Shown here: positions 1 through 64,000 of the stretch, one piece after another
How positions within the stretch are numbered: the first letter of the stretch is position 1
Layout: every line of letters begins with the position of its first letter
Assembly (NCBI RefSeq): GCF_037414475.1
Contig: NZ_CP147913.1
Location: 5,950,001-6,014,000 of the forward strand
DNA length: 64,000 bases
Direction: 5' to 3'
From: Myxococcus stipitatus
Lineage (GTDB): Bacteria > Myxococcota > Myxococcia > Myxococcales > Myxococcaceae
Position numbers and translations under genes: made by a program
Notes under the pieces: model-generated
Told to the model about the DNA's origin: nothing
Seen by the model: the letters and a program-made list of their open reading frames with translations, nothing else
The model's database searches: none

Positions 1-455
1 AGCCGGTCCACGGCCTCGGTGGCGATGGCCACGGCGGTGTCGAAGCCGAAGGTGAAGTCGGTGCCGTTGAGGTCGTTGTCGATGGTCTTCGGCACGCCGA
101 CGATGCGCAGCCCCTCCTGCGACATGCGCGTGGCGGCGGACAGCGTGCCCTCGCCGCCGATGGCGATGACGGCATGGATGCCATTGCGCTCGATGGCGCG
201 CTTGACGCGCTCCAGGCCGTTCTCGACCTTGAAGGGATTGACGCGCGAGGTGCCCAGGATGGTGCCGCCCCGGTGCAGGATTCCCGACGTGGTCTCCCGG
301 GTCAGCCGGAAGTGATTGTCCTCGAGCAGGCCCTTCCACCCATCTCGAAGGCCCATCATCTCGAAACCGTGGGCGGTGGCGCGGCGAACGATGGCACGGA
401 TGACGGCGTTGAGGCCGGGGCAGTCACCCCCGCCCGTGAGCACGGCGACTTTCAT
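1..455 (-). CDS. pfkA: 6-phosphofructokinase, 5' part (runs off the left edge)
   Basis: Phosphorylates fructose 6-phosphate in glycolysis. Reading down from an ATG at 455, the first 151 codons contain the family landmarks: the N-terminal phosphate loop [19 protein letters not shown], a GGTILGTSR segment, the nucleotide/Mg loop IGGEGTL and the substrate motif [20 protein letters not shown]. The GGEG form, with Gly where pyrophosphate-dependent enzymes carry Asp, resembles actinobacterial ATP-dependent enzymes of the mixed group III; ATP use is therefore inferred. The C-terminal part lies outside the window. The gene is upstream of and divergent from nothing visible; the amidase gene on the same strand ends 81 bases before its start. 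Confidence 0.93.
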
Positions 456-536
456 AGGACCTGGGTTCTAGCGCGCCCTGCGTGGCGCGTGCTGAGTAAG
501 TTTCGCCCGAGCGCCCACCGTGGGACACGGCGGCCC

Positions 537-1964
537 CTAGCCGAACACGGCGGGGCGCCGGTGCGTCCACGGATGCGCGGCCTCCAACTGCGCGGCCAGA
601 CGGAAGAGCGTGGCCTCGTCTCCGAAGCGGCCGATGAACTGCACGCCGACGGGCAGTCCCTCTGGGCTCCAATGAAGCGGCACGCTCATGGCGGGATTGC
701 CCGCCATGTTGGCCATGGGGCAGTACGGGATGAGCGTGGCGGCGCGGAACAGCGGGGCGAGCGGGTCATCCGGCGGAGCGGAGAATTGGCCCAGGGGCAG
801 CGCGGGCTCCGTGGTGGTGGGCAGGAGCCAGAGGTCCACGTCCTCGAAATGTCGGGCGAAGGCCCGGCTGAAGCGCAGGATTTCCGTCTGGGCATGCAGG
901 TAGGCGGAGAGGCCCTGGCTCTGTCCGAACTGGTAGAGCGCCCAGGTGAAGGGCTCGAAGAATTCGGAGGAGGGCGTGCGACCCGTGCGCCGCGCGAGCC
1001 CCTCGATGCTGGCCACGACGCCGCAGGCCCAGGCCGTCATGAAGTGCTGGCCCAGGTCCTCGTCGCCGGGCGTCTGGAGGTGGCCTTCCGTCACGGCGTG
1101 GCCCAGTCCCTCGAGCCTTCGCGCGGTGGCGGTGACGGCGGCGAGGCACTCGGGGTGGATGGGGGCGCCCATCGTGTTGCGCAGGGTGAGTCCGATGCGC
1201 AGGCGCCCGGGCGGCGCGCCGGCCTCGAGTTGATAGGGCCGGGCCTTGGGTGGGGCGATGGAGGGGGCGCCTATGTCAGGGCCCTCGGTGGCGTCGAGGA
1301 GCGTGGCGCTGTCGCGGACGGAGCGGGTGAGGGCGTGTTCTCCGAGGAGCCAGTGGAAGGGGTCGGCCAGCTCGGGGCCGGTGGGGTTGCGGCCCCGGCT
1401 GGGCTTGAGTCCGAAGAGGCCGCAGTTGGACGCGGGGCCTCGGATGGAGCCGCCGCCATCGGAGGCGTGGGCGAAGGGCACCATGCCGCTGGCCACGGCC
1501 GCCGCGGCGCCGCCGCTGGAGCCTCCTGGGGAGCGCGTCACATCCCACGGGTTGCGGCAGGGACCGTGGAAGGTGCCTTCGGTGGTGGGCAACAGGCCCA
1601 GCTCCGGCGTGTTCGTCTTGCCGAGCACGATGAGGCCCGCGCGCAGGTGGCGTTTGACGAGCTCGCTGTCGTGGTGGGGTGAGAAGTCCTGGGTGAAGCG
1701 TGAGCCCGCGGTGAGGGGGTAGCCTTCTTGAGCGGCGTGCAGGTCCTTGAGGAGGAAGGGCACGCCGGTGAAGGGGCCTTGGGGCAGGGGACTCTTCGCG
1801 CGCAGCCGGGCCGTGTCGAACTGGGTCTGCACGACGGCGTTGAGCTTGGGGTTGCAGCGCTCGATGCGGGCGATGGCCGCGTCCACGAGCTCCAGCGCGG
1901 AGACTTCTCGCTGGCGGACGAGCTCGGCCTGGGCGGTGGCGTCGAGGCTGACGAAGGGGTCCAT
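537..1964 (-). CDS. Amidase-signature family hydrolase
   Basis: A 475-residue amidase of the amidase-signature superfamily, hydrolysing C-N amide bonds; the substrate cannot be read from sequence. The Ser-cisSer-Lys triad is complete: Lys73 in FLLKDLH, Ser149 in SPGGSSGG and Ser173 in [11 protein letters not shown], with the usual 24-residue spacing between the two serines. Length is normal for a stand-alone amidase. GatA is less likely because no gatC or gatB is adjacent. No signal peptide, so cytoplasmic. It lies on the same strand as pfkA and is separated by 122 bases from the VWA gene upstream. Confidence 0.9.
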
Positions 1965-2086
1965 GGGTGGACTCTACCCCGTTCCCTGGATGCCCCCGCA
2001 CGTGGGCTTCGGCGCGGGTGACGCGTTGCGTTTGTCGAGTAGTGGATGCTCGCGAGCTCGTGGCTTGCGGTGAGGTGTGTGTGGGC

Positions 2087-3733
2087 TCAGTAGGGCTGGG
2101 CGCGAGCGCTCTTGACGGTGCGAGGCGCGAGCAGCTCGCGCAGCTTGCCGAGCAGGGTGAGGAACTCCTCGCGGTCGTCCAGTCCGTCGGTGGCATCGGC
2201 GGCGAGGGCGTGGAGGCGCGCGAAGCTCCGGTCGTCGTTGGGTGTGGTGCCGCGCAGCAGGTCGGCGGTGCCGGCGACGGCGATGGCGAAGCGCAGGTCG
2301 GCGGACGCGGTGGCGAGGGATTCGCGCACCTGGTTTCGCTCGAGGTTGAAGCGCTGTTCGGCGGCTTCGGAGTCGCCGGGCTTCTTGGCGCGGACGCGCA
2401 CGGTGGCGACGTGGGTGCCTTCCGCGGTGAGGTCCAGTTCGTAGAGGGCGGTGACGGTGTGACCGGAGCCGACCTCGCCCGCGTCGACGGAGTCCTTGCG
2501 GAAGTCGCTGTCGGCGATGGCGCGGTTCTCGTAGCCGAGCAGGCGGTAGCCCTTCACGGCGGTCTTGTCGAACTCCACCTGGATTTTGACGTCCTGGGCA
2601 ATGACTTCCAGGGTGCCACCGAGTTGCTCCTGGAAGACGCGGCGGGCCTCTCGCTCCGAGTCGATGTAGTAGGAGTTGCCGTTGCCGCGATTGGCCAGAC
2701 GTTCCATCAGGCCATCGCGGTAGTTGCCCATGCCGAAGCCGATGGTGGAGAGGGTGACGCCTTCCTTCACGTATTTGCCGATGCTCTCCAGCATGGAGTC
2801 CGCGGTCTGGTTCTGGCCGAGGTTGGTGTCGCCGTCGGTGAGGACGACCACGCGGGAGACGGTGTTGGCGCTGGCCTTGCGGATGGCGTGTCGATAGGCG
2901 AGCTCCAGGCCGTTGCCCATGTTGGTGCCGCCGCCGGTGCGCAGGGCGTCGATGGCGGCATGGATGGCTTTGGCTTGGCTCGCTGGGGTGGGTTCGAGGA
3001 CGGTGCGCACGTCACCGGCGTAGGTGGTGAGGGTGACGGTGTCGGTGGGGTTGAGGCCCGCGAGGGCCAGCTTCATGGACTTCTTGGCGAGGCCCAGGCG
3101 GTCATCGCCTTCCATGGAGCCGCTGATGTCGACGAGGAAGACGAGGTGCGTGGGTTTGCGCTGGGCCTTGGAGAGGTGGCGCCCCTGGAGGCTGACCTTG
3201 AGGAGGTGTTGTTGGGGAGAGAAGGGGGAGGGGGCGGCTTCGAGGGCGACGTGGAAGGGGCCCTCGGTGGGGGTGGGTTCGGGGATGCGGTAGCGGAAGG
3301 AGTTGACCCACTCCTCCACGCGGACGGTGTCGGTGGCGGGGGTGCGGTCGCTCTTCACGGCGCGGCGGAAGAGGGCGTAGGAGGCGGTGTCCACGTCCAC
3401 GGCGAAGGTGGAGAGGGAGTCCTCGGAGGTGAGGGTGTAGGGATTGGAGGCGGTGCGGCCTGGGCGCGAAGGTGGGGGTGGGGCGGGTTCGGGGTCGCCG
3501 TAGGCGCCGGTGCCGAAGTTGCGCATGGGCTTGCGCTGGAGACTGTCGACGCCGCTGGGGCGCGCGGAGGTGGAGGGGCCTGGCGCGAGTGCATCGGCCG
3601 AGTCGCCCGCGAGGCAGACGGTGCTGGAGCCGAAGTACTTGCGGATGTTGTCGCCGAAGAACGTGAGGGTGCCCACGATGGCGAGCAGGACGAAGGTCAG
3701 GACGGTGAGGACTTTGAACGCGCGCTTGCCCAT
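2087..3733 (-). CDS. Membrane-anchored von Willebrand factor A domain protein (YfbK type)
   Basis: Predicted surface or periplasmic metal-binding adhesion-type protein of about 548 residues. The chosen ATG at 3733 is followed at once by Lys/Arg and a hydrophobic segment (residues 5-27), so an N-terminal anchor fits; a reading frame open up to 3877 would add 48 unlikely residues and overlap the upstream gene. After a Pro-rich linker comes the VWA N-terminal region (EDSLSTFAVDVDTASYALF), then the VWA domain from about residue 196 with a MIDAS site: DISGS at 202, Thr in GGGTNMGNG and Asp in LTDGDTN. The C-terminal part matches the DUF3520 region that accompanies this architecture. Function unknown beyond Mg-dependent binding. 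It follows the HEAT-repeat lipoprotein gene on the same strand. Confidence 0.88.
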   Translation of the reverse strand: MGKRAFKVLTVLTFVLLAIVGTLTFFGDNIRKYFGSSTVCLAGDSADALAPGPSTSARPSGVDSLQRKPMRNFGTGAYGDPEPAPPPPSRPGRTASNPYTLTSEDSLSTFAVDVDTASYALFRRAVKSDRTPATDTVRVEEWVNSFRYRIPEPTPTEGPFHVALEAAPSPFSPQQHLLKVSLQGRHLSKAQRKPTHLVFLVDISGSMEGDDRLGLAKKSMKLALAGLNPTDTVTLTTYAGDVRTVLEPTPASQAKAIHAAIDALRTGGGTNMGNGLELAYRHAIRKASANTVSRVVVLTDGDTNLGQNQTADSMLESIGKYVKEGVTLSTIGFGMGNYRDGLMERLANRGNGNSYYIDSEREARRVFQEQLGGTLEVIAQDVKIQVEFDKTAVKGYRLLGYENRAIADSDFRKDSVDAGEVGSGHTVTALYELDLTAEGTHVATVRVRAKKPGDSEAAEQRFNLERNQVRESLATASADLRFAIAVAGTADLLRGTTPNDDRSFARLHALAADATDGLDDREEFLTLLGKLRELLAPRTVKSARAQPY

Positions 3734-3843
3734 GGGGCCTCGGAGTGGTGACGGAACGGCGAGGTGGGAGAGTCGTCGCACGGAGCGGATGCCCCGTGCG
3801 TCCGTCATCCGTCCGAGGTCGGTCGTTTGACCGATGGGGCGCT

Positions 3844-5229
3844 TCAGAACCTCTGGCGTGACAGCCATTGCCTCCATTCAGCGGGGGTCTCGAAGCCTTC
3901 GCCCGAGAGGAGTTTGAGCACGCTCACTGCGGGGTCTCGCTTGATGGGTTGCCGGGATGCGGTCATGTCCACGAGCAGCACGCCGACCTTCTGGAGGACC
4001 TCCGTGCGTCGCGTCTTGAGCTCATCGGGGTTGAGCTTCTGGAGGATGGCTTCGAGCAGGAACGTGCCCTTGTTCCGGTCCGTCGCGTTGGGCATCTCCA
4101 TCACATCGAAGACCGTCTTCAGGTCCACGACGGGGCGGTCCAGGTGCGTCTGGAAGGCGAGCACCGAGCGGATGACGTTGTTGCGGACACCGGCATGCGG
4201 GTCTCGGAAGAAGGGCACGAGCCAGGCGATGACCTGTTCGGGGGTGCCCGCGTATCCCAGGACATAGGGCACGGAGGCGCGGCGGTCCGCGTTGGCGTCT
4301 TCACTCAAGACACGCAACAGGGCGTCACGTACGCCTGGGGCTTTCTCGACGAAGCGAGGCTCGTAGGCCGCGACGTCGGGATGGCCGAAGCCGAACGCGC
4401 AGTGGGCCACGCGGCAGGACGGCGGCGCTTCGAAGTTCCAGTGGCCTCCCTTCACCAGGTGCATCACCTTGTCCTCGTACTCCTGCCACTGCGCGAGGAG
4501 TCCCTCGGGGTCCTGCACGTTGCCGGTGGGGGTGGGGCGGAAGTTCAAACGCTGTGAATCCTCGGCGTCCACCAGGTCCACGCTCGCGAAGGCCTTGCCC
4601 ACGTTCTCCTCCGCGAAGAACGCGATGATGGCGACGTTTGAGTAGGCGAGGTTGAAGCGCTCACGCAGCAGTTTCTCGCGCTGCTTCATGAGGTGTCTGC
4701 TGCGAATGATGGGCTGGCCCACCTTCAAGCCCAGTATCTGGGTGACGGATGCGGGGTCGGCTCGGCGCGAGCGAGAGATGTCGATGCTCTCGAGCACGGG
4801 AATGGGCATGGGGGGCTGTTCGGCCTTGGCGTGATTGGCGGCGACACGCGCCACCACCTCGGTCCAGCCCGCGTGCGCGTGGAGCGGCGCAAGCTCCGGG
4901 TCATGCTGGAGTTGGTCCACCACGAGGTAGCCCTGGTCGGCGGAGGACCTCAGCAGGGTCATGGCACGCTCGAGGTCTCCACCCAGCGAAGCGCATGCGG
5001 CGGCATTGTAGTAGGCCTCCGCCCGCGAGCTCGTCTCCGAGAGGGATTCGGCCAACTTCAGCCGCAGCTCGGCACAGGTCGCGAAGTTCTCCGCGTCATA
5101 GGCCTGGTCGGCAAGCGCGGACAGACCCGGAGAAGACTCGGCACTGCTCGTCGAGCCCGTGTCCTTCGTGGGCGCATGGGCACATCCCAGGGCCAACATC
5201 AGCAGACTCACTCCAAGCGGCTTCCTCAT
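3844..5229 (-). CDS. Lipoprotein with TPR-like and HEAT-repeat regions
   Basis: A 461-residue secreted lipoprotein: the signal peptide ends in the lipobox LALGC, giving a lipidated Cys16. Residues about 40-110 look like TPR helices (ENFATCAELRLKLAESL, YYNAAACASLGGDLERAMTLL). A middle section from about 140 contains short SRS-rich and FNLAYSNVAIIAFFAEENVG stretches reminiscent of POTRA-like segments, but this is uncertain. The C-terminal half reads like HEAT repeats (VRDALLRVLSEDANADRRASVPYVLGY, VRNNVIRSVLAFQ). No enzymatic motif. It ends 110 bases before the VWA gene on the same strand and may be cotranscribed. Function unknown. Confidence 0.8.
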   Translation of the reverse strand: MRKPLGVSLLMLALGCAHAPTKDTGSTSSAESSPGLSALADQAYDAENFATCAELRLKLAESLSETSSRAEAYYNAAACASLGGDLERAMTLLRSSADQGYLVVDQLQHDPELAPLHAHAGWTEVVARVAANHAKAEQPPMPIPVLESIDISRSRRADPASVTQILGLKVGQPIIRSRHLMKQREKLLRERFNLAYSNVAIIAFFAEENVGKAFASVDLVDAEDSQRLNFRPTPTGNVQDPEGLLAQWQEYEDKVMHLVKGGHWNFEAPPSCRVAHCAFGFGHPDVAAYEPRFVEKAPGVRDALLRVLSEDANADRRASVPYVLGYAGTPEQVIAWLVPFFRDPHAGVRNNVIRSVLAFQTHLDRPVVDLKTVFDVMEMPNATDRNKGTFLLEAILQKLNPDELKTRRTEVLQKVGVLLVDMTASRQPIKRDPAVSVLKLLSGEGFETPAEWRQWLSRQRF

Positions 5230-5340
5230 GGGTACCCCCCCAGTCGTGGTATCCCTCGACTGTCGTTCGTTTGGGCCGCCGATTCAAACCCCTGGCCCGC
5301 TGGCATGCAGGGGGCGGTCACCGAGAAGGACTCTCTGGTG

Positions 5341-5841
5341 ATGAATGAGCCGATTGAGCAGAAGTTCGAATCGTTGGAGTGGCATGACGCCACGTTGTTG
5401 GGTGTGGACATCGTCCGCGCGACCAGGGCGAACGGAGGGGAGATGACCGTGGAACGAATCCAGCTCAAGAAGAACCGAGAACTCGTCATTCATTCGATGG
5501 AGCCATCCGCGGCTCTCGTGATGTCGTCCGCGTTCGGGGCGTTGCTCCCCGCCTACGACGCGGAGGAGCGCCAGCAGGCCATGTCGATGGCGGCGGACCT
5601 CATCCGCGGGGGCTGCATCGAGTTCTGCTGTGTCGGGCCTGAGTCTGAACGACTCCATGATGAACTCGACGACGTCATCGTGGAGCACGGGGCTCTGGAC
5701 GTTGTGACGACGTGGGATGAAGAGCCCCACGAGGCCGTTGAGTACTTCCTGTTCGCGGCGACAGCAGGGCGAGGCAACCTGCTCGCCTTGGTTCAGGCGC
5801 ATCCGGAACTCGAGGCCCTGCTGCGACAAGTGAGGGAGTGA
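5341..5841 (+). CDS. Hypothetical protein, immunity-like (DUF7684-like C-terminus)
   Basis: A 166-residue cytoplasmic protein starting at ATG 5341 (MNEPIEQKFESLEWHDATLL). The N-terminal part contains the phrase WHDATLLGVDI and the C-terminal half the pattern GGCIEFCCVGPESERLHDELD followed by VVTTWDEEPHEAVEYFLF. From memory this C-terminal pattern (Gly-Cys, Gly-Pro-x-x-Glu-Arg, His-Asp, then Thr-Trp-x-Glu) recalls the DUF7684 group of small myxobacterial proteins, some of them next to toxins; this match is not verified. No toxin gene is adjacent. Two halves of different style suggest a fusion of two small domains. It converges with the next small gene on the opposite strand. Confidence 0.72.
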   Translation: MNEPIEQKFESLEWHDATLLGVDIVRATRANGGEMTVERIQLKKNRELVIHSMEPSAALVMSSAFGALLPAYDAEERQQAMSMAADLIRGGCIEFCCVGPESERLHDELDDVIVEHGALDVVTTWDEEPHEAVEYFLFAATAGRGNLLALVQAHPELEALLRQVRE

Positions 5842-5937
5842 GTCCGCCAGCGAAGGTCAGCCCAGCCGGGTGATCATCCGCGTCGCGGAGGGCTTCGCCT
5901 GTGTCGCTCGCACCGTCAGCAGAGCTTCCTGGGAGGG

Positions 5938-6294
5938 TCAGGAGATGGGTTGGTCGAGGACCGCCTGGTCAAACCACACATCATCCACCTCGCCATCCGT
6001 CAGGAACCGCCACCCAGGTGGAAGGGCAAGGTAGGGCAACACGAGGGGGCACCACTCCTCCAGGTGTTCGACGTGCAGCGCCTGGAAGTAGTCCACATCG
6101 GTACTGAGCTCACCTTCTCCCGCCCAGAAGAACCAGCCGACGCCTCCCGGCTGGGTGCTGTACCGCACGCCGTAGATCGGCATGGCCCCGGACCTCAGGT
6201 TTCGCGCGATGGCGACTCGCGTGCCGGCTGGGATGGGCGAGAACTCCGCCCCTGCTCGTTGGCAGACTCTCTGCTGTGCTTCGTTCAGCGTCAT
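5938..6294 (-). CDS. Small acidic hypothetical protein, possibly immunity-type
   Basis: A 118-residue protein from ATG 6294; the frame is open to 6558 but the extra N-terminus is Arg/Pro-rich and not protein-like. It begins MTLNEAQQRVCQRAGAE and has the ordered motifs GVGWFFWAGEGELS, LHVEHLEEWCP and LALPPGWRFLTDGEVDDVWFD. This aromatic, acidic composition without catalytic residues resembles single-domain immunity proteins common in myxobacterial genomes, but I cannot name the family. It converges with the gene ending at 5841 (96 bases between them), so two immunity-like orphans lie tail to tail. Confidence 0.72.
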   Translation of the reverse strand: MTLNEAQQRVCQRAGAEFSPIPAGTRVAIARNLRSGAMPIYGVRYSTQPGGVGWFFWAGEGELSTDVDYFQALHVEHLEEWCPLVLPYLALPPGWRFLTDGEVDDVWFDQAVLDQPIS

Positions 6295-6544
6295 AGGAGA
6301 ACGGCGTCGTGAACCCGCGTGATACACGCGCTCATAGGTTCCGACGCGTCTTCGTGCAAGCAAGCAGGAGAGACGGGCTCGTGGGTCTGCCGGGATGGGC
6401 GCGGCCTTCGAACGGGTGGGCGCTCGGGCTGCCGCTGGAACAGATGCGCCCTCTCTCTGGACGGCGCCGCGGAACCTCCGGCTATCGAACGAACCACGAT
6501 TCGAGCGATGATGGGAGTCGGATTCTCCTCGAGCGAGTCGGTGG

Positions 6545-7591
6545 ATGTTGTCAGGCAAGTCAGCGAAGTTCTGGCTGCTGCAGGTGTTGGGCTGGTTTCC
6601 CTACCTGCTCTTGCAGCTCCTGTTCCGGGTAGAAGACCCGCCGAATTTTCTGTTCGAGCACCTGCTCTTCGCCGCCAGCCTCACGCTCCTGGCCTTGCCG
6701 GGCAGTTTGGTGCTGCGCGCCGTCTACCGGACGAGAAGCGCGTGGCTGGGTGGTGAGCTGAAGTGGTTGGCGCTCGTCGTGGGTGTCAGCCTCGCTGTCG
6801 CGCTTGGTGTGGACCTGGGGCATCACACGCTGCTGTGGTCGCTGGCCAGCCTGCGAAAGGCCTTCGTCCCGCTGGCCGAGGATCAACCCCTGTTCGCCCG
6901 GGCCCCCCTCCTGTTCATCACCTACGTGACTTGGAGCCTGCTCTATCTGGCGCTGAGCCGTCAGGAGCGCCTGGCTCGTGCCGAGCTGTCACGGCAGGAA
7001 CTGGCGGTTGCCCTCCGTGAGGCCGAGCTGCAGAGCCTGCTCGCGCAACTCAGCCCTCACTTCCTGTTCAATGCCATCAACAACATCCGCGCGCTCATCT
7101 TGAAAGACGCAGAGTCCGCTCGCGAGATGCTCGGCACGTTCGCCGACCTGTTGCGCTATCAAATCGACAGCAACAAGGCCGCCCTGGTCACCGTCGCTGA
7201 CGAGCTGACGGTCGTCCACGCCTATGTCGCCCTGATGCGGCTCCAGCTGGGAAAACGTCTTCAATATGAGGAGCGCATCCACGGCGCCAGCCTGAGCCGG
7301 ATGACGCCCAAGCTGTCCCTCCAGTTGCTGGTGGAGAACGCCGTGAAGCACGGCCTCAGCAGGACCTCGTCCCCTGGCGTGTTGCGCCTGGAGGTCGATG
7401 CGGGCGAAAGCCACCTCCGCATGGTGGTCAGCAACTCCGGCAGGCTCGGCGACACTCCGCCCGAGAGCGGGCTGGGCCTGCTCAACCTGAAGAAGCGCCT
7501 GGCCTTGGCCTATGGCGACGCCGCCCGGTTCTCCCTCCTCCAGGAGGGGGAATGGGTCGTCGCCCGAATCAACATCGAGAGCACCCCGTGA
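6545..7591 (+). CDS. LytS-type sensor histidine kinase
   Basis: A 348-residue membrane kinase of the His_kinase (LytS/YehU) family. Four hydrophobic segments occupy roughly residues 8-28, 40-60, 72-92 and 118-138. The phospho-acceptor region carries His172 in AQLSPHFLFNAINNIRALI, characteristic of this family, and the ATPase domain has the N-box LLVENAVKHG (Asn265) and a G-box with SGLGLLNLKKRL. It is translationally coupled to the LytTR regulator: its TGA overlaps that gene's GTG in a GTGA. Together they form a complete two-component system; the signal is not deducible. Confidence 0.93.
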   Translation: MLSGKSAKFWLLQVLGWFPYLLLQLLFRVEDPPNFLFEHLLFAASLTLLALPGSLVLRAVYRTRSAWLGGELKWLALVVGVSLAVALGVDLGHHTLLWSLASLRKAFVPLAEDQPLFARAPLLFITYVTWSLLYLALSRQERLARAELSRQELAVALREAELQSLLAQLSPHFLFNAINNIRALILKDAESAREMLGTFADLLRYQIDSNKAALVTVADELTVVHAYVALMRLQLGKRLQYEERIHGASLSRMTPKLSLQLLVENAVKHGLSRTSSPGVLRLEVDAGESHLRMVVSNSGRLGDTPPESGLGLLNLKKRLALAYGDAARFSLLQEGEWVVARINIESTP

Positions 7592-8289
7592 TACGCGCAC
7601 TGATTGTCGATGACTCCGAACTGGCTCGGTTCGAACTGGAACACCAGCTGCGCTCACACCCGCAGATTCAAATCGTGGGGCAGGCGGATGATATCCACAG
7701 CGCCGAGGCCCTGATTGAGTCCTCGACACCTGATTTGCTGTTCCTCGACATCGACCTGCCGGGGGGCAACGCGCTGCAACTGCTCGAGCGCCTGGAGCAT
7801 ATCCCTCCCATCATCTTCACCACCGCGTACGAGCAGTACGCGCTGAAGGCCTTCGAGTTCAACACGGTGGACTATCTGCTCAAGCCCATCAAACCCGAGC
7901 GTCTGGCCAAGGCCTTGGCGAAGGTGGAGGTTCCGCCCGAGCGGCAGTCCCTCCTCACGCTGGACAGCCAGATTTTCGTCAAGGACGGCGAGCGCTGCTT
8001 CCTGGTCAAGCTCAAGGAGATCCGCTGCCTGGAAGCCGTGGGGAACTACAGCCAGCTGTACTTCGGAGCGCATGCGCCGCTCCTCTATCGGTCCCTGAAC
8101 AAGATTGAAGAGCGGCTGGACCCGAAGGTGTTCTTTCGCGCCAGCCGCCAACACATCGTCAACTTGAGCTACGTCGAGCATGTGGAGCCCTGGTCGAATG
8201 GTGGGTTGCGTCTGAAGCTGAAAGGCGGCCAGGAGATTGAGGTCTCCCGCCGCCAGAGTGGGTTGTTGAAGCAGATGCTCAGCTTCTGA
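7588..8289 (+). CDS. LytTR-family response regulator
   Basis: Partner of the LytS kinase directly upstream. I take the GTG at 7588, which overlaps the kinase stop codon by four bases and places the receiver domain immediately (IRALIVDDSE); an in-frame start at 7552 would add twelve residues inside the kinase gene. The receiver has Asp8/Asp9, phospho-acceptor Asp54 in LLFLDIDLPGG, Thr79 in FTTAYEQYALKAF and Lys99 in DYLLKPIKPE. From about residue 128 the LytTR DNA-binding domain follows (IFVKDGERCFLVKLKEIRCLEA, FFRASRQHIVNL, LKLKGGQEIEVSRRQS). 233 residues, normal length. Confidence 0.94.
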   Translation: MIRALIVDDSELARFELEHQLRSHPQIQIVGQADDIHSAEALIESSTPDLLFLDIDLPGGNALQLLERLEHIPPIIFTTAYEQYALKAFEFNTVDYLLKPIKPERLAKALAKVEVPPERQSLLTLDSQIFVKDGERCFLVKLKEIRCLEAVGNYSQLYFGAHAPLLYRSLNKIEERLDPKVFFRASRQHIVNLSYVEHVEPWSNGGLRLKLKGGQEIEVSRRQSGLLKQMLSF

Positions 8290-8308
8290 GCTGCTCGCGC
8301 GCCTCCGA

Positions 8309-9676
8309 CTACGGCGTCCTGACGCCCTCGCTGTCACCCGCGATGCGGTCGTGCATCGTCATCACGCTCTGGCCGTCCGCGCGCTCGCTGAAGGTGACGT
8401 GATTGAATCCCTCCGCGAAGTAGTAGCGGCCGTCAGGGCCCTGGTGCAGTTCGCTCGGGTCGTTCCCTGTGCGCTGGGAATACAGTCGACCCTCCCGGAG
8501 CAGGACTTCACGCACGACCCCTTGGCCGAAGTCGTACGCACCCAGCCACCTGGCCACGTCCAGCTTCTGCGCGGTCGTCTTCTGGTAGGGCTTCCCCAGG
8601 GCGATGGCGGCCAACTCCACCGCCAGGTCACTGGGGTCCAGGAACTCGGCGTTGGTCAGGACCGCGACGTACACCCGCTGCTCGGGGATGCGCAGGGTGT
8701 AGGCGTTGAAGCCGTTGATGAAGCCGTTGTGCTCGAAGCTCGGGACTCCTTGGACCTCCGCGGTGAACCACCCGAAGCCATAGGGTTGCTTCGAACCATC
8801 CGCCAGGGAGACCTGACGGAAGGCCTCGCTCAACAGGTGCTGGCTCACCAGCTTGTCCGAGTAGAGCGCCAGGTCCCACCGGTTCAAGTCATCCACGGTG
8901 CTCACGAGTCCTCCGGCGCCTTGAGGTTGGCTCATGCTGATGAAGTCCGCGTTCATCAGCTGCTCCCCCTGCTTCTGGTAACCCTGGGCGCGTCCAGGGA
9001 TGACCGCGAGGTGGCTTCCGTAGCGCGTGTGGTTCATGCCCAGCGGCGCGAAGATGGCGCGCTGCATGTACTCCGCATAGGGCTGCCCGCTCGCCAGTTC
9101 GATCAGCTTCGTCAGCAGGATGTAGTTGGAGTTGCTGTAGCTGAAGCGAGTGCCCGGCTCGAACTCCAGTGGCAAGTCCTTGAAGAAGGCCAGCAACTCA
9201 TCCAGCGTGGCGTCCTTGCGGCGCGCCGCGCGCGACTCCGGGATGCGGCTGATGTTCTTCACGCCAGAGGTGTGCGTCAGCAACTGGCGGACCGTGACAC
9301 CGGCGAGGGGGCCCTTGGCCTCGGGGTGGGTCTGGCTGAGCGGTTGGTCCAGGGTCAACTTGCCCGCCTCGACCCACTGGAGCACCGCCACGGCGGTGAA
9401 CTGTTTGGTGACGGAAGCCAGCCGCAGCACGCTGTCGGGCTTCATCGCCACCTGATTCTCCACGTCGGAGAGCCCGTAGGCCTTGCGCAAGAGGACCTCG
9501 TTCCCTTTGCGGACCAGCACGACCCCACCCGGCTGAGTCGGAGAGAAGACACGCTCCGCGGCCCGCTGAAGTCGAACGACGACCGGGGAGGGAGACTTGC
9601 TGTGGGCCACCCACGGCGCCGAGGTGGCGACCAGAGCGACAAGGCCAAGGATTCTCAGGCGTTGGGATGCTTTCAA
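8309..9676 (-). CDS. Beta-lactamase-fold serine hydrolase (class C/DD-peptidase-like), secreted
   Basis: A 455-residue exported hydrolase. The frame is open to 9892, but I place the start at TTG 9676: GGAG lies just upstream and a clean signal peptide follows (LRILGLVALVATSAPWVAHS). The sequence upstream of it is a decayed transglycosylase fragment, not part of this protein. Active-site motifs of the serine beta-lactamase superfamily are present: Ser88-x-x-Lys91 in ASVTKQF, Tyr180-Ser-Asn182 in FSYSNSN and an HNG triad in FEHNGFINGF. A small extra domain forms the C-terminus, as in many esterase or peptidase members. True beta-lactamase activity is not implied. It converges with the LytTR gene, 19 bases away. 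Confidence 0.9.
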   Translation of the reverse strand: MKASQRLRILGLVALVATSAPWVAHSKSPSPVVVRLQRAAERVFSPTQPGGVVLVRKGNEVLLRKAYGLSDVENQVAMKPDSVLRLASVTKQFTAVAVLQWVEAGKLTLDQPLSQTHPEAKGPLAGVTVRQLLTHTSGVKNISRIPESRAARRKDATLDELLAFFKDLPLEFEPGTRFSYSNSNYILLTKLIELASGQPYAEYMQRAIFAPLGMNHTRYGSHLAVIPGRAQGYQKQGEQLMNADFISMSQPQGAGGLVSTVDDLNRWDLALYSDKLVSQHLLSEAFRQVSLADGSKQPYGFGWFTAEVQGVPSFEHNGFINGFNAYTLRIPEQRVYVAVLTNAEFLDPSDLAVELAAIALGKPYQKTTAQKLDVARWLGAYDFGQGVVREVLLREGRLYSQRTGNDPSELHQGPDGRYYFAEGFNHVTFSERADGQSVMTMHDRIAGDSEGVRTP

Positions 9677-9974
9677 GGCGTTCTCCAGGTGGGGATTCCT
9701 GGAGCCCAAGCTACGGTCCCGAGCCCCTTCGACAGAGGGGTTTAGGACAAGCGGTCGGACCACTCCGCCAGCGGTAGGCCGACCGTGACGGGCGGGGGGG
9801 CACCTGCGCTGTGACGGTTTCCTCGGCACGCGCCCATCCATCTCCCTCGGGCCCTCGGTGTACGCGGACACCACGCGCCTCACATTCAGCACCCGCCGCG
9901 ACTGCTCCGCCAGGTGCCGCTGCCTCGTGGCACGCCTTCATGCTTCCGTTCGCATATCCTGTCGTGCACGCGCC
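9677..9974. other. Intergenic region between the serine hydrolase and a small secreted protein
   Basis: About 300 bases with divergent flanking genes. Roughly half of it (9800-9935) is a decayed copy of a transglycosylase coding segment, listed separately. I see no convincing promoter in the rest. Confidence 0.6.
9800..9935 (-). pseudogene. Decayed fragment of a lytic transglycosylase gene
   Basis: On the minus strand this stretch reads RHLAEQSRRVLNVRRVVSA then YTEGPREMDGRVPRK, which lines up with RYLAEQLRRFRDVRLAVAA and YNAGPGAVDGRVPRN of the intact transglycosylase at 12237-13124. Hand alignment of 9824-9933 with 12594-12703 without gaps gives about four identical bases in five. The catalytic half (the Glu motif and GPGQLMP) is absent and the AYNAGP motif is altered to AYTEGP, so it cannot be functional. 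It supplies the N-terminus of the long open frame that precedes the serine hydrolase. Confidence 0.75.
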
Positions 9975-10418
9975 ATGACGAAGACTGTCACCTGTGAACT
10001 GCTCCTGGTTGTCCTTGCGTTCGCCCCACGGGTCCAGGCGCTGCCTCGCTTTGCGCCCACTCCGCTTCCCACGCTCGCGGACAGGCCGCCGGTCGAGGTG
10101 CTGTTTTCGTCGACACCCGCGCGCCTGTTTGGGGGCTGGCCGTTGGTGGTCACGGTCAGGGCTGAGCTCCATGAGCAGGAAGGAAATGTGAAGGCCGCCA
10201 TGGTGGCCTGCTGCAATGCCTCGTGGGCGGAGAGTGTCCTGTTGCACGCCACAGGACGAGATAACGCGAAGAAGGGGAACATCGCTGGCATAGCCCTGCC
10301 TCGGTACGACGCTCCCTGCGAAAGGCTCAAACGCCAACTGAAGGAGGCGGCGCAGTCCGCAGGACAGCCGCCTCAGGACCTGATTCGCAAACCCGAGTCA
10401 GGGCCTCGCGTGCGCTGA
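9975..10418 (+). CDS. Small secreted hypothetical protein
   Basis: A 147-residue protein from ATG 9975 with a short signal peptide (CELLLVVLAFAPRVQA, cleavage probably near residue 22). The frame is open upstream to 9858 but that part is antisense to the transglycosylase remnant. The mature part has two cysteine-containing stretches (VACCNASWAES, APCERLKRQLKEAAQSAG) and no recognisable domain; one segment (RLFGGWPLVVTVRAELHEQEG) resembles the surface of a beta-sandwich. Not recognised. It stands alone, followed by 112 bases without features before the ASCH gene on the other strand. Confidence 0.55.
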   Translation: MTKTVTCELLLVVLAFAPRVQALPRFAPTPLPTLADRPPVEVLFSSTPARLFGGWPLVVTVRAELHEQEGNVKAAMVACCNASWAESVLLHATGRDNAKKGNIAGIALPRYDAPCERLKRQLKEAAQSAGQPPQDLIRKPESGPRVR

Positions 10419-10530
10419 GCGCCCTTGTCCTGATGAACTCCAGGCGAAGGGCGCGGATGCTCTCGGAGGCGCGGGGGATGTTCGCGGGGCTGAAGAGACG
10501 GCCGGGGCATCATCGTCGTTGCCTGCGGGG

Positions 10531-10914
10531 TCAACGGCTTGCGGGGAGGTAGCAGAACGACTGTGGAGCGGTACCGCTTTCGACCAGTGCGCGAAGGTCC
10601 ATCGGCTTCCGGTAGCGGCGAACGTTTTGCACCTTGATGGCGTATGCCGTCGTTCTGCCTGCGAAGTACTCGTCGAAGAACCGGCGGCTGATTCCAGCAG
10701 AACCCGCGGTTCGTGCCCAGAGCGTCTTGGGGCATTCAGACAACACCTCGGCGACGTCGAACTCGCCCACCACCTTGCCGACTGGCTTGGTGGCATAGAT
10801 GACCACGGTTTTCACCGATGGGTTCTTGAAGACCGCCTTGCGGAACTCGAAGTGCTTCACCCCATCGAGGATTTTTTCCGCGTACTCAGGCTTGATTGAC
10901 AACAAGACTCTCAT
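10531..10914 (-). CDS. ASCH-domain protein (PUA-like fold)
   Basis: A 127-residue protein of the ASCH superfamily, small PUA-like domains that bind RNA or modified nucleosides; the characterised member YqfB removes the acetyl group from N4-acetylcytidine. Family signs are the N-terminal LLSIKPEYAEKILDGVKHFEFRK, the strand VVIYATKPVGKVVGEFDV and the C-terminal AYAIKVQNVRRYRKP. Its start overlaps the end of the GNAT/EVE-like gene upstream by 29 bases, so the two are cotranscribed. Visibly lower GC than the neighbours suggests acquisition by transfer. Whether it is a hydrolase or only a binder cannot be told from the sequence. Confidence 0.85.
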   Translation of the reverse strand: MRVLLSIKPEYAEKILDGVKHFEFRKAVFKNPSVKTVVIYATKPVGKVVGEFDVAEVLSECPKTLWARTAGSAGISRRFFDEYFAGRTTAYAIKVQNVRRYRKPMDLRALVESGTAPQSFCYLPASR

Positions 10915-11941
10915 CGACGAGACCTCTGCGAAGGACGTTCACGAGCTGCTGATGTGTCAGGGGCATGAAGCCCCAGTATGCTCCGGCATCCATCCCTACT
11001 TCCTCGATCATCACGGCCCGCGTCACGCGCTTTCTGAGGGCGATGTTGTAGGTGAATCGGATGACATGGGGGTACTTCCTCGTCTTCCAGAGTGTCAACA
11101 GCTCCGACTCTTCGAACACGGTGTAGGGGCGACAGTACGCCAGGAATTCCTCTTGGGCCTTGAAGGAGAAGAGGGAGCGGTACTCCTCGACCACGCAGAC
11201 CGATGTCGCGACGGACCGATAGTGGGCGGGCCCCTGTCCATCCGTTGTTCGGTAGATGAGGAGGATGTCACCCCGTTTCAAGACCTCCATTCCCGACATG
11301 GCCGCGAGATAGACTTTGTGAATGCTATTGGTGTGCGACACATCTTGAACGATGTCGGCGGTCTCGGTCTTGAGGATGGAGTCGGGAAGCAGGCGGGTGT
11401 GCCACTGTGGCTGGAGCGCGAGGAGATAGGCCTTCTGATGGGCAAGCCGTACAAGGGGGTAGCTTCGTACGACATCTTCGGAGATGCCCTGGAGTTGCTT
11501 GGTGAGTACGAGTTCGGTTCCGTTGTGGGATGTCTTTGTTCCGACTTGCTGAAAGCCGTACTTCTCCAGGAGCAAAATGAGAGGCCGGTGTTCAGAGAAG
11601 ACAGTGACATATGCCTCACGAACCTTCTCGAAAATGGCGTGGTCGAAGATCTTCTTGATGAATCGTTCGCCGAGTTTGGTTCCGTGGGCGTTGATTTTCA
11701 TCGTTCCGACTTTGAGCCGGCGAGTGGGTGGAAGTGGTGGCGTCACATCTCCAACCATTCCCTCCTCGACCTTGACGTACAAAAAGCCGTCGATGAGGCC
11801 GTGCTCATTCTTGAAGACGTATGCGGTGTCTTCTGCTTTCTTGGCGAACCAGGATGGAAACTCCTTGTAGTCTGCTTTCAAGGAGTCGAAGAAGGGGTCG
11901 GACAGGTTGATGTTTTTGAAGGAGAGGCGTTCCAGGATCAT
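10886..11941 (-). CDS. GNAT acetyltransferase-EVE/PUA-like fusion protein
   Basis: A 351-residue, probably two-domain protein. Residues about 1-155 look like a GNAT N-acetyltransferase: KNEHGLIDGFLYVKVEEG, then KVGTMKINAHGTKLGERFIKKI (the acetyl-CoA loop region) and YVTVFSEHRPLILLLEKYGFQQVG, the usual beta5/alpha4 ending. Residues about 200-340 resemble an EVE/ASCH PUA-like domain: VYLAAMSGMEVLKRGDILLIYR, HYRSVATSVCVVEEYRS and VGMDAGAYWGFMPLTHQQL. PUA-like domains of this kind bind modified bases, so an acetyltransferase directed at a nucleic acid or nucleotide is an attractive inference, unproven. It overlaps the downstream ASCH gene by 29 bases. Base composition is clearly lower in GC than flanking genes. 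Confidence 0.82.
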   Translation of the reverse strand: MILERLSFKNINLSDPFFDSLKADYKEFPSWFAKKAEDTAYVFKNEHGLIDGFLYVKVEEGMVGDVTPPLPPTRRLKVGTMKINAHGTKLGERFIKKIFDHAIFEKVREAYVTVFSEHRPLILLLEKYGFQQVGTKTSHNGTELVLTKQLQGISEDVVRSYPLVRLAHQKAYLLALQPQWHTRLLPDSILKTETADIVQDVSHTNSIHKVYLAAMSGMEVLKRGDILLIYRTTDGQGPAHYRSVATSVCVVEEYRSLFSFKAQEEFLAYCRPYTVFEESELLTLWKTRKYPHVIRFTYNIALRKRVTRAVMIEEVGMDAGAYWGFMPLTHQQLVNVLRRGLVDESLVVNQA

Positions 11942-12236
11942 GGGTTCTCCGGGGAGTGGTTGATCTAAGGACTCTCCTCGAGATGGGAAGTAAGGGCAAT
12001 GTCAGGGCTTGGGCCGAGTCTGTGTTGATGGGGTTCGTCGCTCGGGGGCCGGATTCTGGAGGGGCATCCTGTGATTGGTTTGAGATGCACTTGTGGTGCC
12101 ATGAACGCGGAAAGGGTCGAGGCCCACCCGCCCCCGAGAGAAGCCGCCTGAGGACTTCAATCCCTCTCGAGGATGCACAAGTCTCGATGCCGGTTCTGGG
12201 AGACTCCCCGTCCGCGAGGGCGGATGAGATTCGTCC
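11942..12236. other. Intergenic region upstream of the GNAT/EVE-ASCH pair
   Basis: 295 bases between two minus-strand genes. The part next to the GNAT gene (about 11950-12090) keeps the lower GC of the pair, so the foreign segment may include its promoter region. No ORF, hairpin or recognisable promoter was found. Confidence 0.5.
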
Positions 12237-13124
12237 CTACCGCGTCGTCGCGCTGATGACTTGCGTCTTCGCCTGCGTCGCTCGCACCGGCGCCTTCGCG
12301 GGAGTCGCCGGAGGCTTGACCGTGGCACGCGGCCGGACCGGCGCGGAGGGCTTGGCCGCCACGGGCTTGCGCGCGGGTGGCGCATCAGGCGAGGGCCTCG
12401 TGTTCTCGATGCTCCTCACGGGCACGGTCGCCACGGGCTTGCGCGCGGGCTTCACCGTCACGGGCACCTGCGCCGGAGCAGGCCTCGCTCGAGCCACCAC
12501 CACGGGAGCAGGTCTCGGCGGCGGTGGTGGTGGTGCCGGCCGCGTCTGCGCCCAGGCCGCGAGCACCTTGGGCACGTAGTACTCCGTCTCCCCGTTCCTC
12601 GGCACGCGCCCATCCACCGCGCCCGGGCCCGCGTTGTACGCGGCCACCGCGAGCCTCACGTCCCGGAACCGCCGCAGCTGCTCCGCCAGATACCGCGCGC
12701 TCCCATCCAACGCCGGCGCGGGGTCGAACGGGTCCGGCACCCCCAGCATCGCCGCCGTGGTGGGCATCAACTGCCCGGGGCCCATCGCCCCCGCCGGAGA
12801 GATGCGATGCACCCGCCCCTCCGACTCCACCAACACCAGCGCATGCAACAACCCCGGAGGCAGCCCATGTTTCCGCTCCGCTCGCGCGATGAGCGGCTCC
12901 AACGGCTCATGCCCATCCAGGAGACACGAAGGCCGGTGCGCTCCATACGCGCGCAGCGCGTTCACCTTCATCTCCAGGAACGAGAGCGACAGCGGCGACA
13001 CCGTCGTGTCCCCCAGCCACGCAATGGCCACGTTGATGAGCACCACCGGCGTCACCGCCGCCAGCCCCACCCACGCCCACCACGGAATGCTGAAGCCGCC
13101 CGACGCGGCCCGCTTGCGTCCCAC
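12237..13124 (-). CDS. Membrane-anchored lytic transglycosylase (SLT type) with Pro/Ala tail
   Basis: A 295-residue murein hydrolase that cleaves glycan strands in the periplasm. The start is GTG 13124, 10 bases after the tetR stop; a short cytoplasmic stretch is followed by a membrane anchor at about 14-36. The SLT domain carries catalytic Glu100 in LVLVESEGRVHRISPAGAMGPGQLMP-type context and the conserved AYNAGP at 162-167. The last 95 residues are a Pro/Ala/Lys/Val-rich linker with repeated PARKPVA units, probably spanning peptidoglycan. It is cotranscribed with the TetR gene, so its expression is likely under that repressor. A decayed copy of its middle lies at 9800-9935. Confidence 0.9.
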   Translation of the reverse strand: MGRKRAASGGFSIPWWAWVGLAAVTPVVLINVAIAWLGDTTVSPLSLSFLEMKVNALRAYGAHRPSCLLDGHEPLEPLIARAERKHGLPPGLLHALVLVESEGRVHRISPAGAMGPGQLMPTTAAMLGVPDPFDPAPALDGSARYLAEQLRRFRDVRLAVAAYNAGPGAVDGRVPRNGETEYYVPKVLAAWAQTRPAPPPPPPRPAPVVVARARPAPAQVPVTVKPARKPVATVPVRSIENTRPSPDAPPARKPVAAKPSAPVRPRATVKPPATPAKAPVRATQAKTQVISATTR

Positions 13125-13134
13125 CCCTCCACCC

Positions 13135-13860
13135 TTATGGGCGCTTTGCTCCCCCGTCCAACTTCCGGCGCCCGTCCTTCCCCGCCGCGGGCACCCGCAG
13201 TCCGTCCAACACCAACGTCGTGAGCGCGTCCGGCAACTCCAGCGGATTGCCAATCTCCTCCTCGCTCAACACCGCCAACAACAACCGCTCCACCGCCCCC
13301 ACCACCGCGAGCCCGCTCACCGCCGGACGAATCGGCCGCAGCAACCCGTGCGTGTGCGCCTTCTGCGTGATGTCCACCGCGTGCCGGGACACCTCCCTCG
13401 AAAGCTCCGCCACCTTCCTGCGGGCCCCCACCGCCGGGCCCCGGCTCTCCTGGAGGTACAGCCGCACCACGCTCGGGTACTGCAACAGCGCGCTCGCGAT
13501 GACCGCCGCCATCGCCCGGTACGCCTCGAACATCGCCTCTACCCCCCGCGCCTGCCCGAGCGCCCGGCCACACGCCTCCAACCCCGTCAGCAACTCCCCC
13601 CGCACCGGCTCCAGCAACGCATCCACCAGCGCCGCCTTGTCGTCGAAGTACCGGTAGAACGTCCCCTTGGCCACGCCCGCCGCCTGGGTGATGTCGTCGA
13701 TGGTCACCGCGTCCAACCCCCGCTCCACGAAGAGCCGCAGCGCCGCGTCCTCCAACTCCTTCGTCCGCTCCCGCCGCGCCGTCTCCCTCCGGCCACCCGG
13801 CCTCCCCGGGCGCTTGTCCGCCTCCCCGCCCGCATTCTTCGTGCCGTCGCGGCTCACCAT
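13135..13860 (-). CDS. TetR-family transcriptional repressor
   Basis: A 241-residue regulator. The N-terminal helix-turn-helix is typical: ALRLFVERGLDAVTIDDI, then QAAGVAKGTFYRYFDDKAALV. The C-terminal ligand-binding domain is all-helical and unassignable. The frame is open to 14232 but ATG 13860 is the natural start, since the HTH begins about 30 residues later and the region before it holds an operator-like palindrome. It is the first gene of an operon with the transglycosylase and is divergent from the hydroxylase-like gene at 13958, so it probably controls both sides. Confidence 0.93.
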   Translation of the reverse strand: MVSRDGTKNAGGEADKRPGRPGGRRETARRERTKELEDAALRLFVERGLDAVTIDDITQAAGVAKGTFYRYFDDKAALVDALLEPVRGELLTGLEACGRALGQARGVEAMFEAYRAMAAVIASALLQYPSVVRLYLQESRGPAVGARRKVAELSREVSRHAVDITQKAHTHGLLRPIRPAVSGLAVVGAVERLLLAVLSEEEIGNPLELPDALTTLVLDGLRVPAAGKDGRRKLDGGAKRP

Positions 13861-13895
13861 CGTGCGCTCCGACTCATTGCGTGATAGAAAAAGAG

Positions 13896-13909
13896 TGACC
13901 AAATAGTCA
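13896..13909. promoter_or_regulatory. Candidate TetR operator palindrome
   Basis: TGACCAAATAGTCA is an inverted repeat (TGAC, six-base spacer, GTCA) of the kind bound by TetR proteins, in the 97-base gap between tetR and the divergent hydroxylase-like gene. It abuts a perfect TATAAT on the tetR strand, which suits autorepression. Confidence 0.6.
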
Positions 13910-13914
13910 TTATA
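13909..13914 (-). promoter_or_regulatory. Candidate -10 box of the tetR promoter
   Basis: The minus strand reads TATAAT about 50 bases before the tetR ATG, in an otherwise very GC-rich region. No convincing -35 hexamer is visible 17 bases upstream. The box touches the operator palindrome, so repressor binding would block RNA polymerase. Confidence 0.4.
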
Positions 13915-13957
13915 TCGGGAGCGGGGAGCCGGCCGGGCGCCTCGCTGGAGAGCAACG

Positions 13958-14470
13958 ATGATCGGCATCCCGCTGGGCTGGGCGTACTCCAATTTCGGGG
14001 AATGGGCGCTGCACAAGTACGTGCTGCATGGCCTGGGGCGGCACAAGGGCAGCCTCTGGGGCTTCCACTGGCATGAGCACCACCGGGCCTCGCGCAAGCA
14101 CGACATGCTGGACGACGAGTACCTGCGCTCGCTGTGGACGTGGTCCTCGCAGACGAAGGAGCTCGTGGCGCTGACCGCGCTGGCGTTGGCCCACGCGCCG
14201 CTGTTCCCCGTGGCGCCGTACTTCGTGGGCACCCTCTGGGCCTGCGCCGCGAACTACTTCCGGGTCCACCGCAAGGCGCACCTGGACCCGAAGTGGGCCC
14301 GCGAGCACCTGCCCTGGCACTACGACCACCACATGGGCACGGACCAGAACTCGAACTGGTGTGTCACGCACCCGTTCTTCGACAACGTGATGGGCACGCG
14401 GCGCGAATACGTGGGCGTGCAGCCCGCCGCGGGGGAGCGCCCGTCCATGGCGTCCCCCGCGCATCCGTGA
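13958..14470 (+). CDS. Fatty acid hydroxylase/sterol desaturase-like membrane protein
   Basis: A 170-residue protein of the di-iron FA_hydroxylase type. Histidine clusters that could hold the two irons are visible: HKYVLH near residue 19, HWHEHH near 37 and HLPWHYDHHMG near 118-128, with THPFFDNVMGT close to the end as in the family. One or two hydrophobic segments lie between 68 and 95. The product probably hydroxylates a lipid or fatty acyl chain in the membrane; the substrate is unknown. It is shorter than sterol desaturases, matching compact bacterial carotene-hydroxylase-like members. Divergent from tetR and probably repressed by it. Confidence 0.8.
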   Translation: MIGIPLGWAYSNFGEWALHKYVLHGLGRHKGSLWGFHWHEHHRASRKHDMLDDEYLRSLWTWSSQTKELVALTALALAHAPLFPVAPYFVGTLWACAANYFRVHRKAHLDPKWAREHLPWHYDHHMGTDQNSNWCVTHPFFDNVMGTRREYVGVQPAAGERPSMASPAHP

Positions 14471-14477
14471 GCGTGGG

Positions 14478-15023
14478 CTAGAACACCAGGTCGAAGTAGC
14501 TGGCCTTGGCGCGCACGCCGGCGCACGTCTCCAGCTTCGCGTTCCAGTCCCGCGTGGGCAGCGAGCCCCGGGCATCGAAGACGATTTCGAGCGAGTTCTC
14601 GCGAGCCATGTCCAGCAGGTTCACCGCGCCGCTGCCCGTCAGGCGGATGGTCTGCGTCGCGGTGGTGCTGGTGCGGCGGTACTCGCCGATGAGGAGGGGC
14701 TCCTGGTTGCCGGGGCGGACCACGGAGAGGCTCGCGCGCTCGATGCCGCTCAGGTCCGTGCTGGACGTGACTTCGAAGGACTTGAGCCGCAGCTCCGTCT
14801 CCACGTCCGTGTCCTCGGGCAGCGCTCCGTCGAAGTCACCCAGCGGGAAGCTGGTCGAGTGCTTGATGCTGACCGTGCCCGGGAAGGCCGCGGGGAAGTC
14901 GACGTTCGGCTCGGTCTTGCAGATCTCCTCGGCCTCCGCCTCGATGAAGAAGAGCGAGTCGCAGCCGCTGATGAGAAGCGCGCAGGTGGAGAGCACCAGG
15001 GCGCGGAAGGAAGTCGTTCGCAT
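14478..15023 (-). CDS. Lipoprotein of unknown function
   Basis: A 181-residue protein from ATG 15023 with signal peptide and lipobox (STCALLISGC, Cys about 21). The mature part is beta-rich and ends in a hydrophobic aromatic strand (KASYFDLVF). No domain recognised. The longer open frame to 16169 includes Arg/Pro-rich shadow sequence and is rejected. Its start is 17 bases after the stop of the outer-membrane-type gene upstream on the same strand, so the two form an operon and may act together at the outer membrane. Confidence 0.78.
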   Translation of the reverse strand: MRTTSFRALVLSTCALLISGCDSLFFIEAEAEEICKTEPNVDFPAAFPGTVSIKHSTSFPLGDFDGALPEDTDVETELRLKSFEVTSSTDLSGIERASLSVVRPGNQEPLLIGEYRRTSTTATQTIRLTGSGAVNLLDMARENSLEIVFDARGSLPTRDWNAKLETCAGVRAKASYFDLVF

Positions 15024-15040
15024 GGTGGTGTTCTCCTGGC

Positions 15041-15670
15041 TCAGAAGAGATAGAGGATGAAGCCCAGCTTCACCGAGGGGATGGTGGCGGTGACGCGGAG
15101 GTTTCGCGCGGTGATGTTGGACTCGTTCGTGGCTTCCTCGATGAGTGCGCTCGCGTCGTCCACGCCCATCCGCACGTAGCTCAGGCCCAGGTGCAGGAAG
15201 AAGTTGAAGCGGCTGGCGGCGCCCACCTCCAGGCCCACGCTTCCGGCCACGTAGTTGTAGCTGACGTCGCGGATGGCGGACGTCGCCGCCGTGGGCTTGG
15301 CGCCCAGCCAGTCCACCACGTCGTTGTAATCCGAGCCGAAGTAGTGCCCGGCCTCCGCGTTGATGGAAGGGGCGATGAACGTCTGCATCGGCAGGAGGCT
15401 CACGCCGCCGCGCACGCCCAGGCTCAAGGTGTTGGTGGTGGGGCCCGCCTGCAGGCGCAGCCAGGGCAGGGGCTTGAGGACCGCGGACAGGCCGACGCCG
15501 TGGGGCGCTCCCGCGTCCACCAGCAAGCCGAAGCGATAGCGCTCCGCGGCGGACTCCTCTTGCGCGTGGGCCACGGCGCCCGTGGCCAGCGCCGTGAGGC
15601 AGGCCAGGGCCGTTCCGTGTCGTCGGAGGAATGCCGTGTGTCGTCTCGTCGAGGGTGTCGCCATCATCAT
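15041..15670 (-). CDS. Secreted outer-membrane-beta-barrel-like protein
   Basis: A protein of about 209 residues beginning MMMATPS (three consecutive ATGs; the first is used here), with a signal peptide ending VAHAQ. The mature part alternates hydrophobic and polar residues in strands such as FGLLVDAGAPHGVGLSAVL, SVGLEVGAASRFNFFLHLG and SVKLGFILYLF, the last ending in Phe as in barrel proteins that are inserted by BamA. Likely a small outer-membrane barrel; no specific family recognised. First gene of a two-gene operon with the lipoprotein. Confidence 0.75.
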   Translation of the reverse strand: MMMATPSTRRHTAFLRRHGTALACLTALATGAVAHAQEESAAERYRFGLLVDAGAPHGVGLSAVLKPLPWLRLQAGPTTNTLSLGVRGGVSLLPMQTFIAPSINAEAGHYFGSDYNDVVDWLGAKPTAATSAIRDVSYNYVAGSVGLEVGAASRFNFFLHLGLSYVRMGVDDASALIEEATNESNITARNLRVTATIPSVKLGFILYLF

Positions 15671-16027
15671 GTGCAGTTCCACGAAGGGAGGTCCCGGCCC
15701 GGCGGCCATCATTCGGCGGCCCGGCGGGAAACGGAAGTCGCGCCTTCGAAAATGATGGCGGTGTCCCGGCCCTGGCACGCGGGAGCCACACCCCTGGTGA
15801 CGCTCCTGCCGTGCGGCGTGGCTGTCCCACACCAGGGTCCACCGGCTCACAGGGGCCCGCGAGAAGTCGCGGGGGGCGGTGGGCGGGTGTGCGGGTGTTG
15901 AGCGCACGACTGCGCCTGCGACTCGCGGGCCCCTTACCGAGCCTTGGGGCCGGTGCGAACTTGCGAGCCCGGACATCCCCCGTGACACCCGCACGGGGGA
16001 GCCGGCCCAGAACATTCGGGGGACCGG
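15671..16027. other. Intergenic region, 357 bases, divergent promoters expected
   Basis: Lies between the divergent barrel-protein and DUF4255 genes, so it should hold both promoters. I found no clear -10/-35 or -24/-12 pair and no ORF or hairpin worth calling. Confidence 0.5.
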
Positions 16028-16705
16028 ATGATCGACGCAGTCGATCAGCGCTTGAAGTCGTGGGTGGGCCGCATTGCCGGCGACGCTCCCGTGTACCTGG
16101 GGGTACCCGACCGTGAGACTGTCGAACACGGCGTGTGTCTGTACCTGCTGGAGTTGGGGCCCGCGCCACTGTCGCGGGGCGGACGCCGGATGCCGCTCCA
16201 GATATCGGTCTGCTACCTCGTCACCGCGGGGGCGGACTCGCCGGAGCGAGCCCACCGGTTGTTGGGGGAGCTGGTCTTCGCGGCGTTGGAGGAATCGGAG
16301 TTCGAGGTGGACCTCACGCTCGTGTCCGCGGCCATCTGGGCGGGGCTGCGTGTGCCGCCTCGTCCTGGCTTCCGTCTGAGGTTGTCGGTGCGGCGCGAGC
16401 GGCCGCAGCCGGTGGTGCACCACGTGCGGTTTCCCACGCTCGCGCCCCTGGCGGAGGCGTTGCTGGGATGTGTGGTGGGGCCGGGGGACAAGCCCATTCC
16501 GGGGGCATTGGTGGAGCTGCCCTCGTTGAGCCTCGCCACGCGCACGGACGACCAGGGCTGTTTTCGTTTTCCCCGCGTGCCGCCCGTGGCCTCGGTGGGC
16601 CGGCTGGAGGTGCGAGCCCGAGGAGAGTTGCTCGCGTTGGGGCCGGAGGTGCTCGCCGCCGGGCCGCAACCCCTGCTCATCCGTTTGCCGTTGAAGGAGG
16701 ACTGA
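16028..16705 (+). CDS. Pvc16 N-terminal (DUF4255)-like contractile injection system protein
   Basis: A 225-residue protein. The first 145 residues resemble the DUF4255/Pvc16-N domain found in extracellular contractile injection systems and phage-tail-like particles, where it caps or terminates the tube: MIDAVDQRLKSWV, ISVCYLVTAGADSPERAHRLLGELVFAAL and VWAGLRVP-type GLRVPPRPGFRLRLSVRRER. The C-terminal 80 residues are a carboxypeptidase-regulatory-like beta sandwich (GPGDKPIPGALVELPSLSL, DDQGCFRFPRVP). It is followed 46 bases on by a tube-like gene, supporting the assignment. No sheath, baseplate or AAA+ ATPase gene is in the window. Confidence 0.78.
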   Translation: MIDAVDQRLKSWVGRIAGDAPVYLGVPDRETVEHGVCLYLLELGPAPLSRGGRRMPLQISVCYLVTAGADSPERAHRLLGELVFAALEESEFEVDLTLVSAAIWAGLRVPPRPGFRLRLSVRRERPQPVVHHVRFPTLAPLAEALLGCVVGPGDKPIPGALVELPSLSLATRTDDQGCFRFPRVPPVASVGRLEVRARGELLALGPEVLAAGPQPLLIRLPLKED

Positions 16706-16751
16706 CGTGGTGGACGGCACGCGAGTGGAGCGCAAATCGAGGAGGTGTCCC

Positions 16752-17216
16752 ATGGCTGAAGCCGAGGCTCCCGAGGCCGCGTCACTGGAGCTGGACTCGC
16801 GCGCGCGGGCGCGTGTGCTCGCGGACCCGTTCCGTGCGTACAACCTCAAGCTGCGCATCGACGGAGTCAACGAGGGACACTTCACCCAGTGCTCGGGCCT
16901 GGAGGTGGAGGCGCTGGTGCCGCATTCCCGGGCGCGAGGGCCGGAGGGGGGCGTGGCGCGGGAGCTGACGTTGCGGCACGGTGTCTCCCAGTCGGCGGCG
17001 TTGTGGAGTTGGTTTCTGGCGTCGATGAACGGGGTGCCTCGGCGCAGGGAGGTGTCCGTCCTGCTCCTGGACGCGGATGAAGCGACGGAGCGATTGCGCT
17101 GGACGCTCACCCAGGCGTGGCCGAAGAAGTGGCGGGCGGCGCCGCTGGATGCGTTGGGCAAGCGAATCGCCATCGACTCACTGACCCTTGTCTTCGAGTC
17201 GCTCACCCGTGGCTAG
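16752..17216 (+). CDS. Phage-tail-tube-like protein (gp19/TIGR02241 type)
   Basis: A 154-residue protein matching the small tube/spike-adaptor group of contractile tails: DPFRAYNLKLRIDGVNEGHF, CSGLEVEALVPHS, LTLRHGVSQSAALWSWF, VLLLDADEATERLRWTLTQAWPKKW and a final beta strand IDSLTLVFESLTRG. I choose ATG 16752, which has GGAGG seven bases upstream; a GTG at 16707 also has a good ribosome site (AGGAGG) and would add 15 residues. It follows the DUF4255 gene and its stop overlaps the next gene's GTG region, so translation is coupled. The partner sheath is absent here. Confidence 0.8.
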   Translation: MAEAEAPEAASLELDSRARARVLADPFRAYNLKLRIDGVNEGHFTQCSGLEVEALVPHSRARGPEGGVARELTLRHGVSQSAALWSWFLASMNGVPRRREVSVLLLDADEATERLRWTLTQAWPKKWRAAPLDALGKRIAIDSLTLVFESLTRG

Positions 17217-19254
17217 GCCCGTGCGTGGACATGGGGCGGGTGTGTGGCTGCGCACGGTGGCCTGGCGGATGCGGACGTGGGTGGAGTCCGTGTTCCGCGA
17301 GGAGGAGAGTGACTTCGCCGCGGCGCTCGCGCAGGCCCGTCTGGCGGAGGAGTCGCCGCGTCCAGCGCCATCGCCTGGGGTGGTGCCTCCTTCGGCGCCT
17401 GGGCCGGGGGATGCGGCGAGCAGCTCCGCTCCTGTCGTGCCTGTCATGGTGACGGCCCCGTCGGTGAATCCCGCGACCTCCGAGCAGTGGCTGCGAGAGC
17501 ATCACGCCCGTCGTGCCGCGGGGCCGACTCCGGACTGGGTGGCCCGGGTGCGCAAGGTCGCGCCCCATCTCGTGGAGAATCTGCCCGAGGCTCCGGCGCC
17601 GCGCGCGGTGTGTGACACCGTGTTCCCGTCTCGTGCCCGGACGTTGCTCGTGGGGGCGCTGGCGGAGCTGCCTGTCTCGCCGCCCATGCTGCCGGTGGTT
17701 CCACTGCCGTCTGCTGGGACAGAGCCCGTTGGCGTGAATGACGCTGGACGCGTGGGGGCTTCCGCTCGGGCGAGTGCCGTGCCCGGAGTGGATAGACCCG
17801 TGGGGGGAGGCATGCCTCCTCGCGAGGTGCTGCGGCGCGCGGCGAAGAGGACGCTGACGCCCACGGTGCCTCCACTCGCGTCCACGCCCAGGGGGGCCGC
17901 ACCGGAGACGTCCGTGCTCGCGGGGGCACCGCCTGTGTCCGTGTCCACGGAGCTTCAGTCTGTCGTGTCTGTGCATGCGTCCGTGTCCGCGGTGGTCGTG
18001 TCTCCGCAGGCGTCCACGTTGGCGATGCCTCCGCGCGCGTCCATGTCGGTCACGGCGTCACCGGCGGCCATGCTGGCAATGCCTCCGCATGCGTCCATGT
18101 CTGTCATTGCGCCGCAGACGTCCATGCTGGCAATGCCTCCGCACGCGTCCATTCCCACGTCGTCCGGGCACGCGTCCTTGTCCGAGGTGCCTTCGCCCTC
18201 GTCCGCGCCCGCGGTGCCTCCATCCGCGTTCATATCGGGTGAGTTCTCGCACTCAGCGGGGCCCACCGTGTCCGCGTTCGCGTCCATGTCTGCGCATCCG
18301 CCTGTGCCCATGCCCGCCGCGCCTCCGCACGATGCAGGACTCACCGCGCCTTCACGCGCGGCAGCGCCCGCCGTGTCTCCGCCTGCGTCCATGCTCGCGA
18401 TGCATCCGCCTTCGTCCATGCCGGCCGCGTCTCCGCATGCGACAGGCTCCACGGTGTCTCCGCCTGCATCCACGCCCGCGATGCATCCGCCTGTGTCCAT
18501 GCCCGTCGCGCCGCTGCTCGCGACAGGGCTTGCCGCCTCCGCATGCGTGGCGGAGCCCACCGTGGCTTCGCCCACGTCCACGCCCGCGATGCATCCGCCT
18601 TCGTCCTTGCCTGCCGCGTCTGCGCACGCGTCCAGGTCCATGGTGCCTCCACTCGCGTCGTTGCCTCCGGCGTTTGTTTCTCGAGAGCAGGACCTGCTGT
18701 CCGGCAACGGCCCCGTGTCGCCGGTCGCGGCGATGATGCTTCGGGGGGCTGTCTTCACTCATCCGGTGAAGGTCGAGTCCACGCCTGTGTCTCCCTCCGA
18801 GGTGTGTGTGCCTCCATTGGGAGAAGGCGACATCGATGGCGGCCTTCATGCCGTGGGATTCACCCAGGGCTTCTCCGCATCCCAGGCCGTCGAATTGCAA
18901 CGCGGTGGCGTCGGCACGGCGCCCTCGAGAACCGGGAGTTGCTCCACGGGGGAGCTGTGGATTCCGCGGCGTCGGTTCGTCGACGAGCTGGCGCTTGCCG
19001 CTGGAGCTCAGGCCCCACTGCCGTTGGACGGGGACGCAGGCTCGACGCGGGGCCCGTCGGCGCCGCGGCCCTCGAGAGTCTCCGCCTCCTCGCGAGCTGT
19101 CCAGGTGGGAGTGGCCGCGCTCGCGGGCGGCGCCGAGTCCATGTCCCCCTCCGAAATCTCCTCCGCCCTGGCCGAGGAGCCCCTGGAGGCCATCCTCGAC
19201 CGACGGTTGTGGAAGCGGTTGCGCTGGTATGAGCGCGACCAACTGGGGGAGTGA
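17209..19254 (+). CDS. Long Pro/Ser/Ala-rich repetitive protein, function unknown
   Basis: About 681 residues. The frame opens at a TTG at 17188; I use GTG 17209, which overlaps the stop of the tube gene, though GTG 17221 is possible. The N-terminus (TWVESVFREEESDFAAALAQARL) is helical; the middle from about residue 240 to 490 is low complexity, built from drifting units such as PPASMLAMHPPSSMPAAS; the C-terminus is folded-looking and ends LEAILDRRLWKRLRWYERDQLGE. No signal peptide or enzyme motif. In this set it could be a length-setting or tethering factor for the tube, but that is speculation. Confidence 0.65.
   Translation: MARPVRGHGAGVWLRTVAWRMRTWVESVFREEESDFAAALAQARLAEESPRPAPSPGVVPPSAPGPGDAASSSAPVVPVMVTAPSVNPATSEQWLREHHARRAAGPTPDWVARVRKVAPHLVENLPEAPAPRAVCDTVFPSRARTLLVGALAELPVSPPMLPVVPLPSAGTEPVGVNDAGRVGASARASAVPGVDRPVGGGMPPREVLRRAAKRTLTPTVPPLASTPRGAAPETSVLAGAPPVSVSTELQSVVSVHASVSAVVVSPQASTLAMPPRASMSVTASPAAMLAMPPHASMSVIAPQTSMLAMPPHASIPTSSGHASLSEVPSPSSAPAVPPSAFISGEFSHSAGPTVSAFASMSAHPPVPMPAAPPHDAGLTAPSRAAAPAVSPPASMLAMHPPSSMPAASPHATGSTVSPPASTPAMHPPVSMPVAPLLATGLAASACVAEPTVASPTSTPAMHPPSSLPAASAHASRSMVPPLASLPPAFVSREQDLLSGNGPVSPVAAMMLRGAVFTHPVKVESTPVSPSEVCVPPLGEGDIDGGLHAVGFTQGFSASQAVELQRGGVGTAPSRTGSCSTGELWIPRRRFVDELALAAGAQAPLPLDGDAGSTRGPSAPRPSRVSASSRAVQVGVAALAGGAESMSPSEISSALAEEPLEAILDRRLWKRLRWYERDQLGE
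17940..18660 (+). repeat. Degenerate in-frame tandem repeats in the Pro/Ser/Ala-rich gene
   Basis: Short units of about 36-42 bases encoding variations of P-P-A-S-x-x-A-M-H-P-P-x-S-M-P-x-A recur with drift. The most alike are near 18375-18430, 18460-18510 and 18570-18620 (AMHPPSSMPAAS, AMHPPVSMPVAP, AMHPPSSLPAAS). Such arrays grow and shrink by slippage. Confidence 0.7.
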
Positions 19255-19310
19255 CACGCCGATGCTCCGTTTCCGGCGGAGGCGCCCGGCTTCGGTATGC
19301 TGCGGGCGTC

Positions 19311-20653
19311 ATGTCCGAACGCCATCGAGCGGCTGTTGTCCCAGGTGAGCCGCTACAGCCGGAGGAGGTGCTGCGCCTCCGTCTCGAGGGAAGGGTGGAG
19401 CTCATCGAGTCCGCCCACCCGCGCTACCGCCAACTCGCCGAGGCCCTGGGCGCGCGCGACTGGCGCCGGAGACTGCGAGACGTCCCGACGCTGGTTCGCG
19501 AAGTGCTGGAGTTGGAGCGCTCGTTGCCGGAGGCGCTGGAGCGCACGGAGCGGCGCGGTGAGCAGGAGGGCTGGCCGCCGGGCTCTTCGATTCCGCGAAT
19601 CGCGCGCCAGGTACGTGTGCTCCGCGTGGAGCTCACGGCGCGAGTCCGGCGGAAGTTGAAGAAGCTCCTGGTCCCCGCGGAGGAGTTGTCGCTGGAGGGT
19701 TGTCTCCTCAAGCTGGAGGACCTCCGAGGCCAGGACCTCAACCTCGAACGCTTGCCAGGCGAGTCCTTCGAACTGCACCTGGGCTCGGTCTCTGGCCTGC
19801 GGTCGTATGCCGTGTCCGCCTTGTACGCCCTGGGCAGCCTCGTCCTGGGGGGGGGGTGTGGCTCTTTCTGTCGACAGGCCCGTGGCCGCTGGTGCTGGGG
19901 GGCGGGCTCTTGGTCATGGCGCTGTGGCTGGGCGGGGCTGCGGCGCTGCTCCGACGCTGGGCACCGGGCTCCATCTGGCTCACGCCCGAGCGGCTGTTGT
20001 GGATGGCGCCCGGTGGCGAGCCTCCAGTCGCCGTGCGATGGGCCTCACTGTCCCCTGACGCCATCCAACGGGATGCGCGTGAGGGCCTTGTCATTCGTGG
20101 AGACCCGGTCCTCCACATGCCCGGCCTGAGCCAGAAGGAGTCCGAGCGGGTGCGGACCCTGCTGGAGTTGTTCTGCCATGAGCGAGTCCGGACACAGGCG
20201 AAGCAGGTGGACCGGCCCGTGGCGTTGGTGCGGTATCCCGCGCTGCTCCGCCGTGCCGACGCGTGGACGGAGGGGCAGGCCGTGGTGACGGGACGCGGCG
20301 CCTACTTCCTGCCGGACCCCACGCCGGGGGCCGCCCTGTTGCGCGCGGCGACAGGCCGCACGTTGGAGTCACAGGTCGAGCTGGAGTGGGTGCTCGAAGG
20401 GCTGCGCTGGCAACCCGAGTCCGAGCTCGACACGTACCTGGTGCGCGCCGTGGCGGAGACCGGAGGCGCGGCCTGGGCGGCCTCGGATGCGCAGGTGGCA
20501 TGGGACATCCCGCTGGAGCAGGAGGTTCATCTGTCGCGAGGGCCCGAGGTCCTCGTCGGCAAGGTCGGGCTCGATGATCAGAGCCTCGCCCACAAGCTCC
20601 TGTTCTCCTGGGGCGGAACGACGCAGGCGTTTTCTCGCAAGCCCTACTCGTGA
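19311..20653 (+). pseudogene. Membrane protein gene split by a frameshift at a G10 tract
   Basis: Two overlapping frames make one protein. From ATG 19311 the N-terminal half (LEGRVELIESAHPRYRQLAEAL to YALGSLVLGGG) is coiled-coil-like; the C-terminal half continues in another frame (VWLFLSTGPWPLVLGGG, two hydrophobic segments, then IWLTPERLLW) to 20653. The joint falls in ten Gs at 19847-19856. Eleven or eight Gs would restore one frame of about 447 residues. The intact paralog next door (20671-21978) shares the order and motifs: LEGRAEVLESA, two membrane segments, VWLTSERLLW, and a C-terminal TSWSAWD-type end. It may be a sequencing error, a true pseudogene, or a phase-variable or slippage-read gene. 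Confidence 0.8.
19847..19856 (+). other. Homopolymeric G10 tract at the frameshift
   Basis: Ten consecutive Gs inside the coding sequence, at the start of the first membrane segment of the split protein. Runs of this length are prone to replication slippage, transcriptional slippage and sequencing miscounts. Confidence 0.9.
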
Positions 20654-20670
20654 GGGAATCAACCAGCCCT

Positions 20671-21978
20671 ATGTCTCAATCCACTCGCCCCCGGGCGGAG
20701 TCCAGGTCAGAGCGAATCTCCAACGAGGATGTTCGCGTCCAGTTGGAGGGGCGCGCGGAGGTGCTCGAGTCGGCGCGAGCGCGGGTGGCCGCCCTGGAGT
20801 CGGCGCTGCGAGGCCGGAGCTGGAAGCGCAAGCTGTGCGCGAGGTCTTCGCTCGTCGCGGAGTGGCTCCAGCATGCGGAGGCCGTCGCGGAGGCGCAGGA
20901 GCGGACGGCCCGGCGCGCGGAGGTGGAGGGCTGGCCGGACGATTTGCCGCTGTTGAAGACCGCGCGCGAACTGGAGATTCGCAAGCGGAAGCTGACTACC
21001 CTGGTGCGCGAGCGATTGGCCCCGATGGTGTCTGTGTCGGGGCCCGCGGTGTTGAACGAGGAGCTGCGCCGGCTGGAGGAGCTGGTGCGCCGGCCGGCGC
21101 CGCGTTCGCCGGAGCCAGGGGAGGTGTTGCTGTATCAAACGGAGAAGATGCTCAAGGCCACTCCGAGGCAGTTGGCGGCGTGGGTGGTCTCCCTGTTGGG
21201 CGCATTCGGGGGAATGGTCGCGCTCCTCTTCGCCCTGCTGGGCCATGGGCCTTGGACGACGGGGGTTCCCACGACCCTGCTTGTGATGTCGTTGCTGGTG
21301 TTGCTGTTCAGGTCGGGCCGGGTCTGGCTGACGAGCGAGCGATTGTTGTGGGCGCCGACGTTCGGTGAGGCCCTCTCGGTTCCCCTCGAGTCCGTCCCCT
21401 TCGGGGGCGTCTGGCTGGAGTCGGCGCTCACGTTGCGCGTGGAAGGAACTCCGCGAGTCAAGGTGCCCTTCCTGTCGGACTCGCGCTACGTCGCGACGCT
21501 CGTCGCGCTGCACAGCCAGCCTCCGCTGCGGGGCCTGGCTCGCTCGGGCGTGAAGCTCGCGGACGCGGTCGTCTATCCGGCGGAACTCCAGGAGGGCGTG
21601 GAGCGCCGACCGGGATGGGCGGTGCTGCGGCCGGGTGGCGTGTCCTTCGTTCCAGAGGGCACGGGACGACAGGTGCTCTCGACGGTGTTGGGACGCGAGA
21701 CGTCGCTCCCCGCGGAGCCGGGGTGGGTGTTGGACCAGCTGCGTTGGATGTCCGCGACGGAGTTCGATGCGTGGGTGGCTCGGCTGGTGAGCGTCTCCGG
21801 AGGCACGAGCTGGTCGGCCTGGGACGGAGTGCGGCGAGGTGAGGAACCCCTCTGGAAGCAGCTTCGCCTCATGAAAGGCAATCAGGTCCTGGTGGGGCAG
21901 GTGGAGTGGTCCGCTCAGGCCGCCTCCGAGCGGGTCTTCAGCTTCTGGCCGAAGTCTTCGCCCCAAACGGAGCGCTGA
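20671..21978 (+). CDS. Two-pass membrane protein, intact paralog of the frameshifted gene
   Basis: A 435-residue protein of unrecognised family. The N-terminal 140 residues are charged and helical (LEGRAEVLESARARVAALES, TARRAEVEGWPDDLPLLKTA), followed by two adjacent hydrophobic segments (about 172-195 and 203-220) and a C-terminal cytoplasmic-looking region with SGRVWLTSERLLWAP, a PH-like strand pattern, and a second region ending SGGTSWSAWDGVRRGEEP and KGNQVLVGQVEWS. I use ATG 20671; a GTG at 20650 overlaps the previous stop (GTGA) and would add seven residues. Duplication of this gene next to a tube/DUF4255 pair suggests a membrane partner for that set. Confidence 0.75.
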   Translation: MSQSTRPRAESRSERISNEDVRVQLEGRAEVLESARARVAALESALRGRSWKRKLCARSSLVAEWLQHAEAVAEAQERTARRAEVEGWPDDLPLLKTARELEIRKRKLTTLVRERLAPMVSVSGPAVLNEELRRLEELVRRPAPRSPEPGEVLLYQTEKMLKATPRQLAAWVVSLLGAFGGMVALLFALLGHGPWTTGVPTTLLVMSLLVLLFRSGRVWLTSERLLWAPTFGEALSVPLESVPFGGVWLESALTLRVEGTPRVKVPFLSDSRYVATLVALHSQPPLRGLARSGVKLADAVVYPAELQEGVERRPGWAVLRPGGVSFVPEGTGRQVLSTVLGRETSLPAEPGWVLDQLRWMSATEFDAWVARLVSVSGGTSWSAWDGVRRGEEPLWKQLRLMKGNQVLVGQVEWSAQAASERVFSFWPKSSPQTER

Positions 21979-22023
21979 TGCCAATCATTGGGAGTGGGGC
22001 AGCCCAATCCCTGTCACCGGCGA

Positions 22024-22054
22024 CCGGGCCACGAGTCCCTGACTCGTGGCCCGG
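22024..22054. terminator. Bidirectional hairpin terminator
   Basis: A perfect 13-bp stem, CCGGGCCACGAGT and ACTCGTGGCCCGG, with a five-base loop between the convergent paralog gene (ends 21978) and the RibD-like gene (ends 22064). No U-run follows on either strand, as is usual in this GC-rich genome. Confidence 0.75.
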
Positions 22055-22063
22055 GGCCTTGCT

Positions 22064-22600
22064 TCACCGCTTGACGCTGTACTGGAGCAGGACGACGCCG
22101 GTCCGGTAGACCTTGGTCGAGAGCAGCTCCAGGTTGAGGTGAGACCCCAGCCTCGAGACGAGCGGAATCCCGGAGCCGAGCAGCAGCGGGTTCAGCTTGA
22201 TGAGGACCTCATCCACCAGCCCCGCGGCGAACAACTGGGTCGCGAGCTCACCACCCCCCGCCAGGTAGATGTCCTTGCCCTCCTGGGCCTTGAGCGTCCG
22301 CACCGCGCCGACGACGTCGTCGGTGATGAGGCGGACCTTGGGGTCCGGACTCTCCTTCATCGAGCGGGAGACGACATTCGTCTCCAGGTACGGGTAGGGG
22401 TCCGTGACGCCGAACTGCAAGCCGATGTCGTACGTCTTGCGGCCCATCACCACCGCGCCATAGGTGCGCAGCGTGGCGAGGTACTCGGTGACGTGGTCGC
22501 CCTCGTTCGAGAAGCAGTCGAACGTGTGGTCCTGACGGGCGATGAATCCATCGAGCGTGGTGGCGACGTGGTACGTGAGCTTGCGCTTCTGGGGTTGCAT
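22064..22600 (-). CDS. Dihydrofolate-reductase-like protein (RibD C-terminal domain)
   Basis: A 178-residue NADPH-dependent reductase-fold protein of the RibD_C family. Signs: HVATTLDGFIARQD at the N-terminus, YGAVVMGRKTYDIG, and the nucleotide-binding GKDIYLAGGGELATQL with DEVLIKLNPLLLGSGIPL. Stand-alone members are often of unknown substrate; riboflavin synthesis is not implied because no other rib gene is near. ATG 22600 is used, with GAGG about ten bases upstream; ten further codons are open. Confidence 0.88.
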   Translation of the reverse strand: MQPQKRKLTYHVATTLDGFIARQDHTFDCFSNEGDHVTEYLATLRTYGAVVMGRKTYDIGLQFGVTDPYPYLETNVVSRSMKESPDPKVRLITDDVVGAVRTLKAQEGKDIYLAGGGELATQLFAAGLVDEVLIKLNPLLLGSGIPLVSRLGSHLNLELLSTKVYRTGVVLLQYSVKR

Positions 22601-22918
22601 ACGAAGAGACCTCTGAGTCGGAAGTCCCACCGCGCACGAAGGGCGCTCCGCGCCAGATGGAAGGCACGGTGGGAGGGATGAAGAACGCGACGCTTTGAGA
22701 GAGAACCCCGCGTCTCACGACACGCACGTCACTCGCGCACCCGACAGAATCCCGTCGAGGGCGAGGAGGGCTTCGGAGCGCGGAGGTATCAGCGGGAAGA
22801 GGTCATGGGCAGCGCGGTTTCCCGCGCCGCCGAGCACAATGACCTCAACACGCGCCGAACGCAAGTCACGTCGCGACGTTGCACTCCCGCACTCGAGGGC
22901 TGGCCCCGAGGCGGACCG
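22601..22918. other. Intergenic region, 318 bases
   Basis: Between two minus-strand genes, so it should hold the promoter of the RibD-like gene and the end of the TPR gene transcript. No ORF, strong hairpin or promoter consensus was seen. Confidence 0.5.
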
Positions 22919-24358
22919 TCACTTCGTGCGCTGCTCGAGCTTCCGCAGTTCTCGCTCCACAGACTTGCGCTGAGCCGCGGTGACCTTGCCCGACAGGAAG
23001 AGCTGATAGGCCTTGATGGCCTCGGGGGCCTTCCCCATGTCCCGGAAAAGGTCCCCCCGATTCAAGTGGAGCACGTTGCGCTCGTGCTTCGTCTCGGTGA
23101 GCAGCGTCAGGCAGTCGTCGAAGGCGGCCTGGGCCTGGTGCCATTCCTTGTTGGACCACAGCGCGAAGCCGAGGTTGTTCAGGAACTCCGCCCAGAGGTC
23201 GATGACGGCGTCCCGCTGTTCGTCCACCTGGGGCCGCAGGATGTCGCTCTGTACATACCAGCGATGGGGCCAGTTCAGGGGCTCCCCAGCGACTTGCCGC
23301 CCGTCCGCGAGCCAGGTCCGGTAGGCCGTGGTCCACGCGCTGAGCGCTTCCTGCTTCTGCCCCGCGCTCCACTGCGCGAGCGCGGCCTCGTTCAGGGTCT
23401 GCAGGTCCTTGCGGATGCGATGGAGGTCCTCCAACGCCTTCAGGTCCTGGTCCGCGCTGCTCTCTCTTCGCCATCCCTCCTCTGACATCTCCTCGAGCTG
23501 CGCAACGGAGTATTGGCGCCCGGCGTAGGCCGAGCACGTGACGTCTACCTCTCCCCCTCGCGCGAACGTGCACTCACAGGTGGGAAGCGCGGTGCCCCCG
23601 GCCGTCCAGGAGAGGGTGTCCGCTGTCCGGGGCAATTCGCTCAGCTTGGTTTCGTCGGAGGGGAAGATTTCACCGAGACATTCGCAGATCTTCCGTGTCA
23701 CGGCCTCGCTGGCTGTCTCGTTCACCTTGGAGTCGATGCTGTCGATGACCCACAGCGTGCACGCATCCTTGGATGCGGCGAGCAGCCAGCGGGAGTTGGG
23801 AAGGTAGGCCCAATTGAGGTCGCCGCCGCCTCCTGCCTTGGCTTTCAGGGCCTTCTTCAGGGCGGCGGCTGTCGCTGGAAAGGACTCGTCGGCGGTGCGT
23901 CCTTCATCCGGGAAGAAGGAGGCGGCCCAGGCCTCCTGCTTGCGTTGGAGCCGGACCAGACACCGCTGGGTGTCTTTGCCGAAGTGGATGGCGGCGGAGG
24001 TCTTGCTCTCGGGCTCAGGGAGGAGCCGCGTCACTTCGCCCATCGCCGGACAGCCATTGAGCGGCAGGCTCGTGCGCACCAGCGCCGGGGCAACGGGCTG
24101 CCCCGTGCGTGCGTCCACCACGAAGAACGCGTCATGGAAGAAGGGGCCTTCCGCGCGGTCCAGGGTCCATGGACTGGGAACGACGAAGTAGCCCACCCGG
24201 AGTCCGGTCTCCGGGAGGTCGACCCATTGCTCCTCGACGAGGAATCGTCCGCGGCGCCAATCCTGGAAGGCGGCGGTCTTCTTGAGGTTCGCCGACGAAG
24301 CCTCTGGAACGGCCGTCGTCCCCGCGGCGACAAGGAGGGATAGGAGGAGAGGGAGCAT
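22919..24358 (-). CDS. Secreted TPR-containing protein
   Basis: A 479-residue protein with a signal peptide (LPLLLSLLVAAGTTAVPEAS). The middle is a beta-rich region with several cysteines (CPAMGE, CLVRLQ, CTLWVID, CECLGE, CECTFARGG, CSAYAGR) of unknown fold. The C-terminal 150 residues form TPR-like helices (LNNLGFALWSNKEWHQAQAAFDDCL, HLNRGDLFRDMGKAPEAIKAYQLFL). Probably periplasmic scaffolding or substrate-binding; function unknown. It follows the alternating-repeat lipoprotein gene by 60 bases on the same strand. Confidence 0.78.
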   Translation of the reverse strand: MLPLLLSLLVAAGTTAVPEASSANLKKTAAFQDWRRGRFLVEEQWVDLPETGLRVGYFVVPSPWTLDRAEGPFFHDAFFVVDARTGQPVAPALVRTSLPLNGCPAMGEVTRLLPEPESKTSAAIHFGKDTQRCLVRLQRKQEAWAASFFPDEGRTADESFPATAAALKKALKAKAGGGGDLNWAYLPNSRWLLAASKDACTLWVIDSIDSKVNETASEAVTRKICECLGEIFPSDETKLSELPRTADTLSWTAGGTALPTCECTFARGGEVDVTCSAYAGRQYSVAQLEEMSEEGWRRESSADQDLKALEDLHRIRKDLQTLNEAALAQWSAGQKQEALSAWTTAYRTWLADGRQVAGEPLNWPHRWYVQSDILRPQVDEQRDAVIDLWAEFLNNLGFALWSNKEWHQAQAAFDDCLTLLTETKHERNVLHLNRGDLFRDMGKAPEAIKAYQLFLSGKVTAAQRKSVERELRKLEQRTK

Positions 24359-24417
24359 GGAATGTCGGTGACTCTATTCCAGACGCGGCCTCGGCAGAAC
24401 CTCATCCAAGCAGAGGC

Positions 24418-26253
24418 TTAGATGTTCAGGAGCAGGTCCAACTCGAGGTCGCTCCGCGCGTCCTCCGAGAGGTTCGGGTCGTTGTCGTTGGTGTCGTAGC
24501 CGTAGATGGACCAGCCCGGAGGGATGGTCGCGCCAATACAAGACACCTGCCGAGGCTCCGCACCCACGCCGTCGCCGTCGTGGTCTGGATAGAGCACCAT
24601 CCACCGGGTGCGCGCCGGGTCTGTCTCGTCACAGTCATTGCCCGAAGCGAGCGTGAAGTATGGCGCGGGCAGCGCGGCGCCAGCGCAGGCCGAGCCCTTC
24701 TCCGGCGCCGTGGCTCCATCCGCGTCGCGGTCCACGTGGGAATACGCGAGCTGTCGCCAGAGCGTTGCATCGTCGGCCGCGCAATCCGTTCCCACGCCAG
24801 ACCAGGGTGGAGGGACCTGTCCGCTCGTGCAGAGCTGGGTGGACTCTCCCGCGCCCATGCCATCGCCATCCGAGTCCGCCCATGCGGTCAGCGAGGTATG
24901 CAGCTGCACATTCGAGTCGTCGCAGTCCGCTCCGTGCGCGCTGGTGGAGTATCCGGCGGGAAGCGCGCCCCCCACGCAGAGTTCGCCCGCCTGAGGCACC
25001 GTGAAGCCATCCCCATCCGTGTCGCGATGGGCATACGCCACCATGCGCCACGCCGAGGCATCCGAGGGGGCGCAGTCCGTGGAGGTCATGGAGTGCCCCG
25101 AGGGAATCGTGCCGCCCGCGCACACCGTTACCTGCGCGCCCGAGCCCACGCCGTCCTTGTCCGCGTCCGGGTAGATTGTCCAGCTCACGCGGATGGTGGG
25201 GTTGTGGTCATCGCAGTCGCGTCCACGAGGCACGGTGTCGTAGCCCGAAGGCAGCGTGGCTCCGCTGCACAGCACGCCGTTCTCGGGCACCGTGTCGCCA
25301 TCTCCATCCGCGTCCCGATGTGTGTACGTGCGCCATTGCCAGCGGGTCGCGTCGTCGGCCGCGCAGTCCTCGCCGAAGAAGGACTTGCCTTGCGTGGGCT
25401 GGAGCCCAGCGCACTGTCGTTGGGGCATCCCTGTTCCGTAGCCATCTCCATCCGTGTCCACGTAGACGTCACGGAACATCCACTTCGTCGAGTCCTGGTC
25501 ATCGCAATCCTCGCCCGCGGGGAGCAGGGCGTATCCCGGAGGAAATGGCTCCTGGTCGCCGATGCAGAGCGTTCCCGGTGAAGGCACCGTGGTTCCGTCG
25601 TGGTCCGCATCCCGGTACCCGTAGGCGCGCGGCACCGCGCGGAAGGGATTCGCCGGAGAGCAGTCGCCATCCCTGAGGGCATGGCCACTCGGCAGGGGCT
25701 TGAGTGCGCAGAGGAGCTTGGGCGTTCCGTATCCGTAGCCGTCCCCGTCAACGTCAGGCCATATCCGTTGCCCGCGCGCGTAACGCGCATCCTGGTCGTC
25801 ACAGTCCTCGGGGCCTGGCGCTTCGCGATAGCCGACGAGCGGGTCACCCACGCAGCCTTCCACCGGGCCAGGGGCCGTGGCTCCATCCCCGTCCTGGTCT
25901 GGATACAGGTCCTTCACGATTCGCCAGCGGGTGCGGTCCTTGTCGTCACAGTCTCCCGTGCGAGAGGCCCAGCCCGCGGGCACGGCGCTGGAGGAGGTGC
26001 ACAAGCGCTGGACAAGGCCGGTGCCCCAGGTATCGCCATCCTGGTCCCCGAACGCCGACACCTCCATCCACCGATTCTTGTCGTGGGGGTCGCAGTCCGA
26101 GGCGTCGCGCACTCCATCCCCGTCCGTGTCCAACCGGCTCGGGTCGACGGGGGGCGGGATGGGCCAATCCGGAGGGCCGTTATCGGTGCACGCTGGCAGG
26201 AGGCCAGACGCGGCCAGCGCGAGCGCCAGCCCGAGGCTTCGCAGGGTCGCCAT
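24418..26253 (-). CDS. Lipoprotein of about twelve alternating calcium-binding (TSP3-like) repeats
   Basis: A 611-residue surface lipoprotein: signal peptide and lipobox SGLLPAC, then about twelve units of roughly 49 residues. Each begins with an acidic D-x-D-G-D-G loop like thrombospondin type 3 or dockerin-type calcium sites and ends with DCDDxD and an aromatic residue. Two unit types alternate: one with T-V/A-P-x-x-G-x-x-C-x-G-x-x-L-P-x-G-Y, the other with G-x-G before the Cys. The number of acidic loops implies many bound calcium ions and a stiff rod. The start is ATG 26253; the 46 open codons upstream are not protein-like. Three-gene run with the small secreted protein upstream and the TPR protein downstream. 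Confidence 0.88.
   Translation of the reverse strand: MATLRSLGLALALAASGLLPACTDNGPPDWPIPPPVDPSRLDTDGDGVRDASDCDPHDKNRWMEVSAFGDQDGDTWGTGLVQRLCTSSSAVPAGWASRTGDCDDKDRTRWRIVKDLYPDQDGDGATAPGPVEGCVGDPLVGYREAPGPEDCDDQDARYARGQRIWPDVDGDGYGYGTPKLLCALKPLPSGHALRDGDCSPANPFRAVPRAYGYRDADHDGTTVPSPGTLCIGDQEPFPPGYALLPAGEDCDDQDSTKWMFRDVYVDTDGDGYGTGMPQRQCAGLQPTQGKSFFGEDCAADDATRWQWRTYTHRDADGDGDTVPENGVLCSGATLPSGYDTVPRGRDCDDHNPTIRVSWTIYPDADKDGVGSGAQVTVCAGGTIPSGHSMTSTDCAPSDASAWRMVAYAHRDTDGDGFTVPQAGELCVGGALPAGYSTSAHGADCDDSNVQLHTSLTAWADSDGDGMGAGESTQLCTSGQVPPPWSGVGTDCAADDATLWRQLAYSHVDRDADGATAPEKGSACAGAALPAPYFTLASGNDCDETDPARTRWMVLYPDHDGDGVGAEPRQVSCIGATIPPGWSIYGYDTNDNDPNLSEDARSDLELDLLLNI
24480..26160 (-). repeat. Tandem array of alternating 49-residue units
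   Basis: The coding repeats of the calcium-binding lipoprotein. Pairs of units form a super-repeat of roughly 295 bases, visible as recurring DNA phrases such as the codons for DCDD and for GDG. Confidence 0.75.
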
Positions 26254-26273
26254 GAGTGGAGCCCGCCTTTCGT

Positions 26274-26642
26274 TCAGGGGGCGGGAACCGCCGCCGTGCG
26301 CGTCAGGCGGCACCAGACGTCGGGGCTCCTGGTCAGTTCGAGGCGGTATGCGCCCGGTTTGCTCATGGCCAGCATGGCCATCCGGTCGCATCTCGAGATG
26401 TATTGGTTGGAGTCGACGGACGAACTCGAGATGGAGAAAGCCAGGGTCCGTGGCGTGCTCTCACCCTGGAGGATGCCGGTGACCTCGATGTGTGCCCAAG
26501 GCCGGATGAAGTAGCTGTCCACCGTCACGAAGACGTAGGGCACGTAGAGCTGGGGCGTCTCCGCGGCCGCCTGCGCGGTGGGCGTCAGCGCCAGGAGGGA
26601 CAACAGCAGGGCAGGGGTGCGAAGGCCTCGGCTCGTGGGCAT
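26274..26642 (-). CDS. Small secreted protein
   Basis: A 122-residue protein from ATG 26642 with signal peptide (PALLLSLLALTPTAQAAA). The mature part is about 100 residues, beta-rich, with two cysteines that may pair (SRCDRMAML and VWCRLTRT). No family recognised; its shape (VPYVFVTVDSYFIRPWAHIEV) suggests a single beta-sandwich. It stops 20 bases before the repeat lipoprotein start, so it is the first gene of that run. Confidence 0.7.
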   Translation of the reverse strand: MPTSRGLRTPALLLSLLALTPTAQAAAETPQLYVPYVFVTVDSYFIRPWAHIEVTGILQGESTPRTLAFSISSSSVDSNQYISRCDRMAMLAMSKPGAYRLELTRSPDVWCRLTRTAAVPAP

Positions 26643-26814
26643 GGACAGCCATCCTCGTGAGAGGCGACAGGGTTCCAGCACTCGCGTCGCCGGCTAGATA
26701 TACGCAGTGGGCCCTTTTTCCTGGCCCGAACCTCGTGACATCCAGGCGACCTCCCGGGTGGAGAGGGCCCCGCCGCACCTTGTCATGGAGGGAGACCTGC
26801 AATACGCCTGGGGC

Positions 26815-28221
26815 ATGTCCAGCACCTCGCTCCCCGCAGACTTCCTCCAAGCCCTCACCGAGGGGTTCCCCGTAGATTTCCTCACGCGGGAGCCCGAGGA
26901 GCTGAGCGAGTACGGCCGGGACTGGACGCGTGTCTACGCCCCCGCCCCCAGCGCGGTGGCCCTGCCCCGCACCACGGACGAGGTGTCCCGGCTGCTCGCG
27001 CTGTGCCACCAGCACGGCGTGGCGGTGGTCCCCTCCGGAGGGCGCACGGGGCTGGCGGGCGGCGCGGTGGCGGCGAAGGGCGAGGTGGTGCTGTCCCTCC
27101 AGCGCATGGCGCGGATGGGCCCGGTGGACCTGCTCGGCAACACGGTGCGGGTGCAGGCGGGCGCGGTGACGGAGGCGGTGCACAAGCACTGCGCCGAGCA
27201 TGGCCTCACCTGGCCCGTCGACTTCGCCTCCAAGGGCTCCAGCACCGTGGGCGGCAACATCGCCACCAACGCGGGAGGCGTGAAGGTCATCCGCTACGGC
27301 CTCACCCGCAACTGGGTGCTGGGCCTCCAGGTGGTGACGGCCGAGGGCCGCGTGCTCGAACTCAACGGCGCGCTGGAGAAGAACAACACCGGCCTGGACC
27401 TGCGTCAGCTCTTCATCGGCAGCGAGGGCACGCTGGGCGTCATCACCGAGGCCACGCTCAAGCTCACGCAGGTCCCCGGCAAGCAGGACGTGTTCCTCTT
27501 CGCCGTGCCGGACGTGGCCGCCGTGCTGCGGCTGTTCCGGGACGCGCGCCAGCAGACGGCCTTCATCATCTCCGCCTACGAGTTCTTCACGGACCGGTGC
27601 CTGGCCCGCGTGCAGCGCCACCGCAAGCTGCGCTCACCGTTCGAAGCCCCCAGCGGCTGCTATGTCCTGCTGGAGGCGGAGTCGAAGGACGCATCCGCGG
27701 TGGAGGCGTGGCTGGGCTCGTTGTTCGAGCGGGGCCTGGTGACGGACGGCACCCAGGCGCAGGGCGCGTCCCAGGCCGCGGAGCTGTGGGCGCTGCGCGA
27801 GGGCATCAGCGAGAGCCTGTCCGCCACGGGTCTGCCCCACAAGAACGACATCTCGCTGCCGGTGGCGGGCCTGGAGGCCTTCTGCGCGGAGCTGGAGTCT
27901 GTCTTCCAGGCGCGCTACCCGGGCTGGGAGGTCTGCCTCTTCGGCCACATCGGCGACGGCAACCTGCACGTCAACGTGATGAAGCCGGACGCCATGGAGA
28001 AGGCGGAGTTCCTGGCCCACACGAAGCAGGCGGACCCCACCATGTTCGAGTTGGTGCGCAAGCACTCGGGCAGCATCTCCGCCGAGCACGGCATCGGCCT
28101 GCTCAAGAAGGACTACCTGGGCTACTCGCGCTCCGAGGAGGAGCTGGCGCTGCTGCGCGCGCTCAAGCGGACGCTGGACCCCCGGGGCGTGCTCAACCCC
28201 GGGAAGATATTGGACGCTTGA
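26815..28221 (+). CDS. FAD-linked oxidase, D-2-hydroxyglutarate/D-lactate dehydrogenase type
   Basis: A 468-residue flavoprotein of the FAD-binding-4 plus FAD-oxidase-C architecture. FAD-binding phrases are clear: VAVVPSGGRTGLAGG, WPVDFASKGSSTVGGNIATNAGG and RYGLTRNWVLGLQVV. The C-terminal active-site motifs HKNDISLPV, FGHIGDGNLHVNV and SGSISAEHGIG match the D-2-hydroxyglutarate dehydrogenase/GlcD group, giving electrons to an ETF or quinone. It converges with serA 18 bases away. SerA can reduce 2-oxoglutarate to D-2-hydroxyglutarate, and a dehydrogenase of this type re-oxidises it, so a D-2-hydroxyglutarate role is favoured over glycolate. The start is uncertain: ATG 26785 and one further upstream are also open. 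Confidence 0.88.
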   Translation: MSSTSLPADFLQALTEGFPVDFLTREPEELSEYGRDWTRVYAPAPSAVALPRTTDEVSRLLALCHQHGVAVVPSGGRTGLAGGAVAAKGEVVLSLQRMARMGPVDLLGNTVRVQAGAVTEAVHKHCAEHGLTWPVDFASKGSSTVGGNIATNAGGVKVIRYGLTRNWVLGLQVVTAEGRVLELNGALEKNNTGLDLRQLFIGSEGTLGVITEATLKLTQVPGKQDVFLFAVPDVAAVLRLFRDARQQTAFIISAYEFFTDRCLARVQRHRKLRSPFEAPSGCYVLLEAESKDASAVEAWLGSLFERGLVTDGTQAQGASQAAELWALREGISESLSATGLPHKNDISLPVAGLEAFCAELESVFQARYPGWEVCLFGHIGDGNLHVNVMKPDAMEKAEFLAHTKQADPTMFELVRKHSGSISAEHGIGLLKKDYLGYSRSEEELALLRALKRTLDPRGVLNPGKILDA

Positions 28222-28239
28222 GCGCGGCGCGGGCGCGAA

Positions 28240-29493
28240 TCAGGAGACGATGCGCGTCTTGATGTCCGTCGTCAGGCCCGCGATGGCGTCACACACCGGG
28301 CGGGACACGTCCTGGTCCAGGTCCATGACCAGGTAGCCGATGTTGGAGTCCGTGCTGAGCACCTGCGCGTGGATGTTCGCGTTCAGGTCCGAGACGATGC
28401 GGTTGATGTCGCGCAGCACGCCCGGGATGTTGCGGTGCACGTTGAGGATGCGGTGCGTGCCGGGGATGAGCGGCGCCTCCACCATGGGGAAGTTCACCGC
28501 GCCCGTCGTCGCGCCCGTCCGGAAGAACTTGGAGAGGCTGGTCGCCACCTCCTTGCCGATGGACGCCTGCGCCTCCTCCGTGGAACCGCCGATGTGCGGG
28601 GTGAGGACGACATTGGGGAGCCCCTGCAACTCGGTGACGAATCCATCCGAGTTGCCTTCCGGCTCCTCCGGGTAGACGTCCACCGCGGCGCCGCCCAGGT
28701 GCTTGGAGCGCAGCGCGGCCGACAGCGCGGCGATGTCCACCACGGTGCCTCGGCTGGCGTTGATGAGGCATGCGCCCTTCTTCATCTTCGCGAGCTGCTC
28801 GGCGCCCATCATCATGTGCGTGGACGTCAGCGCGGGGACGTGGAGCGTGACGAAGTCGGACTGCTCCAGGAGCTCGTCCAGCGTGGCCACCGCGCGCGAG
28901 TTGCCCAGGGGTAGCTTCGTCATCACGTCGAAGTACAGCACCCGCATGCCCAGCGACTCGGCCAGCACGCCCAGCTGCGAGCCGATGTGTCCATAGCCGA
29001 TGATGCCCAGCGTCTTGCCGCGCACCTCGTGGCTGCCCGTGGCCACCTTGCGCCACTGGCCCGTGTGCACCTCACGGCTGCGGTCGAAGAGCTGGCGCGT
29101 GAGGACGATGACCTCGGCGACGACCATCTCCGCCACGCTGCGCGTGTTGCTGAAGGGGGCGTTGAAGACGGGGATGCCGTGCGTGTTCGCCGCCGTCAGG
29201 TCCACCTGGTTGGTGCCGATGCAGAAGGCGCCGATGGCGAGCAGGTCCTCCGCGTGGACCAGCGACTCGGGGGGCACCGTCGTCTTGCTGCGGATGCCCA
29301 ACAGGTGCACGCCCTTGAGACGCTCGGCGAGCTCCGCGGGCTTGAGGGCCGAGGACAGGCGCTCCACCTGGAAGCCTTCGGCCTTCAGCATCTCCTCGGC
29401 CGAGGGGTGGATGTTCTCCAGCAGCAGGGCGCGGAACGGACCCTCGTTGAGGATGGGGCGCGTCGGGGACGGCGGGAACCGGGCAGTGCTCAT
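28240..29493 (-). CDS. serA: D-3-phosphoglycerate dehydrogenase with ACT domain
   Basis: First step of serine synthesis: 3-phosphoglycerate to 3-phosphohydroxypyruvate with NAD. 417 residues, the length of the E. coli-type enzyme without the extra ASB domain. Motifs in order: substrate-side IRSKTTVPP and GAFCIGTNQVDL, the NAD loop GIIGYGHIGSQ, catalytic Arg in NASRGTVVD, catalytic Glu in VYPEEPEG and His in LTPHIGGSTEEAQ. The last 80 residues form an ACT domain (RNIPGVLRDINRIVSDLNANI), so serine feedback is expected. Convergent with the flavoprotein gene, with which it may be coupled metabolically. Confidence 0.96.
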   Translation of the reverse strand: MSTARFPPSPTRPILNEGPFRALLLENIHPSAEEMLKAEGFQVERLSSALKPAELAERLKGVHLLGIRSKTTVPPESLVHAEDLLAIGAFCIGTNQVDLTAANTHGIPVFNAPFSNTRSVAEMVVAEVIVLTRQLFDRSREVHTGQWRKVATGSHEVRGKTLGIIGYGHIGSQLGVLAESLGMRVLYFDVMTKLPLGNSRAVATLDELLEQSDFVTLHVPALTSTHMMMGAEQLAKMKKGACLINASRGTVVDIAALSAALRSKHLGGAAVDVYPEEPEGNSDGFVTELQGLPNVVLTPHIGGSTEEAQASIGKEVATSLSKFFRTGATTGAVNFPMVEAPLIPGTHRILNVHRNIPGVLRDINRIVSDLNANIHAQVLSTDSNIGYLVMDLDQDVSRPVCDAIAGLTTDIKTRIVS

Positions 29494-29635
29494 GTCGCCG
29501 TGCGTTAGACCCCGGCCCCCAGGCTGTCAAGCGCGGGGTGAGGGGGCTGGAGGGCCCGGTGTCGAGGGGTGGCAAGCAGGGCGTCCCGCCGTCCTCGGCA
29601 CCGGGCGAGGTGTCAGGAAGAAGACCGCCGTGTCG

Positions 29636-31285
29636 CTACCGGACGGTCCACGTCACCACGCCGCCGCAGGAGCTGGCGCCGTAGCAGCCCGCGCGGAGCT
29701 GGTAGGTGCCGCCCGCGCCGGGGGGCACGGTGTAGCTGGCGTAGGACAAGAGGCCACAGGCGTCGTCGCTGCTGGTCACCTGCTGGCCCGCGCTGTTGTA
29801 CAGGCGCAGGACGGTGTCCCCGGTGCCGGAGGCGCCCGCTTCCGTGCAGGTGCCGAAGGAGATGCTCTGGCCCTCGGTCAGGACGAGGTCCTGGTTCGTG
29901 GTGTTCGCCATCGCGTGGCCGGTGTCGCTGGCGGAGAACTCGAGCGAGCCCCGGGTGGGGGCGGGGCCGGTGGACGTCACCGTCCAGGCCACGGTGCCGG
30001 AGCAGGACTCGGCGGCGTAGCAGCCCGCGCGAATCTCGTAGGTGCCCGCGACCGTCGCCGTGAAGGACAGGTTCGAGCCCCGGCCGCCGCAGCCGTCATC
30101 GTTGGCGGCGACCTGGATGCCACCCGGGCCGAACAGGCGCAGGAAGGAGTCCCCGGTGACGGCGGAGCCCGTGACGCCGCAGGTGCCCAGGGTGATTTTC
30201 TGTCCCGCCGTCAGGGCCACGGACTTGTTGAGGGTGTTGGCCGTGGCGCTGGCGGTGTTGGAGGCGGAGAAGGTGAACGAGGTGCCGCCTCCGGTGGGCG
30301 GCGGGCCGGAGCCACACAGCCGCGTGCTGGTGGACGCCTGGCAGAGCGCGTCGATGGCGGGGCGCACGTAGGTGATGTCCTCGCCGTCGCAGCCCGTCTC
30401 CGAGCAGGTGTTGACGACGAAGCAGCCGCCGCGCGCGACGTAGTCCTCCGTGCCGCGCACCAGGATGCCGGCCACGGTGTGGCTCGCCATGTCGTAGACG
30501 CCCGAGCCGGAGTTGCCGCCGAAGGTGTCCGTGCTGGCGACGAAGTAGTCCAGCGTGCCGGCGCGGCCGTCGCGCACCTTGCCGCCCGCATCAATCTTGA
30601 AGGGGATGCCGCTGCCAGAGCCGATGACCGCGATGTTCGTGCCCACGGCCAGCGCGGTGTTGCCGGGACGAATGGGCGCGGGCTCGTAGCGGGGCGCGGC
30701 GGGGCGGTCCAGCTTGATGATGGCGTAGTCCAGGGTGCGGCCCCCGGAAGTCGCCTCGCGGCGCACGACGATGGAGCGGCAGGAGAAGATGTCTTCTGTC
30801 GTGATGGTCTGCAGCGCGGTGGCGGACGTCCGGTAGAAGTTGAAGACGAAGCGGGTGTCCGCGCACTCGCCCGCGTCGACGACGCAGTGGCCCGCCGTCA
30901 GCACCAGGTCATCGTCGATGAGCGTCCCGGAGCACCACGCGGGCGCCGGGTCGTCGCGGAAGCGCTGGTCGCTGCAGAGCCCCTCGGCGACGCCCAGGGT
31001 GTCCGCGTAGAAGGTGACGTTGTTGGGGTCTTTGGTGTTGATGGACGACGGAGACATCAGCGCCACGGTGGAGCGCCGCGCGCGCTCCTGGAGCAGCGTG
31101 TCCGCGTGGGCGTACACATCCGTGCGGTCGTCGTTGCCGTAGACCACCGGGTGCTCGCCGGCTCCTGTTTCAGGAGCCTCCTCTCCCGGCGGTGACTCGG
31201 GGCCTGGGGCGCAGGCCGCGAAGGCGAGGGTACACATCAGCGCGCCAAGCCAAATCCTGGCGGCGCCGTTCCGGGGGGGATGCAT
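29636..31285 (-). CDS. Trypsin-like serine protease lipoprotein with two C-terminal PPC-like domains
   Basis: A 549-residue exported protease. Lipobox CTLAFAAC gives a lipidated Cys. The S1 catalytic triad is seen as His in LTAGHC, Asp in LDYAIIKLDRP and Ser in FGGNSGSGV, over residues about 55-315. Two similar C-terminal domains of about 95 residues follow (TFSASNTASATANTLNKSVAL, LEFSASDTGHAMANTTNQDLV), each ending with a paired-cysteine strand like RAGCYAAESCSG; these resemble bacterial pre-peptidase C-terminal (PPC) domains. Probably surface-attached and used against prey or matrix proteins. Stands alone. Confidence 0.9.
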   Translation of the reverse strand: MHPPRNGAARIWLGALMCTLAFAACAPGPESPPGEEAPETGAGEHPVVYGNDDRTDVYAHADTLLQERARRSTVALMSPSSINTKDPNNVTFYADTLGVAEGLCSDQRFRDDPAPAWCSGTLIDDDLVLTAGHCVVDAGECADTRFVFNFYRTSATALQTITTEDIFSCRSIVVRREATSGGRTLDYAIIKLDRPAAPRYEPAPIRPGNTALAVGTNIAVIGSGSGIPFKIDAGGKVRDGRAGTLDYFVASTDTFGGNSGSGVYDMASHTVAGILVRGTEDYVARGGCFVVNTCSETGCDGEDITYVRPAIDALCQASTSTRLCGSGPPPTGGGTSFTFSASNTASATANTLNKSVALTAGQKITLGTCGVTGSAVTGDSFLRLFGPGGIQVAANDDGCGGRGSNLSFTATVAGTYEIRAGCYAAESCSGTVAWTVTSTGPAPTRGSLEFSASDTGHAMANTTNQDLVLTEGQSISFGTCTEAGASGTGDTVLRLYNSAGQQVTSSDDACGLLSYASYTVPPGAGGTYQLRAGCYGASSCGGVVTWTVR

Positions 31286-31389
31286 GTGAAGACGACTCCT
31301 GATGAGGGGACTGGATGCCTGCCCCGGGGGGCAGCCCGCCCACTATAGGTGAGCGGGGCGGGCGAGGGCACGAGGCCCGGGCCGCAGGC

Positions 31390-31767
31390 TCAGTCCGCCT
31401 CGGGGTTGCGCAACCACCCCAGGGCTTCGTGCCGCGTCTCGAACGTCCGCGTGGGGATGGTCAGCATCGCCCGCTTGGTCATCCGCCACGCCTGGAGGCC
31501 GGACGGTGCGTCGCTGACGACCCGCGCGGAGCGCTTCATCCCGTGCAACTGCGCGTAGGCGTTCAGCGCCGCCATGGAGGCCACGACGTCGGTGGGCATC
31601 ACCCGGAGCTGCGACTGGTCCACCAGCGCCGACCACTCTCCCGCGAAGTCGACAATCGCCTTCTTCACCTCTGTGAGGTACTCCGACAGGTCGGCGGAGG
31701 TGACTTGGGAGGGATAGACGACCTCGAGGATTCGGTCCTGCTCGTGAACGGTGATCTGAAAGGGCAT
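31390..31767 (-). CDS. STAS/SpoIIAA-like protein
   Basis: A 125-residue cytoplasmic protein with the alternating strand-helix pattern of SpoIIAA-like/STAS domains: RILEVVYPSQVTSADLSEYL, then AIVDFAGEWSALVDQSQLRV and a C-terminal amphipathic helix. It lacks the phosphorylatable Ser context of anti-anti-sigma factors, so a regulatory role is possible but unproven. No partner gene next to it. Confidence 0.72.
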   Translation of the reverse strand: MPFQITVHEQDRILEVVYPSQVTSADLSEYLTEVKKAIVDFAGEWSALVDQSQLRVMPTDVVASMAALNAYAQLHGMKRSARVVSDAPSGLQAWRMTKRAMLTIPTRTFETRHEALGWLRNPEAD

Positions 31768-31981
31768 GGGCGGTGACGGCTCCGAAGGCGCGCCATCCTA
31801 GCCGCAGCCGGTGACACCAGATACCAGACGCTTCATCCGCGCTAAAGGGGGGGATGTCCGCCCGTGCTGTCGGGAAGCGCTGGGAATGTCAGACCCCCCG
31901 GCTAGTGACGTCCGGGCCGTCGAGCCGCTCCGGGCCGCGTCGCAGGGCGTGGCCGGCGGTTCGAGCCGGCCTGGGGGTTTC

Positions 31982-32326
31982 ATGAACAGGAAGCTGTGCA
32001 TCCTGGGTGCGGTGCTGGGCACCGTGCCGGGGTTTGTACCGGACGTATCCAACCCCGTGGAGATGGGAGTGAAGGAGCCACGGCGGGAAGCGCGAGCCGC
32101 CTCGCGTGACACAAATGCGGCACACACGAAGGAGCCGGTGGAGCGCTCGTCGCGCCCGACCGAGGTGGAGTCGAGAGGCCACACGCGGGCCGCACGGGAG
32201 CCGGAAGCACCGATTCATCCGTGCGAGCTGAAGACGGTGGTGACGGTCCCCTGCGACGAGACGCAGGCGCTGTGTGAGTTCACTTATTGGGAGTGTCCGG
32301 CGGCGGTGAATCCGCTGCGGGCCTGA
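31982..32326 (+). CDS. Small secreted cysteine-containing protein
   Basis: A 114-residue protein from ATG 31982 with a signal peptide-like start (KLCILGAVLGTVPGFVPD). The middle is Arg/Glu-rich and disordered; the last 30 residues contain four cysteines (HPCELKT, TVPCDETQALCEFTYWECPA) that may form two disulfides. No family recognised. The surrounding frame is open upstream but the part before 31982 has no start context. A hairpin follows at 32364. Confidence 0.6.
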   Translation: MNRKLCILGAVLGTVPGFVPDVSNPVEMGVKEPRREARAASRDTNAAHTKEPVERSSRPTEVESRGHTRAAREPEAPIHPCELKTVVTVPCDETQALCEFTYWECPAAVNPLRA

Positions 32327-32363
32327 GCCGTACGTCTGGCGCGCCGCGAGCGCGTCGGCACAC

Positions 32364-32407
32364 GGCGTGAAGGGTGGGCCCGGGAGAGTGGGCCGGCCCT
32401 TCACGCC
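32364..32407 (+). terminator. Hairpin terminator after the small cysteine-rich gene
   Basis: An 11-bp perfect stem, GGCGTGAAGGG and CCCTTCACGCC, with a 22-base loop that can itself partly pair, 37 bases after the stop at 32326. Not followed by a long U-run. Confidence 0.65.
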
Positions 32408-32521
32408 GGTGTCGTTCCGGAGCCGCGAGGAGGCCCGGTTTCGCGCCGTGTTGTCGGGGCCGTCACGAGCGCTCGACGCATCCGTGACGAGCACCTGAGA
32501 GCGTGCCGAGGAGATTTCATC

Positions 32522-33511
32522 ATGAGAACCGAGATTCATTCCGTTCAGCCCACGACGCACGCCACCTGGGGGGCGGACCCGCTGGTGGGGCAGGTGCTGC
32601 ATGGCCGCTTCCAGGTGCTGGCGCCGTTGGGTGGCGAGGGGCCGATGCGGCTGTACCGCGCCCTCCAGCTCCCGGCGAGGCGCGAGGTGGCGCTGCGAGT
32701 GTTGAGCACCGCCTACTCCGATGGAGAGGCGCAGCGAGGATTCCTGCATGAGGCCCGCGTGGCCGCGAGCCTGGGGCATCCCAACACCGTCACCGTGTTG
32801 GACGCGGGGCGGACCGACGAGGGCACCGTGTACGCCGCGATGGAGTGTGTGCGGGGCCACACGTTGGCGGAGCACCTCCAGTCGGGGCCGCTGCCGTGGA
32901 AGCAGGCGGTGGCCCTGGCGCGAGGCGTGGGCCGTTCGCTTCGCCACGCTCATCAGGCGGGCGTGGTGCACGGCGAGGTCTCCTCGTCGAACGTCATGCT
33001 GGTGACGGATGCGGAGCACCTGCACGTGAAGGTGAAGGGCTTTGGCCGGACCCGGCCCGTCGCCGCGCGGACCGAGCGCCTCTCCGTGCGAGGCGTCACC
33101 GAGGGCGGCGTGCCGCCGGACGCACCCGCGTACATGGCGCCAGAGCGCGCGCGTCAGGTGGTGGACGCGAGCGGAGATGTCTATTCGCTGGGCGTGGTGC
33201 TGTTCGAGATGTTGATGGGGCGTGTGCCCTTCGTGTCGGAGGACCCGCTGGCGCTGGTCTTCGCCCACCACAAGGAGACTCCGCCGCGCTTCGCCGAGCT
33301 GCGTCCGGACCTGGACATCCCCGCGGCCGTGGAGGCCGTGGTGCGCCGCTGTCTGGAGAAGCAGCCCGAGCAGCGCTTCGCCTCCATGGGGGCGGTGCTC
33401 GAGGCGCTGCGCGAGGTGGGGGGTGAGGGCGAGGGGTTGGCTTCCATCATGGGGTTCCGCGCGCCGGCGCCCCGGTGGGTCACCGCCGTCACGGGCCTCT
33501 TCCGGGATTGA
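32522..33511 (+). CDS. Ser/Thr protein pseudokinase
   Basis: A 329-residue protein with a eukaryotic-like kinase fold but broken catalysis. Arg59 (EVALRVLS) replaces the ATP-anchoring Lys; the HRD motif is HGE at 150-152; Asn157 is kept; the DFG is GFG at 173-175. The fold is otherwise intact: LAPLGGEGPMRLYRA, GHPNTVTVLDAG, PAYMAPERA, DVYSLGVVLFEML and the C-terminal EAVVRRCLEKQPEQRFAS. It probably binds other kinases or ligands rather than phosphorylating. It converges, 11 bases away, with a giant active-looking Ser/Thr kinase-histidine kinase, a plausible partner. No membrane segment. Confidence 0.88.
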   Translation: MRTEIHSVQPTTHATWGADPLVGQVLHGRFQVLAPLGGEGPMRLYRALQLPARREVALRVLSTAYSDGEAQRGFLHEARVAASLGHPNTVTVLDAGRTDEGTVYAAMECVRGHTLAEHLQSGPLPWKQAVALARGVGRSLRHAHQAGVVHGEVSSSNVMLVTDAEHLHVKVKGFGRTRPVAARTERLSVRGVTEGGVPPDAPAYMAPERARQVVDASGDVYSLGVVLFEMLMGRVPFVSEDPLALVFAHHKETPPRFAELRPDLDIPAAVEAVVRRCLEKQPEQRFASMGAVLEALREVGGEGEGLASIMGFRAPAPRWVTAVTGLFRD

Positions 33512-33522
33512 ACCTTCCAGGT

Positions 33523-36500
33523 TCAGTGACGCGTTGTTGACGTTGGTTCTCGGGGCAGGGTGACGCTGAACGTGGCGCCCTGCCCTGGGGTGCTCTCCAC
33601 GTGGATGGAGCCCCCCAGGGCCTGGACGATTTCCCGCGCAATCCAGAGGCCTAGGCCGAAGCCGCCGTAGTGCCGCACGGACACGGCGCGCTCGAAGCGC
33701 TCGAAGATGCGCGACAGGTCCTCCTCGGCGATGCCCATCCCGTGGTCCCTCACCTGGAGCCAGGCGAGGCCGTCCTGCTCTCGCAGGGAGATTTCCACGG
33801 GCTTGCCAGCGCCGTACTTCATCGCGTTGGACAGCAGGCTCGCCACCACCTGCTCCACCCGCGAGGCATCCCATTGGCCGATGAGCGGGTGGTCTGGCGC
33901 GTCGAAGCGCACGGGGCAGCCCGCGCGGAGGAACGCTTCACGCCCGCGCTCGAGCTGGCTTCGCAGCAGGGCCACCAGGTCCACCGGCCCGAGCGTCACG
34001 TCGAGCGGGCCCTGGGAGATTCGGGAGATGTCCAGCAGGTCATTCACCAGCCGCCCCAGGCGCTGGGTCTGCGCGTTGGCGGACTCCAGCCGTGCGGAGA
34101 GCCGCTCCCGAGGCAGGGGCGTGGCCGAGGTGGCCTGGGACTGGAGTCCCTGGAGGTGCAGTTGGAGCGAGGTGAGCGGCGTCTTCAGCTCGTGCGCGGC
34201 GATGGAGAGGAAGTCATCGCGGCGGCGCACCGCCTCCTGTTCGGCGCGGAAGTTCTCCGCGTTCTCCAGCGCCGCTCCGGCCAGCACAGTGATGAACGCG
34301 GCCAGGCGCTCTTCCTGTTCGCCGAACAACGCGTCCACCTGCCGGTGGGTGGCCACCACGCAGGCCACCGTCTTGCCGCGCACCTGGATGGGCGCGCAGA
34401 GCAGGGAGCGCACACCGCGCAGCGCCATGCTTTCGCTCACGCCCCCAGGAAGGCCGTGTCCCAGCACGATGATGCGGCCTGTCTCCATCACGCGGGCGAG
34501 GGCGTCGCGGCTCAGGCCCTGGGCCGCCGCTGCTTCGTCGGCGTCTGCCTGTCGAGGGTCCACCACCGCGCAGTCCTGGGCGCGCAGCAATTCCCGCATC
34601 GACTCGCGCACGGCGTCGAACACGGCTTCGCAGGACAGCGCGGACGCAAGCCTCCGGCCCGCCTCCAGCACGCGAGGGAAGAGGTCCACCGTGGAGAGGG
34701 TGCGCGTGCCCGCCTGCGTGGTGGTTTCGGGCGAGAGGCCGGACTCCATCTCCTCCAGCTCCCGCTTCGCCGCGGCCAGGTCCGCCGCCGCGCCGGGCCA
34801 GCCCAGCGCCTGGCCCAACTCGCCGCGCGCCTCGAGGGACAGCGCGCGCTCGTGCCGCATCTGCTGCGCCTCGGCGACTTGCCGCGACTGCTCCAGCCAG
34901 CGCCGCGCGCGCCGGGGGTGTCCTCGCAGGGCGGCGACCAGGCCCCGCTCCCTCAGCGCCCGTGGCAGGTTGTTGCGGTAGGTGCGCGCCAGCACGTGGG
35001 CATGTCTCGCCGTGACCTCGGCGCGCTCGAGCAGGACTTCTCGACGGGCGGCCGCCAGCGGAGACGCGGCCTCGGCGAGCCGTCGTCGCGCGGTGGCGAG
35101 CAGGGGGAGGATGGGGGCGAGGAAGTCCCGCCGGGGATGGGGGCTCGTCACGCGCCGCGCGGCGTGCTCCAGCAGCTCCACGGCGCCCGCGGGGTCTCCA
35201 CGGCGCAGCCGCACCAGGGCTCCGGCCTGGAGCACACCCGAGTGGCTCTGCGGGTCCGCCGGGTCGGGGTGGGCCAGCTCGTCCGCCAGCAACGCGTCCG
35301 GAATCCTCCCATCGGAGGCCTTGGCCCAGGCCTCCAGGCCCAGCCGCACCGAGTAGCGGTCTCCCAGCGCGACGGCCCTCGCGTGCAGGCGCTGGCTGGT
35401 CTCCTGGGCCTCGCGCAGCCGGCCCAATCTGTAGAGCGACAGGGCCATGTGGAAGGCGGCGTTGTTCACCTCCCACGGGTCGCCGGTGCGCTCCAGCAGG
35501 TGAATCGCCCGCGAGCACTTGTCGATGCACTCATGGAAGCGGGAGGCGCCGTAGCAGGCGAGCCCGTAGAAGTGCAGCGACTGTCCTTGTCCCCACACGT
35601 CGTTCTGCTCCTGGCGCAGGGCCAGGGACTTCTCCGCGTAGGTGAAGGCGCGGCGGAACCAGGGCAGGGTGTTCATCGCGGGCGAGTGCTCCGAGTACGC
35701 CTGCGCCAGCTCGGGCGTGGGGGGATAACGCTCCGCGAGGTTCAGCTCGCGCAGGTGCGCCCACAGCACGGCCTTGCGCGCGCGCTGGTACCAGTAGCCA
35801 TACGCCAGCCGGCTGTAGATGCGCACCGCCTGGAGGTCCTGCTCCGCGTCCTTCAGTTCGCGGCGCGCGAGGAACCAGCGCGGGGCCAGGGTGTGCGCCG
35901 CCTGCGTCAGGACCTCCCAGGCCGCGCACGCGGTGGAGGGCAGCCCGCGCCGAGGCACCCGGCGTCCCATCAGCTCCAGCCCCTGCTCCAGCGCGAGGAT
36001 GGCCTTGGCGAAGTCGCCGCGCTTGAAGGCGACCTCTCCCAGCCGCCCCAGGATGCGTGCCCGCTCCATCCGGTCCCCGGCGAGCGCGAGGGCCCGCTCG
36101 AACTGGTGGCGCGCCTCGGTGTACTGGCCTCGCAGCATGAGGACCTGTCCCAGTCCCGCCGCGACGCGAAAGCGGGTGCTCGTGTCCGCGCCCGCCGCGC
36201 CTCGCTCGGCGATGCGGTAGTTCAGCTCGGAGGACTCGAGCGCGAAGCGGCTCCGGGCCAGCTCCGCGGCCATCAGCGCATGGGGCAGCGCCTGGGCGCG
36301 CTCTCCCGCCGCGTCGAAGTGGTAGGCCAGCTCGAACGGGTCCACCGGGAGCTGCCGCGCCGCCGAGCTCGCCGCCCGCCGGTGCAGGTCGCGCCGCTGC
36401 CGCGCTGTCAGCATGTCCAGCAGCACCTCGCGCAGCTTGTCGTGGACGAAGGTGTAGCGCGTGCCTTCCTCCCACAGCATGTGCCGTCGTCGAGGCTCCT

Positions 36501-38445
36501 CCAGCGCTTCGCGCACCTCATCCGGTGAGGCGCCCGACAGCGCTTCCACCTGCGCGCGCTCGAAGGACTTGCCCAGCACCGCGCCCACCGAGAGCAGCCG
36601 CCGGGAGGCCAGCGGCAGCAGCCGCAAGCGGCGCACGAGGAGCGAGGCCGCCTGCCGCGACGAGCGCGCCTGTTCCAGCGCCTCGCTTCGCACCTGCCAG
36701 CCCGAGGCTCCAGGCACCAGCACCGCGTCCTCCACCAGGCCGTGCAGCACCGCGTTGGCCATGAACGGATTGCCCGAGGACAGCCTCGTCACCAGGGAGA
36801 GGGCCTCGGGGGGCAGCGCGCCGGCCATGGACTCCGCGAGGCGTGTCACCTCCTCGGCCCCGAAGGCGCTCAGCCGAAGGTGCGCGGTGGGCACCAGTCC
36901 GCGCAGCACATGCGGCGCGGCGAGGTCCTCACCCCGGAAGGCCACGACCAACAGCACGTGTCCCCGACCCTGGTGCCTGGCCCGAGACCAGGTCTCCAGC
37001 GCGCGCAGCGTGAGCGCGTCCGCCCATTGGCAATCGTCCAGCATCACGACGGCGGGCGCCTCCGGTGTCCCCAAGGCCCCGAGCAGCTCGGTGAGCGCCC
37101 AGATGACGCGGTTCTCTCCCAGCGACTCCGGCCCCAAGGCCCGCGGGGGCAGGCGGAAGGTCGGACACAGCAGGGGCGCCAGCCGCGGCAGCACCGCGCA
37201 CACGCCTGTCTCCTGTCCCGCGAGGTTGTCGCGCACGGCGCGCGCGAGCTCGGGCCTGGATTGCAGGGCGGGGGTGAGCGTGGTGGCCACGCTCACGACG
37301 AGGTGGAACGGATGCCGCGCGACCTGGTCCTGGGCCTGCCCTCGAAGAACCCAGGCGTGGCTCCGGGTGGCGCGCGCCGCGAACTCCTCGAGCAGGCGGC
37401 TCTTGCCTCCACCCGACTCGGCCTCCACCAGCACCAGCCGGCCCGGCTCTGTCCTCGCCTGCTCCAGCTCCCGCTCCAGTGTCGTCAGCTCCGGGGCCCG
37501 GCCCACGAAGGACGGCTCGGCGAGGCTGTGCCGCATGTCGCGGGCTCCGGTGATGAGCGCGGGTTCGGGGTGTCCGTGCCCGAGCGCGCTCTTCAACTCC
37601 ATCAAGTCCGCGAGCGCGGAGCGGGCCGACTGGTAGCGGTCCGACGGGTCCGTCTGCAGCAGGCGGGAGATGAGTTCCTCCAACGCGCGGGGGACATCCA
37701 CGCCCAGGGCGCGGAGCCGGGGCCTCGCGGTGAGGTGCTGGCGGAGCACCTCGCCCACGGAGTCACCCGTGAAGGCGGGGGCTCCAGAGAGGGACTCGAA
37801 GAGGACGACCCCCGCGGAGTACAGGTCGGACGTGGCCTCCACGGGCCGGTGGAGCAGGCCGGACTGCTCCGGTGACAGGTAGCGCGCGGTGCCCACCGGC
37901 GGGTTCCTCGAGGACGGGTCCAACCGCTCGCTTCTCGCGAGGCCGAAGTCGAGCAGCGTGGCGTGGGAGAGCGGCTCGCCGGAGACGATGAGGTTGGAGG
38001 GCTTCACGTCGCGGTGGAGGACACCGTGGTGATGGGCCTCGGCCAGCGCGGACAGCAGGTCGCGCCCCAGGACGAGGGCCTCCGGCACACCGAGCGCGCC
38101 GCGCGCCAGGCGGGCCTCCAGCGTCTCGCCTCGAAGCCAGGGCGTCACCAGGTACAGCCACTCGCCCCAAATCCCCAGGTGCCGGACGGGGAGGATGAAC
38201 GGGCTGTCGAGCTGGGTGAGGACCTCCGCCTCGTGCTCCAGCCGCTGGCGGACCGCCGGAGCCAGCGTGGTGAGGGACGTCACCTTGAGGGCGACGTGTT
38301 CGCCGGTGCGCAGGTCCGTGCCTTCCCAGGTCGCGATTCCGCGACCGGCCTTGTGGCGCCGGAGGAGCTCGAAGCGGTGGCCCAGTTGGAGGCCGGGCCG
38401 TGGCTCTTCCGGAGTGGCGCCGACGAATTGGAAGCCCCCTGCCAT
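33523..38445 (-). CDS. Ser/Thr kinase-AAA ATPase-TPR-GAF-histidine kinase hybrid
   Basis: A 1640-residue signalling protein, from ATG 38445 (52 further codons upstream are not protein-like). Domains in order: Ser/Thr kinase (about 20-290) with Lys54 in VALKVTS, HRD at 144-146 in VLHRDVKPSNLI and DFG at 166-168; an AAA-type predictor ATPase with a P-loop EAESGGGKSRLLEEF at about 341-355; TPR-like helices through about 640-1180; a GAF domain near 1280-1400 (ALSCEAVFDAVRESMRELL, VCAPIQVRGKTVACVVA-like); a histidine kinase with His1418 in SIAAHELKTPLTSLQ and a C-terminal ATPase with DHGMGIAEEDLSRIFERFERA and FGLGLWIAREIVQALGG. Similar hybrids exist in cyanobacteria and myxobacteria. No receiver or membrane segment. 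Confidence 0.92.
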   Translation of the reverse strand: MAGGFQFVGATPEEPRPGLQLGHRFELLRRHKAGRGIATWEGTDLRTGEHVALKVTSLTTLAPAVRQRLEHEAEVLTQLDSPFILPVRHLGIWGEWLYLVTPWLRGETLEARLARGALGVPEALVLGRDLLSALAEAHHHGVLHRDVKPSNLIVSGEPLSHATLLDFGLARSERLDPSSRNPPVGTARYLSPEQSGLLHRPVEATSDLYSAGVVLFESLSGAPAFTGDSVGEVLRQHLTARPRLRALGVDVPRALEELISRLLQTDPSDRYQSARSALADLMELKSALGHGHPEPALITGARDMRHSLAEPSFVGRAPELTTLERELEQARTEPGRLVLVEAESGGGKSRLLEEFAARATRSHAWVLRGQAQDQVARHPFHLVVSVATTLTPALQSRPELARAVRDNLAGQETGVCAVLPRLAPLLCPTFRLPPRALGPESLGENRVIWALTELLGALGTPEAPAVVMLDDCQWADALTLRALETWSRARHQGRGHVLLVVAFRGEDLAAPHVLRGLVPTAHLRLSAFGAEEVTRLAESMAGALPPEALSLVTRLSSGNPFMANAVLHGLVEDAVLVPGASGWQVRSEALEQARSSRQAASLLVRRLRLLPLASRRLLSVGAVLGKSFERAQVEALSGASPDEVREALEEPRRRHMLWEEGTRYTFVHDKLREVLLDMLTARQRRDLHRRAASSAARQLPVDPFELAYHFDAAGERAQALPHALMAAELARSRFALESSELNYRIAERGAAGADTSTRFRVAAGLGQVLMLRGQYTEARHQFERALALAGDRMERARILGRLGEVAFKRGDFAKAILALEQGLELMGRRVPRRGLPSTACAAWEVLTQAAHTLAPRWFLARRELKDAEQDLQAVRIYSRLAYGYWYQRARKAVLWAHLRELNLAERYPPTPELAQAYSEHSPAMNTLPWFRRAFTYAEKSLALRQEQNDVWGQGQSLHFYGLACYGASRFHECIDKCSRAIHLLERTGDPWEVNNAAFHMALSLYRLGRLREAQETSQRLHARAVALGDRYSVRLGLEAWAKASDGRIPDALLADELAHPDPADPQSHSGVLQAGALVRLRRGDPAGAVELLEHAARRVTSPHPRRDFLAPILPLLATARRRLAEAASPLAAARREVLLERAEVTARHAHVLARTYRNNLPRALRERGLVAALRGHPRRARRWLEQSRQVAEAQQMRHERALSLEARGELGQALGWPGAAADLAAAKRELEEMESGLSPETTTQAGTRTLSTVDLFPRVLEAGRRLASALSCEAVFDAVRESMRELLRAQDCAVVDPRQADADEAAAAQGLSRDALARVMETGRIIVLGHGLPGGVSESMALRGVRSLLCAPIQVRGKTVACVVATHRQVDALFGEQEERLAAFITVLAGAALENAENFRAEQEAVRRRDDFLSIAAHELKTPLTSLQLHLQGLQSQATSATPLPRERLSARLESANAQTQRLGRLVNDLLDISRISQGPLDVTLGPVDLVALLRSQLERGREAFLRAGCPVRFDAPDHPLIGQWDASRVEQVVASLLSNAMKYGAGKPVEISLREQDGLAWLQVRDHGMGIAEEDLSRIFERFERAVSVRHYGGFGLGLWIAREIVQALGGSIHVESTPGQGATFSVTLPREPTSTTRH

Positions 38446-38598
38446 CGTGTGCCCGTCCTTCGAGCAACGTTGGGTCCAGGACGGCGCGCCGCCAAGGGAG
38501 GGGGGGCGCGAGCCCCGTCCGGCGAGCGAGGGAGCAAGTCCCCTGCGGGGCAGCCAGGGCGGACGGCGGGGCGGGCGCCTGTTCTTCCGGCACGTCGA

Positions 38599-38613
38599 TG
38601 GCACATGCTACGC
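38599..38613 (+). promoter_or_regulatory. Weak candidate sigma-54 promoter
   Basis: TGGCACATGCTACGC keeps the GG and GC dinucleotides ten bases apart and the TGGCAC of -24/-12 promoters, but the -12 element is CGC rather than TTGC. It lies about 50 bases before the ATG at 38663, which has GAGGA upstream. Confidence 0.3.
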
Positions 38614-38662
38614 CGGTGCGGAAAGCACCGCGCTCCCTCTCGACCCGACGAGGACACACCCC

Positions 38663-39247
38663 ATGAAGCTCTCGCAGACGTTCCTGGCCGCGTTCGCGCT
38701 GTCGCTGCTGCTTCCCCTGTCCGCCGCGCGCGCCTCCGACTATCCGCCCGACTACCCCATCTGCAGCGTGTACGACTCCGCGACGACGGGGCCCTTCGAG
38801 GTCATCCGCCACACGCGCCGGCTCCCCGGCCGTCTGGCCACGCTCACCGTCGCCTACCGCGGCTACCTGCGCGGCCTGTACCCGGACTCCGACATCTCCA
38901 TCTACATCCAGCTCAACGGCCGTCAGCAGCTCATCCAGGCCAGCGCGGGCATGAACAACGACGCCTATGTCTTCCTCGATGCGGGGCCGCGCGACTGCAC
39001 CAAGTGCATGCGGTACATGAACACGCCCCTGTGCAACGCCCACTTCGCGGCCGGAGGTCAGGAGGGCGTCTGGGTGTGCCAGCAGCCCTCCGCCGTGGAG
39101 AGTGATTTGTTCTTCTACGCGTTCGACGCCAACGGCAATCAGAACGCGTGGGATATCTCCGTGGCCGCGACGGCCCATGGCCAGTGGGACAGCAATCTGG
39201 GCAACAACTATTTCGCCCGTCTGCCGGCGCGCTCCAGCTGCTGGTAG
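38663..39247 (+). CDS. Secreted hypothetical protein
   Basis: A 194-residue exported protein: signal peptide LAAFALSLLLPLSAARAS, then a compact beta-rich domain with strands such as ATLTVAYRGYL and DISIYIQLNG and six cysteines (PICSVYD, RDCTKCM, PLCNAHF, VWVCQQ, SSCW), probably disulfide-bonded. The C-terminal half has DLFFYAFDANGNQNAWDISVA, a small beta-strand pair. No family recognised with confidence. It is divergent from the giant kinase gene at 38445. Confidence 0.75.
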   Translation: MKLSQTFLAAFALSLLLPLSAARASDYPPDYPICSVYDSATTGPFEVIRHTRRLPGRLATLTVAYRGYLRGLYPDSDISIYIQLNGRQQLIQASAGMNNDAYVFLDAGPRDCTKCMRYMNTPLCNAHFAAGGQEGVWVCQQPSAVESDLFFYAFDANGNQNAWDISVAATAHGQWDSNLGNNYFARLPARSSCW

Positions 39248-39441
39248 ATTTCCGCCGAGAGCGGCCCGGGCCTCTGGGACATGCATTCGCTTTACAGGCC
39301 GTCGCAGGGCCGCTTTTCCGCGTGATGACGATTGCCGCGACGCATCCTCGTCCGGCGCTTGACACCCTGGGGGCCTCGGCGGAAAAGCCGAGCCCATGAG
39401 GCGGCCCCCGCTGTTTCCACCGGGCCGCGGGGAGCCCGGGA

Positions 39442-40422
39442 TTGAAGCTCGCGACGCTCAAGGATGGAACCCGTGACGGGCGGCTCATCGTCGTCAAGCG
39501 GGACAACTCGGCCTATGCGCTGGCCACCAACGTGGCGCTGACGCTCCAGGCGGCGCTGGATGACTGGGACACGAAGGAGCCGCAGCTGCGCGCGCTCGCC
39601 GCTCAGCTCGAGGCGGGCACGGTGCAGAGCCGTCCGCTGGACGTGAAGGCCCTGCACGCGCCGCTGCCGCGCGCCTACGAGTGGATTGATGGCAGCGCCT
39701 ACATCAACCACGTCATCCTGGTGCGCAAGGCGCGCAACGCGGAGCCGCCGGCCACGCTCAAGACGGACCCGCTCGTGTACCAGGGCGGCTCGGGCGACTT
39801 CCTGGCGCCCACCGCGGACATCCCCCTGTCCGACGAGGCGTGGGGCCTGGACTTCGAGAGCGAGGTCTGCGCCATCCTGGGCGACACGCCCCAGGGCACC
39901 AAGGCCGCGGACGCCGCCAAGCACGTCAAGCTGCTGATGCTGGCCAACGACGTCTCGCTGCGCAACCTCATCCCGGACGAGCTGGCCAAGGGCTTCGGCT
40001 TCTTCCAGAGCAAGCCCGCAACGGCCTTCAGCCCCTTCGCGGTGACGCCCGACGAGTTGGGCTCCGCGTGGCGCGAGGGCCGCATCCACCTGCGGCTGCG
40101 CTCGGTGCTCAACGGCGTCCAGGTCGGTGACACCGACGCGGGCCCGGAGATGCACTTCTCCTTCTTCGACCTCATCCAGCACCTGTGCAAGACGCGCAGC
40201 TACACGTCGGGCACCATCCTGGGCAGCGGCACCGTGTCCAACGTGGACCGCGCCCGGGGCATCTCGTGCCTCGCCGAGCAGCGGATGATCGAGACGATTG
40301 AAGAGGGCAAGCCGCGCACGCCCTTCATGAAGCACGGCGACACCATCGACATCGAGATGTCGGGCGAGGATGGGCAGAGCGTCTTCGGCCGCATCTCCCA
40401 GAAGGTGGTGAAGGGGCCATGA
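39442..40422 (+). CDS. Fumarylacetoacetase-family hydrolase
   Basis: Last step of tyrosine breakdown: fumarylacetoacetate to fumarate and acetoacetate. 326 residues with the bacterial two-part arrangement; it begins from TTG 39442 (MKLATLKDGTRDGRL as in homologs) after a GGAG. Family motifs: YEWIDGSAYINHVILVRKA, GGSGDFLAPTADIPL, the metal-binding GLDFESEVCAILG and ANDVSLRNLIPDEL, then RSYTSGTILGSGTVSN and HGDTIDIEMSG. It overlaps the downstream maleylacetoacetate isomerase gene by four bases (ATGA), which supports this role rather than a general acylpyruvate hydrolase. HPD and homogentisate dioxygenase genes must lie elsewhere. Confidence 0.9.
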   Translation: MKLATLKDGTRDGRLIVVKRDNSAYALATNVALTLQAALDDWDTKEPQLRALAAQLEAGTVQSRPLDVKALHAPLPRAYEWIDGSAYINHVILVRKARNAEPPATLKTDPLVYQGGSGDFLAPTADIPLSDEAWGLDFESEVCAILGDTPQGTKAADAAKHVKLLMLANDVSLRNLIPDELAKGFGFFQSKPATAFSPFAVTPDELGSAWREGRIHLRLRSVLNGVQVGDTDAGPEMHFSFFDLIQHLCKTRSYTSGTILGSGTVSNVDRARGISCLAEQRMIETIEEGKPRTPFMKHGDTIDIEMSGEDGQSVFGRISQKVVKGP

Positions 40423-41078
40423 AGGCGCTGCGTCTGCACAGCTACTGGCGCTCCTCCGCGTCGTGGCGGGTGCGCCTGGGATTGAACCTCAAGGGCCTGT
40501 CCTACGAGTACGCCGCCGTGCACCTGATGAAGGACGGCGGTCAGCAGAACTCGCCCGAGTACCGCGCCGTCAATCCCATGCGGACGGTGCCCACGCTGGA
40601 GTGGACGGAGGCGGACGGCACGCCGCTGCGCCTGTCCCAGTCCATCGCCATCCTCGAGTTCCTCGAGGAGCGCATCCCCTCGCCCGCGCTGCTGCCGAAG
40701 GACGCGTACCTGCGCGCCCGCGTGCGGATGGTGGCGGAGGGCGTGAACTCGGGCATCCAGCCCTTGCAGAACCTGTCGGTCCTCCAGCGCATCAAGAGCG
40801 AGCTGAACGGCGACGACAAGGCGTGGGCCGCGCACTGGAACATGCGGGGCCTGGAGGCGCTGGAGTCGCTGGTGAAGCCCACGGCGGGGCGCTACTGCGT
40901 GGGCGACGCGGTGACGCTCGCGGACGTGTGCCTGGTGCCGCAGCTCTACGGCGCGCGGCGCTTCGGCGTGGACGTGTCGGCGTACCCCACGCTGCTGCGC
41001 ATCGAGGCGGCGTGCGCGGAGCTCCCCGCGTTCCAGGCGGCGCATCCGGACCGGCAGCCCGACGCGGTTCCGGCCTGA
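40419..41078 (+). CDS. maiA: Maleylacetoacetate isomerase (zeta-class GST)
   Basis: Isomerises maleylacetoacetate to fumarylacetoacetate using glutathione, just before the fumarylacetoacetase step. 219 residues. The zeta-class signature SYWRSSASWRVRLGLNLKG is present, then NPMRTVPTLEW, SQSIAILEFLEER, and the C-terminal helical domain with DAVTLADVCLVPQLYGARRFG. Translationally coupled to the upstream gene through an ATGA overlap. A hairpin terminator follows. Confidence 0.95.
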   Translation: MKALRLHSYWRSSASWRVRLGLNLKGLSYEYAAVHLMKDGGQQNSPEYRAVNPMRTVPTLEWTEADGTPLRLSQSIAILEFLEERIPSPALLPKDAYLRARVRMVAEGVNSGIQPLQNLSVLQRIKSELNGDDKAWAAHWNMRGLEALESLVKPTAGRYCVGDAVTLADVCLVPQLYGARRFGVDVSAYPTLLRIEAACAELPAFQAAHPDRQPDAVPA

Positions 41079-41093
41079 GTCTTCCCGGGCAGC

Positions 41094-41121
41094 GCGTCCC
41101 GCTCTTCGCGGAGCGGGACGC
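41094..41121. terminator. Bidirectional hairpin between maiA and osmC-like genes
   Basis: Perfect 11-bp stem GCGTCCCGCTC with GAGCGGGACGC and a six-base loop TTCGCG, in the 48 bases between two convergent genes. Confidence 0.8.
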
Positions 41122-41126
41122 ACGGC

Positions 41127-41549
41127 TCACGTCGAGGCCGGCGCGAAGGTCGTCTCGATGCGCAAGGCCCGGGAGAGCGTGAGCGTCACGGGCGTCTTCG
41201 CGGCGATGTCGAGCAGCCGCGCGCGCTGCTCCTCGCTCACGGCGGGGCCGCAGGAGAGGACTCGCTCCACGCGCTCCGTGTTGTCCTGCTCGCGGAAGAG
41301 CTTGAGCTTCACCGTGAGCGGGCTCAGGTCCCAGCCCTTGCGCGCCGCGTACATCTTCAGGGTGATGGCGGTGCACGCGCCCAGCGAGCCCATCAGGAGC
41401 TGATAGGGCGCGGGGCCCTGGTCCGCGCCGCCCAGGGACGAGGGCTCGTCCGCCTGGAAGTGGTGCTTGCCGGTGCGAATCGCCTGGGTGTAGCCGTCCT
41501 GGCTCTCGACGACGGCCGCCGCGAGCAACGTGGTGTCCTGAGGATTCAT
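41127..41549 (-). CDS. OsmC/Ohr-family protein
   Basis: A 140-residue protein of the OsmC superfamily, thiol-dependent peroxide reductases. The family strand SSLGGADQGPAPYQLLMGSLGACTAITLKMYA is seen, shown here in two halves: GPAPYQLLMGSLGACTAITL carries the conserved Cys. A second Cys appears in VLSCGPAVSEEQ. The start used is ATG 41549; a second ATG lies three codons upstream. Peroxide or organic hydroperoxide is the likely substrate. Convergent with maiA. Confidence 0.88.
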   Translation of the reverse strand: MNPQDTTLLAAAVVESQDGYTQAIRTGKHHFQADEPSSLGGADQGPAPYQLLMGSLGACTAITLKMYAARKGWDLSPLTVKLKLFREQDNTERVERVLSCGPAVSEEQRARLLDIAAKTPVTLTLSRALRIETTFAPAST

Positions 41550-41650
41550 ACCGGGCATGAATCCAGGGCGCGGCCCGCGTGACAAGCGCGATGTCCGCTC
41601 GCGGAGTTGTTGCAAAAGCGCATCCCCCGAATGGGGTAGCCTCGTTCCAG

Positions 41651-42844
41651 ATGGCGCATCCGGAGTCCTCGAGCCCCTCTTCTTCCTCCCGCTCCGCCGA
41701 ACTCCGGGAGCTGGCGCTCCTGTTCCTGCGCCTCGGTGCCACGGCCTTTGGCGGCCCCGCGGCCCACATCGCGATGATGGAGGACGAGGTGGTGCGCCGC
41801 CGGCGCTGGCTCACGCGCGACGAGTTCGTGGACCTGCTCGGCGCGGCCAACCTCATCCCCGGGCCCAACTCCACGGAGCTGGCCATCCACATCGGCCATC
41901 GGCGCGCGGGGTGGCCGGGCCTGGTGGTCGCGGGCTCCTGCTTCATCCTCCCCGCGTTCTTCATCGTCGCGGGGATTGCCTGGGCCTACTCGCGCTTCGG
42001 CAACGTGCCGGACGTGGGCGCGCTGCTGTACGGCGTGAAGGCCGTCATCATCGCCGTGGTGCTGCAGGCCCTGTGGGGACTCTTGCGCACGGTGGTGAAG
42101 ACCTGGCGCGAGGGACTCGTGGGCGCGGGCGTCGTGACGGCGGCCTTCCTCGGCGTCAACGAGCTGCTTCTGCTGCTGCTCGCGGGCCTGGGCGTGCTCG
42201 CGTGGCGCGTCGTCGAACAGCGAGGGTTCAAGTCGGGAGGTCCTCCCGCTGGGGCCTTCGTGGCGCCGTGGACGTGGGTGCTTCCACTGGGCGCGTCGGC
42301 GGCGGTGCCCTTCTCGCAGCATGGCCTGTTCCTCTTCTTCTTGAAGGTGGGCTCGGTGCTGTACGGCAGTGGCTATGTGCTGCTGGCGTTCCTGCGCTCG
42401 GACCTGGTGGAGCGGTGGGGCTGGCTCACGCAGGCGCAGCTGTTGGACGCGGTGGCGGTGGGGCAGGTGACGCCCGGGCCCGTGTTCACCACGGCCACGT
42501 TCATCGGCTACGTGTTGGGCGGGATGACGGGCGCGGTGGTGGCGACGGTGGGCATCTTCCTTCCGGCCTTCGTCTTCGTGGCGCTCAGCGGGCCGCTGGT
42601 GCCGCGCCTGCGAAGCTCCCGCGCGGCGGGTGCCTTCCTGGATGGCGTCAACGTGGCCTCGCTCGCGCTGATGGGCGTGGTGACGTGGCAGTTGGGGCGC
42701 GCGGCCCTGGTCGATGGGTGGACGGCGGGGATGGCGGTGGTGTCCGCGGTGCTGCTCATCCGATACCGCGTCAACTCCGCCTGGCTCGTGCTGGGCGGAG
42801 GCGCCATGGGGTGGCTGGTGGTGGAGGTGCTCAGTAAGCGGTGA
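41651..42844 (+). CDS. chrA: Chromate transporter (CHR family, long form)
   Basis: A 397-residue membrane transporter for chromate efflux. Two homologous halves, as in long ChrA: the first with FLRLGATAFGGPAAHIAMMEDEVVRRRRWL and NLIPGPNSTELAIHIG, the second with FLKVGSVLYGSGYVLLAFLRSDLV and AVGQVTPGPVFTTATFIGY. About ten to twelve hydrophobic segments. It begins at ATG 41651 and overlaps by 14 bases, tail to tail, a small minus-strand gene. Chromate or a related oxyanion is the natural substrate by family. Confidence 0.94.
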   Translation: MAHPESSSPSSSSRSAELRELALLFLRLGATAFGGPAAHIAMMEDEVVRRRRWLTRDEFVDLLGAANLIPGPNSTELAIHIGHRRAGWPGLVVAGSCFILPAFFIVAGIAWAYSRFGNVPDVGALLYGVKAVIIAVVLQALWGLLRTVVKTWREGLVGAGVVTAAFLGVNELLLLLLAGLGVLAWRVVEQRGFKSGGPPAGAFVAPWTWVLPLGASAAVPFSQHGLFLFFLKVGSVLYGSGYVLLAFLRSDLVERWGWLTQAQLLDAVAVGQVTPGPVFTTATFIGYVLGGMTGAVVATVGIFLPAFVFVALSGPLVPRLRSSRAAGAFLDGVNVASLALMGVVTWQLGRAALVDGWTAGMAVVSAVLLIRYRVNSAWLVLGGGAMGWLVVEVLSKR

Positions 42845-43310
42845 GCGTCGCGGCGCAACGGCCCACCTCGTCGCCCGACAGGTCCGAGCGCCGGTCGATG
42901 CACTCGAGCCGCAGCGCCCCCGCCTCCCGCGTGGCCTCGCAGTGGCGGTTGCCGGTGACGGTCGTCGACGAGCCCGCGTCGGGTGACACGACGCCGCCAT
43001 CCGGTCCCAGGTGCAGCGTCCGGTTGGGCTGGTGCAGCGACCACCGTCCCTCCGTCAACGGGCCGGAGTTGGACTCGAGGCGGCCGTTCACGGGGAAGCC
43101 CAGCTTCTGGGCTCCGTCCGTGTCGAGCTCACACGAGTTCTTCTCCGACCGCAGACGCACGTTGCCGTTGGGTCCGCAGGTGTTGCCGTGCACGGTGAAG
43201 GTGGTGTCGTGTCCCTCGTGGACGCATTCCTGGTCGGCGCAGTCGATGAGCAGCGTCCCCGTGAAGGCCAGGACCACGGCGGAGGCGAGGCCGCGCGTCA
43301 ACACGTTCAT
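42831..43310 (-). CDS. Secreted cysteine-containing protein (possible lipoprotein)
   Basis: A 159-residue exported protein: signal peptide LASAVVLAFTGTLLIDC, with a Cys at the end that could be a lipobox although Asp before it is atypical. The mature domain has further cysteines in pairs (CVHEGHDTT, GNTCGPNG, NSCELDTDG, RHCEATRE, LECIDRR, GRCAATL), so a disulfide-rich beta domain. Function unknown. Its ATG overlaps the stop of the upstream membrane-protein gene by four bases, so it is cotranscribed with that gene. Confidence 0.72.
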   Translation of the reverse strand: MNVLTRGLASAVVLAFTGTLLIDCADQECVHEGHDTTFTVHGNTCGPNGNVRLRSEKNSCELDTDGAQKLGFPVNGRLESNSGPLTEGRWSLHQPNRTLHLGPDGGVVSPDAGSSTTVTGNRHCEATREAGALRLECIDRRSDLSGDEVGRCAATLTAY

Positions 43311-44116
43311 GGAGGAGCTCCCGGAGCGTGAAGGGATGTGCCCTGAATCGCGACGCTCAGCCGGTAGGAATGGGACATGCGCGGGTTGGTCGGCTCGTTC
43401 ACCTCCTGCGCGCGGCGGGCCTTCTGCGTCGATGGGAAGCCCGCCACCAGCAGCGCCAGCACCGGCACGCCCACCGCCGCCAGCCGCCACGGCCAGGCGA
43501 GGCCCTTCGCCGCCGCCAGCCCCAGCGCCCCCGCGAAGCACGCCATGGCGTGGGTGGTGCCCAGCCACGGCAGCACCACGAACGCCGCGAGCAACGCCCC
43601 CGCGAGGCTCCCCAGCATCGACGCGGAGAAGCCTCGCTCCGGCTCCACCTCCACGTCCTCCAGTCCGCCCACCTTCCACAGGAACGGCCCCACCGCCCCC
43701 AGCGCCATCAAGGGCGGCACCGCCACGAGCACCACGAGCGTCACCCGCCCCATGGCCTCCAGGGGCCGCCCCATCATCACCGCCGTGGTGGCATCCGGCA
43801 GCAGCGCCTGCGCGAGGAAGGGGAGGATGGCGAGGAACAACGCGGCCAGACACAGCGCCTTGCGCAGCGGCTCCAGCCGTCCGGACGGGTCCGCCAGCCG
43901 CCCTCCCAGGTGGGCCCCCACCGTCAGCCCGCCCAGCACCAGGGAGATGAGCGCCACCCACACCGGCATGCTGCTCCCGAAGTAGGGAGCCACCAGGCGG
44001 GAAGCCATCATCTCCGAGGCCATCACCGTGGCTCCGGCGAGGAAGGCCAACCACGTCAAGGACGAGGGCTTCATGGGAACGGGCCGCATCAGCAAGGCCC
44101 GTTCCATCGTCAACAT
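43307..44116 (-). CDS. Membrane protein like the transporter half of spermidine synthase fusions
   Basis: A 269-residue protein with about seven or eight hydrophobic segments. Its start (ASEMMASRLVAPYFGSSMPVW, then LGGLTVGAHLGGRLAD) is close to the N-terminal membrane domain of fused MFS/spermidine-synthase proteins, but the aminopropyltransferase domain is missing; the protein ends soon after the last hydrophobic segment. The first ATG at 44116 has GAGG at a good distance. The stop overlaps the next gene's ATG (ATGA). The role may have been lost or a partner enzyme may be separate; no speE gene is adjacent. Confidence 0.8.
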   Translation of the reverse strand: MLTMERALLMRPVPMKPSSLTWLAFLAGATVMASEMMASRLVAPYFGSSMPVWVALISLVLGGLTVGAHLGGRLADPSGRLEPLRKALCLAALFLAILPFLAQALLPDATTAVMMGRPLEAMGRVTLVVLVAVPPLMALGAVGPFLWKVGGLEDVEVEPERGFSASMLGSLAGALLAAFVVLPWLGTTHAMACFAGALGLAAAKGLAWPWRLAAVGVPVLALLVAGFPSTQKARRAQEVNEPTNPRMSHSYRLSVAIQGTSLHAPGAPP

Positions 44117-44207
44117 CCCGTAACCTCAGGCCCCATGAGGTCACCTGGGCCCGTTTGTGTCACGGGGCCCTCAGGGGACGTGTGTCCCACTGACAACGGT
44201 GTCGCGC

Positions 44208-45278
44208 TCAGCCCTTGAAGGGGAGCGCGGCCACCTTCGCCGTGGCGGGGCCCTGCGCGAGCGTCAACTCCGTGCCGGGTTCCAGCGAGTCCCGGTGCAC
44301 GTAGCCCAGGGCCACGTACTGCCCCTGCGCGTGGGAGCGCACCACGCTGGTGAGCCAGCCCACCTTCTTCTCGCCCAGGCGCAGCTCCGTGCCCGGCGCG
44401 GCGGCGGACTCACCCAGCAGGAGCCCCGTCAGCTTGCGATTCATGTGCCCACGGAAGGTGGCTCGGGCGATGACCTCCTGCCCGATGTAGCACCCCTTGT
44501 TGTAGGCGATGGCCGGCGTGAGGTTGGCCTCCAGTGGAATGGTGGTGGCCACCATGTCCTGCCCGTACCGGGGAACGCCTGCCTCCACGCGCAGGAGTTC
44601 CAGCGTCTCGAAGCCCAGCGGCTGAAGTCCCCGGCTGGCGCCCGCCTGGCTCAGGGCCTTCCACACGGCCTCCAGGGCCGCTCTGGGCACCCACACGTCG
44701 ACGCCGTGCGGCTCCAACCCCGTGTTTCCCACGAGGAGCACGTCCTGCCCGGCGAGCGTCGCCGCCCGGGTGGCCTGGTGCGCCAGGGGCAGGAAGTCCG
44801 CGGCCAGGGCGGCGGCCAGCACCTCCGCCGTCCGAGGCCCCAGCAGCCGGAGGAGGCCGTGGTCGCCTGTCGCCTCGTGCAGCTCGGCGTCCTCGGAGAT
44901 GAGGTATTTCTCCAGGAACTCCCGGACCTTGGGACCCATCCCGGGCTCCATGTCGAGCAGCAGGTCCGCCTCCCGCTTGAGGATGCGGGCGTCCGCCACC
45001 ATGGCGCCCTTGGCGGTGAGCATGGCGGCGTACGTGGCGCTGCCCACGGGGAGGTTGTTCACCTCCTGGGTCACCATTCCATGTAGGAAGGAGGCCCTGT
45101 CCTCGCCCGTTATCCGGAGGACTTCGCGGTAGGAGGCGTCGTGGAGGGCCACGGCCTCGCGAGCGGCGCGGTAGGCGTCCACGTCATTCCCATGGCTGGC
45201 CACGGCTTCCCGGCCGCCCACGTCGATGAAGCGGGCCCCCGCTTCCTCGTGAACAAAATGCAGAGACAGCGGTTCCAT
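44208..45278 (-). CDS. ygfZ: Folate-binding YgfZ/GcvT-like protein
   Basis: A 356-residue tetrahydrofolate-binding protein that supports iron-sulfur cluster assembly and repair. The YgfZ signature NKGCYIGQEVIARATFRG, with its conserved Cys, is present near residue 240, together with the GcvT-like N-terminal RITGEDRASFLHGMVTQEVN and an aminomethyltransferase-like beta barrel. It does not carry the full glycine cleavage active site, and no gcvH or gcvP is near, so YgfZ is preferred. Divergent from the cupin gene by 38 bases. Confidence 0.92.
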   Translation of the reverse strand: MEPLSLHFVHEEAGARFIDVGGREAVASHGNDVDAYRAAREAVALHDASYREVLRITGEDRASFLHGMVTQEVNNLPVGSATYAAMLTAKGAMVADARILKREADLLLDMEPGMGPKVREFLEKYLISEDAELHEATGDHGLLRLLGPRTAEVLAAALAADFLPLAHQATRAATLAGQDVLLVGNTGLEPHGVDVWVPRAALEAVWKALSQAGASRGLQPLGFETLELLRVEAGVPRYGQDMVATTIPLEANLTPAIAYNKGCYIGQEVIARATFRGHMNRKLTGLLLGESAAAPGTELRLGEKKVGWLTSVVRSHAQGQYVALGYVHRDSLEPGTELTLAQGPATAKVAALPFKG

Positions 45279-45316
45279 GTCCGTCGCTATATAGAGGCGA
45301 AGGAGCGAATGCCACG

Positions 45317-45643
45317 ATGGATGTGAAGCACCTGTCGTCCTTCCAGGACTTCTCCCCGGAGAAGCTCCGGAAGCACAACGTCTTTCAGTCCGAGCGCTTC
45401 TTCCTCGACGTCTACTGTCTCGCGCCCGGGCAGGCCCAGAAGCCGCACCACCATGCCACCTCGGACAAGGTCTACATCGTCCTGGAGGGCCGCTGCCGCT
45501 TCCGCGTCGGCGTGGAGGAGGAGGCCCATGGACCGGGTGCCGCTGTCTTCGCCCCCGCGGGCGCCGAGCATGGTGTCGTCAATGATGGCCCCGACTCCGC
45601 CCGACTGCTCGTTCTGATGACCCCGCCCCCGGAGCATGCATGA
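45317..45643 (+). CDS. Small cupin-domain protein
   Basis: A 108-residue single cupin. The metal-binding motifs are clear: PGQAQKPHHHATSDKVYIVLEGR supplies the first histidine pair and glutamate (HHH, E), and PAGAEHGVVN the last His. Fold and metal are certain, substrate unknown; small cupins of this form are often dioxygenase-like or ligand-sensing. Its TGA overlaps the ATG of the VKOR-DsbA gene (ATGA), so both are expressed together, perhaps hinting at a redox or oxygen-related job. Confidence 0.88.
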   Translation: MDVKHLSSFQDFSPEKLRKHNVFQSERFFLDVYCLAPGQAQKPHHHATSDKVYIVLEGRCRFRVGVEEEAHGPGAAVFAPAGAEHGVVNDGPDSARLLVLMTPPPEHA

Positions 45644-47004
45644 GTTCGAAGTCCTCCTCCCAGAAGGCCCCCGCCCCTGTCTCTTCCCGCGCCGGGGTGG
45701 CGATGTTGGTGTTGGGGCTCTGCGCGAGCGCGCTGTCCATCTTCCAGTGGAGTCAGTTGCTCACGCTGCGCTCCGGTGGCGCCACCGTCTGCGGCATCTC
45801 CGAGACGGTGAACTGCGAGACGGTGTGGAACTCGCCGTTCGCCACGCGGATGCATGAGCTGTTCGGCATTCCCATCGCGGGCCTGGGGCTGGTCTGGGGC
45901 CTGGTGGTGGTGGGGCTGTCGGGGCTGTATCTGGCGCGGGCGCGCGTCGGCCGTCCCGTGGCGCAGGTGTCGCAGGCGCTCAACCTGACGGCCCTGGCGG
46001 GCGTCGTGTCCGTGCCCGTGTTCGCGGTGGTGAGCTTCCAGTCGGGCGCGGTGTGTCCGACGTGTCTGGCCACCTACGCGCTGGTGGCGGCCATCGCGGG
46101 TGTCGCGTGGAAGGGCCTGCCTTCGTTCTCGGGTGAGTGGGGCGCGGCGCTGACGTTGGCGGTGGGCACCACGGCCGCCGCGTTCCTCGCGGTGCTGTTG
46201 CCGGGCCGGACCTTGTCCACGCCTCAGCCCCAGGCGGGCGCGCTCCTGCCGCCCGCGCCCGAGGCCACGTCCTCGTCCAGCCTCAGCACACCCGCGTCGC
46301 TGGAGGCGTACCTGCGCGGGCTCCCGCTCGAACAGCAGCAGTTCATCTCCAACGCGCTGGCGATGTACCGCAACGACACGCCCAAGCCCGCCGCCGCGCC
46401 CGCGCGCCGCCGCTATGGCCCCGCTGACGCGCCGGTGAAGATTGTCGAGTGGACCGACAGCAAGTGCCCCCACTGCAAGTCGTTGGTGGAGGAGTTGGCG
46501 GTGCTCAAGAAGCGCGTGCCGGAAGGCAAGCTGTCGCTGGAGGCGCGGCAGTTCCCGCTGGATGGCGCGTGCAACCCGGCGATGCAGCGCCGGGGGCCGG
46601 ATGCTCCCTCCGTGCGCTGCGTGGCGGCCAAGGCGCAGATCTGCCTGGAGGGCGCGTCGGACTACTGGGAGCTGCGCGAGAAGCTCTTCGCGGCGCAGTC
46701 GATGCTGGATACGGAGCGGGCGATGGAGATCGCCGCGTCCGGCTCGGTGCCTCGCGGGCAGTTGGAGGCGTGCATGGCCTCCTCGGAGACGGCGGCGAAG
46801 CTGCAGGAGGACACGTCCTATGCGCTGCGCTACCACTTCACCGGCACGCCGCTGGTGGTGGTCAACGGCCGCATGGCGATGCCGTCCGCGCCGTTCCTCT
46901 ACGCGCTGGTGATGGCGGATGGAAACCCCAGCGCGCCGGCGTTCGACGTGCTGCCGCCGCCGCGCGCCATGCCCCGCGACGACCACGCGGGCCACAACCA
47001 CTGA
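45640..47004 (+). CDS. VKOR-DsbA fusion for disulfide bond formation
   Basis: A 454-residue membrane protein joining vitamin K epoxide reductase and a thioredoxin-like domain. The VKOR part (about 20-185, four or five membrane segments) carries CGISETVNCETVWNSPF and the CPTC active site in GAVCPTCLATYAL. The C-terminal DsbA-like domain (about 260-420) has CPHC in WTDSKCPHCKSLVEEL and the cis-Pro in GTPLVVV. Such fusions make a complete oxidase: VKOR regenerates the thioredoxin domain using quinone. Its ATG overlaps the cupin stop. The product ends in a His-rich tail (DDHAGHNH). Confidence 0.94.
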   Translation: MSSKSSSQKAPAPVSSRAGVAMLVLGLCASALSIFQWSQLLTLRSGGATVCGISETVNCETVWNSPFATRMHELFGIPIAGLGLVWGLVVVGLSGLYLARARVGRPVAQVSQALNLTALAGVVSVPVFAVVSFQSGAVCPTCLATYALVAAIAGVAWKGLPSFSGEWGAALTLAVGTTAAAFLAVLLPGRTLSTPQPQAGALLPPAPEATSSSSLSTPASLEAYLRGLPLEQQQFISNALAMYRNDTPKPAAAPARRRYGPADAPVKIVEWTDSKCPHCKSLVEELAVLKKRVPEGKLSLEARQFPLDGACNPAMQRRGPDAPSVRCVAAKAQICLEGASDYWELREKLFAAQSMLDTERAMEIAASGSVPRGQLEACMASSETAAKLQEDTSYALRYHFTGTPLVVVNGRMAMPSAPFLYALVMADGNPSAPAFDVLPPPRAMPRDDHAGHNH

Positions 47005-47024
47005 GCGGGTTCGAGTCCTTCGTC

Positions 47025-47411
47025 ATGGGCAAACGCGACAAGAAGGACGAGCCCGCCGCCCCCGCCGCGCCGTTCCACAACCCCTTCGCCGCGCTCGCGG
47101 CGAAGCGGGAGGAGTTGCCGGCGGGGCCGTCCGCGCCCATCGCGGCGCCAGCGCAGAAGCCCGAGCCCAAGGGCCCCGCGCGCGCCGTGGTGCGCATGGA
47201 GCGCAAGGGGCGGGGCGGCAAGGAAGTCACCGTGGTGGAGCACCTGGAGCTGCCCGAGCCCCAGCGCGAGGTCTGGCTCAAGGCGCTGAAGAACTCGCTG
47301 GGCTGTGGAGGCGTGGTGGAGGGTGATGCCCTCGTGCTCCAGGGCGACCAGCGCGAGCGGCTGCCCTCGTTGTTGGAGGCGCGCGGCGTTCGCAAGGTGA
47401 CGGTCGGCTGA
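47025..47411 (+). CDS. yciH: SUI1/eIF1-like translation factor (YciH)
   Basis: A 128-residue protein: about 45 residues of disordered Pro/Ala-rich lead, then the SUI1 core RMERKGRGGKEVTVVEHLEL, KNSLGCGGVVEGDALVLQGDQ and LLEARGVRKVTVG, matching the eIF1/YciH family that modulates start-codon choice. Bacterial members are non-essential. It is the last gene of the upstream plus-strand group, followed by the first copy of the 37-bp repeat, at 47414. Confidence 0.92.
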   Translation: MGKRDKKDEPAAPAAPFHNPFAALAAKREELPAGPSAPIAAPAQKPEPKGPARAVVRMERKGRGGKEVTVVEHLELPEPQREVWLKALKNSLGCGGVVEGDALVLQGDQRERLPSLLEARGVRKVTVG

Positions 47412-47413
47412 AC

Positions 47414-47450
47414 ATGAAGAAGCTCGGGCGCCATTGATGGCGACCCGGGC
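47414..47450. repeat. 37-bp terminator-like repeat, left copy (A)
   Basis: Begins ATGAAGAAGCTCGGGCGCC, contains a central spacer, and ends GGCGACCCGGGC. It differs from copy B (49467-49503) at three of 37 positions by hand alignment. Folds into a hairpin (CTCGGGCGCC with GGCGACCCGGG), right after the yciH stop, so it can serve as that gene's terminator. It also marks the left edge of the toxin/immunity cassette. Confidence 0.85.
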
Positions 47451-47520
47451 ACCTCCGCTTCCGTAACCTGTCTGACTCCTCTGGTACTCCTGGTCTCGAG
47501 CCTGGAACCGGAGGACTTGG

Positions 47521-48864
47521 ATGAGAGCGCGTGCGGTCATCTGGCTGGTGCTGGCCCTGGCTGTCTCGGGCTGTTCGACCACGCGGATCGTTCGCCTGGA
47601 CACGGGGAGCGGGCCATCCCTCGTCCACACCCCCTTCGCGGAGGATGGCGTCGAACTCGTGGAGTTGGATGAGGACGAGTTCGAGGAGGCCGTGGGGGCG
47701 CTTGCCCGGAATGTGCGGTCCTTCGCCAATCCGTTGCGAGAGGCTCGCCAGCTCTTCGGCGTTCCCGAGAGAAGCGGCGTCTATCTGTACCAGGCTCGCG
47801 GCGCTCGGCTCATTCCCCAGGACGAAGCGCAGGACCTGGAGGGGCCGCGTCTGCTGGAGTCGTACTCGGACGACGCGCTGACACGTGCCTATGGCCGATG
47901 GTGCGAGCGCAAGCACCAACCCGGAGACTGCCTGCGTCTGCTGTCCGAAGGGCCGCTGATGGCCAGTGACGGCAAGTACTCGCTGGCGATGGCGATTGCC
48001 ATGGGCTCGGTCTGGGAGGAGACCGCCGAGGCGCTGGAGGACATGGCGGACCCACAGGTGCTCCTGGCGACGGTGACGGCTTGTGTCACCATGTACCTGC
48101 TCCTCTGGTCGCTACCCGAGCCCGTCTCCAAGGGCCTCGCGGCGCTGCTGACGGCCACGGCCATCGCTTATCTGGGCGTGGACACGGTGTGGACCTTGTT
48201 GGACGGGTGGTTGGTGCTGGTGCGCCAGGTGGACCGGGCCACGACGTTCGAGCAGCTCAGCGAGGCGGGCGAGGCGTACGGCGAAGTCCTCGGAGAGAAC
48301 GCCGCGCGCATCTTCGTCATGCTGGCCACGGCGGCCCTCGGGAACACCGCGGGCCTGGCGGCGAAGGCATCGGGCCTGCCGGGCTCGGCGCAGGCGGCCG
48401 TCGCCGTGGAGACACAGGCGGGCTTCCAGTACGTGGCCATCGGGCGAGTGCAATCGGTGGCGCTGGCCGGGGAGGGGTTCACCATCGCGCTCGCGCCCGC
48501 TGCGCTGGCCATGGCGGTCCAGGGGAAGGGCGGTGGCCGCGTGGAGAACCACCACCTCGCCACGGACAAGAACAGTGTCGCCACCGCGCGTGGCGGGCCG
48601 TGGACACCGAGGTTCCGGGAGCTCTTCAAGAAGGCCGGAATGGAGCTGAAGGACCCCGAGAACATCGTTCAGGTTCCAGGCCACAGGGGGCCACACCCGC
48701 AGGAGTACCATGAGGAGGTCTTCGAACGGCTCCTCGACGCGACCAAGACGTGTCGCACCGTGAACGCGTGCCGTGATTCGCTCTCCGCCGCGCTCAAGGA
48801 GTTGGCCGAGGAGGTAGCCACGAAGGGAACGAGGCTCCACAAGCTCGTGACCCGAGGCAAATGA
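47521..48864 (+). CDS. Sit-like lipoprotein toxin with C-terminal AHH nuclease domain
   Basis: A 447-residue polymorphic toxin. N-terminal lipoprotein signal and lipobox VSGC (Cys18) followed by a linker and two hydrophobic stretches (LLATVTACVTMYLLLW, LLTATAIAYLGVDTVW, and NAARIFVMLATAAL), then from about residue 335 a nuclease of the AHH family: ENHHLATDKNSVATARG, GPWTPRFRELFKKAG, NIVQVPGHRGPHPQEYHEEVFERLL, with the HH pair and further His residues of the active site. Myxobacterial SitA proteins are lipoproteins of this style, moved between cells by outer-membrane exchange, so this is a candidate member. Immunity gene follows 19 bases downstream. Confidence 0.85.
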   Translation: MRARAVIWLVLALAVSGCSTTRIVRLDTGSGPSLVHTPFAEDGVELVELDEDEFEEAVGALARNVRSFANPLREARQLFGVPERSGVYLYQARGARLIPQDEAQDLEGPRLLESYSDDALTRAYGRWCERKHQPGDCLRLLSEGPLMASDGKYSLAMAIAMGSVWEETAEALEDMADPQVLLATVTACVTMYLLLWSLPEPVSKGLAALLTATAIAYLGVDTVWTLLDGWLVLVRQVDRATTFEQLSEAGEAYGEVLGENAARIFVMLATAALGNTAGLAAKASGLPGSAQAAVAVETQAGFQYVAIGRVQSVALAGEGFTIALAPAALAMAVQGKGGGRVENHHLATDKNSVATARGGPWTPRFRELFKKAGMELKDPENIVQVPGHRGPHPQEYHEEVFERLLDATKTCRTVNACRDSLSAALKELAEEVATKGTRLHKLVTRGK

Positions 48865-48883
48865 AGTAGAGAGGAAATCCACC

Positions 48884-49456
48884 ATGTCCCAGACGCGCTA
48901 CTTCCGGCTGAGCGAGAACGTCCAATCCGGTTACTGGTACCTAGGGGACCCTCGGAACGGACAAGGGCACGAGGTGGATGACCCATCTCTCTTCAGGGCG
49001 GGACGGCCCGTGCAGGTCGAAAGCCGCCTGAGCGTGCCCATCATTGAGCCGGGCAAGCCGTTGGACTTCTCCACGGCGGGGACGGGCGCGGCTCCCATCG
49101 TCCACGTCACGGTGGCGTCCATCTTCGCGGAGCTGGCTCCCAACGACGTGCAGCTCCTCCCCGTGGACATCAAGGGCCACCCGGACCAGTACCTCCTCCT
49201 GGTGGCAACGAAGCTCATCCGCTGCATCGACGACACGGCGTCCGAGGAGGTGCGTTACTGGAAGCCGGAGCACGGTCAACCCGAGCGGGTCGGTGACTAC
49301 AAGGTCGTGAGCGGGCTGCGCATCGACCCTTCGAAGGTTGGCGATGCGAAGGTGTTCCGCACCTGGGGCTGGGACCTGGCGCTCATCGTCGCCGAGGACG
49401 TGAAGGACGGCCTGGAGCGCGCGAAGACCACCGGCATGAAGTTCAAGCAGGTGTAG
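48884..49456 (+). CDS. Imm11-type immunity protein
   Basis: A 190-residue protein, start ATG 48884 with GAGG ten bases upstream. It resembles the imm11 (DUF1629) family: YWYLGDPRNGQGHEV at the start, a beta-rich middle, and the C-terminal GLRIDPSKVGDAKVF, RTWGWDLALIVAEDVKDGLERA and GMKFKQV. It should neutralise the AHH nuclease of the gene directly upstream, from which it is separated by 19 bases. No signal peptide: immunity would act in the cytoplasm, where a nuclease domain would be released. Confidence 0.88.
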   Translation: MSQTRYFRLSENVQSGYWYLGDPRNGQGHEVDDPSLFRAGRPVQVESRLSVPIIEPGKPLDFSTAGTGAAPIVHVTVASIFAELAPNDVQLLPVDIKGHPDQYLLLVATKLIRCIDDTASEEVRYWKPEHGQPERVGDYKVVSGLRIDPSKVGDAKVFRTWGWDLALIVAEDVKDGLERAKTTGMKFKQV

Positions 49457-49466
49457 CCTCCGCGAA

Positions 49467-49503
49467 ATGAAGAAGCCCGGGCGCCAGTGAAGGCGACCCG
49501 GGC
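49467..49503. repeat. 37-bp terminator-like repeat, right copy (B)
   Basis: Second copy, same orientation as copy A, ATGAAGAAGCCCGGGCGCC to GGCGACCCGGGC, 10 bases after the immunity stop. It is the more perfect hairpin of the two and lies between the convergent immunity and isocitrate dehydrogenase genes. Confidence 0.85.
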
Positions 49504-49506
49504 TTC
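49472..49506. terminator. Bidirectional hairpin terminator within repeat B
   Basis: Stem GAAGCCCGGG paired with CCCGGGCTTC, continuing inward as CGCC with GGCG, loop of six, one bulged A. The symmetrical form would stop transcripts from both sides. Confidence 0.85.
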
Positions 49507-49537
49507 GTGCATCCAGCGGCGTGGGCCGCGGTGACGA

Positions 49538-50542
49538 CTACAGCGCGGCGATGATGGCGTCCGTGAAGTCGCGCGTGGTGGCGCCGCCACCCAGGTCGCC
49601 GGTGCGGACCTTGCCGTCGCCGTACACCTTCTGGATGGCGCCTTCCATTCGGCGCGCTTCCTCGCGCATCTCCAGGTAGTCCAGCATCATCACCGCCGAC
49701 ATCATCAGCGCGGTGGGGTTCGCGATGCCCTTGCCCGCGATGTCCGGCGCCGTGCCGTGGACCGCCTCGAACACCGCCGTGCGCTCGCCGATGTTCGCGC
49801 CGGGCACCACGCCGAGGCCGCCCACCAGACCCGCGCACAAATCACTCACGATGTCGCCGTACAGGTTCTCCAGCACCATCACGTCGAAGCGCGTCGGGTC
49901 CTTCACCAGCTGCATGCAGAGGTTGTCGATGATGACTTCCTCGTAGTGGATCTCCGGATACTCACGGCCCACCTTGCGGCAGCAGTCCAGGAAGAGGCCG
50001 TCCGACAACTTCATGATGTTGGCCTTGTGGACGCCCGTCACCTTCTTGCGGCCGTGCTTGCGCGCGTACTCGAAGCCAAAGCGCGCAATCCGCGTGGAGG
50101 CCTTCTCGGTGATGATCTTCAGCGACTCCACCACGCCCGGGACGATGATGTGCTCCAGGCCCGCGTAGAGGCTCTCCGTGTTCTCACGCACGACAACCAG
50201 GTCCACGTTGTCGTAGCGCGTCTTCACGTTGGGCACGCTCTTGACGGGCCGCAGCGACGAGTACAGGTCCAGCCGCTTGCGCAGGCCGACGTTCGCCGAA
50301 GGAAGACCGCCGCCCACCACCGTGCCAGTGGGGCCCTTCAGCGCGATGCCGCTGCGCAGCACGGCCTCCACCGTCTCGTGGGGCAGGTTGGTGCCGTACT
50401 TCGCGACCACTTCCGTGCCCGCGTCCTTGTGCTCGAACTCGAGGGGAACCTTGAGCGCCTCGAGGACGCGAATGGTGGCCGCCATCACCTCGGGGCCGAT
50501 GCCGTCGCCATTGATGACCGTGACAGTGCGGGTGTTCGCCAT
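49538..50542 (-). CDS. NAD-dependent isocitrate dehydrogenase (IDH3-like)
   Basis: Oxidises isocitrate to 2-oxoglutarate in the TCA cycle. 334 residues from ATG 50542 (seven more codons are open upstream). Motifs in order: VINGDGIGPEVM, the substrate loop LRPVKSVPNVKTRYDNVDLVV and RENTESLYAGLEH, then GVHKANIMKLSDGLFLDC, YEEVIIDNLCMQLV and GTAPDIAGKGIANPTALMMS. The sequence RENTESLYAGLEH and spacing are closer to mitochondrial IDH3 than to LeuB or NADP-Icd, but isopropylmalate or homoisocitrate dehydrogenases are related, so specificity is inferred. Confidence 0.9.
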   Translation of the reverse strand: MANTRTVTVINGDGIGPEVMAATIRVLEALKVPLEFEHKDAGTEVVAKYGTNLPHETVEAVLRSGIALKGPTGTVVGGGLPSANVGLRKRLDLYSSLRPVKSVPNVKTRYDNVDLVVVRENTESLYAGLEHIIVPGVVESLKIITEKASTRIARFGFEYARKHGRKKVTGVHKANIMKLSDGLFLDCCRKVGREYPEIHYEEVIIDNLCMQLVKDPTRFDVMVLENLYGDIVSDLCAGLVGGLGVVPGANIGERTAVFEAVHGTAPDIAGKGIANPTALMMSAVMMLDYLEMREEARRMEGAIQKVYGDGKVRTGDLGGGATTRDFTDAIIAAL

Positions 50543-50676
50543 GGGTGCGGATTCACAGCACAAATCCCTTGATGCTGAAAGGACGAAAACCAGCCGCGTG
50601 CAGGGCCAGGCATGGCGGCCATGAGCCGGGGCACGGATTCGGGCCCGCTCACCCGGTTTTCAGGGGAAGGTGGGCG

Positions 50677-51453
50677 TCAGTGCTCGGAAGCGGCGTCCGG
50701 GCTCCGGGGCGGCCGGCGCGTCGGGCGGTGCCTCCGGTGGATGGCGTAGGGCCGGTAGAACGACTCCCATAGTGCGGCGCGTCGTCCCCGAGGGCGGGTG
50801 CGCAGCTCCCCCAGCGGCGCTCGGATGAAGAACGAGGAGATGAACAGGTACGCCGCGCCCACGGTGATGAAGCTCAGTGCCGCCATCACGATGAAGCCGG
50901 GAATCCATGCGACGTGGGCCCGGGCGACGAACTCGGCGAAGTCCTGCGGGGGCTGCGGGTAGCTGTAGACCTTGGAGAACCACGTCAGGAGCAGCACGAG
51001 CAGGATGGGGCCATAGGTGCGGTTGATCCGGGTGGAGAGGGCGGACAGGAGCGAGAGCTGGATTTGGGGCCGGGACATCTCCACGGCGAGCTCCCGCAAG
51101 GCATCCGGGTCCACGGGCTCACGGCGCAGCATGGGGGCCCACCAGCCGTCCTCCAGGAGCCTCACCCGGCGGTTCCACAAGTCGTAGTAGCGGTAGCGGC
51201 GCGCCTCGACGAGCAGGAAGGACATCACCATCCAGATGCCGACGAGGAAGGTGACGTGGGAGCTGGCGGGGGAGGCGAAGCCGAAGGAGATGACGGCCGC
51301 GGTGGTGGTCAGCGCCCAGTTGGTCGTCGTGTCCAGGCGAGTGCGCCAGGTGTCCGAGCGGCTCAGCTCGCCCCGGAACAGCTGGGCCATGGCCTGCTGG
51401 GACAGCCAGGGAGACTCGAGCAGGTCGGTCTTGATGGGCTCGTTGAGGGGCAT
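50677..51453 (-). CDS. DUF2270 predicted membrane protein
   Basis: A 258-residue integral membrane protein. It matches the DUF2270 pattern: LFRGELSRSDTWRTRLDTTTNWAL near the N-terminus, a pair of hydrophobic segments (LTTTAAVISFGFASPASSHV, FLVGIWMVMSFLLVEARRYRYYDLW), and, after a soluble loop (WAPMLRREPVDPDALRELAVEM), two more segments (YGPILLVLLLTWFSK, FIVMAALSFITVGAAYLFIS). Function unknown across the family. Divergent from the sensor-kinase gene, 155 bases away, and convergent with none. Confidence 0.88.
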   Translation of the reverse strand: MPLNEPIKTDLLESPWLSQQAMAQLFRGELSRSDTWRTRLDTTTNWALTTTAAVISFGFASPASSHVTFLVGIWMVMSFLLVEARRYRYYDLWNRRVRLLEDGWWAPMLRREPVDPDALRELAVEMSRPQIQLSLLSALSTRINRTYGPILLVLLLTWFSKVYSYPQPPQDFAEFVARAHVAWIPGFIVMAALSFITVGAAYLFISSFFIRAPLGELRTRPRGRRAALWESFYRPYAIHRRHRPTRRPPRSPDAASEH

Positions 51454-51608
51454 CCGTTCCTGAAGGGTGGGGCGGGGAGCGGGCGGGTGCAACGGCCCGC
51501 CTGGATGCGTGGCGGAGAGGGCGGGGCGGCGTGGCCTGAGGGCGGGCGGGCAGGCGGGGGCCTTCGGTGGCCATGGCGTGCGTGCGTGCGTATCTTGGGG
51601 AGCTGAAC

Positions 51609-53684
51609 GTGGCCCGGCTCGACCCCATCGAAGCACTGTCGGAGCTGCTCCAGGGCGAGCAGGAGCGCGTGGCGCGCCTGTGGGCCAAGCGCCTGCGCGC
51701 GGAAATCTACGAAGTGGATATCCCGGGCAAGGATTTGCGCGCGCCGCTGCGACGGCTGGTGTCGGAGATGGCGCGGCTGCTCAAGGACCGGGGCGAGGAC
51801 GCGGTGCGGCTGTGGCCGGAGGTCGCCCGCTCGCACGGCGCGGACCGGTACACGCAGAACTTCGAGCCCGAGGACCTCACGCGCGAGTTCAAGGCGCTGG
51901 AGGAGGTGCTGCTGCACGTCTACGCGCGGCACCACGGTGGGCTGATTGAGCCGGAGGTGGCGGGCCTCATCGCGGAGCTGGTGTGGGAAGGGGACGCGGC
52001 GGCGCAGGCGTCCTATGCGCGCATCCTGAAGACGGAGGAGGTGCGCTTCCGCGAGGCCGCGGTGATGGAGTCGGTGCTCAACCACGTGGACGTGGGCATC
52101 CTGCTGGCGGAGGTGGATGGCACGGTGTCCTTCGCCACGCCTCCGGTGAGCCGGTTGATGGGCGTGCCCATGCGCGCGGTGGTGGGCGGGCGCGCGGTGA
52201 ACACGCTGGCGCCGGTGCTGACGCAGGTGAACGCGAGGCACCTGGCGGGCGAGCCGTTCAAGGTCGCGGACATGCCCTTCGTGCGCGCGCTGAAGGAGCA
52301 GGGGCCGGTGCGCGGGGTGATGATGGTGGTGGAGCGCCCCGGCGGTGACGAGGTGACGCTGGAGATGAGCGCCACGCCCGTCTGGGAGGAGGAAGGGGAG
52401 CTGGCCGGCGCCATCCAGACCTTCACCGACCGCACCGAGTCCGCCAACAAGACGAAGGCGTTGGAGAGCGCGTATGGCGAGCTGCGCCGGCTCCAGGGGC
52501 GGCTGCTTCAGCGCACCCGGCAGCAGGCCCTGGGGCAATTGGCCGGGGGCGCGGCGCACGCGCTCAACAACTTCCTCAACGTGCTGCGGCTGCGCATCAC
52601 CCTGCTCCAGCGCGAGTACAAGCCCGAGCACCTGGAGGCGCTCGACAGGACCGTGCAGCAGATTGGCGAACTGGTGGCGCGGTTGCAGGAGTTCAACGTC
52701 CAGCGCACGGAGGAGCGCCCCACGGATGTGAATGTGGACCAGACGGTGCGCGAGTCGCTGGAGCTGGCGCGCGGTGAGCTGGAGCAGCGCGCGCACCCGG
52801 TCTACGTGGAGCTGGACTTGAACAACCCGGGCACGGTGCGCGCGGACGCGGCCTTCTTCCGCGAGCTGGTGGTGAACCTGATGCTCGCGTCGCGCGACAG
52901 GATGGAGGAGGGCGGGCACCTGCGCCTGACGACGCGCGCGGACGGGCCGGGCTGGCTCACGCTGCGCATCCAGGACGAGGGGCCGCGCTTCGCGCCGGAG
53001 GAGCTGTCGCACCTGTTCGACCCGCTGCGCAGGGACCCGGGGGCTCCGCAGTTGTCGCTGTACCTGGCGGTGGCTCGGGCGCAGGTGCAGCGCTGGGGCG
53101 GGGAGTTGAAGGCGGAGAACTCGCCGACGGGCACGGGGGCGGCCTTCGTGGTGCGGCTGCCTCGGGTGCAGGCGAAGGTGGCGCCGGAAGCCGTGAATCC
53201 CTCCGCGGTGGGGGAGACGCCGTCCGCGGCGGCGGCGCCTCGGCGCTTCCAGCAGACGCGGCGCGTGCTCGTGGTGGACGACGACCTGGACAACGCCCGG
53301 ATGATGGCCGAGGTGCTGGGCGAGGAAGGCTACGAGGTGCAGGTGGCCCATGACCCCACGGTGGCGCTGGGGATGTGGGACCGCAGGCGCTTCGATGCGG
53401 CCCTGCTGGACGCGGTGATGCCCGAGATGAGCGGGTGGGAGCTGGCGCGGGAGCTGCGTGAGAGGTCGCCGCAGGTGTTGCTCGCCATCGTCACGGGGAT
53501 GGATGTGCGCGGGCAGAATCGCGCGAACCTCGCGCTGGTGGACGCGGTGTTCCGCAAGCCCATCGACGTGGGCGCGCTGGATGACTTCCTGGCGCAGGCG
53601 GAAGGCGGCTCGGGCGGGGAGAACGGCCGGGGCTCCGAGCAGACCCCTGTTCCCAGCGAGCCCGAGCACGACCATCCGAGGTGA
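51609..53684 (+). CDS. PAS sensor-kinase-like protein with degenerate ATPase and receiver domain
   Basis: A 691-residue cytoplasmic protein. I use GTG 51609, which has GGGGAG at a good distance; a GTG/ATG pair at 51567-51573 would add 12-14 residues. The first 150 residues resemble the RsbR/globin-like N-terminal helical domain; a PAS-like domain follows. The HisKA has His317 in GGAAHALNNFLNVLRL. The ATPase domain is degraded: the N-box has Ser where the Mg-binding Asn should be (LVVNLMLASRDRM), and the G1 box reads DEGPRFAPEEL without the second Gly. A receiver domain ends the protein with Asp601 (ALLDAVMPEMSGWEL) and Lys in VFRKPID. So the receiver is probably fed by another kinase. Confidence 0.85.
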   Translation: MARLDPIEALSELLQGEQERVARLWAKRLRAEIYEVDIPGKDLRAPLRRLVSEMARLLKDRGEDAVRLWPEVARSHGADRYTQNFEPEDLTREFKALEEVLLHVYARHHGGLIEPEVAGLIAELVWEGDAAAQASYARILKTEEVRFREAAVMESVLNHVDVGILLAEVDGTVSFATPPVSRLMGVPMRAVVGGRAVNTLAPVLTQVNARHLAGEPFKVADMPFVRALKEQGPVRGVMMVVERPGGDEVTLEMSATPVWEEEGELAGAIQTFTDRTESANKTKALESAYGELRRLQGRLLQRTRQQALGQLAGGAAHALNNFLNVLRLRITLLQREYKPEHLEALDRTVQQIGELVARLQEFNVQRTEERPTDVNVDQTVRESLELARGELEQRAHPVYVELDLNNPGTVRADAAFFRELVVNLMLASRDRMEEGGHLRLTTRADGPGWLTLRIQDEGPRFAPEELSHLFDPLRRDPGAPQLSLYLAVARAQVQRWGGELKAENSPTGTGAAFVVRLPRVQAKVAPEAVNPSAVGETPSAAAAPRRFQQTRRVLVVDDDLDNARMMAEVLGEEGYEVQVAHDPTVALGMWDRRRFDAALLDAVMPEMSGWELARELRERSPQVLLAIVTGMDVRGQNRANLALVDAVFRKPIDVGALDDFLAQAEGGSGGENGRGSEQTPVPSEPEHDHPR

Positions 53685-54075
53685 TGGCGGAAGCGCCCGG
53701 GCAATGGAGGGGCGACGGGGGCCGCCGTCGCCTTGAGACCCTAGCCGGTGGCCCCTGGGGGGCGGGGCGGTCTTGCCGGAGCCGTGCGGGTGGCGCTCCG
53801 TGGGTCACGACGTGCTCCACCGCGATTCTCAGCGGGGCCTTCGCTTCGTTCGGGCGGGGAGGGTACCTGTTCGCTCGAGACGCCGAAGGCCTTCGCCACG
53901 TCCACGAAACAGGGGACTGCTCAGGACCTGGAGGGATGGTGCCTGCCGGGTTTCCTCCCAACCATCCAACGCGAGGGCATGTGGGTGTTGTCCCGGCGCG
54001 AGTCCCGGGTGGAGAGGCCCCGGTGCATGTGGGCCCTCCTCCGTCAGGGGCGCGGGCCTGGACGTCCGCTCCCGC
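53685..54075. other. Intergenic region, 391 bases
   Basis: Between the convergent sensor-kinase and oxidoreductase genes. It holds a hairpin at 53711-53732. Several short frames cross it but have Arg/Pro-rich composition and no start context; nothing else was recognised. Confidence 0.5.
53711..53732. terminator. Hairpin terminator after the sensor-kinase gene
   Basis: Stem GGCGACGG paired with CCGTCGCC, loop GGGCCG, 26 bases after the sensor-kinase stop. Eight base pairs, all G-C or A-T. Confidence 0.65.
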
Positions 54076-55095
54076 TCAGACGCGCACCACCAGCTTGCCG
54101 AAGGGCCCTCGGTCCAGGTGCTCGAGCGCCTGGGGGAACGCGTCCAGCGCATAGGTCGCGTCCACCACCGGCTCCAGTCGGAGCGTGTCCACCGCGCGGA
54201 CCAGGTCCTCGAGTCCTCGCCGGTGCCCCACCGCCACGCCCTGGATGAGGCCTTGGGTCTGGAAGAGAGGGACGGCGGGGAAGCGCGCGTCGAAGCCCTC
54301 CAGGATGCCGATGAGGGCGATGCGGCCGCCGCTCGCGAGCGCTCGCACGGAGCGCCCCAGGTTGTCGCCGCCCACCAGTTCGAGGATGACGTCCGCGCCG
54401 CGTCCTCCGGTCAGCTCCATCACCGCCTGCTCCCAGTCCGGTGACGGGTTCCGATGGATGCCATGCGCCGCGCCCAGCGCCTTCACCCGGGCCAGCTTCG
54501 CCTCGTCTCCCGAGGTGACGATGACGCGCGCCCCGAGCGCCGACGCGAGCTGCACGGCGAACAGCGACACGCCCCCCGTGCCCTGCGTCACCACCGTCTG
54601 GCCCGGCCGCGGCGCGCCGTGCTCCATCAGCGCGGTCCACGCGGTGAGGCCCGCGCACGGCAGCGTGCTGGCCTTCACGTCATCCAGCGTCCGGGGCGCG
54701 GCGACGAGCCAGGACTCGGGGAAGGACACGTACTCGGACAGGACGCCGGGCAGCTGGCCTCCGAGGCTTGGAATCATGCCGTCGGCTCGCACGGGGTGAC
54801 CGTCAATCCACAAGGGACTGAACGCGGCGAGCACTCTGTCTCCCTCGCGGACTCGCGTGACACCTTCGCCCGTGGCCACCACTTCGCCCGCCATGTCGGA
54901 CGCGGGGACCAACGGCTCTTTCGAGGGACGCGGCGCCGTGGAGTCGAGGATGAGTTTCTCCCGGTAGTTGAGCGACACCGCGCGGACGCGCACCAACGCC
55001 TCGCCCGGCTGCGGCGTGGGAATCGCCACGCTCACGAGCTTCAGATTCGCGCGGCCCGGCTCGCGCAGCTCCCACCGCTTCATCACGCCTTCCAT
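54076..55095 (-). CDS. Zinc-independent NAD(P)-dependent alcohol dehydrogenase-like oxidoreductase
   Basis: A 339-residue protein of the medium-chain dehydrogenase superfamily, quinone-oxidoreductase branch. Motifs: VRVRAVSLNYREKLILDS, VPASDMAGEVVATGEGV, CAGLTAWTALM and the NADP-binding TVVTQGTGGVSLFAVQLASALGARVIVTSG. The catalytic zinc ligands of alcohol dehydrogenases are absent. ATG 55095 has GGGAG six bases upstream. It is divergent from a LysR regulator (118 bases between), so it is probably the regulated target; the substrate is unknown. Confidence 0.9.
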   Translation of the reverse strand: MEGVMKRWELREPGRANLKLVSVAIPTPQPGEALVRVRAVSLNYREKLILDSTAPRPSKEPLVPASDMAGEVVATGEGVTRVREGDRVLAAFSPLWIDGHPVRADGMIPSLGGQLPGVLSEYVSFPESWLVAAPRTLDDVKASTLPCAGLTAWTALMEHGAPRPGQTVVTQGTGGVSLFAVQLASALGARVIVTSGDEAKLARVKALGAAHGIHRNPSPDWEQAVMELTGGRGADVILELVGGDNLGRSVRALASGGRIALIGILEGFDARFPAVPLFQTQGLIQGVAVGHRRGLEDLVRAVDTLRLEPVVDATYALDAFPQALEHLDRGPFGKLVVRV

Positions 55096-55213
55096 GAGGT
55101 CTCCCTTTTCGTGTCGCCAAGAGGCGCGGGGGATATAGGGAGGCACGAGTGTCTTCAGTGGAGAGCTTTCGGGGCTTCACTGGCGACAGGAGTTCACCAA
55201 TCGAGGCCCCGCC

Positions 55214-56158
55214 ATGACCGACCGGCTCAGTGGAGTGCTCGTGTTCGTCCAGGCCGCGGAGGCCGGGGGCTTCGCGCTCGCGGCGCAGCGGCTGGGGCTG
55301 ACCCGCTCCGCCGTGGGCAAGAGCATCGCGCGGCTGGAAGAGCGCCTGGGCACCCGCCTGTTCCAGCGCACCACGCGCCAGCAACGCCTCACCGACGACG
55401 GACAGGTCTTCTACGAGCGCTGCGTGCGCGCCTTGTCGGAGCTGGAGGCCGGGGAGGCCGCGCTCGACTCTGGACGCAGCGAGCCCTTGGGGCGGCTGCG
55501 TGTCACCTCGTCCGTGTTGTTCGGCCGGCACCTCGTCGCGCCGCTGTTGTGTGAGCTGGCTCGGGAGCATCCGGGGTTGGAGCTGGAGATGTCCTTCAGT
55601 GACCGGGTTGTGGACCTCATCGAGGACGGCTACGACCTGGCCATCCGCGTCGCCCCGCTCGCGGACCAGGCCGGGCTCACCGCGCGCAAGCTCGGTGCGC
55701 AGATGATGGTGGTCTGCGCTTCGCCGGACTACGTGGCACGTCATGGCCGGCCGCGGACGCTGGAGGACCTGACCCGTCACGAGGCCATCACCTATGGGCG
55801 CCAGGGCCTGAGCAAGCCGTGGCTGTTTCCAGACGGGAAGGGCGGCGATACACCCGTCCGGGTCCGGGGACGTCTGCGATTGGATGACCTGGAGGCCATC
55901 GCCGACGCCGCGACGCAAGGCATGGGCATCGCGTGGCTTCCGTGCTGGCTCATCGCGGAGCAGCTGCACCGGGGCGAGCTGGTGGATGTGCTGGAGGGCG
56001 TGGGGCGCCACGGGAACGAAATCTTCGCCGTGTGGCCTCAGAACAAGCACCTGCCCATGAAGGTCCGCGGGGCCATCGACCGGCTCGCGGCGCGCCTCCC
56101 CGAGCGGCTCGCCACCGCGATGCGCAAGCCTCCGCGCCCCGGACGGACGCGCAAGTAG
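55214..56158 (+). CDS. LysR-family transcriptional regulator
   Basis: A 314-residue regulator. The N-terminal winged helix begins at once: LSGVLVFVQAAEAGGFALAAQRLGLTRSAVGKSIARLEERLGTRLFQRTTR. Only its core is quoted here as AAQRLGLTRSAVGKSIARLE. The C-terminal co-inducer domain includes GRLRVTSSVLFGRH and GMGIAWLPCWLIAEQL. It is divergent from the oxidoreductase gene and likely controls it. An imperfect inverted repeat lies in the shared region near 55160-55185 (AGTGGAGAGC and GGCTTCACT), a possible LysR site. Confidence 0.92.
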   Translation: MTDRLSGVLVFVQAAEAGGFALAAQRLGLTRSAVGKSIARLEERLGTRLFQRTTRQQRLTDDGQVFYERCVRALSELEAGEAALDSGRSEPLGRLRVTSSVLFGRHLVAPLLCELAREHPGLELEMSFSDRVVDLIEDGYDLAIRVAPLADQAGLTARKLGAQMMVVCASPDYVARHGRPRTLEDLTRHEAITYGRQGLSKPWLFPDGKGGDTPVRVRGRLRLDDLEAIADAATQGMGIAWLPCWLIAEQLHRGELVDVLEGVGRHGNEIFAVWPQNKHLPMKVRGAIDRLAARLPERLATAMRKPPRPGRTRK

Positions 56159-56364
56159 CGCCCGCGCCGAGGTCATCCTCCTGAGGGCCCGTCCATCGCG
56201 GGCTGGCCGCCCTCCGAGGTGGGTGAGCCGGCCGATGGTGTCCGAGCTGAATCCTCGTTTCCGGTGAAGGTTTTCAGGGCCCCGCACGCGACTTTTCGCC
56301 GTGCCTCTCGTTGGTTTTCGCAGGGGCGAAGCGGTGTCTTCGAGCCCGTGAAACAGGATGACTT

Positions 56365-59300
56365 GTGTTCAAATCAGGGTTCCTCGGGATTCTCCTCGTA
56401 TTGCTGCCCACGGTCGCGCTGGCCACCGACATTCCGGGTGGCGTCATCACTGTTGACACCACCTGGACCTCGGCGGGGAACCCCTGGAACATCAAGGGTG
56501 CCCTCACCATCCCGGCGGGCGTCACCCTGACGCTGGAGCCCGGGGTCTCGGTGACCACGTCGAGCTCCACTCCCTTCAAGGTCGAGGTCAATGGCTCCCT
56601 GGTGGCCGTGGGGACCGAGGCCTCGCCCATCAACATCAGCCTCCAGAGCAACAGCATCGTCGTCTCAGGGGCCGTGGTCGCCGACCACGTCACCGTGGAG
56701 GGAGGACAGCCCAGCTTCAATGTGCAGTCGGGCAGCTCCGCGACCTTCAACCACACCAAGATGCAGTCTGGCGCTCCCTCCTTCGCGGTCCATGGAGGCA
56801 CGTTCAACTTCGAGAACGGCAACATCTGGTTCTGCAAACAGGCGTTGCTGTCCATCGGTGGCAAGTCGACCATCCGGTCCAGCCTCATCTACGGGTGCAC
56901 CCCGACCGGCTCCACACCGCTCGTCGATCTCGGCAGCTACATGACGAGGGTGACGCTCGTCCACAACACCTTCCTCGACAACCGAGGCGCCGCCATCGAT
57001 GGATACATGCCGGGGGGAGCCACGACCGCATTCATCGACATCCACGACAACATCATCGCGGGCAGGGAGTCCTACGGCATCCGGCTGACGAACATCGACG
57101 CGCCCACCGTGCATCACAACATGGTGTGGGGACACACGGATGGCAACTACATCGGTGTCAGCCCCGGGGAGGGGAGCATCAACGCCAATCCCCTGCTCAT
57201 GGGAATGGGCTTCCTCGCGGAGAACTCTCCCGCGAGGAACGCGGCCTCGGATGGGACGGACCTGGGCGCCTTCCCCTATGCGGGTCATCCCGTCCACCCC
57301 CTCCTCTTCGAGGGCGTGCTGCGCACGAGCAGGACGTTGACCGGCGCGAACGTCGTCACCGGAGACCTCCTGGTCCCCGAGGGGGTCTCACTGACGCTCG
57401 AGCCCGGTGCCACCCTCACCGTCAAGGAATGGAAGGGGCCCGCGGGAGGCGATGAGATGGTGAAGGTCACCATCAAGGGCCCGCTGAAAGCGGAAGGCAC
57501 GGTCGACGCGCCTGTCAGGCTCGAACGCGAGCGTGGCTTCGAGGTGGCCGACCTCCACGGCGAGGCGAGCTTCAAACACGCCTATGTGAAGGGGGGGCTC
57601 GCCATTCGGGGCACCGCGACGTTCCAGGATTCCACCCTGACGGGGGCGATTTCTTCGTTCGCCATCAAGGGCTCCGGCTCCGCCACGTTCAAGGACTCCC
57701 TCGTGACAGGCTCGACGTACATCACGGCCCTGGACGACGGCACCGCCACATTCGAGAACGTCACGGTGTCGAACGGAGGGATGTCCGCCCGTGGGAACGG
57801 AACCCTCACGATCAAGAACTCCTCCATGACGCAGGGCGGGGTCTTCGCCGCGGACTCCGCCACCGTGAAGGTGACGGACACCTTCATGGAGGGGGGCGGC
57901 GCCTGTCTGGGGAGCAGTGGTGGCTCGCTCACGTTCGAGAGAGGCACGCTCCAGAAATGCGCCCCCGCCGTGGATGCCACGGGGGGCGTCGTGAACATCT
58001 CCTACAGCCTGCTGCGAGACAACAAGACGGGGGCCTACGCGAAGGCAGGTGCCGTGAACCTCACCCATGCCTCCGCCTCGATTTTCCACAACACCCTCAT
58101 CAACAACCAGGTGGGCGCCTTCTATGTCGCCACCCAGCCGCAGAACGCCGTCGAGATTCGCGACAACATCATCAAGTCCAACCAGTACGTGGGCATCGAG
58201 GTCGTGCCGGCGCCCAACATCTCCATCCATCACAACGCGGTCTGGGACCATCTCTACAACTACAAGGGGAACCCCACGCTGGGCCCCGGAAGCCTCACCC
58301 AGGACCCGCTCTTCGTCAGTCCGCGCCACCTGACGATTCTCGAGACCTCTCCCTGCCGCAACGCCGCGTCGGATGGGACGGACATGGGGGCCTTCCCCTA
58401 CGTCCCGGTCCCCGCCGCGTCCATGGTGCTGGACAGCTACGACCTCTGGGTGCCCGGCAAGGGAACGTCTCAAATCATCGCCAAGGTCTTCGACGTGGAT
58501 GGCCTGGAGCTTCCTCACGCCGTCATCAACTGGAGCGTCCCCGCGAACGTGGGGAGCATCGACTCGAAAGGAAAGTTCACGGCGGGATGCATGGTCGGGA
58601 CGTATCCCGGCGCGGTGGTCGCGAGGATTGGGGAACTCTCCGCCGTGGTGGATGTGACGGTGAGGTTGGGGGCCATCCAGACGGTGCCCATCACTCCGTC
58701 GCCGTTGACGTTGCGCATCCTCGAGACGGCACAGCTCTCCGCGAAGGCGCTGGATGCTTGCGGCAATGAAGTCCCAGCGACCCTCAAGTGGTCGACGGCC
58801 AACGGCTCGGTGGGGACCATCTCGGCCAGCGGGCTCTACACCGCGAGCAGCTATTCCCATTCCAATGCCAAGGGCATCCAGGTCGAAGCGGGTGGCAAGT
58901 ATGGTTATGCGAGCGTGACCATCGAGCCGGGGCCGGCGCATCACCTCTACTTGATATCCAATTCCGCCACGCTGACCGCCAGCTCCAGCACGTGGTTCCG
59001 TGCCCTGATTCGAGACCAAGGGGAGAACACCGTGCCTGGCGCCGTCGCATGGAGTGTCGAGGGAGGAGGAGGCACCATCGACTCCGAGGGCCGCTTCACC
59101 GCGGGGACCGTGGCGGGCTCCTTCCCGGACACTGTCCGGGCTTCGTTTGGAGGGCTCTCGGTGACGGGGAGTGTCACCGTGATAGCGGGAGCGCTCCATC
59201 ACGTCGAGGTGCGGTCCGTCTCCAACGACAACGCGGTGAATATGCGGGGGACGCTCCAGTTCACGGCGCAAGGGTTCGATCAGTGGGGCAACAAGAGGCT

Positions 59301-61008
59301 CGACCTTCCGACGTGGACTGTCACTCCAGAATCCGTGGGGACCATCGACGCCAATGGCTTGTTCAAGGCTGGCACGGTGGCGGGGTTCTTTCCGGGCGCC
59401 GTGAAGGCGATGATGTACGACGGGTTTGAGACCGGAGCGAAGGGCACCGCCGACATCACGGTCCTGCCGGGGCCGTTGTCGAGGATTGTCCTCACCCCCA
59501 CCTTCGCCACGCTGGAACCCCAGGGCACGCAGCAGTTCGGCGTGATGGGATTCGATGCGGATGGCAATTCGCTCACCCTCTCCCCGACCTGGTCGGTGGT
59601 GACGCCGGGCGCGGGGGCCATCACGCCGGAGGGGCTCTACACCGCGCCCAGGGTCGCGGGGACGTACTCCAACAGCGTGAGTGTCACCGTGGAACACCTC
59701 ACGCAGACGACCACCGTCTACGTGAAGCCCGGCGCCATCCGCCGCGTGGAGCTTTCACCCGCGGCCCCCTCCGTGGTCGTGAAAGGCACGGTGCCGTTCA
59801 AGGCGAAGGCGTTCGATGCGTACGACAACGAGGTCTCCGAGTTCACGGCCGCGTGGAGCGTCGTGAAGGGCGGAGGCAGCATCAGTGACACGGGTGTCTT
59901 CACCGCGGGCACCGTGGCGGGGACCTACGCGGACACTGTCCAGGTCACCGTGGCGGGTGTGACGAAGACGACCAGCATCGCTGTCACGCCGGGGGCCGTG
60001 AGCCGCATCGCCATGTCTCCAGAGGGCCCCACGGTCGCGGCGGGGGGCTCGGTGGCGTTCAGCGCGAAGGCGTTCGATGCGTACGACAACGAGGTCACCT
60101 CGTCGCAGCCGACGTGGAAGGTCGTGAATGGCGGAGGCTCCATCGATGGCGCGGGGGGCTTCACCGCGGGCATCGTGGTGGGGGCCTTCTCGGGGACCGT
60201 GCAGGTCACCATGGGGGGAGTGGCGGAGCAGACCTCTGTCTCCGTCGTGGCCGCCGCGCCGAGCCGGGTCGTCCTCTCGCCGCAGAACCCCACGCTTCCC
60301 GCGGGGGGCTCGGTGACCTTCAGCGTGCAGGCGTTCGACATGTACGGCAACGAGGTGCCCGCGTACCCGGCCACGTGGAGGGTTGTGAATGGGGGAGGCA
60401 CCGTCGACTCCTCGGGGGTCTTCAGCGCGGGCATGGTGGGGGGCACGTTCTTGAACACCGTCCAGGTCACGGTGGGGAGCGCGACGGGGACGACCTCGGT
60501 GGCGGTCACCTCGACGAAGCCGAATCCCGAGCCCGGTGAGCCGAGCCGGGTCGTCCTCACACCGCAGAACCCCACGCTTCAGGCGGGGAACTCGGTGTCC
60601 TTCCGCGTGCAGGCGTTCGACGTGAACGGCCTTGAGACGACCGGGTACCCCGCGACATGGAAGGTGGTGAACGGTGGAGGCTCCATTGACGCCTCGGGCG
60701 TCTTCACCGCCGGCTCGGTGGCGGGCGCCTTCTCGAACACCATCCAGGTCACCGTGGGGAGCGTCACGGGGACGACGTCGGTGACGGTCACCTCGACGAC
60801 GCCGAATCCCGAGCCCGAGTGCCAACAGTCATCGGACTGTGGTGGAGGGGAGACGTGCAACGCCGGGGTCTGCGAGGCGCCTCCGACCTCGGGTGGGAAG
60901 AAAGAGGGCGGAGGTTGCAGCAGCTCGGGGAGCGGGACGTCCGTGTTCGGGTTGCTGGTGTTGGTGATGCTGGCGGTCGAGTCGCGGAAGCGGCGGGCCG
61001 CGCGGTGA
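56365..61008 (+). CDS. Giant secreted beta-helix/Ig-repeat protein with MYXO-CTERM-like tail
   Basis: A 1547-residue surface protein. GTG 56365 follows AGGA; signal peptide GILLVLLPTVALAT. Residues about 20-680 are rich in turns like a right-handed beta-helix (parallel-beta, pectate-lyase-like) with repeated HNxxxxN-type steps, for example IDIHDNIIAGRESYGIRLT and EIRDNIIKSNQYVGIEVV. From about 685 to 1482 come nine bacterial Ig-like repeats of about 87 residues (AWSVVKGGGSISDTGVFTAG pattern). Then a disulfide motif CQQSSDCGGGETCNAGVCE and a C-terminal sorting tag: GGGCSSSGSG, a hydrophobic stretch VFGLLVLVMLAV and basic RKRR, as in MYXO-CTERM proteins cut by a myxosortase. Adhesion or matrix role inferred. 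Confidence 0.88.
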   Translation: MFKSGFLGILLVLLPTVALATDIPGGVITVDTTWTSAGNPWNIKGALTIPAGVTLTLEPGVSVTTSSSTPFKVEVNGSLVAVGTEASPINISLQSNSIVVSGAVVADHVTVEGGQPSFNVQSGSSATFNHTKMQSGAPSFAVHGGTFNFENGNIWFCKQALLSIGGKSTIRSSLIYGCTPTGSTPLVDLGSYMTRVTLVHNTFLDNRGAAIDGYMPGGATTAFIDIHDNIIAGRESYGIRLTNIDAPTVHHNMVWGHTDGNYIGVSPGEGSINANPLLMGMGFLAENSPARNAASDGTDLGAFPYAGHPVHPLLFEGVLRTSRTLTGANVVTGDLLVPEGVSLTLEPGATLTVKEWKGPAGGDEMVKVTIKGPLKAEGTVDAPVRLERERGFEVADLHGEASFKHAYVKGGLAIRGTATFQDSTLTGAISSFAIKGSGSATFKDSLVTGSTYITALDDGTATFENVTVSNGGMSARGNGTLTIKNSSMTQGGVFAADSATVKVTDTFMEGGGACLGSSGGSLTFERGTLQKCAPAVDATGGVVNISYSLLRDNKTGAYAKAGAVNLTHASASIFHNTLINNQVGAFYVATQPQNAVEIRDNIIKSNQYVGIEVVPAPNISIHHNAVWDHLYNYKGNPTLGPGSLTQDPLFVSPRHLTILETSPCRNAASDGTDMGAFPYVPVPAASMVLDSYDLWVPGKGTSQIIAKVFDVDGLELPHAVINWSVPANVGSIDSKGKFTAGCMVGTYPGAVVARIGELSAVVDVTVRLGAIQTVPITPSPLTLRILETAQLSAKALDACGNEVPATLKWSTANGSVGTISASGLYTASSYSHSNAKGIQVEAGGKYGYASVTIEPGPAHHLYLISNSATLTASSSTWFRALIRDQGENTVPGAVAWSVEGGGGTIDSEGRFTAGTVAGSFPDTVRASFGGLSVTGSVTVIAGALHHVEVRSVSNDNAVNMRGTLQFTAQGFDQWGNKRLDLPTWTVTPESVGTIDANGLFKAGTVAGFFPGAVKAMMYDGFETGAKGTADITVLPGPLSRIVLTPTFATLEPQGTQQFGVMGFDADGNSLTLSPTWSVVTPGAGAITPEGLYTAPRVAGTYSNSVSVTVEHLTQTTTVYVKPGAIRRVELSPAAPSVVVKGTVPFKAKAFDAYDNEVSEFTAAWSVVKGGGSISDTGVFTAGTVAGTYADTVQVTVAGVTKTTSIAVTPGAVSRIAMSPEGPTVAAGGSVAFSAKAFDAYDNEVTSSQPTWKVVNGGGSIDGAGGFTAGIVVGAFSGTVQVTMGGVAEQTSVSVVAAAPSRVVLSPQNPTLPAGGSVTFSVQAFDMYGNEVPAYPATWRVVNGGGTVDSSGVFSAGMVGGTFLNTVQVTVGSATGTTSVAVTSTKPNPEPGEPSRVVLTPQNPTLQAGNSVSFRVQAFDVNGLETTGYPATWKVVNGGGSIDASGVFTAGSVAGAFSNTIQVTVGSVTGTTSVTVTSTTPNPEPECQQSSDCGGGETCNAGVCEAPPTSGGKKEGGGCSSSGSGTSVFGLLVLVMLAVESRKRRAAR
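58420..60815 (+). repeat. Nine tandem Ig-like coding repeats
   Basis: Units of about 260-275 bases. The last four are the most alike; for example the segments near 60090-60250, 60345-60500 and 60640-60790 share long identical phrases around the codons for VVNGGG and FTAG. The first five have drifted. Confidence 0.8.
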
Positions 61009-61014
61009 AGTGAG

Positions 61015-61047
61015 AGGCGCCTCTCCACCTCGAGTGGGGAGGCGTCT
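61015..61047 (+). terminator. Hairpin terminator after the giant surface protein gene
   Basis: AGGCGCCTCTCCAC can pair with GTGGGGAGGCGTCT (14 bp, two G-U) around CTCGA, seven bases after the stop, and is followed by GTCTTTG. Confidence 0.7.
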
Positions 61048-61139
61048 GTCTTTGGGTGGTCCCCCGCGCGCCGATGCTCGGGCGGGGGGAGCGGTGGAGG
61101 GCTCCTCCTGGAATCACATGCCGCTCAGCCCTGGAGCTC

Positions 61140-62234
61140 CTAGGGCGTGATGCCCGCCGCCTTGAGGTCCAGCAGGTTCAGTGGAATTCCCACGATGTAC
61201 TCATGGGGCGTGTAGGGGGACTTGAGCTTATTCTTGTACTTTTTCGCGCCACTCTCGTACGTCACCCAGAGCTCGTTACCTATGACGTTGATGCCCTGTG
61301 CGTACGGGCCGATCTTCTTGTTGCTGATGTCCTTGCGGGCAGAGGTGTTGGCCTGGAAGGAGTCCGCCGTGGACGTGATGGGCTGGTAGATGAGCTTCTT
61401 CTCGCCCGTGGTGAACAGCAAGGCGCCGTTGACGACCGCGATTCCCTGCGCACGCTTTGGCGCTTCGATGGGCCCCGTGCGCGATTGGTTGAAGATCTTC
61501 CCCGTCAGTGGGTCGATCTTGTACCGCGAGACAGCGCCTTTATTCTCTCCCGTGCCGCTGAACGCACCGACATAGGCATAGCCGTCCTTCACCGCAATGA
61601 AGCTCCCCGCCACTTTGTACTCCTTGTACTTCTTGTCCTTCTCTTTGTCGGGAGGGTTCGAGGGTGTGTTGACGGGCAGCTTCTGGATGGCGTGGACCTG
61701 GGCCCCGCTCTTCGCCTTCTCGATGTCTGCACGGGTGTAGACGAAGATGTTCTTGGTGTCGGAGACGTAGACGAACCTGCCGTCCGTCGCGACGCCTCCT
61801 CCGTGCTTGGGCACCTCATTCTTGGGGTCGAGAGGGGTGCCGCCCAGCTTCGCCAGCTTCGTCTCCTTGCCCGAGCCCTTGTTCTGCACGGAGAGCTGCA
61901 CGGAGTTGTTCTGGTAATAGGTCGTGAGAAACTCATTGCGACTGGCGTCGTACCCCTGTCCCTGCGGGATCCAGCCACCGCCGAGGTGTTCCAGCTTCGG
62001 GCCGATTTTCACCCCGGTCTTGGACGGGTCAGGCGGGGGGCTCGCTGAAACCGCTCCCTTCGCGCCAACGGCCGCGGTCGTGAGGCTCGCGCCCTTTGCA
62101 CCGGGCCGCGCCTGCTCAAATCCGTCTCGGAAGTAGGGCTGCCTGGAATTGGACGTGGAGGCTGGGACCGCCCGTGGCGCAGGGGCCGGCTTCTGAGCCT
62201 TCTGGACCGTTCTCTGGGAGACAGGGCTGAACAT
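61140..62234 (-). CDS. Beta-propeller-like hypothetical protein
   Basis: A 364-residue protein without a classical signal peptide. The first 75 residues are disordered (Pro/Ala/Ser/Gln-rich) and include YFRDGFEQARPG, a type of phrase (FRDGFE) I associate with the start of several secreted or toxin-like myxobacterial proteins. The rest consists of repeated beta-strand units of about 50 residues, each with a phrase like GGGVATDGRFVYVSD, AVKDGYAYVGAFSG or NGALLFTTGEKKLIY, as in a six- or seven-bladed propeller. Blade motifs are not close to a named family. Function unknown. Convergent with the giant gene across the hairpin. Confidence 0.75.
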   Translation of the reverse strand: MFSPVSQRTVQKAQKPAPAPRAVPASTSNSRQPYFRDGFEQARPGAKGASLTTAAVGAKGAVSASPPPDPSKTGVKIGPKLEHLGGGWIPQGQGYDASRNEFLTTYYQNNSVQLSVQNKGSGKETKLAKLGGTPLDPKNEVPKHGGGVATDGRFVYVSDTKNIFVYTRADIEKAKSGAQVHAIQKLPVNTPSNPPDKEKDKKYKEYKVAGSFIAVKDGYAYVGAFSGTGENKGAVSRYKIDPLTGKIFNQSRTGPIEAPKRAQGIAVVNGALLFTTGEKKLIYQPITSTADSFQANTSARKDISNKKIGPYAQGINVIGNELWVTYESGAKKYKNKLKSPYTPHEYIVGIPLNLLDLKAAGITP

Positions 62235-62463
62235 CGGTCTTCCTCCATCCGGATGGCCGCGCAGACGCGGCGCGTCGCTGTGAGGCTTGGGTGCCCACCG
62301 TGGGGTATGCGAGTGGCCCCAGCGCGGTTACACCTCTCACGGCATCCCATGGGGCAATGCCTGCCTCCTTGACCCACAGTCCTTCGAGGAGTGACGTGTT
62401 GCCGCTGCCCTTCGTCGGGGTGACGCACGGACACCTTGGCGTCGTGACTCGCCTGCTAGAGTC

Positions 62464-63744
62464 GTGCGGGTGAGTGTCTTGCCGGAAGTGGAGCGCCTGC
62501 GCCGGAAGGTGGAGGCGGGGGAGCGCCTGAGCGACGCGGAGCTGGAGGCCCTGCGTTCCCATGCGGGAAGAGGCGAGGGCCCTGTCCTTCGGCTGGCGTT
62601 GGCGCATGCCCTCATCAACGCGGGGGCGGAGCGTGAGGCGCTGCCGCTCCTGGAGACCCTGCGGCGCGACTTCCCTCAGGACCTGCCGGTGATGCTGGGC
62701 CTGGCTCGCGCGCTGCTCGGTCTGGAGCGGCATGGCGACGCCGAGGCGCTGCTGCGACAGGTCTGGTCTCGCGAGCCCGGAGACCCCGAGGTCCTCAAGG
62801 TCCTCTCCGTGCTGGCCCTGCGCCGAGGAGAGGTCGGCAAGGCCCAGTCCTACGTCGAGGAGGCGCTGGCTCGGGACCCGTTCGACGGGGAGGCTCGGCT
62901 GCTGAAGGAAGAGCTGGAGGCGGCGGAGCTGCCCCCTCCGAATGCACCCGAGGAACAGGTGCTCCGTCCGGAGTTCATCGCCGCGCTCACGGGCGCCCTG
63001 GGGCGAGCCCGCGTGAGTTTCCGTCGTCAGGGCAAGGACCTGCTCCTGAAGCTGGCCACGGGCGGCGTGGGCCGCGTCGACGTCGGCTCGTTGTACGCGG
63101 CCTACCTCGAGGCCCCTGGCACCCAGGGCCTGCTGGCCTACGCGGAGACGCTCGCGGCGAGGTTGAGCGGACTCGATTCAGGACTGGGCTCGGCGGACAT
63201 GCCGCTGGAGTCCCGGCTGCGGCCGGTGCTGCGGCATCCGAGCTTCGTGGCGAAGGCCGTGGGCGCGCTGCATCGCCCGGGGCCCGCGGGACTCGAGGTG
63301 TTCTACGTCCTGGAGGACGCCGACTTCGTGCGCTACCTGCCCGAGTCCGCGCTCGGCCCCTCGGGGCTGACGGCGGAGGCCGTGGACGCGGCCGCGTGGC
63401 GCAACCTGTCGGCCCATCCCGCGCCCGTGCACCCCGTGGTCATCGACCGGGGCGAGGTGCATCTGGCGGAGACCTTCTCTGGCCTGTGGGCGGTGGCGGG
63501 GGGAGATGGCCTGGATGGCGCGCGGCTGCTCACCGGGACGCAGTACCGCATGCTGTCGACGGTGGCGGGTGGCGAGGCCCTCTGCGTGTCCCTGGCTCGC
63601 CGCGAGCTGACCGTGGTGGGCTGGGCTTCGCAGGCCGCTGTCCGCACGGCGCTCGCGTCCCTGGAGCCGACCCCCGAGGGGATTCCGGGCCTCTTCTATC
63701 AATCCGCGGACGGACTCCTGTTGCCGGACGGCTCCTCCTACTGA
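62464..63744 (+). CDS. TPR-containing protein with DUF1444-like C-terminus
   Basis: A 426-residue cytoplasmic protein. The first 160 residues are TPR-like (VLRLALAHALINAGAEREALPLLETL, LPVMLGLARALLGLERHGDAEALL, LKVLSVLALRRGEVGKAQSYV). The C-terminal part is beta-rich, with a GKDLLLKLATGGVGRVDVGSLYAAY region and VHPVVIDRGEVHLAETFSGLWAVAG, reminiscent of DUF1444/T3SS-chaperone-like domains, but not certain. The GTG at 62464 is used; GTG 62470 is equally possible. It ends 19 bases before the neighbouring gene on the opposite strand. Confidence 0.72.
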   Translation: MRVSVLPEVERLRRKVEAGERLSDAELEALRSHAGRGEGPVLRLALAHALINAGAEREALPLLETLRRDFPQDLPVMLGLARALLGLERHGDAEALLRQVWSREPGDPEVLKVLSVLALRRGEVGKAQSYVEEALARDPFDGEARLLKEELEAAELPPPNAPEEQVLRPEFIAALTGALGRARVSFRRQGKDLLLKLATGGVGRVDVGSLYAAYLEAPGTQGLLAYAETLAARLSGLDSGLGSADMPLESRLRPVLRHPSFVAKAVGALHRPGPAGLEVFYVLEDADFVRYLPESALGPSGLTAEAVDAAAWRNLSAHPAPVHPVVIDRGEVHLAETFSGLWAVAGGDGLDGARLLTGTQYRMLSTVAGGEALCVSLARRELTVVGWASQAAVRTALASLEPTPEGIPGLFYQSADGLLLPDGSSY

Positions 63745-63763
63745 CGGAGCCGCGCGCTCGACA

Positions 63764-64000
63764 TCAGCCCGCCGTGCCCGTGGACGGTAGCTTCTCCACG
63801 AACAGCACCTCGCGATAGCCCAGCGTGAGCAGGAGCGCTCGAAGCGAGCGCTCGGCGGAGTCACGCGCACGCTGCTGGAGGCGCGAGTCCGCGCGCACGT
63901 CGCGCTCGAAGGCGACCTTCGCCTTCTCCAAGAGCTGCGCCGTCTGCGCGCTGTCCAGGTTGGAGTCGATGACCTCCGTCTCCCCGGGCCGCAGCTCCAC
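63764..64000 (-). CDS. DUF4230-like protein, 3' part (runs off the right edge)
   Basis: The last 78 codons of a gene whose start lies outside the window. The visible part is a helical segment (TAQLLEKAKVAFERDVRADS, QQRARDSAERSLRALLLTLGY) ending in REVLFVEKLPSTG, the pattern of the C-terminal region of DUF4230 proteins. The weak match and the missing N-terminus leave family uncertain. GTG at 64000 is an internal Val codon, not the start. Confidence 0.55.
   Translation of the reverse strand: MELRPGETEVIDSNLDSAQTAQLLEKAKVAFERDVRADSRLQQRARDSAERSLRALLLTLGYREVLFVEKLPSTGTAG

Follow-up and report, generated by a model that had tools for sequence, protein, structure and literature searches.

A GNAT-EVE/ASCH gene pair in Myxococcus stipitatus: a probable horizontally acquired toxin–antitoxin module of the GevTA (PDC-M11) family

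The stretch of DNA considered here (the window) comprises 64,000 nucleotides of the Myxococcus stipitatus chromosome, from a genome assembled as a single 10.3-Mb contig. It harbors, as the only copy in that genome, two overlapping genes that encode a GNAT-EVE fusion protein (GevT-like) and a small ASCH protein (GevA-like) (Table 1), with a lytic-transglycosylase-like gene on one side and a VWA-domain gene on the other (both named from sequence reading only). A first-pass annotation had drawn attention to the 29-base overlap and to a base composition unlike that of the neighbors, and both features are real. Among all 1-kb bins of the window, the lowest GC is that of 11001–12000 (0.550); GC and GC3 are 0.55 and 0.72 for gevT and 0.58 and 0.75 for gevA, below those of the neighboring genes (GC 0.60–0.72, GC3 0.81–0.87). 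Since both proteins have full-length relatives (36–79% identity) in unchanged gene order, the pair is more than a chance arrangement, and its description as a GNAT-EVE/ASCH pair is confirmed. A scan for sigma-70 promoters and terminators across the two-gene unit found no promoter-like site.

Table 1. Features of the gene pair (window positions) and of related loci cited in the text (positions within each locus, L-numbers)
Feature	Positions	Strand	Description and basis
GevT-like protein, 351 aa	10886..11941	-	ATG start; GNAT-EVE; predicted toxin; PDC-M11A (PADLOC 7.4e-141, residues 3-349 of 351); AlphaFold2 and Foldseek; 75-member alignment
GNAT domain, approx. residues 1-150	11492..11941	-	Profile match to 8osp, 1tiq; Foldseek Naa10, PaiA
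EVE/PUA-like domain, approx. residues 171-351	10889..11431	-	Foldseek 6p0f (McrB N-domain), 2ar1
GevA-like ASCH protein, 127 aa	10531..10914	-	ATG start; predicted antitoxin; PDC-M11B (PADLOC 2.5e-50, residues 1-125 of 127); Pfam ASCH 1.2e-6; Foldseek ZmASCH TM 0.89
Overlap of gevT end and gevA start, 29 nt	10886..10914	-	
1.83-kb segment	10434..12266		Missing in congener G120; holds the two genes only
psiM2 locus (L215)	2925-3308		
psiM100 locus (L217)	2545-4390		PIN-GNAT-EVE upstream of ORF5
Composite locus L068	2215-6125		
Composite locus L079			
Composite locus L083	2618-8213		
Composite locus L084	2239-7892		
Composite locus L076			Cut by locus edge

How did the pair reach this site? Congener G120 has the empty site, with the flanks 131 bp apart as against 1,833 bp in the window, which indicates that the pair arrived without mobility genes. 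None mark the insertion, and no direct repeats of 9 nt or more were found at its ends. Between the window and the copies in G130 and G093, similarity is confined to the two genes and does not extend into the flanks. In the tree, the window protein groups with two other myxobacterial copies, near those of Dyella, Legionella and Paraburkholderia, so that the pair probably came from Proteobacteria, the deeper forks having moderate support. The variable site between the VWA-domain and transglycosylase-like genes corresponds to window positions 3842–12267. Near a serine hydrolase gene, 102 bp at 9819–9920 resemble a part of the transglycosylase-like gene (around 12595–12696) with about 80% identity, which points to earlier recombination here.

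The pair does not represent a new system. In PADLOC, both proteins match PDC-M11 over their full length, and by this measure the pair is already catalogued, as a member of the PDC-M11/GevTA/GNAT-EVE-ASCH family. Gene order and adjacency are those of the PADLOC candidate phage-defense system, from which the window copy shows no substantial difference, being the short two-gene form that lacks both the PIN domain and an AAA_17 ATPase. (Of the 150 nearest-neighbor proteins scanned, from loci L028–L107, 18 match an AAA_17-type ATPase.) The homologues in Escherichia phage PhiR47_2 (PV340567.1), annotated by the depositors as "GevT toxin" and "GevA antitoxin," are 45% and 58% identical to the window proteins and have the same architecture and overlapping order. 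The window pair differs in being chromosomal in a myxobacterium rather than in a prophage, and in its overlap of 29 rather than 23 nt. In PhiR47_2, the pair directly follows cI and is co-directional with it, the place that rexAB occupies in lambda. TacT and AtaT likewise belong to two-gene modules with a GNAT toxin, in which the partner is an RHH protein; the GevTA partner is instead an ASCH protein, and GevT has an additional EVE domain. Modules of GNAT-EVE, with or without PIN, plus ASCH were predicted to be toxin–antitoxin systems common in prophages by Bell et al. 2020 (PMC7641849), none having been characterized at that time. These share domain architecture and partner with the window pair, which lacks the PIN domain and an adjoining type I restriction system. 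In the open literature, Bell et al. is the only published work found on GevT/GevA, PDC-M11 or GNAT-EVE. No phage-protection assay of the PDC-M11 family was found in the published literature, where it stands as a candidate system, and neither ASCH nor GNAT is mentioned in a paper on functional selection of defense systems (PMC9519451).

Relatives of GevTA occur in many phyla, on conjugative plasmids, in prophages and on chromosomes, some of them adjoined by homologues of GajB, ThsA or JetA, which bears out the suggestion of a defense or mobile-element setting. At 99% identity or more, the pair is present in 274 of 5,426 complete E. coli genomes. The ASCH partner is nearly obligate: of 80 species genomes, 75 have GevA adjoining GevT, two of them across a gap of 0.3–0.9 kb. 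In Pseudomonadaceae, ASCH accompanies GevT or PIN-GNAT-EVE in all eight genomes that have either, and of three genomes in that family that seemed to have ASCH only, two proved to carry a divergent PIN-GNAT-EVE upstream. Distances among GevT sequences co-vary with those among GevA sequences (r = 0.59; at most 0.10 in shuffles). Of the 85 loci with both genes, 75 have an overlap of 23 nt and 7 one of 29 nt, so that 82 show exactly one length or the other, and the overlap is 23 nt in the archaeal phage psiM100 as well (4001–4023 of L217). The constancy of the overlap at about 45% protein identity suggests that GevA is made by translational coupling. The pair in Lactobacillus prophage Lj965 is immediately preceded by four tRNA genes (L027 4292–4868). 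Nearby tRNA genes were rejected as a hint to the target, their density being close to background over 90 loci (1.05 Mb) with one host tRNA operon set aside.

The predicted structure of GevT (AlphaFold2, pLDDT 89.9, pTM 0.87, with a poorly predicted linker at residues 190–203) agrees with the reading of the protein as a GNAT fused to a PUA-like domain. Foldseek returned many GNATs and, for the second domain, EVE/YTH-like structures, namely 6p0f and the EVE protein 2ar1. Pfam recognizes GNAT in about 37 of 75 GevT relatives (about half) and EVE in 13; the window GevT itself falls under the Pfam thresholds, with a sub-threshold GNAT match, and only GevA is significant in the window pair. The active site is unusual. 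At residue 125, the position of the general-acid tyrosine of GNATs, 70 of the 75 relatives have Phe or Leu, four have Ile or Met, and one has Tyr; the window GevT carries Leu and lacks the catalytic tyrosine of the YxxxGF motif of the TacT/AtaT type. The first glycine of the CoA loop is replaced by Arg, Lys or Leu in all members of the 75-member alignment. With both of these replaced, acetyl transfer by GevT is not certain. Thr88, Gly91, Tyr111, Thr113 and Phe130 are invariant in the family.

Natural broken copies bear on the roles of the two proteins. Congener G131 has the pair where the window has it (flanks about 85–88% identical), with GevT residues ~62–310 deleted in frame next to a GevA that is 90% identical. 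In G076, residues 234–321 of PIN-GNAT-EVE are deleted with a change of frame, and the ASCH gene is intact. Among the E. coli matches listed (the broken copies were counted in a sample of 60 of the 274 records), MSI001 has an IS5 in gevT and UID2404240032 a gevT frameshift, both with gevA intact. The archaeal phage psiM2 is without ORFD, the PIN-GNAT-EVE protein of psiM100, and keeps the shared ASCH gene ORF5. In at least five elements, then, GevT is lost or broken and the ASCH protein kept. As a sign of a toxin–antitoxin relationship this polarity is suggestive only, since gevT makes up about 73–79% of the target length (73% of the pair, more in the PIN forms) and five of five would be expected by chance with p ~0.24. 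In SCU-485 both genes are broken and the surrounding prophage region carries other frameshifts; in G090 remnants of the two genes persist. The converse arrangement, an intact GevT with no adjacent GevA, speaks against a toxin–antitoxin relationship and is found in five Rhizobiaceae/Phyllobacteriaceae loci that form one clade with a single origin (99/99). There, a divergent HTH-ASCH gene and its own PIN-GNAT-EVE partner lie upstream, and the HTH-ASCH protein may substitute for GevA. These composite loci have PIN-GNAT-EVE and HTH-ASCH on one strand and the GevA-less GNAT-EVE on the opposite strand; after the latter comes a 384-aa protein with hydrophobic C-terminal stretches and no assigned family, and in some loci an HNH_5 gene lies between.

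We consider it probable, at about 0.62, that the pair was acquired horizontally and is a toxin–antitoxin module resembling type II. This reading fits better than the alternatives because the ASCH protein is retained after GNAT loss, the overlap is strict and the coliphage homologues are annotated as toxin and antitoxin. What we infer about toxicity, neutralization, trigger, target and phage protection would run as follows. GevT would be an acetyltransferase that uses acetyl-CoA as donor and binds nucleic acid through its EVE domain, with a modified RNA base as the most likely ligand. Free GevT would acetylate a component of the translation machinery (as a first guess, tRNA or aminoacyl-tRNA), and growth would stop. 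GevA, translated by coupling from the overlapping start, would bind GevT and keep it inactive. GevT would be released when a phage infects or the element is lost, leading to abortive defense or to maintenance of a plasmid or prophage. A more specific version, in which GevT acetylates a modified base presented in nucleic acid by the EVE domain and does so without the usual GNAT tyrosine, would involve a chemistry and target not yet known from toxins, and we regard it as unlikely.

Does the local copy defend its host? It may instead be a selfish addiction unit or a relic with no defense role in this host, which is compatible with the toxin–antitoxin reading but not with a defense function here. 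This is a minority possibility, yet the strongest of the alternatives. The pair is sporadic, being intact in two of 27 congeners with a remnant in a third; no defense genes are adjacent to it in the window; and the flank-to-flank distance among congeners varies between less than 1 kb and some 13 kb, with unrelated cargo. For this last reason, a defense-island interpretation of the site was rejected. On the other hand, the frames are intact and every family-invariant residue is kept, so the window pair has been under selection recently.

A further alternative is that the pair marks bases: GevT would acetylate a DNA or RNA base, and the EVE and ASCH domains would read the mark to tell self from non-self, toxicity not being the main function. 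EVE and ASCH domains are binders of modified bases (PMC7641849), and DNA base acetylation was proposed for the GNAT-EVE/ASCH family by Iyer et al., as cited in PMC7641849. Phages of Streptococcus and Oenococcus also carry a conserved set of a ParB_N protein, an ABC-type ATPase, a small stand-alone GNAT and a GevA-like ASCH protein (L211 2385–4369, L212 2358–4360, L213 2189–4381), perhaps a DNA-modification cassette. (With a separate GNAT alongside, the orphan GevA of these phages was set aside as a case of a lone antitoxin.) However, the repeated retention of ASCH after loss of GNAT-EVE, the fact that the two-gene unit of the window encodes no nuclease and no other effector, and the occupation of the rexAB slot in lambdoid phages all argue against base marking, which we regard as unlikely.

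The remaining alternatives turn on GevA. Its predicted model (AlphaFold2, pLDDT 94.9) matches ZmASCH of Zymomonas mobilis (PDB 5guq) far better (Foldseek 1.6e-11, TM 0.89, with identity of about 29%) than it does YqfB (1.2e-3, TM 0.58). ZmASCH is a single-strand-specific RNase, which raises the question of reversed roles, with GevA as the RNase effector and GevT as its regulator. The equivalents of ZmASCH Tyr47, Gln127 and Ser128 (Tyr40, Gln118 and Ser119) are invariant in GevA, but Lys53, required for normal binding in ZmASCH, is Gly46 in 71 of 72 GevA proteins. With the pocket residues conserved and this lysine replaced, a nucleic-acid-binding pocket in GevA is likely and RNase activity doubtful. 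The activity of ZmASCH is itself described as weak, and GevA persists alone in several genomes and phages that have lost GevT, all of which makes a reversal of roles quite improbable.

Least credible of all is a writer and eraser, with GevT adding an acetyl group that GevA hydrolyzes in the manner of the N4-acetylcytidine (ac4C) amidohydrolase YqfB: GevA shares the ASCH fold, and in a short, weak profile alignment (register fixed by the common GxKxxxxR motif) its Lys20 and Arg25 fall on YqfB Lys21 and Arg26, but YqfB requires Lys21, Thr24, Arg26 and Glu74, its nucleophile Thr24 is essential by mutation, and that position is Glu23 in all 72 GevA proteins. The suggestion in the first-pass annotation that the ASCH protein may remove an acetyl mark is thus not supported, while the fusion, the partner, the foreign composition and the setting that it described all hold. 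Of the findings named beforehand as contrary to it (an N-terminal half without a GNAT fold, a C-terminal half that is not PUA-like, homologues scattered without the ASCH partner, an ordinary GC context), none was made.

By tying the pair to PDC-M11/GevTA, the analysis removes its supposed novelty. For a poorly understood family it adds that the gene overlap hardly varies from phylum to phylum, that the core of the predicted toxin has been deleted in nature beside ASCH genes that stay intact, that the insertion site exists in a clean, empty form, and that the sequences speak against acetyl removal of the YqfB kind. These points, the archaeal phages psiM100 and psiM2 included, make the toxin–antitoxin prediction directly testable.
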